Part shown: positions 1-33,291 of the stretch, piece by piece
How the letters are laid out: each line of letters opens with the position of its first letter
How positions within the stretch are numbered: position 1 is the first letter of the stretch
IMG/VR virus record: IMGVR_UViG_3300010150_000076
Span: 1 to 33,291 of that record
From: a virus
DNA: 33,291 bases
Direction: 5' to 3' (one strand)
Notes under the pieces: model-generated
The model's database searches: none
The model's input: only the letters and a program-made list of their open reading frames with translations
What the model was told of the DNA's origin: nothing
Made by a program: the position numbers and the translations under genes

Positions 1-259
1 CGTCTTTATCGCCTTTCATAGACTCTTCGTAATCTTCAATGCCGTCGTTGTAACCTTTCTCGAAGGCAACAATATCAAGTGCTTCTGATGCTGGTCTGCG
101 AACATCAGCAATCCACTTGGTGAAAAGAATATTGATTGGAATATTATGGTATTCTGTGTTTAGTCCTCTGTGGTAACCGGCATTGTAGGAGTTGATCTGC
201 CACCACTCAACCACATCATCCACCTTCCCAATACAGATTTCGTTACAAGGGTTATTCAT
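1..259 (-). CDS. Hypothetical protein, 3' end outside window
   Basis: The frame opens with ATG at 259 and stays open to base 1, so the C-terminus lies beyond the window. The 86 visible residues are polar, with a tryptophan pair near residue 20 (VVEWW) and an acidic stretch near the end (GIEDYEESMKGD). The ATG overlaps the stop of the upstream gene as ATGA, so translation is probably coupled. I recognise no family. It is the last visible member of the small-gene operon driven from the promoter near 2520. Confidence 0.75.
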   Translation of the reverse strand, partial: MNNPCNEICIGKVDDVVEWWQINSYNAGYHRGLNTEYHNIPINILFTKWIADVRRPASEALDIVAFEKGYNDGIEDYEESMKGDKD

Positions 260-438
260 TTTTCCTCCCCATAATTCTCAATCATAATATCGCAAACTTC
301 TTCAAGGCGAAAGAGAAGTTCTGATGTATCGTTTTCTCTTCCAAAGTTTTCGATCATATTGTCTCTTACATCACGGAAAGCATTTCCAAGACGAAAGAAC
401 ATTCTGCTCATATTCTTGTTAAAATCTTCGTTAGTCAT
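256..438 (-). CDS. Small hypothetical protein (60 aa)
   Basis: A short charged protein starting at ATG 438, preceded by GAGGAAATAA, a good ribosome binding site. The sequence looks largely helical, with acidic and basic residues alternating. The segment NMIEN in the middle and the similar IMIENYG at the end suggest an internal repeat. It overlaps the next gene by ATGA. No family recognised. Its place in a tightly coupled run of small genes is typical of phage early accessory genes. Confidence 0.7.
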   Translation of the reverse strand: MTNEDFNKNMSRMFFRLGNAFRDVRDNMIENFGRENDTSELLFRLEEVCDIMIENYGEEK

Positions 439-446
439 TTATTTCC

Positions 447-641
447 TCACGGCTTACAATAAACTTTGTCAAACCATATGTCACATTTTACGCAACCGGG
501 TCTGGGGTAAAAGCCATCTTGCTTGCTCCAATATATCTCACTATAACACTTTGGACAACTATTTGGATAGGTGTTGGCGGTAAATAATCTACCGTCTATA
601 ATCACAGCGTCATCCGAAAGGACAATAATACTTTCTTTCAT
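447..641 (-). CDS. Small zinc-ribbon-like protein (64 aa)
   Basis: The protein has two CxxC pairs, CPKC near residues 29-32 and CVKC near residues 50-53, separated by about 17 residues. This spacing fits a four-cysteine zinc ribbon. The N-terminal half is hydrophobic and beta-like. The ATG at 641 overlaps the upstream stop (ATGA). Zinc binding is inferred from the cysteines; DNA, RNA or protein binding cannot be distinguished. Confidence 0.75.
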   Translation of the reverse strand: MKESIIVLSDDAVIIDGRLFTANTYPNSCPKCYSEIYWSKQDGFYPRPGCVKCDIWFDKVYCKP

Positions 642-1042
642 CCTGCTAACTCCAAAGCAGCAGCAAGTGCCTCACCTTCTGAGAGGTAATGCTTTTGGCT
701 CATCATAAAGAACTTTGTATCTTGGTGCATTCCGCCAACGATGCGAAACCTGTAACCTGACTCTGCGGTGTAAGAACCCGTCACACACGCAATGCCGTCG
801 TCTTTCCAAGCGTTGCGAACCAAAGCAAGAACGCATCCAAGGGTTGCGGGGTCTTCAAGGTCTGGTAGTCCAAACTCGGTTTCGTTCCATTCCCAACTTC
901 CCCTATCAAAACCGGCCCACATATGAACACCTTCTGGTGCATTTGCCCTTTGACCAAGATAGAAGTTTCCACCCAAGTCTCGCATACCCGGAAGCCACCG
1001 GAAATAACGACATTCAACAAGCCTCTTTGCTGTTCCAATCAT
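638..1042 (-). CDS. Conserved phage hypothetical protein (134 aa)
   Basis: Rich in aromatic residues and glycine (for example WLPGMRDLGG near the start and MWAGFDRGSWEW around residue 45). The segment PDLEDPATLGCVLALVRNAW resembles a conserved stretch that recurs in hypothetical proteins of otherwise unrelated tailed phages, suggesting an exchanged accessory gene. The C-terminal EGEALAAALELAG looks like a short helix. Start and stop are both in ATGA overlaps. Function unknown. Confidence 0.75.
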   Translation of the reverse strand: MIGTAKRLVECRYFRWLPGMRDLGGNFYLGQRANAPEGVHMWAGFDRGSWEWNETEFGLPDLEDPATLGCVLALVRNAWKDDGIACVTGSYTAESGYRFRIVGGMHQDTKFFMMSQKHYLSEGEALAAALELAG

Positions 1043-1329
1043 TTGCTATGCTCCTCACAGGCTTCAACACCTCGCTCTCTTTTTAGCCAAGAACAAGAAG
1101 GACAAGTAGAATAAGGGGGTGTTTCGTGAACCTGCAACTGATGTTGGAGATGTGAAATAAGATTCTTGATTGCCTTTCGATCTTCCTTATCTTTCAGATC
1201 AAACCACATCGTAATAAGTTCCGCTTCTGGATAATCTTGATTCCAAGCCTCAAACTCTACGCCTGTGGTATTTATATCAAGGTAAAGAGACTTGCAGCCG
1301 TCTGTTTTGATTTCGATGCTAGAACTCAT
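1039..1329 (-). CDS. Hypothetical protein with C-terminal Cys/His cluster (96 aa)
   Basis: The N-terminal two thirds are acidic and beta-rich. A helical stretch (DRKAIKNLISHLQHQLQVHE) is followed by CPSC and then CEEH near the C-terminus. The cluster C-x2-C-x11-12-C-x2-H could bind one zinc ion. The start overlaps the previous stop as ATGA, and the stop overlaps the next start. Coding is supported by tight packing; function is unknown. Confidence 0.72.
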   Translation of the reverse strand: MSSSIEIKTDGCKSLYLDINTTGVEFEAWNQDYPEAELITMWFDLKDKEDRKAIKNLISHLQHQLQVHETPPYSTCPSCSWLKRERGVEACEEHSK

Positions 1330-1706
1330 TTGATCTTCCCTCTGATAATCTCTGCGATGCGATGCCTTTCGTTATCAGTGTGATTGCTGTAAATGGGCTT
1401 TGCACCATCTGGAAGTGGTTCAACTGGAAACAGTTTTCTTCCCAACTCTTGGTAGTTCACAAAATGGCTTACTGGTCGAGTGAGAAGATAGAAACCCCAG
1501 ACTTCTCGCATTCTCTTGAGAGCCTTCTTCTTACGAAGACGCTTCTTTCCCCTTTCACGACTCATATAGTTTGCGAGTTCTCGATTGCGAAACTCCTTCC
1601 AAGTCTTGGGATAGAGAGGAGGTTTAGCAACCTCGGCAAAACGCCTTTGGTTTTCCAGCAGTTGTTGAAGAATCTCTGATTGAACAATAGAACTAACTGT
1701 TTTCAT
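1326..1706 (-). CDS. Basic hypothetical protein (126 aa)
   Basis: Strongly basic, with an Arg/Lys-rich core (MSRERGKKRLRKKKALKR around residues 48-65) that could contact nucleic acid. The N-terminal helix (VQSEILQQLLENQRRFAE) is amphipathic, and the C-terminal part again ends in a basic helix. It sits between two genes that overlap it by four bases (ATGA at both ends). No known family recognised; nucleic-acid binding is only an inference from charge. Confidence 0.72.
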   Translation of the reverse strand: MKTVSSIVQSEILQQLLENQRRFAEVAKPPLYPKTWKEFRNRELANYMSRERGKKRLRKKKALKRMREVWGFYLLTRPVSHFVNYQELGRKLFPVEPLPDGAKPIYSNHTDNERHRIAEIIRGKIK

Positions 1707-1963
1707 TTGCTAACATCCTCTACAAGACTATCCCAAGTTTCTTGTCTAATGTCATTATAGTCCATTCCGAGAACCAAGTCAATCTTTTCTTTCACCATTT
1801 GCAGGTTCTTGACAATATTCGTACAATCTTCTTCTGCCCAACCTGCGGGTCGCATTTCTTCGTCGTTTATTGCTGCTTTCCAGTATTCTTCTGCCTGTAT
1901 GATAGCTGCTCGGCAGATTCCAAAGTCGCCTTTATGAAACATTACTTTTGCGATCCTATCCAT
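1703..1963 (-). CDS. Small acidic hypothetical protein (86 aa)
   Basis: Starts at ATG 1963 behind GGAGAGTGAGAA, the same ribosome-binding style as the neighbouring genes. The protein is mostly helical and acidic, with several tryptophans (EEYWKAAINDEE, RPAGWAEED, ETWDSLVED). A gap of only three bases separates it from the upstream gene. Function unknown. Confidence 0.72.
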   Translation of the reverse strand: MDRIAKVMFHKGDFGICRAAIIQAEEYWKAAINDEEMRPAGWAEEDCTNIVKNLQMVKEKIDLVLGMDYNDIRQETWDSLVEDVSK

Positions 1964-1966
1964 TTC

Positions 1967-2290
1967 TCACTCTCCAACCAACTTTGTAATGTCATCGCAG
2001 AATTCCAAGATCATTTCTGCTCCCCTATCGTCTTCTGCGAGGTCGGCAAACTCTATCGCTGCTCTTGTGTCGTCTTCCAGCTTGTTTATGCGAGAAAGAA
2101 CACCTTCGTAAAGTGAGCGAAGTTCGTACAGTTCTTTTTTGTATCGGTCGCAGAGAGTTCTTTCATAGTCTCTTTCTCTTACGGCAACTTTGTGAAATGC
2201 TTTGGCTGTTTCGAGACGCTGCGACAAGTTATCGAGCATTTCTTTAGGACGCCAACGAATACCTTTCTTATCTACAAACTCATCGCTCAT
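1967..2290 (-). CDS. Hypothetical coiled-coil protein, first gene of the leader-controlled operon
   Basis: The frame extends upstream to 2329, but the ATG at 2290 is preferred because GGGAGAGAAGAAA lies directly in front of it, giving a 107-residue protein. Residues from about 20 to 80 form a long charged helix with regular Leu/Ile spacing, probably a coiled coil. It is the first open frame after the strong promoter near 2520 and the structured leader, so it heads the accessory operon that runs to the left edge. No family recognised. Confidence 0.75.
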   Translation of the reverse strand: MSDEFVDKKGIRWRPKEMLDNLSQRLETAKAFHKVAVRERDYERTLCDRYKKELYELRSLYEGVLSRINKLEDDTRAAIEFADLAEDDRGAEMILEFCDDITKLVGE

Positions 2291-2506
2291 TTTCTTCTCT
2301 CCCAAAAAGGTGTTAGGCAACCAACCCACCTAACTGACTGTTTCCAGTCCCACCCGCTACAAGAGGGGTAACTTCATTATGCAATAGAGTGGTGGGGCTA
2401 AACCCACAGGTGTTCAAGTATTCCTTTGTTAGACTCTTATTCCTTGAACCGGGTCGTATATCGTCTCAGTAGAACCCTGCGTAATACCGCCTCACTCTAT
2501 GTTCAT
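2291..2506 (-). ncRNA. Structured 5' leader, tRNA-like cloverleaf plus hairpins
   Basis: The predicted transcript start is near 2500. Read on the minus strand, bases 2500-2493 pair perfectly with 2391-2384 (8 bp). Inside this closing stem lie three helices: 2477-2473/2455-2451 (4 bp plus a G-U), 2449-2443/2418-2412 (7 bp) and 2407-2403/2396-2392 (5 bp, 6-nt loop) stacked directly on the closing stem. Further down are a 5-bp hairpin with a GAAA loop (2349-2336) and a 6-bp hairpin (2334-2329/2317-2312) followed by U5 and the ribosome binding site. A six-codon ORF (2377-2357) has no ribosome site. The fold is by hand; function is unknown. Confidence 0.55.
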
Positions 2507-2535
2507 AGTATAGCGTATTTAGGTCTCTGTGTCAA
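2507..2535 (-). promoter_or_regulatory. Strong sigma70-type promoter for the small-gene operon
   Basis: On the minus strand TTGACA (2535-2530) is followed by exactly 17 bases and TATACT (2512-2507). This is a full consensus -35 box with a five-of-six -10 box at ideal spacing, so host RNA polymerase should read it without phage factors. The -35 box lies inside the last codons of the upstream gene. It most likely fires early in infection. Confidence 0.85.
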
Positions 2536-2755
2536 CCTTTTTTTCGTTCACGAGAAGATTCATATGATACAACTTCTCAAAGTGGCTTTGCTTCTTTTTT
2601 GGTGTGGATTCAACAATCACAGGGTTCTCAACCTCTTCACAGGCATTTGTGTATTGGTCGAAGACCTCTGGTGGAAGAGCGCCCCAATCCACTTCGTATG
2701 GGTCGTAATGAAGATGGAACAATCTCTTCTTTGTCTCAGTCTTGTCGGCGCTCAT
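2519..2755 (-). CDS. Hypothetical protein (78 aa) whose 3' end contains a promoter
   Basis: The ATG at 2755 is preferred over the GTG at 2758 because GAGGAGG sits at good distance and the ATG overlaps the preceding stop (TGATG). The protein is acidic in the middle (QYTNACEEVENP) and lysine-rich towards the end. Its last codons hold the -35 box of the promoter for the next operon, so the stop region is under double constraint. No family recognised. Confidence 0.7.
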   Translation of the reverse strand: MSADKTETKKRLFHLHYDPYEVDWGALPPEVFDQYTNACEEVENPVIVESTPKKKQSHFEKLYHMNLLVNEKKVDTET

Positions 2756-3123
2756 CACCCCTCCTCGTTTGGCTCAGCCATAGTATACCACCCACCAATC
2801 CGTCCGTCAAGTCTTGAAAGCAGATTTACAGAAGCATAACCATAGCAACCATCCTCTCTCTTTGGAATGCTCGCATTTCCCTCTTCGTAATCAATGATAA
2901 TGTCGTCAAGCATTTTGATCTCCTCTGCCGCTCTGCGACAAAGAGATTCAAGACGAAGAATCTCAAGAAAATAAACTTGTTCATCCAAGCGTCCGTATTT
3001 GGTGAGCATACGCTTCATAACAGCAGTTGCAGCAGATTCAGGGAAATACTTTTTTGCATTTTGGATAACTTCATCGTCAGACATTTGAGCGATTTCCTTT
3101 GCGATTTGCTCTTCCCTGCTCAT
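2755..3123 (-). CDS. Hypothetical acidic helical protein (122 aa)
   Basis: The frame is open to 3183, but ATG 3123 overlaps the upstream stop as ATGA and gives the sensible start (MSREEQIAKE). The protein is helical, with EEIKMLDDIIIDYEEGN in the middle and a C-terminal region rich in Gly, Tyr and Asn (DGCYGYASVNLL). It belongs to the upper set of small accessory genes. Function unknown. Confidence 0.72.
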   Translation of the reverse strand: MSREEQIAKEIAQMSDDEVIQNAKKYFPESAATAVMKRMLTKYGRLDEQVYFLEILRLESLCRRAAEEIKMLDDIIIDYEEGNASIPKREDGCYGYASVNLLSRLDGRIGGWYTMAEPNEEG

Positions 3124-3323
3124 TTCATAACCTCCACATAGGCAGTAGGCTCCTTTGAAATCATATCGGTCTGAATCCACCAAACAGTCAGACGGTCTTG
3201 AAAATAATCGTTGTGGCGATAGAAGTCTTTTTCAATGTCTATAAGAATACCAACACTGTGTTTTTTCTTTTTGAAGTTTTCGTCCCACTTACTTTTTGGT
3301 CTTACAAGATCACCGACTTTCAT
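3120..3323 (-). CDS. Small SH3-like beta-barrel protein, copy 1 (67 aa)
   Basis: Opens with MKVGDLVRPK, the same beginning as two other proteins nearby (genes ending at 3583 and 4007). The layout, VGD-x-V, a central GI-L or GVI strand and a later V-x-W strand, suggests a small SH3/KOW-like barrel. This is inference from pattern. The start codon lies in the first of five repeated junction sequences. Role unknown; such domains often bind nucleic acid or protein. Confidence 0.72.
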   Translation of the reverse strand: MKVGDLVRPKSKWDENFKKKKHSVGILIDIEKDFYRHNDYFQDRLTVWWIQTDMISKEPTAYVEVMK

Positions 3324-3336
3324 TTTTCGCTCTCCA
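3320..3336 (-). repeat. Gene-junction repeat, copy A
   Basis: A 17-bp minus-strand sequence, TGGAGAGCGAAAAATGA, with one mismatch from the four other copies. It encodes the last residues of one protein (LESEK), carries the ribosome binding site GGAG and ends in the ATGA overlap that starts the next gene. Homology to copies C and E continues into the start of the next gene. Confidence 0.9.
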
Positions 3337-3586
3337 AAACATAAAACTCGCTATTACAGCAGTGCTCTCTCATCTCAACTTCGTCGCCTTCTTTATAGCC
3401 TTTGCTGTGCCAATAGGTGTCGTAACCCTCATTTGGGCCAATAACATAAGTTCCTCGGTAGATTGCTGACCCGCGTGAAATGCCGTCTTCATCAAATAGA
3501 GTTCCAATTGGAAACATTTCTTCTTCGTAGAATGCTTCGGTTCCTTCCTTGAACCAAGTGTCGGGTTTAGCAAAGTATCTTTTCAT
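3320..3586 (-). CDS. Conserved phage hypothetical protein (88 aa)
   Basis: Starts MKRYFAKPDTWFKEGTEA and looks like a small beta-rich protein with many aromatic residues and glycine. The N-terminal motif resembles short hypothetical proteins of other large phages in which a basic, aromatic start is followed by a glycine-containing strand. It ends in LESEK, a variant of the LESEE tail shared with its neighbours because the junction sequence is repeated. Function unknown. Confidence 0.72.
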   Translation of the reverse strand: MKRYFAKPDTWFKEGTEAFYEEEMFPIGTLFDEDGISRGSAIYRGTYVIGPNEGYDTYWHSKGYKEGDEVEMREHCCNSEFYVLESEK

Positions 3587-3599
3587 TCTTCGCTCTCCA
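3583..3599 (-). repeat. Gene-junction repeat, copy B
   Basis: Exact TGGAGAGCGAAGAATGA on the minus strand. It encodes LESEE-stop of the upstream protein, supplies GGAG as ribosome binding site and provides the ATG of the next gene. Confidence 0.9.
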
Positions 3600-3789
3600 A
3601 AACAAGCCTATGCCGAAAGTGCCAACTAATGCCGTCATCCCACAAGACTTCAATACATCGTGTTAGGACATTTGGTTCTGGTTCTTCCTCAATGCTTTTG
3701 ATTACGCCTACATCTGCTCGTGAAGCACGGTAATGATCTGTAAGAGAGCCGTGGAAATGCGAAAGACGAACCCTATCACCGACCTTCAT
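3583..3789 (-). CDS. Small SH3-like beta-barrel protein, copy 2 (68 aa)
   Basis: Starts MKVGDRVRLS and contains ADVGVIKSIEEE and IEVLWDDG, matching the V-G-D, G-V-I and V-x-W positions of the copies ending at 3120 and 4007. The three are probably paralogues. It ends in VLESEE because of the repeated junction sequence. Start and stop are both in ATGA overlaps. Fold assignment is by pattern only. Confidence 0.72.
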   Translation of the reverse strand: MKVGDRVRLSHFHGSLTDHYRASRADVGVIKSIEEEPEPNVLTRCIEVLWDDGISWHFRHRLVLESEE

Positions 3790-3802
3790 TCTTCGCTCTC
3801 CA
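3786..3802 (-). repeat. Gene-junction repeat, copy C
   Basis: Exact TGGAGAGCGAAGAATGA on the minus strand, here read as MESEE-stop. The similarity to copies A and E continues for about ten more bases because the next gene again begins with Met-Lys-Val-Gly-Asp. Confidence 0.9.
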
Positions 3803-4010
3803 TTCTAACACAAATCCTTTCAGATTCACGGATTGATCTTTGAGCGTCCTGATCATCCATTCCAAATCTGGGCTCATAGCCCATCCGAACCCAAGTTGCG
3901 CTATCTTGCCTGCCATCTGTATGTGTGACTTCAACAGTGTAAGATTCTGTGAGTGTATCATAAGAACACACAGCAGTAAAGTCACCATTAGTTTCTTTCC
4001 ACTCAATCAT
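3786..4010 (-). CDS. Hypothetical protein (74 aa)
   Basis: The frame starting at ATG 4010 (MIEWKETNGD) is chosen over the competing frame from 4006 because its start and stop fall exactly in junction repeats D and C. The protein is beta-like and acidic (YTVEVTHTDG), ending in MESEE. A second frame on the same strand is open over much of the gene, but it lacks a ribosome binding site. Function unknown. Confidence 0.7.
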   Translation of the reverse strand: MIEWKETNGDFTAVCSYDTLTESYTVEVTHTDGRQDSATWVRMGYEPRFGMDDQDAQRSIRESERICVRMESEE

Positions 4011-4023
4011 TCTTCGCTCTCCA
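4007..4023 (-). repeat. Gene-junction repeat, copy D
   Basis: Exact TGGAGAGCGAAGAATGA on the minus strand, encoding LESEE-stop and the ribosome binding site and start of the next gene. Confidence 0.9.
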
Positions 4024-4216
4024 GAAGTTCAACATATCCAAGATGAGTCCATTCACCTACCCCATTTGCCCAGCTTACGCAGACTTGTTTACGATACTCT
4101 AGGGGATCCTCTCTTAGGTGCTCACCGAAAGCTTCTGCTACAACCCCAAGAGTGCCTTCGGGCACTCCACTTGGGAATTCATACCCGATCTTCACAACCT
4201 TATCGCCGACTTTCAT
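4007..4216 (-). CDS. Small SH3-like beta-barrel protein, copy 3 (69 aa)
   Basis: The frame is open to 4246, but ATG 4216 lies in junction repeat E with GGAG at the right distance, giving MKVGDKVVKI at the N-terminus. It then shows GTLGVVAEAFGE and VCVSWANGVGEW, the same order of strands as the copies ending at 3120 and 3583. It ends LLESEE. Probably a paralogue of those two; molecular role unknown. Confidence 0.72.
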   Translation of the reverse strand: MKVGDKVVKIGYEFPSGVPEGTLGVVAEAFGEHLREDPLEYRKQVCVSWANGVGEWTHLGYVELLESEE

Positions 4217-4229
4217 TCTTCGCTCTCCA
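4213..4229 (-). repeat. Gene-junction repeat, copy E
   Basis: Exact TGGAGAGCGAAGAATGA on the minus strand at the end of thyX, encoding LESEE-stop and the ribosome binding site and ATG of the next gene. Confidence 0.9.
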
Positions 4230-4860
4230 GAGGCACCATACCGCAATTGCGCATAGCAGCAATGGTGTATGGGAAGTTGGCGCGCTCTTCGACCAAGCGC
4301 AGCATTTCAGCAGCAATCTCGCGGATCTCTACCTGTGCGTGCTCGTCGTTGCGAAGCTTCTGGAAGTGAGCGAAGGAACGCCAGTTGAACATAATGTCGC
4401 AAGTGATCTGGATTCCGTAAGGAAGGTAGAGGCGAGCGCTTTCCTTGGCGCGCTTACGAGGGTAGCCTTGCTCCTCAAGGCGCTCAATACAGCCGTGGTA
4501 GCGGTCGTAGGCGTCCTTAATGAAAGCCTCAAGATTATCTTGCTCTTCCTGTGGCCAGTCCTGCGGGACGTAATACTTATCGATCTTAAACTCTTTGTAA
4601 CGAGCAGACTCCGCGTTGATGCTCACGCCCACTCGGTGCTTAAGCAAATGAATGTGGCTGGCAATATCTGTTGATACCAAGAAGTGAAGCGTGCTCTTCT
4701 CGAACGGAGTCATATGGCCTTCGCGAGCTAGCATATTCAACAACTTGTCTACACGCGCCAACTTGTTGGGCGTAAGATTACGACTGGTCGATGTCCAAGC
4801 TGAGCAAGCGTGCGTAAGGTCGTCGCCGTAAGTTCCGAGTAGTTCAACTGTGTTCTTCAT
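4213..4860 (-). CDS. thyX: Flavin-dependent thymidylate synthase ThyX (215 aa)
   Basis: ThyX methylates dUMP to dTMP using methylene-tetrahydrofolate, NADPH and FAD. The signature is visible at residues 74-87 as KHR...S80, N82, S85, R87, a variant of the usual RHR-x7-S motif with Lys for the first Arg and one extra residue. HMTPFE (49-54) and the later WRSFAHFQKLRNDEHAQVEI are also typical of the family. Length is normal for ThyX. The gene ends with the repeated LESEE junction, so its C-terminal residues are shared with unrelated small genes downstream. Together with the deaminase at 18.1 kb and the RNR it would feed dTTP synthesis. Confidence 0.95.
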   Translation of the reverse strand: MKNTVELLGTYGDDLTHACSAWTSTSRNLTPNKLARVDKLLNMLAREGHMTPFEKSTLHFLVSTDIASHIHLLKHRVGVSINAESARYKEFKIDKYYVPQDWPQEEQDNLEAFIKDAYDRYHGCIERLEEQGYPRKRAKESARLYLPYGIQITCDIMFNWRSFAHFQKLRNDEHAQVEIREIAAEMLRLVEERANFPYTIAAMRNCGMVPLESEE

Positions 4861-4891
4861 TGTTCTTCCCCTTATCTCAAATCAGCGGTTC

Positions 4892-5536
4892 TTAACCCAT
4901 AATCTTGTTATAAATCTTTCGGATAACCCAACGTGAGTTCTTGCTGTGATCCTGCAAGGTTTCAAGTACAGGCTCCTTCCCTTCCGTGAAAGTGAATGGT
5001 CGGCCACCAACACGGGTCATAAACTCTGCTTCTTTTCCAGCAATGAAATCGCCAGTATCATACTTCTGGTCAAGGCCGGGGAAGTCGCCATCATTTGTTC
5101 CGTGAAGGTATGCTGTCTTGCCGCCCTTTGGAATAATAAGAACAGAATCCTGACAAAATAGCTTGCCAAGCTTTACAATGTTCTTTGTGAAGTCAGCATC
5201 ATCTTGAAGATTTACTACGAAGAACGAGTTCTCGCCTACTTCAACCGCCTCTGGTGTTCCATACTTCTCAACATAGTTACCATCAACAGCAGTCACGCCA
5301 TAACCCATCTGGAGAAGGGCTGCCTTGAGTTGCCGGTTACGCTCAAGATTGGCTTCCTTTGGGCTCATTTCCGTGTCAGTTGAGACATTGCTCTTATCGC
5401 TACACTTTTCGTCATCAAAGGGATCATCACGGAATGCGGTGATGACAGCAGTATCGTGTTCAGTCATATGCTGGTGGATACGTGAAAGGCTGGACTCGTT
5501 CAAAAACCTCTGCCAGTTCTCAATAATCGTTTTCAT
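4892..5536 (-). CDS. DUF3293-like phage protein (214 aa)
   Basis: Starts at ATG 5536 behind AAGGAG. The N-terminus IIENWQRFLNE is a motif I have seen at the start of various proteins in large marine phages. The middle (AVITAFRDDP, then NRQLKAALLQMGYGVTAVDG, then ENSFFVVNL) resembles the layout of DUF3293, whose function is not known. A 7-bp hairpin lies just upstream in the leader. Family assignment is by eye and moderate; no catalytic motif can be claimed. Confidence 0.65.
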   Translation of the reverse strand: MKTIIENWQRFLNESSLSRIHQHMTEHDTAVITAFRDDPFDDEKCSDKSNVSTDTEMSPKEANLERNRQLKAALLQMGYGVTAVDGNYVEKYGTPEAVEVGENSFFVVNLQDDADFTKNIVKLGKLFCQDSVLIIPKGGKTAYLHGTNDGDFPGLDQKYDTGDFIAGKEAEFMTRVGGRPFTFTEGKEPVLETLQDHSKNSRWVIRKIYNKIMG

Positions 5537-5620
5537 CTTAAAACTCCTTGCTTCTGCGACATAAGTGCGTCGTATGTCGGCTATTTTAATTAGTTTAAAA
5601 AGTCCATAAAAATGTTCACT
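5537..5620 (-). promoter_or_regulatory. Intergenic leader with 7-bp hairpin and possible -10 box
   Basis: The 84-base gap is AT-rich on its upstream side. On the minus strand TAAAAT could serve as a -10 box, but no good -35 is seen. It is followed by CGACATA, a nine-base loop and TATGTCG, a perfect 7-bp hairpin, then the AAGGAG ribosome binding site of the next gene. The hairpin could stabilise the message or modulate translation. Promoter assignment is weak. Confidence 0.35.
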
Positions 5621-5851
5621 TCATCCTCCCCTGACTTCAAGCCAGCGGTCAAGATACCATTTTGCTTTCTGCATATCTTCTAAGGCGTTTTCGCTTTTCT
5701 TTCCCGCCCTAGAAATATATTTTACCACATTACCGAGATGAAAGTCAAGACCCCAAGCTTCAATAACTTTGATGGCCTCGTATTTTGAAGTTCCGTCCTC
5801 ATCTAATTCGCCACTCTGATAATGGCTTGGGTGGTCAACTGCTTCTTTCAT
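5621..5851 (-). CDS. DUF3310 family protein (76 aa)
   Basis: The protein has the complete DUF3310 pattern: DHPSHYQSG near the N-terminus, then YEAIKVIEAWGLDFHLGN, VVKYISRAGKK and a final DMQKAKWYLDR. DUF3310 proteins are common small phage proteins, possibly nucleotide-kinase-like or related to nucleotide pyrophosphohydrolases; their activity is not established. ATG 5851 is chosen because GAGGAA lies at correct distance; a TTG at 5863 is in frame but falls within the ribosome site. It overlaps the HAD gene by 17 bases. Confidence 0.88.
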   Translation of the reverse strand: MKEAVDHPSHYQSGELDEDGTSKYEAIKVIEAWGLDFHLGNVVKYISRAGKKSENALEDMQKAKWYLDRWLEVRGG

Positions 5852-6326
5852 TTCGTTCCTCAATAAGTTTCTTAAATTTGCGCTTCAGGAAGTTATTAAT
5901 ACCTCTCGGGGCATCGACCAAAATAGGAAGCGGGCCTAGGCCGGTCTTTTGTTTATGCTTAAGCATATCCAAGCATTGTACTTCACAGTCGTCAAAGTGA
6001 AGAGTGGCATTGTTTTCCATAAGCGTGTCGATCTTGCAGCTGTTGGCTGTGTAGTAAATGTCATCGACTGGAAGCCTAAGAGCCTTGACAAGTTCTTCTG
6101 GCTTTGGGGACTTATCGTGCTTCGGAAAAGATAGGCCCTGCTCTCTTGCGGTGACAATGATAACTCTGTAGCCGTCGTTGGCTAACTGCTGCATAAGGCG
6201 AATGTTGCCTAGGTGCGGCTCGCGGTAGACTGCATCGATGACATTGCCTGCCTCGTCCTTTACATATTCGTATCGGATGAGCGTATTGTCGTAATCAAAC
6301 GAAACGCTAGTTCCAGTCGTCATCAT
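5835..6326 (-). CDS. HAD-superfamily phosphatase (163 aa)
   Basis: The DxDxT nucleophile motif is present as D11-Y-D13-N-T15. Motif II is the Thr in VIIVTARE, and HFDDCE supplies the C-terminal acidic motif. These are the hallmarks of HAD-type phosphohydrolases. The short size and phage context suggest a nucleotide or polynucleotide phosphatase, but the substrate cannot be read from sequence. Two adjacent ATG codons compete as start; AGGAGG lies 8 bases before the first. It overlaps the upstream gene by 20 bases. Confidence 0.85.
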   Translation of the reverse strand: MMTTGTSVSFDYDNTLIRYEYVKDEAGNVIDAVYREPHLGNIRLMQQLANDGYRVIIVTAREQGLSFPKHDKSPKPEELVKALRLPVDDIYYTANSCKIDTLMENNATLHFDDCEVQCLDMLKHKQKTGLGPLPILVDAPRGINNFLKRKFKKLIEERNERSS

Positions 6327-6627
6327 TACTCTGCCCTCCTTGTGGCCCGAAGCTAGACGGGAAGACCTGTGATACTAGTTCGTCTAGATCAAGGTCACCG
6401 AAAATCTCTTTCTCAAAGGCCGCCGCGTCATCAGCAATGCGTCTGTGGTATCGAAGTGCCAACTTGTCTGCAAGATTTGTGAGCATCTTCAAGGTCTCAA
6501 TTGCTGTCTCCTCGTTAAAGCCCCTCGGATATTGCTTCTCCTCCACGCACGCGGCCCAGTTGGCAACAGAGCCCTCAAGGCTAACAAGGATCAACTGAAT
6601 TTCCAAATCATTAAGATCGTCAAACAT
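6307..6627 (-). CDS. Acidic hypothetical protein (106 aa)
   Basis: Starts at ATG 6627 behind AGGTGG. Helical, with a leucine-rich first half (LEIQLILVSLEGSVANW and LKMLTNLADKLALR) and a very acidic tail (QSNDDDWN). No motif recognised. The 3' end overlaps the HAD phosphatase. A hairpin sits immediately upstream at 6647-6667, so it may be transcribed partly by readthrough. Confidence 0.72.
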   Translation of the reverse strand: MFDDLNDLEIQLILVSLEGSVANWAACVEEKQYPRGFNEETAIETLKMLTNLADKLALRYHRRIADDAAAFEKEIFGDLDLDELVSQVFPSSFGPQGGQSNDDDWN

Positions 6628-6646
6628 AATACCACCTTTTATAAAT

Positions 6647-6667
6647 GCCCCGCCATAAGGCGGGGGC
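6647..6667 (-). terminator. GC-rich hairpin, possible terminator after the 6674-7111 gene
   Basis: GCCCCGCC, loop ATAA and GGCGGGGGC form a 7-bp perfect GC stem with one bulged G and an extra closing pair. It lies a few bases after the stop of the upstream gene. The 3' side on the minus strand is ATTTATAAAA, so the U-tract is poor. It may act as an inefficient terminator or an RNA-stabilising hairpin. Confidence 0.5.
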
Positions 6668-6673
6668 TTTGTG

Positions 6674-7111
6674 TCAGCCTAGAAGCTGAAAGAACCTCTG
6701 GCTAGCTAGCGAGTCTAGAATTGACTGCCCTGCGTTCTCTGGGAGCGAGAAGTCCAAATCAAGAGCGAAAAGGCTTGCTTCCAACACTTCTGTGAATCTC
6801 TTCGCTGAGAGCTCTTCGTGAAGGCGTTCATCGTTTAGGCAAAGGTCGACATACATACCAACAAGGTCATAAGCTTGCGGCTCTGTGAGACCGCCGAGGA
6901 TGCCAACTTCGCGGAGAGCATTCTGCAAGAACGGTGTAAGCACATCTGCGGTGATTGTGCCATCCTCGATGTCTGCTTCTTCGCCTTCGTCAGCAAACCT
7001 GTCGGCAAGTCCAGCCAACAATTCATAAAAATCACGACGCAAGCGAATGCTGCTCTGGCCGTTTTCTAGTTGGACAATCCGCCCAACTTCGATTGTATCT
7101 TCAATTCCCAT
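6674..7111 (-). CDS. Hypothetical acidic protein (145 aa)
   Basis: Starts at ATG 7111 behind GTAGGAGG, directly downstream of a sigma70-type promoter. Strongly acidic and helical, with DRFADEGEEADIEDG in the middle and a leucine-rich C-terminal half (LFALDLDFSLPENAG). No recognised family. A dedicated promoter and a hairpin at each end suggest separate expression from DnaE. Confidence 0.72.
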   Translation of the reverse strand: MGIEDTIEVGRIVQLENGQSSIRLRRDFYELLAGLADRFADEGEEADIEDGTITADVLTPFLQNALREVGILGGLTEPQAYDLVGMYVDLCLNDERLHEELSAKRFTEVLEASLFALDLDFSLPENAGQSILDSLASQRFFQLLG

Positions 7112-7134
7112 TTGTTCCTCCTACGGACTTTTCT

Positions 7135-7163
7135 ATTGTACCAGTAAAAATTTTTAAAGTCAA
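7135..7163 (-). promoter_or_regulatory. Sigma70-type promoter downstream of dnaE
   Basis: TTGACT (7163-7158), 17 bases, TACAAT (7140-7135) on the minus strand. Each box has five of six consensus bases. The -35 box starts two bases after the dnaE stop codon. The spacer contains AAAAATTTTT, an A/T tract that would bend the DNA. Confidence 0.75.
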
Positions 7164-7165
7164 GC

Positions 7166-10100
7166 TCAGGATAGCTTTTTCCAGAGCTTGCCGATACGGC
7201 CTCGTGTAGAAAAGCCCCACTGGGCATTGTACTGTGGCTTCAACATATATGGCTTGTTGAGTTCTAGCATATCGCCCATACCGGTGTCAATTCCCCAGCA
7301 TCGAATTCGAATATCGCAAGAGTTTATGTCGGTTACGTCCACTTGGAAGTACTCTTTGCCAGTTGATGTTGTTCGCACAACAATCTTTCTTGGAATACAC
7401 CAGACCAAGCCGTAGCCGTTCTGATGCTCAGAGATAGGTACAACATTCATATTGTCGAGCTTATCAAGAATCTGGCTATCGATCACCCTGTTCAGAGGGA
7501 ACTGGCCTGTAAGCTCGACCAAGAACTGGATTTCCTCTTCCTTAGTGAAGTCGCCTTCTGGTTCATAGAGCGTAATATTCTCGTCCAAGTTCTTTGGCTT
7601 ACGAGGCCGATCAACTGCGATAGCCGACCAGAAGTGCTTTCTGCCTGAGAACCTATCGTCCATAAGATTGTTAAGTGCGCCGCTGCGGCATAGCACATCT
7701 AGAGCCTTCTTGTTGAGCTTGGAGTATCGCATATTCTCATTGAACAAGAAGTCCTCAACCTTCTGGAAAGGTCGGCCCTTGAAAATCTGCTCGATTGCTG
7801 TATCTCCTAGGCCCTTGACACTTGTAAGCGGCTGAATAAATGATGTACCGTCTTCGCTAACTTCCCAAGAAACGCCTGATGTATTGATGTTTAGAGGCTC
7901 GATGTGGTAGCCATAGGACTTTGCAATATTGATTGCCTTCTCCTTTCGGGTCTCTGGCTCCTTGTCCAAGAATGCACAAAGCCATTCCTGCTGGAAGTAT
8001 GTGAACAGCCAAGCACACTGATACGAGATGATTGAGTATGAAACAGCGTGAGACTTGTTGAAACCGTAACCAGAGAAGAACTCAAACTTACGCCAGAGGT
8101 CTTCGGCATCGGAAGCCTTCATTCCCTTCTCAACACAACCATCAACAAAGCGGCCATAGAGCGAAGCAAGAACCTTCTTGGTCTTGCCTGTTCCCTTCTT
8201 GGTTAGAACCTTACGAAGTGAATTGCCCTCGTCAAGAGAGATGTTCTTACCCAACTGGTGAGCAAGAAGAGCAATCTGCTCCTGAAAGATAAGAAATCCA
8301 TAAGTCTCTTCTGTGGTCTCCCGATGCTTCTCGTTGAAGTAAGTAATCATACCCGGAGCGCGGCGGGCGTTGATGAAGTCCTTATCGACGTTTGCAGACA
8401 AAGGACCCGGACGATAAATAGAAGTGATAGCCGAAAGGTCAATGATATTCTTTGGCTTGACGCTCTGACACAATGCCTGCGCTCCGCGCTCTGTGAACTG
8501 GAAGATGCCAGCCCAGTTGCCCTTCTGGAAGACATTACGGTATACTTTGCTATCGTTTAGGTCGAGCACATCAGGGTGCAAGTTCTCATCGTAGAACTTA
8601 CGAATGTCTTGGAACGTTGGCTCTTGAATACCGTGACGGCGCTTCAAGATGTTTGTGATAGCTCCCTCGAACATACGAAGTGTTGCTAGGCCCAAGAGAT
8701 CGTACTTAATGAAACCCATCGGCTCCAAGTGACGGACGTTCTGGCCCTCCGACCAAGGAGTCTGTCGAACGGATTTAGAAGAGATAAGTGGCATACGGCG
8801 ATCAAGATCTTCACCGATAACAACACCACCAGCGTGACGTGAACAAGAGCGAACCTGCCCATATAGTGCGTCGATATGGTGTGCGACATCTGGGTACTTA
8901 CTCAAGAAGCTTTGTAGAGAAGTAGAGAACTCCTTTACCTCTTCAAAAGTCGGGGCGTAGATACCAGCCTTGATGCCGTGCTTCTTCTTTGCGAGGGGCG
9001 TGGCCTCCTGCATCATCACGCCTGTGACCTTGTTTACCTCTGTGTAAGGGATGCCATACAACTTAGAGATGTCCTTAATTAGTGACTTGAGCTGCAAAGT
9101 ATTCCAGTTTGAGATTGGAGCAACTACATTGTCGCCCCAGCGCTCAATAAGAATATCCTTGATACCCATTGCGTCAGAAACGTCAAAGTCAATATCTGGG
9201 TAGTCCTTTGCATCTGTGCGAAGGAACCGGGAGAAGAGTAGGCCGTACTTGATCGGGTCGACCTGCGTGATGTCAAGGGCATATGCAACAAGCGAGCCAG
9301 CTGCAGAACCGCGACCCGGACCTGTGATCATACTCTCGTTTGCAATCTTTACGATCTCATTCATAGTCAAGAAGTACTTTGAGAATCCACGGCTAGAGAT
9401 AACGCCAAGCTCGTAACGAAGACGCTCTGTGTACTCGTTGTTGGTGTGTAGATTCTTTGCGCGGAGACCTTCCATACAGAACTTCTCTAGTGCGCTATCT
9501 TCGGTCTCGCCTGCCGGGACAACGAAAGAGGGGAGCTTGACTGTATTATCAGGCGTGAATGTTTCGATACGGTCGTGGGCAATGCTGTAAGTCTCTGTGA
9601 TGGAATTCATCACTAGCTCATCATCATACTCTGTGTCGCATTCGGCAGAGTACTTCTGGTATGCCGCCCACATCTCGTCGCCATTCTTTGGGTAAAGCTC
9701 ATAGCCGATCTCGTCGACGTTCTCAGGGAGCTCTGTCTCGTCTGCCCATTGTGGGCGACCCTTTCCTAGCCAGCCTAGACGCTTGTAAAGCTCGCGATCC
9801 TTCCAAGCCTCCTTCGAAGGGTAGTGAGAGTCTGCAGTAGAAATAAGCTTAATACCGTACTCTTCGTGCATCTGAATAATAAACTTGTTTAGCTGATGCT
9901 GCTCTGGCACGTTGTTCCACTGTAGCTCACCATACCACCGATCTCCAAAGATAGAGATCATACGCTCGGTGACCTGTCGCATAGCCGCTAGGACAGCCTC
10001 ATCGCCCTCCTCGCGGTTCTCCCACAAACATCCAGCGTAGACCCCACCCAAACAAGCGGAGGCCGCGATGATGCCTTCAGAGTGCTCCTGTAGCATCTTA

Positions 10101-10615
10101 TAATCAACGCGAGGATAGCGGTAGAAGTTTTCGTCTCGGTATGAATCGGAAACCAGCTTGAACAAGTTCTCAAGACCAGTTTGATTCTGCGCCAGAAGGA
10201 TAAGGTGTCGACGTCGGTTAAGGACGCTCTTGGCCGCCTTCTTACTGGCGTTCTCGTCCTCTACAGTTGCGCCGCTAGTGTCGGCACGCTTGGCTGCCTG
10301 TGCCTTCTTCTTGTCGGCCATTACTTCTTCGTAATCAGTCTTCCACTCTTCGTGTGAAGGAATAAAGTAAGCTTCGCATCCGAAGATGGGCTTGAACTCC
10401 TTGCCAGCCTCCATCATCTTCTTGGCGTGGAGAACCTGATGTGCCAAACCATTTTGATTTCCGTGGTCGGTCAGAGCTAGCGCGTTCATACCGTTTTCAT
10501 ATGCGAAATCCATATGGGCGCTTGGGTAGCCTAGCGCATCGAAGATCGATCCTGCTACGCTGTGTGCGTGAAGTCCCACGAATGGGATTGTTGGTTGTGT
10601 TCTTTCAGTCGACAT
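7166..10615 (-). CDS. dnaE: DNA polymerase III alpha subunit-like replicase, family C (1149 aa)
   Basis: Full-length bacterial-type DnaE. The N-terminal PHP domain keeps what appear to be all nine metal-binding residues: H16, H18, D26, H51, E81, H137, C188, D262 and H264. The polymerase domain shows GPGRGSAAGSLVAY near residue 430 and the catalytic YPDIDFD near residue 472, followed by SRHAGGVVIGED near 592. The intact PHP site suggests built-in proofreading. Start ATG 10615 follows GGAGG, with 11 bases of overlap with the zinc-ribbon gene. Family C replicases are uncommon in phages with T4-like SSB, RecA and helicase. No clamp, clamp loader or separate epsilon-like exonuclease lies in this window. 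Confidence 0.95.
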   Translation of the reverse strand: MSTERTQPTIPFVGLHAHSVAGSIFDALGYPSAHMDFAYENGMNALALTDHGNQNGLAHQVLHAKKMMEAGKEFKPIFGCEAYFIPSHEEWKTDYEEVMADKKKAQAAKRADTSGATVEDENASKKAAKSVLNRRRHLILLAQNQTGLENLFKLVSDSYRDENFYRYPRVDYKMLQEHSEGIIAASACLGGVYAGCLWENREEGDEAVLAAMRQVTERMISIFGDRWYGELQWNNVPEQHQLNKFIIQMHEEYGIKLISTADSHYPSKEAWKDRELYKRLGWLGKGRPQWADETELPENVDEIGYELYPKNGDEMWAAYQKYSAECDTEYDDELVMNSITETYSIAHDRIETFTPDNTVKLPSFVVPAGETEDSALEKFCMEGLRAKNLHTNNEYTERLRYELGVISSRGFSKYFLTMNEIVKIANESMITGPGRGSAAGSLVAYALDITQVDPIKYGLLFSRFLRTDAKDYPDIDFDVSDAMGIKDILIERWGDNVVAPISNWNTLQLKSLIKDISKLYGIPYTEVNKVTGVMMQEATPLAKKKHGIKAGIYAPTFEEVKEFSTSLQSFLSKYPDVAHHIDALYGQVRSCSRHAGGVVIGEDLDRRMPLISSKSVRQTPWSEGQNVRHLEPMGFIKYDLLGLATLRMFEGAITNILKRRHGIQEPTFQDIRKFYDENLHPDVLDLNDSKVYRNVFQKGNWAGIFQFTERGAQALCQSVKPKNIIDLSAITSIYRPGPLSANVDKDFINARRAPGMITYFNEKHRETTEETYGFLIFQEQIALLAHQLGKNISLDEGNSLRKVLTKKGTGKTKKVLASLYGRFVDGCVEKGMKASDAEDLWRKFEFFSGYGFNKSHAVSYSIISYQCAWLFTYFQQEWLCAFLDKEPETRKEKAINIAKSYGYHIEPLNINTSGVSWEVSEDGTSFIQPLTSVKGLGDTAIEQIFKGRPFQKVEDFLFNENMRYSKLNKKALDVLCRSGALNNLMDDRFSGRKHFWSAIAVDRPRKPKNLDENITLYEPEGDFTKEEEIQFLVELTGQFPLNRVIDSQILDKLDNMNVVPISEHQNGYGLVWCIPRKIVVRTTSTGKEYFQVDVTDINSCDIRIRCWGIDTGMGDMLELNKPYMLKPQYNAQWGFSTRGRIGKLWKKLS

Positions 10616-11030
10616 ATAGACCTACCTCCACAGCCATTGTATCAATTTTCTGCGACAGTTCAAAGTACTCGTCTGTAAAGACTCCGTAAAACAGGCGACC
10701 ATAGTATTTTGCTGCGTAAGGCTTAAGCAGCTGCTTGTTTGCGAGGTGGAACTTCACTAGCTCCTTGAGCCACTGACGGACCTGCTCTGTCTCAAGGCCC
10801 TTAAGTTCGACCGGACAGAAGCCGGGAGGTGCGTGAATAAGGCTAAGACCTGAGCCTTCGCCGCTAGAGCCGGACTCTTGTGTAGCCGCAACCTTCTTCT
10901 TTGGCGCTGGCTTACGTGGCTCAATGATCCAAGAAAAGCCACACTGGCACTTCATAGACCTAACACCGATATAAATACCACACTTTGGGCAGCCCTTGCG
11001 GCCACGTCCGGGTTCGTTCCAAGTCTTCAC
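10605..11030 (-). CDS. Zinc-ribbon protein next to dnaE (141 aa)
   Basis: Start is GTG at 11030, overlapping the upstream stop as GTGA, with GGAGG at good distance; a longer frame to 11054 has no ribosome site. Cysteines C14, C17, C28 and C30 form a compact zinc ribbon. A Pro/Lys and Gly/Ser-rich linker follows (PRKPAPKKK, then GSSGEGSG), and then a helical C-terminal domain with KELVKFHLANKQ. It may be a nucleic-acid-binding accessory protein. Its position directly before dnaE hints at replication or expression control, but this is not shown. Confidence 0.78.
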   Translation of the reverse strand: MKTWNEPGRGRKGCPKCGIYIGVRSMKCQCGFSWIIEPRKPAPKKKVAATQESGSSGEGSGLSLIHAPPGFCPVELKGLETEQVRQWLKELVKFHLANKQLLKPYAAKYYGRLFYGVFTDEYFELSQKIDTMAVEVGLYVD

Positions 11031-11878
11031 AATTCCTCCGAAATAGGGTTCCACTCTTTATAGTGGATAAATATTTTGCCGGGACTCTTTACTTCTCTAG
11101 TCTCGCTATCTGATAGAAAGCTTCGATAGTTGTCCCAACTGTCAATCTGATGATACCAAGACAAGTCGATAACGTTGTCTATGTTCATCTCGCTTTCTTT
11201 TACTATTATACCAAGGGTGGCCTTCTCTGTAAAGTATTCATCCTCGTCTTGACTGTTTATTGACATTTGGTTCTCATACTCTCTAAAATGCTCTAAGAAC
11301 CTTGCTAAGTCTTCTTGGCCAAATGTAAAGGGAAGATGCTTGCCATCGAGTACTGTTTCCTCATCATAACGAAGAAAAGTATTCTGCTCCTTCGAAATGC
11401 TCTTTCGAAACTCACGAAGATGCTTTGGCTCCGTGATGCCATACGGAAAAGAGACCCAGAACATCTTAGGTCTTGTCCACTTGCTGATTGCGCCACTAAT
11501 GTCGTTTGCAAATTCCGCCCCCTTGATGATGGACCAAGGAAGACAATTTGACCTATGTCCTTCAAACTCCGTGATCGGGACATAATAGATTGACACCAGT
11601 CTTCTGTGCTTGTCGGGATTCTTTGAAAAAGGATTGCTGCCAATTGTCGTTGGGTCATAAATAAAATCACCGATGCGCTTTCTTACAAGCGGAACGGTTT
11701 CCATATTGCCAACAACCCAGATTGTCTCACAGCCTGCCATTGCTGCCTGATAGATAGCATTGTCAATTGCCAGATAGTCAGGTGCGATTGGGATCAGGCA
11801 ATCGTCCCAAGGCAGATTATACCCTGTCGGCGGTGATGCGACCGGAACTATACCTGCTAGATGGAAAAAACTTGACAT
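11027..11878 (-). CDS. Putative nucleotidyltransferase-like protein (283 aa)
   Basis: ATG 11878 is preferred (AGAGG upstream), although the frame is open to 11926. The N-terminal part (FFHLAGIVPVA, then PWDDCLIPIAPDYLAIDNAI, then GCETIWVVGNMETVPLVRKR) resembles the nucleotide-diphospho-sugar transferase fold: a short glycine/proline-containing loop, then a strand-helix repeat. The metal-binding aspartates cannot be assigned with certainty. Relatives with this layout occur in marine phages. It overlaps the upstream unknown gene by 62 bases, so the two probably work together. A role in sugar or base modification is possible but speculative. Confidence 0.6.
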   Translation of the reverse strand: MSSFFHLAGIVPVASPPTGYNLPWDDCLIPIAPDYLAIDNAIYQAAMAGCETIWVVGNMETVPLVRKRIGDFIYDPTTIGSNPFSKNPDKHRRLVSIYYVPITEFEGHRSNCLPWSIIKGAEFANDISGAISKWTRPKMFWVSFPYGITEPKHLREFRKSISKEQNTFLRYDEETVLDGKHLPFTFGQEDLARFLEHFREYENQMSINSQDEDEYFTEKATLGIIVKESEMNIDNVIDLSWYHQIDSWDNYRSFLSDSETREVKSPGKIFIHYKEWNPISEEL

Positions 11879-12671
11879 ATGGACTGACCTCTTCAGATTT
11901 CCATTGATCAATAATGTAGTCTGCATCGGGCCTTACGTGCTCTACATTTTCCTGTGTGTCGAAAACATAATCAATGTCCTCTATTATAACACGTTCTGCG
12001 TGGTCTAGTCTAGGGTATTTTGTAATTTCCTTGTCTTTGTACAGCTCTTCGAGTGCCATACGCACGATGGTTTCTGAATAGTCAAAGTCTCTTACTTGCT
12101 CGTCGGTAAGATACGACTCGACCACACAGTCTTTAAGATTACTGTTATCAAAACGTGGAGAGTTATACCACCACACTTTGTTCATAAACTTATCTTCATT
12201 CTGGTGGAATGTGTGGGTGTGGTTGCTGCCTTTCTTGACATTCACCCAGTCAATCACTCTGTTAAGATTCTTCTTAATCTTTCTTGCTGGAGGCAGGCCC
12301 TTGACCTGCCGGGGGTCAAACACCCATAGCTTTTCAAATTCCACTCTTGTCATCCTTGAATACTCTGTGGTGATCTTTAACATACCATCATCCACACGAA
12401 TAGAGCGATTCAAGTCAGAGCCAATTATTTGCCCATTCATTCCCAGAGCAAATAGCAAATATTCCCACACTTGTACGGCTGGGAAGGTATGTCCGAAGTT
12501 TGGCTCAATCCCCGGAATTGCGTTACCAGCTACTTCATCAAATAGGAAAGGTGGCTGTGCTTCCACAAACGCTACCTTCTTGCCCGTATAATAAGCAAAA
12601 AGAAAGGTGGCCAGACAGCCACCAATCACTACTTCTGAAGTTTTATAAATATGTCTATCTAGTTTAGACAC
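11817..12671 (-). CDS. Unknown protein with Rossmann-like N-terminus (284 aa)
   Basis: The N-terminal SEVVIGGCLATFLFAYYTGKK is a strand, glycine turn and helix, as in Rossmann-like nucleotide-binding folds, followed by VAFVEAQPPFLFDEVAG. The rest has many aromatic residues and acidic patches (IEDIDYVFD, RPDADYIID). I recognise no catalytic motif. It is followed by the nucleotidyltransferase-like gene with a long overlap. Cofactor binding (FAD, NAD or a nucleotide) is a hypothesis only. Confidence 0.6.
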   Translation of the reverse strand: MSKLDRHIYKTSEVVIGGCLATFLFAYYTGKKVAFVEAQPPFLFDEVAGNAIPGIEPNFGHTFPAVQVWEYLLFALGMNGQIIGSDLNRSIRVDDGMLKITTEYSRMTRVEFEKLWVFDPRQVKGLPPARKIKKNLNRVIDWVNVKKGSNHTHTFHQNEDKFMNKVWWYNSPRFDNSNLKDCVVESYLTDEQVRDFDYSETIVRMALEELYKDKEITKYPRLDHAERVIIEDIDYVFDTQENVEHVRPDADYIIDQWKSEEVSPYVKFFPSSRYSSGRITADRV

Positions 12672-12676
12672 CTATA

Positions 12677-12949
12677 TCACTCCGCGAAAGACGCCACAAT
12701 GTAGTTCTCCTGAACGAAGTGGAAAGTCTCTCCGCCGTGCTCAAAAGTCTCCAACATATGAGTTGGGAATAGTACCATACGGTCTACTAGGTGTGCATCT
12801 TCTTCTCTTGCAACGTCGATAGCCAAGGCGAGCGTCCACTCTGACTTATCTTCAGCTGTCTCTGGCATTAGAAAAAAGCCCTTCTCTTTCTGCTCTTTCT
12901 CTACAAGCTGAACGAGGACTCTCTTGTTGTGTACCTTAATTTCTGACAT
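12677..12949 (-). CDS. GroES-like co-chaperonin (90 aa)
   Basis: ATG 12949 is chosen because GGAGAAGG lies directly upstream; the frame is open to 12994. The start KVHNKRVLVQLVEKEQKEKG and following FFLMPETAED match the Cpn10/GroES pattern, in which the RVLV strand is followed by the GroEL-binding mobile loop. The later MVLFPTHMLETFEHGGETFHFVQENYIVA fits the final beta strands. T4 encodes gp31 for the same purpose, capsid folding with host GroEL. The 90-residue length is close to GroES. Confidence 0.8.
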   Translation of the reverse strand: MSEIKVHNKRVLVQLVEKEQKEKGFFLMPETAEDKSEWTLALAIDVAREEDAHLVDRMVLFPTHMLETFEHGGETFHFVQENYIVASFAE

Positions 12950-13133
12950 TACCTTCTCCATTGAGTTCCTGATGCCTTTCAATGAGGCATTCATTAATCT
13001 GTAGCAGCTCAGTAACTTGTGGGCTGCCGTGCATTAGCAAGTAAGCATAGTGTGTTGTGATAGTAGCGATAACACTGCCAAATACAACACCTAGCGTAAA
13101 GCCAACCATTTCTTTAATTGATTTCCCAAACAT
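12936..13133 (-). CDS. Small membrane protein (65 aa)
   Basis: ATG 13133 follows GGAGCAAAACG; the frame is open to 13172 but lacks a ribosome site there. After a short charged N-terminus (MFGKSIKEM) comes one membrane segment (VGFTLGVVFGSVIATITTH), then a polar tail. It overlaps the GroES-like gene by 14 bases. Its promoter overlaps the terminator hairpin of the HNH gene. Function unknown; the single membrane span suggests an inner-membrane location. Confidence 0.7.
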   Translation of the reverse strand: MFGKSIKEMVGFTLGVVFGSVIATITTHYAYLLMHGSPQVTELLQINECLIERHQELNGEGNVRN

Positions 13134-13150
13134 CGTTTTGCTCCATTGAT

Positions 13151-13179
13151 AATATAACGCCCTCGGATACATTTGACAA
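13151..13179 (-). promoter_or_regulatory. Sigma70-type promoter overlapping a hairpin
   Basis: TTGTCA (13179-13174), 17 bases, TATATT (13156-13151) on the minus strand, five of six matches in each box. The -35 box lies in the loop and the spacer in the 3' arm of the 12-bp hairpin at 13158-13191. It would drive the small membrane protein and the GroES-like gene. Confidence 0.6.
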
Positions 13180-13191
13180 TATCCGAGGGCG
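13158..13191 (-). terminator. Strong intrinsic terminator-like hairpin after the HNH gene
   Basis: CGCCCTCGGATA (13158-13169) pairs perfectly with TATCCGAGGGCG (13180-13191) across a 10-base loop, a 12-bp stem. On the minus strand it is followed by TTATATTAT. On the plus strand it is followed by ATTTATTC. It could stop transcription in both directions and separates the HNH gene from the genes downstream. Confidence 0.8.
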
Positions 13192-13208
13192 ATTTATTCT
13201 AATTAGTT

Positions 13209-13763
13209 CTATTCATTGTGCTCGGCTACCTTCTTACACATAGCTATAAAATAATCTTGTGAATATGTTCTCTTCATCATATTAACGTGCTTATGTACCC
13301 ACTGAATGTTGTCAATTACATATCCTTTTGAGCTATCGATTCTGTCAATTGAAGCGTCGTTGTATTGGGCTGTGGGGCTAATTGTCAGCTCCATACCAGT
13401 CAGCGCACACTTCCTTTCCTGCTTCAAGAAGAGGTCCCAGATCTGTTCGATGGTTACCTCGACCGGAACCCTAGTTCTGTCACCTTGAAATCTTTCACGA
13501 GTTACGTGATGGTAAAACCATCTTCCGCTAATCTCTCCGTGACCATTCCACTGTGGGTGATCTGGACCCCTTTTTGTCATCTTGCATCCGCAGCTTTTAA
13601 CAGGACCTCTCTTTCTTGTAAGATGGTCACTAGAGTAGACCTTCTGGTTACCGCAATCACACTGGCACAGCCAAGTTGCTGAGCCTTGTCTGTTTGCGCT
13701 AGCCCGCTCTAGTACCAGCAAATTATGAAATCTCTTACCACTTAAATCTTTGAGTTTTGGCAT
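13209..13763 (-). CDS. Free-standing HNH homing endonuclease (184 aa)
   Basis: ATG 13763 is preferred over the GTG at 13775. The N-terminal part has a Cys-rich zinc site (WLCQCDCGN ... KSCGC), typical of phage HNH proteins with a DNA-binding ribbon. The C-terminal part has the HNH signature SIDRIDSSKGYVIDNIQWV followed by HVNMMKRTYS. Such enzymes cut phage DNA and spread between genes. It sits between nrdJ and a membrane protein gene, with its own terminator, so it looks inserted. Confidence 0.88.
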   Translation of the reverse strand: MPKLKDLSGKRFHNLLVLERASANRQGSATWLCQCDCGNQKVYSSDHLTRKRGPVKSCGCKMTKRGPDHPQWNGHGEISGRWFYHHVTRERFQGDRTRVPVEVTIEQIWDLFLKQERKCALTGMELTISPTAQYNDASIDRIDSSKGYVIDNIQWVHKHVNMMKRTYSQDYFIAMCKKVAEHNE

Positions 13764-13824
13764 TTCGCACCCCACAGGTTTATATTAATAAATAGTTTGT
13801 GAGGTACGAGAATGCCAATAAACC

Positions 13825-15681
13825 TTAGATTAGATCACACCCTGATGGGCCGCAAGCAATCTCGCCTGCAAGATCAGTATCGTCCTGCGTCTCGATGATG
13901 TTACGGACGTCTACTTCTGTAAGGTGCTTGAGCATTTCCTCATACTCTTCCTTTGTGCTGTCGGTAAAGGGAGCTTGGATGTAGCTGCCCCCGTCGTGAG
14001 GGAGCACTGATAGGCCGTTGTAGTGTGCGCGGTTTGCCCACATCCAGTCGCGAACCTCATCCCACTCGTGTTCCTTAATGTTAATTGTAGCAGAAACATT
14101 ATGTGTGTTCTGGCCGCTTCTGTGGCCGCCTCTGACCCACTCAACACTGACGCGCTTAACTCTCTCTAGGAGCTCAAGAGCGGTCTCAGAGCGTAGAATA
14201 GCGCCCTCTGGTGCCTTCTGCGGAGCTGAGATAACAGCGGTGTCGTGTGGTCGGAAGTACTCGTCCTCAACCAACTCTGGGTGGTACTCTGAGAGGTAAG
14301 AGTAGATTGCTTCGTTCTTGCCAACGCGGATACGACGAATGTAGTAATCGTTGTGCCAAGCGTGGATACCGGAAGAGGTACCTAGAGTTAGTGAAGTAGT
14401 TCCTGCAGGCTTGACGCAGGTAGTACGGGCAGCTGGTCTAATTCCTAGAAGGTCTGCAACGCGAGCGTTCTCTTCCTTGACTACAGCAGCGCCTGCTGCC
14501 ATATCGAGATCGAGGATGCGACCTGAAGCAATACCGGTCATAGAAACGCCTACAAGTGCATCCTTTTCGGTGTGACGCTGCCATACTGGACGGAGGTAAT
14601 GGAAGTCGGTGTATGAAGCCTGCAGTGTGCCGATAAAGGTTGCTGCACGGACACGAGCCTCGTAGTCTTCCTGTGATTCCACATCACTTACGTTGATCTC
14701 TGTAAGGTTGCAGAACTGGTAAGGTCGGAGTGCGATCTCGCAGCAAGGGTTGGTTCCCCAGTCCTTGTCGTTTGAAAGATAAATACCGGGCTCACCTGCA
14801 CCAGAAGCACGGATACGCTCCCAGAGGTCTGCAAAGTACTCCTCAGTGATTCGGTGACGGAGTAGAGTTGCGGAGTTGTTTGCACGACCACGTTGTGGGT
14901 TGGTCTCCCACCAGTTGCCGCTCTTGCAGGAAATCATTTCCTCGTCGTCTGCGGAGAAGAGCGAGATTAGTGCTGCGCGACGGATACCACCAGCTAGGAC
15001 AGCATCAGCAATGTGGCACATAATATCGTGCGCCTCAAGTGGGCTTAGCTTGTCGCCATCTTGCTTGTTAGCAAGGATACCCTCAACCTTTACAAGGCAC
15101 TCCTTGAGTGGCTGTGGGCCGGGAGCCTTACCGCCAGAAGTAACGAGACGAGCACCCTTTGGACGAATGTCGGAGAAGTCAAAACGGATCTTTGATGTGC
15201 CACGGGTGTATGAGTAGAGTAGAGCCTTTACAGCATCAGCCCAGCCCTCGATGCTATCAGCAACTAGGAAGCGACGGGTGCGATTTGTGCGTGGCTTTGA
15301 AATCTCTGGAAGCTTCTCAACGTGGTGACGTTGAACAGAGAAGCCGACGCCGGTTCCACCAAGGAGAAGGAACATAGCTTCTGAAAAAGAACGTAGGTCA
15401 TCAATTGGCATATAGGCGCAATTGTAAATACGGTTTGGCGCAACTTCGATAGGCTTGCCACCGAACTGCATTGAACGCATTGAAGGCAGCACCTTGCGTG
15501 CGTGAACAAATTGATAGGCTGCCTCAATCTCTTCTGCGAGTTGTGGGTGCTTCTTAATGTGCATAGCCTTATTGCGGTCGACAATCTCAGAGAAGGTCTC
15601 GCGACGTACCTTGTCGGCATCGTAACGAGCATACTTCATATGGACTGTAATATCTGAAAGGATCTTTGATGCGATTTCCAT
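13825..15681 (-). CDS. nrdJ: Class II (B12-dependent) ribonucleotide reductase (618 aa)
   Basis: Adenosylcobalamin-dependent reductase making deoxyribonucleotides without oxygen and without a second subunit, consistent with no nrdB nearby. Recognised by NCAYMPID near residue 87, the catalytic NPCCEI...FCNLTEIN block near residue 312, the MTGIASG and CVKPAGTTSL motifs in the barrel, and the C-terminal cysteine pair C610/C615 (CGPSGC) that recharges the active site. Its size fits monomeric RTPR-type enzymes. The start overlaps the helicase stop as TAATG. It supplies dNTPs for the replisome, with ThyX and the deaminase. Confidence 0.95.
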   Translation of the reverse strand: MEIASKILSDITVHMKYARYDADKVRRETFSEIVDRNKAMHIKKHPQLAEEIEAAYQFVHARKVLPSMRSMQFGGKPIEVAPNRIYNCAYMPIDDLRSFSEAMFLLLGGTGVGFSVQRHHVEKLPEISKPRTNRTRRFLVADSIEGWADAVKALLYSYTRGTSKIRFDFSDIRPKGARLVTSGGKAPGPQPLKECLVKVEGILANKQDGDKLSPLEAHDIMCHIADAVLAGGIRRAALISLFSADDEEMISCKSGNWWETNPQRGRANNSATLLRHRITEEYFADLWERIRASGAGEPGIYLSNDKDWGTNPCCEIALRPYQFCNLTEINVSDVESQEDYEARVRAATFIGTLQASYTDFHYLRPVWQRHTEKDALVGVSMTGIASGRILDLDMAAGAAVVKEENARVADLLGIRPAARTTCVKPAGTTSLTLGTSSGIHAWHNDYYIRRIRVGKNEAIYSYLSEYHPELVEDEYFRPHDTAVISAPQKAPEGAILRSETALELLERVKRVSVEWVRGGHRSGQNTHNVSATINIKEHEWDEVRDWMWANRAHYNGLSVLPHDGGSYIQAPFTDSTKEEYEEMLKHLTEVDVRNIIETQDDTDLAGEIACGPSGCDLI

Positions 15682-17078
15682 TACTTTTCTCCGTTGGTGA
15701 TTTTATCTTTCTTCTGCTGTCTGAATTGCTTATACTTCTCTTTGAGAATATCTGACTGTGTAGTCGCTGTTAGATTGCTCATAACTTGACCACTACTATT
15801 AATTGACTGCATCGTCTTCACGTTGATAAAGACATTAGCAGTTCTCATTTCTATCGGGAACACCAGACCGTCAGGACCAAATCTATTCTTTGCTACAAAA
15901 ATTCTACCAGCGTCACTTTGCTTATCTTCGATAGTTCGTGATACGGTAAAAATGAAGTCTGCAACGAAACACTTGGAGAAAGCCTCCGAGATTGATTCCA
16001 TTGTAATAACTTCTGCATTTAGCCCTGACCTATTTGTCTGTGATGCGGTCCAAACTGGACACTTAAATTGCTGTGCGAGTGAGCGCAGACCTTCATAAAT
16101 AGACTCCAACTCCACTCTTTTTTCTCTATTTTTGTTAACTGGCTTCAAAAGATCGCCATAGTCGACAATAACCATATCAGGTTTTACATCGCGTGCAATC
16201 AAACGTTCCATATGGTTACGCAGCGTCTCTACAGATGCAGTCTTTGTCGGGTACTCCTTAACGATAAGAGTCCCATCGATTCCCTCGACAGTCTCCTTAA
16301 TTAGGTCCTTGTACTGGAACAAATCGCTAAGATTGACGCCGCTAATGCAACTGTCATATCTCTGAGCGACAACAGTATCTGCTAGCTCCAGAGTGTAATG
16401 GACAACTGTCTTGCCGGCCTTAACTGCCGTAGCTCCGAGATGAGCGAGGACCATAGACTTGCCAGCGCCTGTAGGCGCGACTACAACGCCAAGCTCACTA
16501 GAACCAAGGCCGCCGCCTGTGATGCGGTCAATCTCAGACCAGTTTGTAGTGACTGGATCACGAGTCTTGAGTTCGTAGCGCTTCTCAAAGTCTGCAAGGT
16601 AATCATACCCAAAATCGTTTGAAGCGCCGAGCTTGATAGCATCAGAGATCAAAGTTGTGATTTCATCAAAAGAAGATTCATTGATGAGTCTAGCCGACTT
16701 GATCATTACTTCCTTAAGCTTCTGCTTGCGACAAAAGTCAAGAGAAGTATCTTTGATGAACTCAGAGTTTTCAATGTCTGATGTCGCCATAATGCGAGCA
16801 GTATAATCAATAACCTGCTTCTTTGTAGCGTCGTTAGCATCGCCCAAGCCTGACTTGATGATGCTAACCATCACCTTGTAGTTTGGATGAATCTTGTACT
16901 TCTCACGGTAGTTGCGAATAAGATTCACAAATACACGTAGGTACTTAAGTTCTAGAAAGTTCTCATCAAGAACTTCAAAGATTCTGTCTGCGAACGGCCT
17001 ATCGTTCAGGATCAGATGGCAAAGATCTTCTTGGAAGTTCTTGCCGTACTTCGAGAATGAAGCGGTTTGTTTAATCAT
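15681..17078 (-). CDS. DnaB/gp41-like replicative DNA helicase (465 aa)
   Basis: RecA-fold hexameric helicase that unwinds the replication fork. The Walker A motif is A201-P-T-G-A-G-K207-S208 and Walker B ends at D307 (MVIVDYGD). Upstream of Walker A is the family motif RITGGGLGSSELGVVV, and further on WTASQTNRSGL provides the sensor region. The N-terminal 150 residues are helical, as in T4 gp41. Length is close to gp41 (475). A promoter lies right upstream. No primase gene is seen in the window. Confidence 0.93.
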   Translation of the reverse strand: MIKQTASFSKYGKNFQEDLCHLILNDRPFADRIFEVLDENFLELKYLRVFVNLIRNYREKYKIHPNYKVMVSIIKSGLGDANDATKKQVIDYTARIMATSDIENSEFIKDTSLDFCRKQKLKEVMIKSARLINESSFDEITTLISDAIKLGASNDFGYDYLADFEKRYELKTRDPVTTNWSEIDRITGGGLGSSELGVVVAPTGAGKSMVLAHLGATAVKAGKTVVHYTLELADTVVAQRYDSCISGVNLSDLFQYKDLIKETVEGIDGTLIVKEYPTKTASVETLRNHMERLIARDVKPDMVIVDYGDLLKPVNKNREKRVELESIYEGLRSLAQQFKCPVWTASQTNRSGLNAEVITMESISEAFSKCFVADFIFTVSRTIEDKQSDAGRIFVAKNRFGPDGLVFPIEMRTANVFINVKTMQSINSSGQVMSNLTATTQSDILKEKYKQFRQQKKDKITNGEK

Positions 17079-17097
17079 ACTGTTACCTCGGATTTTT

Positions 17098-17126
17098 ATT
17101 TTAGCTCAAGCGGGGCTCTACGTCAA
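17098..17126 (-). promoter_or_regulatory. Sigma70-type promoter for the helicase and nrdJ
   Basis: TTGACG (17126-17121), 17 bases, TAAAAT (17103-17098) on the minus strand. The -35 box contains the TGA stop of the upstream nuclease gene. About 19 bases separate the -10 box from the helicase start codon. Confidence 0.75.
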
Positions 17127-18097
17127 GCACTTTTATTGTGCTCTACCATTCTCTTGAGCATACCTGACAAACCGGACCAGTCAAAATCAGCAAATCCGTT
17201 GGTCATAGAAATCTTTTTCAATTCTGTAAGATTTAGAGAGTAGTCGAAGTTCTCGATGGCATAGTCGATCTTAGCCTTCCCATTCACTGAGATGCTAGGA
17301 GGGTTGAGGTTCATAACGCGGTAGTTGTCCTGAACAAGCTGCATATTCTCCAAGACGTCACGGTAGAACTTAACACCACCAAGCTTTTCTTGGCAATAAG
17401 CTTCTAGGTGATCGTGGCCGTATGCAACGCTGTCCGCCATAAAAGGCAAGCGCTTTGCGATGGTCTTGAGGCCAGCGCGTGGAACACCAACAAGGTTGTC
17501 TGACTTGTCGCCGGCAATAGCGCGGGCGAGGGCAAAGTTCTCTGGCGTGATGTCGTACTCCTCTCGTACACTAACACGGGTCAAGATCTTCTTCTGGATT
17601 GGGCGGAGGAGGATTGTCTCGTCGTCTAGAAGCTGGATAAAGTCCTTGTCCGAAGAAACGATAACCTTCTGATCGCCACGGTAATGTGAGTGATTTACAA
17701 TGTGAGAAATAACGTCATCGGCCTCAACACCGGGCAACATAAGCTGAAGTACTGGAGTGTTGTTAAGGAGCTCCATAAGCAATGATTGCTGCCAGACTTG
17801 GTTCTCCCGCTCTGACTGCTTGTCCATTCCGTCAATCTCGTAGTTCTTCTTGATAGGCTTGCGGCCTTCCTTGTACTCCTTAATGACCTCACGACGGCGT
17901 AGGGAGCCTCCGGGGCCGTCCCAACAAACAATTGCAGTAGTTGCCTTGGTCTCTCGGATAACCTTCCTCAGAGAGCCCAATGTGCCCACGAGGCCGCCTA
18001 CCGGATTTCCGTTTGTTGAAATCTTGGGGTTGATAATGTAATTCCGTAGGAACATATTAAGTCCATCAATCACTACGATCCTGCTCTGCTCGCTCAT
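17123..18097 (-). CDS. FEN-like 5'-3' exonuclease / RNase H (324 aa)
   Basis: Structure-specific 5' nuclease that removes RNA primers, as T4 rnh does. The acidic metal sites are D11 (VVIDGLNMF), E125-A-D127-D128 (VEADDVISH), D150/D152 (SSDKDF) and GDKSDN (196-201), which also begins the helix-hairpin-helix (NLVGVPRAGLKTI). Length is near T4 rnh (305). The start overlaps the deaminase stop by ATGA. The gene ends inside the promoter for the helicase. Confidence 0.93.
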   Translation of the reverse strand: MSEQSRIVVIDGLNMFLRNYIINPKISTNGNPVGGLVGTLGSLRKVIRETKATTAIVCWDGPGGSLRRREVIKEYKEGRKPIKKNYEIDGMDKQSERENQVWQQSLLMELLNNTPVLQLMLPGVEADDVISHIVNHSHYRGDQKVIVSSDKDFIQLLDDETILLRPIQKKILTRVSVREEYDITPENFALARAIAGDKSDNLVGVPRAGLKTIAKRLPFMADSVAYGHDHLEAYCQEKLGGVKFYRDVLENMQLVQDNYRVMNLNPPSISVNGKAKIDYAIENFDYSLNLTELKKISMTNGFADFDWSGLSGMLKRMVEHNKSA

Positions 18098-18525
18098 TCT
18101 TCTTGCTCCTTGTAAAAGTAATCTTCATTTTCGTGCTTAAGGTTGATTGTCTCATATTCACCGTCATCGACTGTGTAGACGACCTTCTTGATGCCGACGT
18201 GCCTCATTACGGCTACGCACATTGGGCAGGGCTTAGAGAGTCGGTGGTGACCCTGACGTCCAATACGTGCAACGTAGATGACTGCATTCTTCGTGACCGA
18301 CTTGTCAACGCCTAGTACTGCCCCAAGCTCTGCGTGGTGAGTAGCGTGGCCACATCCGTGATCACGGAATCTGGACGCCCAGTTGACGAAACGCAGATTA
18401 TTGCAAGCTGTGCTGACAACACTGCCACCCTTCACAAGGACTGCGCCGTGACGGTAATCGCGGTTGCCGCTACCCTCTGCAATGCGGGCCGCGATCTTCA
18501 AAAATCTTTCGCTTCGCTTAGACAC
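18094..18525 (-). CDS. Deoxycytidylate/cytidine deaminase-family protein (143 aa)
   Basis: Zinc-dependent deaminase likely converting dCMP to dUMP, the substrate of ThyX. The HAE motif (H64-A-E66) and PCPMC (C100, C103) provide the zinc ligands and catalytic Glu. The GTG at 18525 is chosen as start (GGGAGG six bases upstream) over the adjacent TTG at 18528. An extended -10 promoter precedes it. A tRNA- or base-modifying deaminase cannot be fully excluded, but the dNTP gene neighbourhood favours dCMP. Confidence 0.85.
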   Translation of the reverse strand: MSKRSERFLKIAARIAEGSGNRDYRHGAVLVKGGSVVSTACNNLRFVNWASRFRDHGCGHATHHAELGAVLGVDKSVTKNAVIYVARIGRQGHHRLSKPCPMCVAVMRHVGIKKVVYTVDDGEYETINLKHENEDYFYKEQEE

Positions 18526-18546
18526 CAAAGCCCTCCCTACGCTTAG

Positions 18547-18555
18547 ATTATAGCA
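18547..18555 (-). promoter_or_regulatory. Extended -10 promoter for the deaminase gene
   Basis: TGCTATAAT on the minus strand is an exact extended -10 element (TGnTATAAT). No matching -35 box stands at 16-18 bases. Two TTGACA boxes lie further upstream at 18585-18601 but are too far away for this -10. Confidence 0.65.
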
Positions 18556-18597
18556 TAGAGAGGGCAGTGGGGTAATTGTTTAAATGTCAAGTAACTG

Positions 18598-19731
18598 TCA
18601 AGCGTCTCCTGACGTGCCATCGACATCAAAGAATGATGCTGCATCACCTTCAGCATTCTGGAACTTAACGATAACTTCCTGATCCATAATCTCTAGAACA
18701 CGCGCTCGGAACTTCTCATCCTTGAGCTTATCTTCCCAGTGAGCGGACTGGAACTTCTCTTCTGTGCCATCTTCGTACTGCAGTGCAAACCAAGCACCCT
18801 TCTGAACCAACTGGCTTGAGCCCTTGATCGCGTTTAGCCAGCTTTCTTCATCAAGAATCTTAGCTTCGCCGCCAGCCCAAATGATCTTGTAAGTACATTC
18901 GCGATGGAGCGAGCCAAAGCGTGACTTCTTGATCTTAGCCTTAACCTCAGAGCCGACTTGGAAACCGCGCTCATCAAGAATAAAGCTTGCCTTTGACTTA
19001 CGACCAGTGAGCCAAATCCGAAGACTGTATGCGTAAGCCGCTGCCTTGCCACCGGGAGTGAAGTAAGGATTAGTCAATGCTTCTGCAATGTTGCTTGTGA
19101 TGTTAGTCTTAAGCTGGTTGATGATTAGAAGAGTTGAATTTGTGTTTGCAATTGGAATTGTTAGCTTGGAGAATGCCTTTGATAGAATACGTGGCTTGAC
19201 AGCCATAGTACGCTGGGGATTAAAGTCAGTCTCTAGATCACTCTCGCAAGGGGTATTAGCAAGAGAATCCCAAACAAACAACATACGGTTGGAGTTTGAG
19301 CCAAGGAGCTCTTCGATAGTCTCTAGTACCATCTCAGTTGAGGTAGCCTGAACGTAGAGCATCTTACTGAGGTCGCACCCTGAAGCTTCGAGGAAGCCGG
19401 GATCAACTGCAGACTCCGAGTCAAAATAAATAACATCGATTCCCATCTTCTGGGCGTTGGCTGCTGTCTGGACTGCCATATAGGACTTGCCAGTTCCTTC
19501 GAGACCGGCGATTTCGCAGATCTTACCGACCGGGAGGCCAGCCAACCTTCCTCGGCAAATGATAGAATCCAGCCAGCGTGAGCCTGTGGGGATCCAGTCA
19601 GTTACTTCTGTAGGGTTGTTTTCCTTAAGGTTATGAGCCACTTCTTGGCCGGCCTTCTTGTTAACCAATGCGCGCATATCGGCAATGGAAAGACGACCAG
19701 CCTTAACTACTGCCTTCTTACTCTTCGGCAT
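18598..19731 (-). CDS. RecA/UvsX-like recombinase (377 aa)
   Basis: Strand-exchange ATPase that coats single-stranded DNA and drives recombination-dependent replication. ATG 19731 follows AGGAG; the longer frame to 19764 has no ribosome site. Walker A is G76-L-E-G-T-G-K82-S83, more like RecA/RadA than T4 UvsX. The FDSESAVDP segment carries the catalytic Glu, Walker B is LFVWD155, and IINQLKTNI is the conserved loop L2 region. The C-terminal half shows the expected beta strands. Confidence 0.93.
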   Translation of the reverse strand: MPKSKKAVVKAGRLSIADMRALVNKKAGQEVAHNLKENNPTEVTDWIPTGSRWLDSIICRGRLAGLPVGKICEIAGLEGTGKSYMAVQTAANAQKMGIDVIYFDSESAVDPGFLEASGCDLSKMLYVQATSTEMVLETIEELLGSNSNRMLFVWDSLANTPCESDLETDFNPQRTMAVKPRILSKAFSKLTIPIANTNSTLLIINQLKTNITSNIAEALTNPYFTPGGKAAAYAYSLRIWLTGRKSKASFILDERGFQVGSEVKAKIKKSRFGSLHRECTYKIIWAGGEAKILDEESWLNAIKGSSQLVQKGAWFALQYEDGTEEKFQSAHWEDKLKDEKFRARVLEIMDQEVIVKFQNAEGDAASFFDVDGTSGDA

Positions 19732-19735
19732 ATAT

Positions 19736-19981
19736 CTACTCCTGTGAAATAACCAAGTAAGCATTTCTAAATCTTTTTTTGCTTACTTGGTACGAATTAT
19801 TCTCCGTCCCGAAGTATAGGCAGCCAGTGTAATAACAGCCATATACCTCTTTTTCACGTTCAGTAGAGTTGTCGCAAATCGCTTGAAGCAATGATAGGAC
19901 CAAAATGACCAAGACTGCAACGATTACAATAACGTTGATTGTCGATTCATTGTTCAAGAAGTTCTCGATGGATTCAATCAT
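19736..19981 (-). CDS. Small membrane protein (81 aa)
   Basis: ATG 19981 is preceded by GGGGGAAAG. After a short polar stretch with an acidic start (MIESIENFLNNES) comes one strongly hydrophobic segment (INVIVIVAVLVILVLSLLQ) and a charged tail with two Cys-containing strands (CYYTGCLYF). Probably a single-pass membrane protein. It lies between SSB and RecA, perhaps for membrane anchoring or unrelated. Function unknown. Confidence 0.7.
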   Translation of the reverse strand: MIESIENFLNNESTINVIVIVAVLVILVLSLLQAICDNSTEREKEVYGCYYTGCLYFGTENNSYQVSKKRFRNAYLVISQE

Positions 19982-20004
19982 CTTTCCCCCTGCCAAACGT
20001 AAAT

Positions 20005-20052
20005 AGTCTTGCGGCTGCGGAAAAACCGCAAGACTGTGGTAAAAACCGCAGC
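20005..20052 (-). other. Overlapping hairpins between ssb and the membrane-protein gene
   Basis: AGTCTTGCGG (20005-20014) pairs perfectly with CCGCAAGACT (20026-20035), 10 bp with an 11-base loop. A second stem pairs 20014-20020 (GCTGCGG) with 20046-20052 (CCGCAGC). Six of the seven bases of one strand of the second stem lie inside the loop of the first, so the two could form a pseudoknot or alternate. The flanks lack a clear U-tract. Confidence 0.6.
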
Positions 20053-20059
20053 GTCAGAA

Positions 20060-20839
20060 TTATGAATTCATTAGCTGCTTGTATGCTGCCTCGATGTCAT
20101 CCATCGGCGCTGCGGTCTTGTTATAGTGTACTTCCTCGGTACCCTCGCCGCCAGATGCAAGGACCTGATCGAGGATGTTTTGTGCTTCCTGCGGGCTAAT
20201 CCGTGTGAATAGCTTGTCGATGTTAGGAATGTTGTTGAGTAGGTCAGCACAGCGATCTGCGCCGCCAACTGCATCATTGCAGAGGATGCTGGTGCGGCGG
20301 CGTGGGCTGATGTTGGTCTCTGGGAAACGCTTGCCTGCAACCTTGCCGTAGGTGATTGTGAGGTCGGTGCCCTCATCAACGTCGGTAATATCGCCGTACT
20401 CTGGGTTAAGGACAAGCTGAAGGAGCTTCTTGTAAGCTGTGACGCCGTAACCCCAAGCACGAACACCCTCGTCTTCCTCGCCACGAACGAGAACTGGGGA
20501 GAAGTACCGCTGCTTGACGAACATATCCTTCGCCTGACGCTTCATCTCATCGTTGTTTGCTGCAACTGCGTCACGCCATAGTGAGGACGCGAACTCGCAG
20601 ATTGGGCACTCGTCATCGAAGTTGCGCTTAGGGCAGAGAACAGTCTTGCGCTTGCCATCAACCTCAAGGTAGTGGAAGTGTAGCTCCTTGAAGGGGTCGC
20701 CGTCTTCTGGGCAGACAATACGAATGTCCTGATCGCCATCAACTGGCTTCCAAAAAGCGCTCTTGCGATCATTGTTGTTGTTCTTGTCATTGTCGAGTAG
20801 CGCCTGCTTGGCGCGCATTGCTTCTAGATTAATAGCCAT
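20060..20839 (-). CDS. gp32-like single-stranded DNA-binding protein (259 aa)
   Basis: Coats ssDNA and organises the replisome. A zinc site is visible as H56-x12-C69-x8-C78-x2-C81, nearly identical to the T4 gp32 pattern H-x12-C-x9-C-x2-C. The basic N-terminus (residues 9-31) and the acidic C-terminal end also match the family. ATG 20839 follows AAGGAGG. Length is a little shorter than T4 gp32 (301). The gene is bracketed by a hairpin on both sides, so it may be expressed to a higher level than its neighbours. Confidence 0.92.
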   Translation of the reverse strand: MAINLEAMRAKQALLDNDKNNNNDRKSAFWKPVDGDQDIRIVCPEDGDPFKELHFHYLEVDGKRKTVLCPKRNFDDECPICEFASSLWRDAVAANNDEMKRQAKDMFVKQRYFSPVLVRGEEDEGVRAWGYGVTAYKKLLQLVLNPEYGDITDVDEGTDLTITYGKVAGKRFPETNISPRRRTSILCNDAVGGADRCADLLNNIPNIDKLFTRISPQEAQNILDQVLASGGEGTEEVHYNKTAAPMDDIEAAYKQLMNS

Positions 20840-20903
20840 AATGGCCTCCTTGTGGTAATTGTGGACCCTGTTTTTGTCCTAAAGTGAATAGGAAGATTTA
20901 TTC
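20840..20903 (-). promoter_or_regulatory. 64-base leader of ssb with a 6-bp hairpin
   Basis: On the minus strand TAGGAA, loop TAAATC and TTCCTA form a perfect 6-bp stem right after the upstream stop codon. This is followed by a short A-rich stretch and AAGGAGG. No convincing promoter boxes are seen. It may be an mRNA processing or translational control element of ssb, which in T4 is autoregulated through a leader RNA; that parallel is inference. Confidence 0.3.
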
Positions 20904-21740
20904 CTACCCCTGTCTGTTTTGAATAAAAGATGTATGCTTTACAACATACGCGAAATCCCTATCGTAATTGGTAGGGAAGATTCCAAAGGACAAGCTATGA
21001 TCATCGGCCAATCTTGTTTTAAGTTCCTCTCGGATCTTCTGTAGAAGATTGCCTGATTGTCGTAACCTCTCCTCACTGACAGCATAAATATAGCACGATT
21101 CTCGGGCCGGGTCAAGCTTAAAAAACATCTGCTCTTCGCCTGTCTCAATATCCTTGCTTCCAACAGCAGTAATTCGACAGGCATCTTGTGGGTCTTCTAG
21201 GGATCCCATAATTGGAGAGTTGTTTTTATAAATATTAAGGGTATGGATGGTTGAACCAATGATCTGATTGATCTGGTCCCAATAGCCGATAACTGGCAGC
21301 TCGCCGATAATGTTCTCGATACTGTTGTTATCGAACAAATAAATTCTTTCAAAATGTCCCGAACGGGTGTACTGTTGTAGGACGTGGTATACAACCTTCT
21401 CGTGTTTCTGCCTAGTGGCATTCAACATAGTGGTATCTGGTTGGATGTATACAATGGATACTTCTCGGTCCCCAAGTGCTTGCCGCAACTGTAGGGACAA
21501 GACCGACGTGTAGGATGCCCCACACACAAAAATCACTACTTCTTCATCGTCCATTTTCTCTACGAAGGATGAAAAATTTGGCGACGACTCTTCATACTGC
21601 TCAGGCCCCTTCTGTTTTTTAATCCTAAGCGTCTCCTTGCCGTGTTGTAGGTGGTCTACATAGAAAACCGTATATTGACTATAGTCTTCAAACCACTTCG
21701 CTACACGGCTTCCTACGCCGCCGAGACCGATGATATTCAT
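20904..21740 (-). CDS. Tubulin/Rossmann-like protein (278 aa), conserved phage unknown
   Basis: The N-terminus MNIIGLGGVGSRVA is a glycine-rich nucleotide-binding loop after a strand. Residues 68-86 (VVIFVCGASYTSVLSLQLR) have the layout of a second phosphate-binding loop, as in FtsZ/tubulin proteins, but the strict GGGTGTG motif is missing. Relatives with this pattern (QEYARSGxFERIYLxDN-like segment, here QQYTRSGHFERIYLFDN) are known to me from marine phages as unknowns. It overlaps the polymerase stop by ATGA. A cytoskeletal or nucleotide-sensing role is a hypothesis. Confidence 0.6.
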   Translation of the reverse strand: MNIIGLGGVGSRVAKWFEDYSQYTVFYVDHLQHGKETLRIKKQKGPEQYEESSPNFSSFVEKMDDEEVVIFVCGASYTSVLSLQLRQALGDREVSIVYIQPDTTMLNATRQKHEKVVYHVLQQYTRSGHFERIYLFDNNSIENIIGELPVIGYWDQINQIIGSTIHTLNIYKNNSPIMGSLEDPQDACRITAVGSKDIETGEEQMFFKLDPARESCYIYAVSEERLRQSGNLLQKIREELKTRLADDHSLSFGIFPTNYDRDFAYVVKHTSFIQNRQG

Positions 21741-22912
21741 AGAGGTAGTTCCTTTAGGTTTCCGAAATCCTTCCCGGTCATACAGGAAGTAACAAATCCG
21801 TCTTCTCGCATAATGCTGAGAACATCTTTAACGACACCTCTCTCTTCCCAATCCATATCGATGACAATCGAGTCGTGAATAGTGAAGGCGATGCGAGACT
21901 TCTTGTTCTTTAGTAGTTCATTGATAGCGATGATTCTGGACATCACGTAATCAGCCGTTGTGCTCTGGATAAGGTACGAGATTGCGTTTTCTCTTTCTAC
22001 TTCGATTGTTCTTCCGAACGGGTTTGTAACTGTGCCGTCTTTCCAGAAGTCTCTCAAGATCTTGTCGCGGCCATACGCGGCCTCTAGGTGATCGTTTCTC
22101 TTGTCGAGGTCATATAACCAAGAGAACATTAGGCGCTTGGCCATATCTCGTGTCGTATGACGATCAAAGATATTTTGAATGTTCCAGTCGTGAATGTCGA
22201 TCTGTGGCTGGTCCTTCCCAAGAATATAAAACAATGAGCGAAGGTCCGCTGCGTTGATGTCGAGCTCCAAGAACCAGTCATTGTTTGGACGCACGTAAGG
22301 ACGATACTCTTTGTTAAGTCGCAAGATTGGGAAAGATGTCTTTGATGTTGTTAGACGTCCTGTGGCTGATCCGTAGACACGGTAGTGTGTGATCATTGAA
22401 TGCTTTGACAAGGAGTTCAGGAATGCCTTACCCTTGTCATTATACTTCTCTCTACGAAGTTGTGCAACATCTAAATTAACTTTATATCCGTTGATCTCGT
22501 TTACGGCTTCGTGTGCTGCAACCATAAAGTTGTGATTCACTGGGCGTGTGTGGTTGTCAAACACCCACTGTGTGATCTTGTTCTTGATTGCCGAGTGGTC
22601 CTTGAGGAAGCCTTGCGGCACGAGGTCAAAGAAGCAGTTTTGGGTGAGGTCTACTTTTGCTAGTCGAAAGGAACTGTAGTAAGCCAGCAGCCTCTCGTTA
22701 ACTCTTTCCCACTCTTCGCGATACTGCGAAGGGCAAACTTCATCTAGAGTCTTGCCTTGTGCCCAGATGTGAGCATAGTCAACGCCAGACTCCAAGTATG
22801 GAGTCCAAGACCAAGTTCTAGACAGTCCGTCTGGAACGTATCCAAAATGAAGTTCGTCAGCGACATAGACACCTACGCAGTTGTCCTTGTCGTCAAATGT
22901 TTGGAATAGCAA
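21737..22912 (-). CDS. Reduced family A DNA polymerase (391 aa)
   Basis: Only the polymerase domain is present; no 3'-5' exonuclease domain precedes it. Motif A is LELDINAADLR with catalytic D218 (usually D-Y-S-Q-I-E-L-R). The fingers helix is R255-DMA-K259-RLM-F263-SWLY267-D. Motif C is H346-D347-S348, where most relatives have His-Asp-Glu. GSATGRLTTS (181-190) and the Q316 helix are also family features. Start is TTG 22912 with AGAGG in front, an unusual choice. The Phe at 263 predicts discrimination against dideoxynucleotides. Possibly a repair or gap-filling enzyme beside DnaE. Confidence 0.85.
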   Translation of the reverse strand: MLFQTFDDKDNCVGVYVADELHFGYVPDGLSRTWSWTPYLESGVDYAHIWAQGKTLDEVCPSQYREEWERVNERLLAYYSSFRLAKVDLTQNCFFDLVPQGFLKDHSAIKNKITQWVFDNHTRPVNHNFMVAAHEAVNEINGYKVNLDVAQLRREKYNDKGKAFLNSLSKHSMITHYRVYGSATGRLTTSKTSFPILRLNKEYRPYVRPNNDWFLELDINAADLRSLFYILGKDQPQIDIHDWNIQNIFDRHTTRDMAKRLMFSWLYDLDKRNDHLEAAYGRDKILRDFWKDGTVTNPFGRTIEVERENAISYLIQSTTADYVMSRIIAINELLKNKKSRIAFTIHDSIVIDMDWEERGVVKDVLSIMREDGFVTSCMTGKDFGNLKELPL

Positions 22913-22932
22913 TTCAACCTCTTGGATCTATT

Positions 22933-24237
22933 TTAATATCCTCGGAAGAGATTTGCAACATAAAAATCTTTAATCTGACTTGATGTCGAATTAGTCGCGT
23001 TTCCAACACTATTCTTTCTTCTCTGTTTCTCAAAGGTGCTTGAGCCTTTTTGAAAATTTGAGAAATTAAACTTGTGATTAAGATCTGCAACAATCTCTTC
23101 TAGCTCAGTATAGCCTACTTTCGACTGAGCTAGTGTCACAATTCTGTTAAGTTCAATTTCACTCATCTGGATTCCAGAGAACTTGTTCTTGATCTGGCAG
23201 TAATATTTGATCCATTCTGCCTCGGGCACTTGTGTCAACTTCATAATATCAATAGGTTCCCTAAAGATGACACTAGGAGAGCCGTTATCAACTGTAGCCG
23301 TTTTGTCTGCGTAGCGGTTATTGTCAATAAAGTTGTTATACGCCTTATGTACATCGTTCAACATAAGTGTAAAGTCGTCAAAATCAATTGGAAGATAGTA
23401 CTCGTATAGCGCCTTATCCAAAGCCATATTGGATGACATTCTTTTCTGCATCGCTGCAGAGGTGATGTCTGCGACAAGACGCCAAGGAATATCCTTATCG
23501 ATCATAAACCCGAACTCTTGTGCTAGCTTTGTATAAAGTCGGAAGTTTGAAGACTGTAAGAAGTATTCTGTCTTTCTCCCATCGTCGCTATAGTTCTCGT
23601 CTGCGATCTCGATCACAAGGCCGGTTGTTAGTGGGCTATTGTATGGCGACCTAACATAGTCACTCAGGTGATATGGCACGACCTTGTTTGCACTTGCCAG
23701 CACATCGACATAGATTCGTAGATAATCAGATAAGTTATTGATACCGTCTCTCTCTGCCTTTGTTAAAGACTCATTGAGAGCTATGTGGTAAGCTGTGACC
23801 TGATTCGAAAAAGCTACCAATGGGTTCTGGTACCCTTTAAATGCCCTGATGCTTTCAAGTGCCTGCGATGGGCTTCCGAATCGAAGACCTGTGTTGACTC
23901 TATTTCCACGAGCCAGTTCATCGTATCTCATCGCCATATCGTCAAAGGCTGTCGCCACAAAGTCAAGAGCTGCAATCTGCGCTCCTTCATTGGCGTAAGA
24001 GCAGCGGCGCAGTTTCTCTGTCCTTGCTAGCAGTGAAACATATTCTGGGGTTACCTTCCCGATAAGATGGCGCTGGCCAGCTGAGAAGTCTTTGACAGCA
24101 CCGATCTCGCGAGGCATCTCTGCCGGCCTCTTGGTGATCAAGCCAGTGTCAGATGAATATTTATCGTAGTTCGAGCGCTTCTCAAACAGATCCTTAGTTC
24201 TATCAGAGTTTTTAGCATTTGTTTTGAATCTACTCAT
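22933..24237 (-). CDS. Virion structural protein, unknown (434 aa)
   Basis: A large polar helical protein with no clear motif. It starts with a charged, disordered-looking segment (about residues 1-40), followed by helices and beta strands, and ends in a Ser/Asn-rich tail (GNATNSTSSQIKD). Its overlap (ATGA) with the large baseplate-like gene upstream and its place after the tail module suggest a virion component. The family is not recognised. Confidence 0.65.
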   Translation of the reverse strand: MSRFKTNAKNSDRTKDLFEKRSNYDKYSSDTGLITKRPAEMPREIGAVKDFSAGQRHLIGKVTPEYVSLLARTEKLRRCSYANEGAQIAALDFVATAFDDMAMRYDELARGNRVNTGLRFGSPSQALESIRAFKGYQNPLVAFSNQVTAYHIALNESLTKAERDGINNLSDYLRIYVDVLASANKVVPYHLSDYVRSPYNSPLTTGLVIEIADENYSDDGRKTEYFLQSSNFRLYTKLAQEFGFMIDKDIPWRLVADITSAAMQKRMSSNMALDKALYEYYLPIDFDDFTLMLNDVHKAYNNFIDNNRYADKTATVDNGSPSVIFREPIDIMKLTQVPEAEWIKYYCQIKNKFSGIQMSEIELNRIVTLAQSKVGYTELEEIVADLNHKFNFSNFQKGSSTFEKQRRKNSVGNATNSTSSQIKDFYVANLFRGY

Positions 24238-26831
24238 TTCTTGCTAGACCTCTTGATTTGCCCTCTGTTCTCGAACCTTGTTGCTACTGTTGTTTTGTAG
24301 CTTCCCGGTGACATCGAGTGCTTGATTTTGGTAACGATATATGCTCCGCCGAGGCCCAGAATAAATGATAGTGAGTCGCGGTCATTCGGATCACCAAGTG
24401 AGCCTGCTGGGTCTAGGCCATAGGGATCGAAAAAGATAAGGCCGCCAAGCGTGTTTAGGTCATTGCCAATCATTTCAAATGTGGCCTTGTACATATTGGT
24501 AAGATAAGTGTCTGGCGAGTTATCATCGGTCTGTTCGGCGCGCATTTCTGGTAGGTGAGGCATATCTTCTTTGCTCAACTGTACGCGCTTAATTAGGCCA
24601 TAAGACTGGCCGTGTGTATAGTGAGGAATCCTCTTCTTGAAGTCCTCTTGAAGATCCCCTAGAGTCTCGTTATAATCTCTGTTAGACTCTTCGTGTACCA
24701 CAAAGATGTCAAGCATACTTTTAGTTTTAGCCTTGGCGCGCAAGAGGCCGTCAAGATTAGTGTTAAGTCTCATCAAAAGAGGCTTTACAGTGTACAGTGA
24801 AGTGTCATAGCTCACAGCCTCTTCCGACAAGGAATTAGCTACGTTTGCGTCCGTGACCTCTTGGTCAACGAGCTTGCTTAGATTTGCAGCAGCCGTTGGA
24901 GCTAACGAGACCACATCCATAATATTGCTTGGGGTCTTTGTGGGATCATCCTTTGAATTGCTCTTGTAGTGCGTGAACGGAGTCATCTTTAGCTTCTTCT
25001 GTGTGTTCTTGTATAGCTTCTTTGACTGACGGCCTAGAGCTTCTGGCAGGATAGTATTCGCACAAAGTCTTAGGAAATCCAAAATTGACATTGTTTGTAG
25101 CTTCTCAGAAGTGATCTTCTTTTCGAAAGTTGCTCGAAGTAGCGAAATTGAAATAGGTACAGCCGAGATGGGCATACTATATGTCGGCTCATTGCTAGAG
25201 GTTCGAATGTCTGGTACTCGGATATTACTAAGGACAAAACGATAGTCTTCGAACCTACCCTTGCCAGAGTGCTCGATAACTGCGTCAAGTAAGTCGCCGA
25301 AAAACACAAACGCAACATTCGTGACTGGATTTGCACCCGTGTCGGGCTGTGGCGGAAAAGGTGTGTAGGTGACTCTATCGAGTGCTGCGGCACCTGCGAT
25401 ACCGGGATTGATCTTGAGTTCTGTTGGTCTTGGTGTCGCACTGGCGGCTGCTGCAGTCGTTGACGTAGCAATCCTACCCGGAAGGCTGCTCATAAAATCG
25501 TCCAACGAACCGACAGTAGGCTCGGCCATATATTCTCCAAAGAGATTTGACTGCTCGTTTGACAAGGTGATTTCAAAAATTCTTGAATCATACTTTTTGG
25601 CACCTAGAGAGACGGGCTTCTCTAGTGTCTTCAAGATACTGGATAGGAGGCCGCCACCGACCTCATCGACAAGCTCTTTCTCGATTTGCTTATATTCTTC
25701 GAGACTCTTATTTAGCTGGTCGATGTCTACCGAATACTGAATCCATCGTCTCTTCTCGGCAATTGCTTGGTCTTTCTCCACTGTCTTAAGGTAGATCTCG
25801 GCCTCAATGTCCTTGATGGTTTCTCTGGCTGTCTTGAGGGCTGTAGATGTGCCAGAAGAAATAAGAATGTTTGAAGATGGCTGTCGGGCTTCTGTATTGC
25901 TGCGTGCAATGAAGTTAGCAGTACATTCAGTCTTTCCATTCTCCCTAAAGTCGAACTGGTGGTCAACAACACTGAGATACATACAGGACCGCATCTTGTC
26001 GAATGAAATTGCTGCCTTGGCCTTATTGATGTCGCTATCAGTGAAGCTAATGGCAGACTTGCTACCCACGCCAGCACGAGACAAAAGCTTATTTAGCTGG
26101 GCTTCGTCGACAAAGTATCCGGCTTCCACAAGAAGTTCATAAGCGCCGGCATCGTACTTCATCTGTGTGCCTTTCTGGACTGTCCTTTTCTCTGCTTCTC
26201 TGAGCGAGGCGGACGGGGCAACAATATCAAGGAGCCTGTAGGATTCTCCTTTCTTATTCTTTCGAACAGCTGCAAGCGCACCCATACCATCCATAGTCAT
26301 TGTAAGAGTGGCGCGAATGTCTCTATTAGCTGTGAAGGTGTCAGTACCGACGTATTCCCAGTCAAAAGACTTAATTCCGATTTGGCCGCCTCTGTCTAGC
26401 ACTGGTCGAGAAAGGTCGAAGTCGTTAGCGTTGGTACGGCCAAGCAGATTGTTCTTAAGGGAACGGGGGAACTCTAGTTCTACTACCTTCTTAGAGGAAA
26501 CGATGCCACTTGGGTCGCGGTCGACCATAACCTTATAAATCTTGATGTCTGGTACTAGCGCAGAATAGACAATGTTCTTCAAGTAAAACAAGTGCATATC
26601 GCTAAAGTTGTTGCGTGACATCTCGGTCTCTTCACCGGGGACGCACCTCTTGACGATCTCGCTATTCACTAGGCGGCGTGGATATTCAATGCCGACCTTG
26701 CCGGGGTCCGATTCTTTTCTCTGCGTCTCTGGTAGAGGTGGCATAAATAGATCTTGAATTTGACGTGTCTGCGATAGAGTAAACACCAAATCCTGATCGG
26801 AGAAAATCTTCTTCTTAAGATTGTCGGCCAT
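24234..26831 (-). CDS. Large virion/baseplate-hub-like protein (865 aa)
   Basis: The last 40 residues, ending in GGAYIVTKIKHSMSPGSYKTTVATRFENRGQ, resemble a C-terminal pattern seen in baseplate hub proteins (strand, IxHxxxxGxxxT, strand). There is an internal helical coil around residues 340-400 (IKDIEAEIYLKT, EEYKQIEKEL) and an Ala/Thr-rich linker near residues 460-475. It is probably part of the central hub. The assignment is tentative. It abuts the next gene with TAAATG. Confidence 0.6.
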   Translation of the reverse strand: MADNLKKKIFSDQDLVFTLSQTRQIQDLFMPPLPETQRKESDPGKVGIEYPRRLVNSEIVKRCVPGEETEMSRNNFSDMHLFYLKNIVYSALVPDIKIYKVMVDRDPSGIVSSKKVVELEFPRSLKNNLLGRTNANDFDLSRPVLDRGGQIGIKSFDWEYVGTDTFTANRDIRATLTMTMDGMGALAAVRKNKKGESYRLLDIVAPSASLREAEKRTVQKGTQMKYDAGAYELLVEAGYFVDEAQLNKLLSRAGVGSKSAISFTDSDINKAKAAISFDKMRSCMYLSVVDHQFDFRENGKTECTANFIARSNTEARQPSSNILISSGTSTALKTARETIKDIEAEIYLKTVEKDQAIAEKRRWIQYSVDIDQLNKSLEEYKQIEKELVDEVGGGLLSSILKTLEKPVSLGAKKYDSRIFEITLSNEQSNLFGEYMAEPTVGSLDDFMSSLPGRIATSTTAAAASATPRPTELKINPGIAGAAALDRVTYTPFPPQPDTGANPVTNVAFVFFGDLLDAVIEHSGKGRFEDYRFVLSNIRVPDIRTSSNEPTYSMPISAVPISISLLRATFEKKITSEKLQTMSILDFLRLCANTILPEALGRQSKKLYKNTQKKLKMTPFTHYKSNSKDDPTKTPSNIMDVVSLAPTAAANLSKLVDQEVTDANVANSLSEEAVSYDTSLYTVKPLLMRLNTNLDGLLRAKAKTKSMLDIFVVHEESNRDYNETLGDLQEDFKKRIPHYTHGQSYGLIKRVQLSKEDMPHLPEMRAEQTDDNSPDTYLTNMYKATFEMIGNDLNTLGGLIFFDPYGLDPAGSLGDPNDRDSLSFILGLGGAYIVTKIKHSMSPGSYKTTVATRFENRGQIKRSSKK

Positions 26832-27089
26832 TTATTTTGTACCTGCTTCAAGAATCGAAAGCTTCATAGCTTCATTCTCTGTTAGTTTATCACTGTTTTG
26901 TTTTTCACGCAACCTTTCAATTTCTTCTTGCACCTTAAAGGCAAGAGAATTCTTGCTTGGCTTGCCAGAAATCTTGCCTACTTTGGCGTGTTGAAGTGCG
27001 TCTTCGAAATCAGCGACAACGGACATCTCTGTGTCCTCGTTGATGTCCGCAGTGACACCTGCGATATTTCTAAGGAGGTCCTTACGCAT
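26832..27089 (-). CDS. Small hypothetical tail-region protein (85 aa)
   Basis: A charged, helical protein (FKVQEEIERLREKQNSDKL near the centre) between two structural genes, with TGATG overlap upstream and TAAATG junction downstream. No family recognised. It could be a small baseplate component or chaperone. Confidence 0.68.
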   Translation of the reverse strand: MRKDLLRNIAGVTADINEDTEMSVVADFEDALQHAKVGKISGKPSKNSLAFKVQEEIERLREKQNSDKLTENEAMKLSILEAGTK

Positions 27090-27424
27090 CAGACCTCCAA
27101 AGAGTCTAGAATAATTCGTACAGGTGTAGGAATGATAATCTCGTCACCGACGTTCCAGCTTAGATCGATAGGCTTATTGTTGTAGTAACCAATTACCCAC
27201 CACAAGTCCATATCGCCGTAGAACTCGTCAGCCAATTTATAAAGCTTTGTGCTCACTGTCCAGACTCTCTTGTTCTTGACTAGCTGTCTATCTACGTCTT
27301 CTGGTAGAGTTCCGAAAGGACGGGGGCGGTACTGCTCAATGCGCTTTTTGCCTCTAGTCTTGATTTGCTTAGAGTAGAAGTCAAGATCGTTTTCTACTTT
27401 TGTGAATTTACGATACCTATCCAT
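27089..27424 (-). CDS. gp53/LysM-like baseplate wedge protein (111 aa)
   Basis: The C-terminal half (LYKLADEFYGDMDLWWVIGYYNNKP ... NVGDEIIIP) is a LysM-like fold found in phage baseplate proteins such as T4 gp53, where WW and the GD-x-I-x-IP ending are typical. The N-terminal part is basic. It sits among baseplate genes after the gp48-like protein. Assignment to gp53 itself is likely but not certain. Confidence 0.72.
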   Translation of the reverse strand: MDRYRKFTKVENDLDFYSKQIKTRGKKRIEQYRPRPFGTLPEDVDRQLVKNKRVWTVSTKLYKLADEFYGDMDLWWVIGYYNNKPIDLSWNVGDEIIIPTPVRIILDSLEV

Positions 27425-27430
27425 CTTCGA

Positions 27431-28030
27431 TTATACCTCAAATGGGAACTTGTTATTGGAGGGACGGAGCCACTTGCCATCAGCTGTGAAGCCAGCGACT
27501 TCCCTGTGAATGATAGAAAGATTAAAGTTGACTGTGAAGTAGCGAGGCGCTACCTTTCCGTCTGCGACCTGCGCAGTGTTAATAATGTTAGCTGCGTCAG
27601 CGTATTCGAACTTCATCCCATCCAAGAAGCCAACTTCGTCCAAGAGAGGCGACGCATTGCCTACTGGTCGGAGTATAACTCTGAAAAGTGGTGGTGATTC
27701 AAGAGCGTTCTTGTCTGCAGAGTAAACAGCATATTGTGTTCGCATAAGCCTCTTTAGCTTGTCGAACTGCGCCTTCGCTCTAGCTCCGTCTTCTTGCAAG
27801 ACTGTGAAAGAGCCGGCTGCAGTTCTCTCGTTGCCCTCAAAGAACCTCATAGGATCTGTCCTGCCAAAAGCAGTCTCAGCACTGGTCTTGGTCATAATAT
27901 TATCTGAGTAGCTATTGAGGATGATAGGAGTAAACTTTGAGCTTGCATTTACGTGCAAAGCAATAAATTCAATGCTACCCAAATCTTCCTGCGGGCCAGA
28001 GAATCCAGAATCGTATGGATTTAGAATCAT
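27431..28030 (-). CDS. Baseplate/tail-tube-associated structural protein (199 aa)
   Basis: Contains FGRTDPMRFFEGNERTA, a motif typical of a group of tail structural proteins in large marine phages, followed by strands (LFRVILRPVG, YFTVNFNLSI). The position directly after the tape measure suggests a tube-initiation or tail cap role, as for T4 gp48/gp54. The start ATG overlaps the tape measure stop (ATGA). Exact homology is uncertain. Confidence 0.6.
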   Translation of the reverse strand: MILNPYDSGFSGPQEDLGSIEFIALHVNASSKFTPIILNSYSDNIMTKTSAETAFGRTDPMRFFEGNERTAAGSFTVLQEDGARAKAQFDKLKRLMRTQYAVYSADKNALESPPLFRVILRPVGNASPLLDEVGFLDGMKFEYADAANIINTAQVADGKVAPRYFTVNFNLSIIHREVAGFTADGKWLRPSNNKFPFEV

Positions 28031-30063
28031 CCCATATCTCCTCTAGTAATTAGTCTGGTGACAGAATTACCAAGTTTAGTGCCTTCGTCGATCTCCAAGA
28101 TCTCTCCGATTGTTGTTGCCAATTCCCGGTCGCCAATGCTGAACGCTACCTTGACCGTTGGCTGGAAGTCAATGACCTGTGAAGATGCTGAAGATGTCTG
28201 TGCTGAGGCGGGGGCTGATAGTTCTGTCAATCTTGTCCCAAACATAACAGCGTCGTCTTCTCTGCCGATGAATGTGCCCTTCGCTGTCTTAACAACTGGT
28301 CGGTTGTCATTGCTGGCAGGGATGAGGGCGTCCTCTACAGGCTCTGGCTCTGTGGAGGCCATAAGTGCCCCTACTGCAGCGCCAGTCAATGCTAGGCCAC
28401 CAACTACCCCTGCCATAGCAAGAGGGCCGCCTAGACCGATCAGGCCAGCCATTGCGGTCAATGATGCAACTAGTGGTGGCAAGAACGAGAAGGCGATAGC
28501 GCCGCCCAGTACGGTCATCGCTCCGGCAAGAGCACCCATAGCAGCTGGTGATTCCCCTAGGTAGTTCATTACTTGCGACAAGCCATCAGCAAAGCCTACC
28601 ATAACATTTACTAGCGGCTCTGCGGCGATTATAAGATTCATAAATGAATTTTGCATCTTCTCCGTGATGGTATTGAAGTTGCTCATCTGAGCAGCCTGTT
28701 CTTCAATGTCCTGTGGGGTTAGTTCTGGTGGCACAATAGAGTCGAAGTTTCTTGCCATAACCAAAGCTAGCTGGTTAACGTCCTTGAGACCAGCAGCTGA
28801 CGCAATCGCCTGTTTCTCGTAGTAGCCCATATCTTGGAAGGATCTTCCAGTCTGGTCTAGTGCGTCGGCTAGCATCTCGAACCTTGCTGCGGGGTCAGTC
28901 TCTCCGACCATTTCTAGTGTACTCAAGAAGGGACCGCCCAATACTGCATTTAGCCTGCCTACACTCTGTGCTGCACCTTCGAATGTATCGAACTGTCTCG
29001 TGATGGCTACTAGTTCAGCAATAGGGATATTTGTGGCCTTGGCCTGCACTGCTAGAGAAGCAAACTGATCCTCAAGCTCCGCTGATGAATTTGCTGATGC
29101 TCCGAGGACTTGGCGGGCAGCTTCAAATCCGCTGGTAAGCTCGTCAATGGGCATACCTAGTTGTGTTGCTAGTCCGGCCAAGGCGGTATTGAATCCCTGA
29201 GCTTCGTTCATTGAAAGGCCCATAGATTTATTTAGGAAGAGTACATTCTTGGCCTGCATATCTAGGCCAAAGCCCATCTTCTCTAGCATTGCTGCAGATT
29301 GCGCAATCTCTGATCTCTGCGTCGCTGTTAGTTCTGTAAATCCTCTGACCTGTGTGAAGAAGCTTTGGAAGGCTGCTGTCGCATCGTTGACACCAACGCC
29401 GACATTTAACAACTCTGTTGAGAGATTTACCAACTCATCACTGTATTCGCCCGTGTTTCCTGTTGCTCTGTTGAATGCAACAACAGACTGGTCAATGGCA
29501 AAGGCCATTCCAACATTGGCCGCCACAACAGCCATAGAAGCTTGTACGGCTGCGTCAGCCATTGCCACCTGAACGTTTTCTAGCGTGAAGAGTTGTGCTG
29601 CGGCTTCGTCTGCATTCTTTCTCAATAGATCAAGAGCACCCGAAAAGCCACCTGCTGCCTTTACTGCTCGGCCTAGGCTTGTCTCTGCCGTCTCGGAAAC
29701 GCCAGTGATTGCTGTATAGAATGTCTTGATGTCGTTGACGTTCTTTCTTTCTAGCTCCGCGATTTCCATTAGTCGCTGGGATTCGGTCTCCAGTTGAAGC
29801 AGGCGAGTCTTATGTCGGGCAGACGCTTCATCGTCTCCCTTCTTAACGGCTTCCATATAAGCGCGCTCAGCTTCTGCAGCTGATGCTCTCGCTTGGCCAA
29901 GCTTCTCTTCCTCGGCTGCCATACGCTTGAGGACTTCAGCGCCGTTGCCTAGAATGGTATTGGCCTCGATTCTAGCGAGGTTGAGTTCTTTCTGTAGTTC
30001 GAGTCGAGCTGCTTGTTGTTCGTAGCTCTCCAAGTCTCTACCGCCAATATCACCTTCGGCCAT
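28027..30063 (-). CDS. Tail tape measure protein (678 aa)
   Basis: Sets tail length and reaches through the tail tube. The N-terminal 130 residues are a charged coiled coil (AAEEEKLGQARASAAEAE and similar), the middle is Ala/Gly/Leu-rich and helical, and residues around 510-560 are strongly hydrophobic (LPPLVASLTAMAGLIGLGG ... MAGVVGGLALTGAAVGALMA). Using the rule of about 0.15 nm per residue, a tail of about 100 nm would follow; this is inference. It is preceded by the gp26/51-like chaperone pair, as tape measures in many phages are. SD AGGAG precedes the ATG at 30063. Confidence 0.85.
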   Translation of the reverse strand: MAEGDIGGRDLESYEQQAARLELQKELNLARIEANTILGNGAEVLKRMAAEEEKLGQARASAAEAERAYMEAVKKGDDEASARHKTRLLQLETESQRLMEIAELERKNVNDIKTFYTAITGVSETAETSLGRAVKAAGGFSGALDLLRKNADEAAAQLFTLENVQVAMADAAVQASMAVVAANVGMAFAIDQSVVAFNRATGNTGEYSDELVNLSTELLNVGVGVNDATAAFQSFFTQVRGFTELTATQRSEIAQSAAMLEKMGFGLDMQAKNVLFLNKSMGLSMNEAQGFNTALAGLATQLGMPIDELTSGFEAARQVLGASANSSAELEDQFASLAVQAKATNIPIAELVAITRQFDTFEGAAQSVGRLNAVLGGPFLSTLEMVGETDPAARFEMLADALDQTGRSFQDMGYYEKQAIASAAGLKDVNQLALVMARNFDSIVPPELTPQDIEEQAAQMSNFNTITEKMQNSFMNLIIAAEPLVNVMVGFADGLSQVMNYLGESPAAMGALAGAMTVLGGAIAFSFLPPLVASLTAMAGLIGLGGPLAMAGVVGGLALTGAAVGALMASTEPEPVEDALIPASNDNRPVVKTAKGTFIGREDDAVMFGTRLTELSAPASAQTSSASSQVIDFQPTVKVAFSIGDRELATTIGEILEIDEGTKLGNSVTRLITRGDMG

Positions 30064-30073
30064 AGCCTAGCTC

Positions 30074-31138
30074 CTACTTAAATGGCCACTTGAGGCCGGT
30101 TTCTCTTTCGAAATTACGGATTGAAGTTGCCAATCTTGCTCGTGACTGATAGGTCTGTCGATTACTAAGACCGTATCTCTGGATGGAATCGATGTACCTC
30201 TTTTCACCTTGGATTGCGCGAGCAAAAGCTTCTACTTCTTTCTTGTCGCCCGATACGCCAATTGGTAGATCGATGTCGCCAAAAACAGACTTAAGAATAA
30301 GTTTGACCCAAGCCCCGAACATACCTGCGATGCCCTCTGTCAAAAGGCCATTCTTTTTGGCCATCGAGAGATTGAAGTTAAATTCGTAACTCTGTGATTC
30401 GTTTACTGGGGCTGTGTTAATATATTGTTCGTATGCGTCGGCAAGGTCGCGCTCCACCTTGTCTGCTACCTGATTTACATCAGCAGTATTGAAGTTAGCA
30501 TCGTCGGAAAGGAACTCATAAATGGCCTCTCGGGTCAGCTCTTTGCCGGACAACGCCTGCTTACCTTCGTCACTAATCGCGTCGTTGGCGCCGATCATAT
30601 TATCTAGACCCAATGAATTAGTCTTTGCCACGACGTAGTTTAGGAACTTGCCTTTCAAGCCCGTTACGTATTCTTCTGGTTCTGCAATGAACCGTGCAAC
30701 AGCAGCTTGAATAATCTTGTCGTTATCGTTTTCTGGCTCTGCTGTCACCTGCTGACGTGCAACTACGTTAGGCTTAATCGCGTCTGTGACTTGGTTGATG
30801 ACTTCATCATCTAGCTCAGTGACATTGAGTTCGCTCTTTAGAAAGTCGAGAATCTTGTCGACTACTGTGCGTAGCTCTTCTTTCTCAAACTTAGCTTCGA
30901 ACAATTCTACTTCATCGTCGTCTTGGGTGGGAGCTTTTCTGGCCATCGCAGTCTCTAGGGCCGCAAAGGGAGGCATCCTATCGGCAAAGAAGTTCACCAC
31001 TTCATTGTACCTGTTTGAGCCGCGTGTTTCCTCGCCAATCATAAGCAAGAATCTGGCAGCGTAATCTAGGAGGTCGTCATACTTCTCTACGTATTCGTTT
31101 TCGAACCTCTGCAGTGTTCTTACGTCTGCTTCAGCCAT
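30074..31138 (-). CDS. Unknown tail-module protein (354 aa)
   Basis: ATG 31138 is preferred over 31153 because GGAG lies seven bases upstream of it. The protein is acidic in the first third (QDDDEVELFEAKFEKEEL) and predicted helical throughout, ending with a basic segment (YQSRARLATSIRNFERETG). A short hydrophobic region near residues 276-292 (GIAGMFGAWVKLILKSV) may be amphipathic. Its place directly before the tape measure suggests a tail assembly or virion role. No family recognised. Confidence 0.65.
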   Translation of the reverse strand: MAEADVRTLQRFENEYVEKYDDLLDYAARFLLMIGEETRGSNRYNEVVNFFADRMPPFAALETAMARKAPTQDDDEVELFEAKFEKEELRTVVDKILDFLKSELNVTELDDEVINQVTDAIKPNVVARQQVTAEPENDNDKIIQAAVARFIAEPEEYVTGLKGKFLNYVVAKTNSLGLDNMIGANDAISDEGKQALSGKELTREAIYEFLSDDANFNTADVNQVADKVERDLADAYEQYINTAPVNESQSYEFNFNLSMAKKNGLLTEGIAGMFGAWVKLILKSVFGDIDLPIGVSGDKKEVEAFARAIQGEKRYIDSIQRYGLSNRQTYQSRARLATSIRNFERETGLKWPFK

Positions 31139-31151
31139 AGTATACTCCATC

Positions 31152-31195
31152 ATTATAAATAGTTTGTAAAAAGAAAGCCGGGACGATCCCCGGCT
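31152..31195 (-). terminator. Intrinsic terminator and -10 box after the gp51-like frame
   Basis: AGCCGGG (31176-31182) and CCCGGCT (31189-31195) form a perfect 7-bp stem with six-base loop. The minus strand continues with TTCTTTTT, a good terminator tail. The TAG stop of the preceding frame lies partly in the stem. TATAAT (31157-31152) just downstream could be the -10 of a new promoter for the 354-residue gene, but no -35 is visible. Confidence 0.7.
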
Positions 31196-31382
31196 ATTTA
31201 TTTTTGTTTTGAGCTTCTTCCATCATCTTCTTTTCCTCTTCCTTCTGTTGAACTAGGCGATTGATGAACCAACGCCTAATAACAACTGGAAGATTATAAG
31301 CCTCGAAGAAAGACCATTGGCCGTGATACTTTAGAGTGAACAACTCTTCATACACGGCCTGAATGTACTCATTGCCTAGGCC
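31194..31382 (-). CDS. gp51-like chaperone frame, probably reached by frameshift
   Basis: This 62-residue frame (ends NKNK) has no ATG until its last part and no ribosome binding site. It opens right at the T7 run (31383-31389) at the end of the gp26-like gene. Its sequence, with AYNLPVVIRRWFINRLVQQKEEEKK, matches a short tail protein of T4-type phages that follows the gp26 gene (gp51-like). A +1 or -2 shift in TTTTTTTGG would fuse it to the upstream protein. It precedes the tape measure region, where the G/GT-type chaperones of other phages sit. Confidence 0.75.
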   Translation of the reverse strand, partial: GLGNEYIQAVYEELFTLKYHGQWSFFEAYNLPVVIRRWFINRLVQQKEEEKKMMEEAQNKNK

Positions 31383-32223
31383 AAAAAAATTCTACTGACA
31401 TAGGCAGTTCCACCTCCTGTTCCGCTCCGCAGTTTCCACAGTTAAGTGATACTTCTGTGTTCATTGCTGGACTTACAGCAGCGTGAATGTCACGTAGGTA
31501 CTTTGAATCCCTGAATGGCATATTCTGGATGAACTGGTGTAGCTGCGCTCGTGCTGTGACACCATTAATGCTATGTACCGAATAGAGCATCTGTGTTGTT
31601 AGCGCTCCTACCTCAACATTATTCTTCTTCTGCTTTTTAAGGTAATCGGTGATCTCTCTTTCGTCCTTGCCTGTGAGGAGTCGTAGAGCAACCTTGACCT
31701 TGGTAGCAGGAAGAGTACACACGTAGTGGCCATCTTCAAAGGTCACGCCAAGCTCGTCGAGATTTGGCTCTTCACGAGGAGCAATCTCTGTAAGATCAAA
31801 CTCGTGTGATACTGCGTTGTTGCAAGAACGGCAGAAGAACTTTGCGTTATAGCCCTCGCCATATGCAGAAATTCGTGCAGCATACATAATAGCTGTCTTG
31901 TCGCCCACTAGCATTGATGATGCGTTGACACGCTTATCAACGATAATGCTCTGGATTAGGCGGTCTAGAACCACGCCTTTCTTGATTAGCTCCTGTGATG
32001 AAAGAATGTCTTCTTCCTTCGCGGTCATAAACTTAATTTCTACACTGTCTTTGCCGTGTAGAGGATGGCCAGCAGGATAGTGAATACCCTTAGAAGGTAG
32101 GTCAACGAACTGTGTTGGCGCTACAAAAGACATTAGATCTGTGATGTTTGGCTGCGCTGGCTCTTCTGCAGCAGGAGCAGCTGGCTCTGCGGGAACCGCA
32201 AAGCGTGAACTGTTATCTCTCAT
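31369..32223 (-). CDS. gp26-like baseplate hub / tail-assembly chaperone (284 aa)
   Basis: The N-terminal half matches the T4_baseplate (gp26) family: LPSKG (42-46), MTAKEEDILSSQELIKKGVVLDRLI and VGDKTAIMYAARISAYGEGY. Two CxxC pairs (C131/C134 and C262/C265) could bind zinc. The first 30 residues are Ala/Pro-rich and probably disordered. Upstream is a sigma70-like promoter and a GGAG ribosome site. The gene ends two codons after the T7 run used for the proposed frameshift. It likely acts on the tape measure or hub during tail assembly. Confidence 0.85.
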   Translation of the reverse strand: MRDNSSRFAVPAEPAAPAAEEPAQPNITDLMSFVAPTQFVDLPSKGIHYPAGHPLHGKDSVEIKFMTAKEEDILSSQELIKKGVVLDRLIQSIIVDKRVNASSMLVGDKTAIMYAARISAYGEGYNAKFFCRSCNNAVSHEFDLTEIAPREEPNLDELGVTFEDGHYVCTLPATKVKVALRLLTGKDEREITDYLKKQKKNNVEVGALTTQMLYSVHSINGVTARAQLHQFIQNMPFRDSKYLRDIHAAVSPAMNTEVSLNCGNCGAEQEVELPMSVEFFWPRQ

Positions 32224-32254
32224 AAATATACTCCATAGTATAATAGACTTCTAT

Positions 32255-32282
32255 ATTATAACTCATCAATACCTGAAGTCAA
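32255..32282 (-). promoter_or_regulatory. Sigma70-type promoter for the gp26-like gene
   Basis: TTGACT (32282-32277), 16 bases, TATAAT (32260-32255) on the minus strand. The -10 is perfect, the -35 five of six, spacing one short of ideal. It is unusual to find such a promoter in a late module, but it is the best-looking one in the right half of the window. Confidence 0.7.
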
Positions 32283-32285
32283 GAA

Positions 32286-33026
32286 CTATTTTGGTTTGTT
32301 TCCAAAAGCGTATGTGTTTTTCTTGCCGGAGGTGCCAAGCTCTACTTCAAAGCCTGTGTATCCTACAGTTGCTTGAATTTCTACGAACCCGTCTGCGGAG
32401 TAATCTAGGTTTCCGAAGTCAACACTTAGAAGGTGTGCTTGGTGCAGTGTCCATCTCTCAACAACCTCAAGATTTGAATCTCTTCTAGTAGCTCCGGCGA
32501 TAGCAGCTGAGGCTCCTGCAGCAACGGCAGAAGTCGCAGCACCTGCAGCGGCGGTGGCGGCAGCCGCAGATGCCACTGTCGAGGCGTCAAGGCCCCTTGT
32601 TAAATCGCTTACTCTTTTATGCGCAAGTTGACTAATCTCAAGCGTGCCAAAGTTGTTAGAGGCATTTGCGAGGCCGTAGTAGTCATTTGTCTTTGCATTT
32701 GTTTCTAGGTATTGCATCAGCCTATCTACAACTCGATTATTACCTTCTTCTGTTCCGTTTGGGTCGATGAATGTGATGCTAATCGGACTGAAGGCTTGTA
32801 GCGCGCCCGGATTAATATAGCCAAGCTTTTGCCCTGCTTGGCCAGCGCCCATAACGAAAGCGCCGGCCTGCGGGCCTGCATTGGCCTCAAACTGCACTGA
32901 AGGCTTGTTTACGTTCTTTGCAAACCATAAAACTTCGTCCCCAAAAAGACCATTCATTCTTACTAGGAATAAATCTTGCCTCTTTGGGGACAAATTGTTT
33001 GCACCGACTTGGGTCCAGAATGCCAT
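32286..33026 (-). CDS. gp19-like tail tube protein, copy with Ala-rich insert (246 aa)
   Basis: Tail tube subunit of the T4 gp19 type: the N-terminus has LSPKRQDLFLVRMNG, and the C-terminus has ERWTLHQAHLLSVDFGNLDYSADGFVEIQATVGY. Between them lies an Ala-rich segment (about residues 148-180, 19 alanines in 33), unusual for a tube protein. The start ATG 33026 follows GAGAGG. It lies next to a second gp19-like gene at the right edge. Confidence 0.82.
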   Translation of the reverse strand: MAFWTQVGANNLSPKRQDLFLVRMNGLFGDEVLWFAKNVNKPSVQFEANAGPQAGAFVMGAGQAGQKLGYINPGALQAFSPISITFIDPNGTEEGNNRVVDRLMQYLETNAKTNDYYGLANASNNFGTLEISQLAHKRVSDLTRGLDASTVASAAAATAAAGAATSAVAAGASAAIAGATRRDSNLEVVERWTLHQAHLLSVDFGNLDYSADGFVEIQATVGYTGFEVELGTSGKKNTYAFGNKPK

Positions 33027-33065
33027 TGAGTAACCTCTCTAATAATAAGTAGAAGTTAACTCAAA

Positions 33066-33291
33066 TTATGGCTGGAATAGACCGTTTGATAGTGCAGCGT
33101 CTGGTACGTCTGTATCGAAGGATGTGTAGCTTGCCCAATCGTAGCTTAGAGTTAGAGCTACAGTCATTAGCTCCTCATCAGTGTAAGATAGCTTGGAAGG
33201 GGTAATCTGCATAATGAATGCGTTGTTGAGCTTCCACTGGTGTAGTGGAGCACCCTGTGCATCTAGAACCTCGATAAGAACAGTGCCGGTA
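33066..33291 (-). CDS. gp19-like tail tube protein, 3' part only
   Basis: Only the last 75 codons lie in the window. The residues read QWKLNNAFIMQITPSKLSYT, then DEELMTVALTLSYDWASY, and end SNGLFQP. This is the conserved C-terminal part of T4-type tail tube proteins (W-x-L-x-N, then D-x-L-x-x-x-x-L-T). It shares this layout with the next gene, so two tube-like proteins are encoded side by side. The 5' end is outside the window. Confidence 0.82.
   Translation of the reverse strand, partial: TGTVLIEVLDAQGAPLHQWKLNNAFIMQITPSKLSYTDEELMTVALTLSYDWASYTSFDTDVPDAALSNGLFQP

Follow-up and report, generated by a model that had tools for sequence, protein, structure and literature searches.

Sequence evidence for a probable programmed +1 frameshift between gp26-like and gp51-like tail-assembly chaperones in a group of mostly uncultured aquatic phages

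The tail-assembly chaperones gpG and gpGT of bacteriophage lambda are a short product and its frameshift-extended form, which arise by a -1 shift in a gene situated between those for the tail tube and the tape measure (Xu, Hendrix and Duda; reviewed in PMC5009743). The same review, of 2016, describes G-T frameshifting as widespread among long-tailed phages "except T4" (PMC5009743). Sites of +1 shifting are known as well, for example in prfB (CUU U) and in Listeria phage PSA (CCC U), where one tRNA in the P site moves forward by one base to a codon overlapping the first (PMC5009743, PMC10885494). Here, we describe a phage locus that shares with lambda the gene order and the predicted short and extended products, but the shift would be +1 and the G protein is of the T4 gp26 type (PF12322). 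The presumed slip of a single P-site tRNA is that of prfB and PSA, whereas the site is of the UUU-pyrimidine kind, UGG rather than a stop codon would occupy the A site, and a Shine-Dalgarno (SD)-like element lies much farther upstream.

Since gp26 and gp51 of T4 both match PF12322 (E = 8.8e-64 and 3.9e-52, respectively), they are, on this sequence evidence, paralogues, one with the G part only and the other with the G and T parts in frame. In gp51, PF12322 covers residues 1-201, and the C-terminal extension resembles cyanophage gp51 (phrog_634, E = 1.2e-23; profile comparison, E = 3.6e-6). Thus T4 has the same G domain twice and a related T part, but in two divergently transcribed genes with the T part fused in frame, whereas one gene and a putative frameshift are present here. 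Vladimirov et al., in 2022 (Virology 566:9-15), reportedly identified the tail-assembly chaperones of T4-like phages. A paper citing that work credits it with poly-T -1 signals in T4-like tail chaperones (PMC12846349), so the gp26/gp51 assignment and the -1 shifting are probably already known.

Cyanophages such as S-PM2, Syn1 and P-SSM2 have homologous G and T parts, an FF slip site and no conserved T start codon, as found here, but their site is U UUU UUC, their T frame is -1, and in many of them a GAGGG-like sequence occurs about 10 nt upstream. We examined 26 loci of cyanophages and other T4-like phages. In 24 of them, T TTT TTY stands at the end of gp26 and the -1 frame runs into gp51, the exceptions being S-SCSM1 and Vibrio K469; cyanophages thus appear, from sequence, to use a -1 site. 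It has been noted that the first ~200 residues are missing from gp51 in cyanophages and marine vibriophage (Sullivan et al., PMC3037559), and a frameshift from gp26 would explain these missing N-terminal residues. The annotated starts of cyanophage gp51 are inconsistent (L092, L093-L095 and L097-L099; products of ~43-62 aa) and the annotation is absent in S-CAM1, as would be expected of a frame that lacks its own start codon and is entered from gp26 by a -1 shift. S-SCSM1 (L096, 1584-1774) retains T TTT TTC, but its -1 frame is interrupted and gp51 is found in the +1 frame, with ATGs close by; either shifting has genuinely been lost here or the sequence contains an error.

The window, that is, the whole stretch of 33,291 nt that was analyzed, belongs to a marine phage and carries the gp26-like gene G on the minus strand (31369..32223; 284 aa in the zero frame), the putative short tail-assembly chaperone (TAC-N). 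In profile searches, G matches PF12322 T4_baseplate (E = 1.3e-12, 48.3 bits against a curated cut-off of 24.5) and phrog_150 baseplate hub (E = 2.3e-15). The original prediction held that G ends in GAA TTT TTT TGG, that a stop follows six codons later and that the -1 frame is closed almost at once. The minus strand indeed reads GTA GAA TTT TTT TGG CCT AGG CAA TGA at the 3' end of G, and the -1 frame reads TTG GCC TAG; the stop needs correction, the TGA (31369..31371) being the fifth codon after TTT TTT. The candidate slip site is the U7 run itself (31383..31389, minus strand; zero frame UUU UUU UGG), on which tRNA-Phe could slip +1 from UUU to UUU. The window has 12 homopolymer runs of at least six nucleotides, and among the predicted genes checked an in-frame TTT TTT T is unique to this site. 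No Rfam match was found anywhere in the window.

The +1 frame is open for 65 codons (31194..31391, minus strand), its translation begins NFFGLGNEYIQAVYEELFTLKYHGQWSFFEAYNLPVVIRRWFINRL..., and the T part translated after a slip would comprise the 62 codons of 31197-31382. A TAG lies directly upstream, the first possible starts are GTG and TTG, and no ATG occurs before the core motif, which bears out the claim of a gp51-like frame without a usable start. As in pairs of the G/GT type, this second reading frame would be joined to the first at a slippery site near its 3' end. The codon-position differences of the T domain (33063/18971/54043) are commonest at the third position, which is the pattern of a coding frame. 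In a profile-profile comparison, the window-type T domain matches the cyanophage gp51 family phrog_634 (E = 6.5e-7, probability 92); the single-sequence search of the window's own domain gave no direct match to that family. Direct profile comparison with T4 gp51 gave no match (E = 0.54), and the T domain is therefore linked to T4 gp51 through cyanophage gp51. DUF6760 (PF20546) is matched by 10 of 21 relatives, with E values down to 7.7e-5, while the T domain of the window itself, at E = 0.11, is below the cut-off. A further DUF6760 search of the window gave no match, but its controls were silent as well. Among cultured phages, Microcystis phage Mel-JY01 is the only match in a direct T-domain search.

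The structure predicted for the G-T fusion has a mean pLDDT of 85.5, with a confident G domain, a helical T domain and a low-confidence linker (residues 274-282) spanning the slip site. In the PDB, the model matches best with 2ob9, the tail assembly chaperone of HK97, though weakly (Foldseek E = 0.69, Z = 4.8, rmsd 5.4 over 96 residues), and a sequence search of solved structures gave no match. Among predicted viral proteins, the named matches are mainly T4-like baseplate hub proteins.

The upstream neighbor of G encodes a tail tube protein (32286..33026, minus strand; phrog_4542 tail tube, E = 3.6e-9). On the other side, the candidate tape-measure protein of 678 aa (28027..30063, minus strand) is named from position and size, profile searches of tape-measure families having given no match for it. 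G therefore lies between the tail tube and the putative tape-measure genes. The position "just upstream of the tape measure" given in the original prediction is approximate only, since a gene for a 359-aa protein without family match (30074-31153, minus strand) intervenes between the T domain and the candidate. In phage immuto and the Bacillus phage SP-15, the annotated tape-measure gene follows G with one short hypothetical ORF between, which is probably a T-domain fragment; these "hypothetical protein" annotations (immuto, L083 3833-3943; SP-15, L085 3755-3874) resemble T-domain fragments called from internal starts. Around G there are also a sigma-70-like promoter match upstream (TTGACT-16-TATAAT, 32255..32282, minus strand; 11/12 positions) and, by pattern match, a terminator-like hairpin directly after the T stop codon (31176..31195, minus strand), which are suggestive only, the counts of promoter-like and terminator-like sites in the region each equaling those in shuffled sequences.

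A scan of viral contigs for relatives yielded 80 loci, and the conservation of the T run, which the original prediction proposed to check, proved nearly complete: TTT TTT TGG is present in 79 of them and TTT CTT TGG in one. Cultured phages show the same, with TTT TTT TGG in Mel-JY01 and TTT CTT TGG in Flavobacterium phage immuto. The run is identical in a separately assembled contig with 100% protein identity (L001) and likewise in 78 further loci, and the T domain is in the +1 frame at every one of the 80 that is long enough to show it. Two further scans added 97 analyzable loci, of which 42 have TTT TTT TGG, 34 TTT CTT TGG, 14 TTC TTT TGG, 4 TTT CTA TGG and 1 TTT CTT TAC, while 2 have separate genes. 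Among 59 representatives (less than 90% identical to one another), the first Phe slip codon is TTT in all 59, compared with 26% TTC among the Phe codons elsewhere in G, and 3, 4 or (once) 6 sense codons separate slip and stop. When 176 columns were ranked by synonymous conservation, the slip codons and their neighbors came near the top. On a 57-tip tree, no TTT/TTC change fell on the two slip codons, against 9-16 at eight other conserved Phe columns; this tree count takes relatedness into account, while the binomial p-values ignore it. As judged by these comparisons, the slip site and its arrangement are real and conserved, and common to hundreds of related phages.

Based on these observations, a programmed +1 frameshift at the U7 run very probably yields the predicted long chaperone G-T from the gene of the short one, as the original prediction proposed in joining the gp26-like and gp51-like proteins; slip site, frame, codons and protein domain are all conserved. 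One mRNA would give two tail-assembly chaperones. Most ribosomes would end at the TGA, producing the short G of 284 aa (...EFFWPRQ). In a minority, the P-site tRNA-Phe on the UUU of UUU UUU UGG would move one base forward and re-pair with UUU, after which reading would go on with GGC CUA..., giving a G-T fusion of 342 aa (...EFF-GLGNEY...). We infer from the sequences that slippage occurs, that its rate is that of a minority event and that it is ribosomal. The best interpretation of the two products is that of a short and a long tail-assembly chaperone of the lambda G/GT type, and if the fusion acted like lambda GT, its G part would hold the tape measure while its T part recruited the tail tube.

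Then, is the shift +1 or -2? Both lead into one and the same frame, and the original prediction left the choice between them. A -2 ribosomal shift at U7, which would add one extra Phe, has a precedent, since -2 frameshifting has been reported for phage Mu. Within the U7 clade it is compatible with the pairing rules, as a tRNA reading the UUU of run positions 4-6 would find UUU again two bases back; moreover, the third base of the first codon is invariably T in this clade, and a far-upstream SD sequence would, if anything, pull backwards. However, related clades carry sites where only +1 re-pairing works. In TTC TTT TGG, a -2 move from the second Phe codon would bring tRNA-Phe onto UCU, which it cannot read; in TTT CTA TGG, re-pairing is possible only one base forward, from UUU to UUC; and the TTC TTT CGT of Streptococcus GXN1 behaves as TTC TTT TGG does. 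All +1-frame members that have a Phe slip site are thus compatible with a UUU to UUY slip by +1, while Mu-type re-pairing two bases back fits some of them only. Consequently, +1 is the best reading under the re-pairing rules, and a -2 shift is improbable.

Slippage in the -1 direction seems to be avoided. With a T before the run, the sequence would become U UUU UUU, the canonical -1 heptamer, and the base 5' of the run is T in only 1 of the 59 representatives and in none of at least 120 loci found by a pattern scan of viral contigs. Before the run, GAC is used instead of GAT in 29 of 30 cases, compared with 32% GAC elsewhere. We read the avoidance as probable selection against -1 slippage, which would meet a stop one codon on in 53 of the 59.

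The +1 site is accompanied by an SD-like sequence, AGGAGGUG, at 31411..31418 on the minus strand, 21 nt from U7. Measured from GGAGGU, the gap to the run is 22 nt in the window and 16 nt in most relatives. Of the 59 representatives, 50 have a GGAGG-type sequence in the 40 nt preceding the run, compared with a frequency of 7.8% elsewhere in these genes. Synonymous codon choice at the element favors such a sequence, with Leu codons ending in G in 12 of 12 (27% expected) and Glu encoded by GAG in 44 of 49 (33% expected). The pattern scan mentioned above used GGAGGT-N4..34-TTTTTTTGGCCT; its loci were picked by pattern, so the result shows specificity rather than frequency. All of the at least 120 matches listed are at the G/T junction with the T domain in the +1 frame, the gap being 16 nt in 61, 22 nt in 43 and 25 nt in 10 of them. 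We infer that the GGAGGU element would assist the slip. Against the model, the distance, mostly 16-25 nt, exceeds that of known SD-stimulated sites and is unlike the classical spacing of prfB (+1) or dnaX (-1), and a search for a downstream stem-loop or pseudoknot found no excess folding (z of -0.56 versus -0.63 in controls).

If RNA polymerase rather than the ribosome slipped on T7, a share of the mRNAs would be one U short and the product would be identical, for which the conserved homopolymer could be taken as an argument. But a run of seven T is short for slippage by RNA polymerase, relatives have interrupted runs (TTTCTTT, TTCTTTT and TTTCTAT) at the same junction, and the SD-like element points to the ribosome, all of which makes transcriptional slippage very unlikely. 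It is just as hard to believe that the T domain is a separate small protein made by re-initiation or internal initiation. In three distant relatives (L087, L130 and L135), G and T do appear to be separate genes, an ATG coinciding with the G stop or following closely on it, for instance the TAATG of LR756511 (L087), and the SD-like element lies upstream of the T frame; homologues of this kind, named in the original prediction as evidence against it, thus exist, but as a small minority of distant relatives. Among the 59 representatives, however, 29 have no ATG, GTG or TTG in the first 18 T codons, and no start within these codons has an SD-like 4-mer in front of it. The T frame keeps FFGL at the junction. 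The element was also considered as an internal initiation site and rejected, no start codon being conserved after GGAGG in any frame in the representatives. Finally, a sequencing or assembly error hiding a true T6 and an in-frame fusion, against which the original prediction had advised a check, is suggested by the metagenomic origin and the homopolymer, but its probability is negligible with T7 present in 79 of 80 related contigs, in the cultured Mel-JY01 and in at least 120 pattern matches.

With the programmed +1 shift as the preferred reading, a large group of phages from marine and fresh waters, most of them uncultured, would be placed in the tail-chaperone frameshift family. On balance, we lean towards the broader view that one widespread aquatic lineage has a two-part +1 signal, composed of GGAGGU 16-25 nt upstream and a UUU-pyrimidine site with T excluded before it so as to suppress -1 slippage, while its T4-like sister groups use a -1 shift or an in-frame paralogue and a few have separate genes. 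What looks new is the +1 variant together with its wide occurrence and the upstream element, no description of the +1 site having turned up in literature searches. The natural sites UUU UUU, UUU CUU, UUC UUU and UUU CUA constitute a panel for testing the requirements of bacterial +1 frameshifting and of a distant SD-like element.

Elsewhere in the window, three genes on the minus strand may be mentioned. The first (7166-10615) encodes a bacterial-type DNA polymerase III alpha subunit of 1149 aa with a PHP domain, the second (21737-22912) a short family A DNA polymerase-like protein of 391 aa in which only residues 305-365 were matched, and the third (13825-15681) a ribonucleotide reductase with a B12-dependent (class II) insertion domain.
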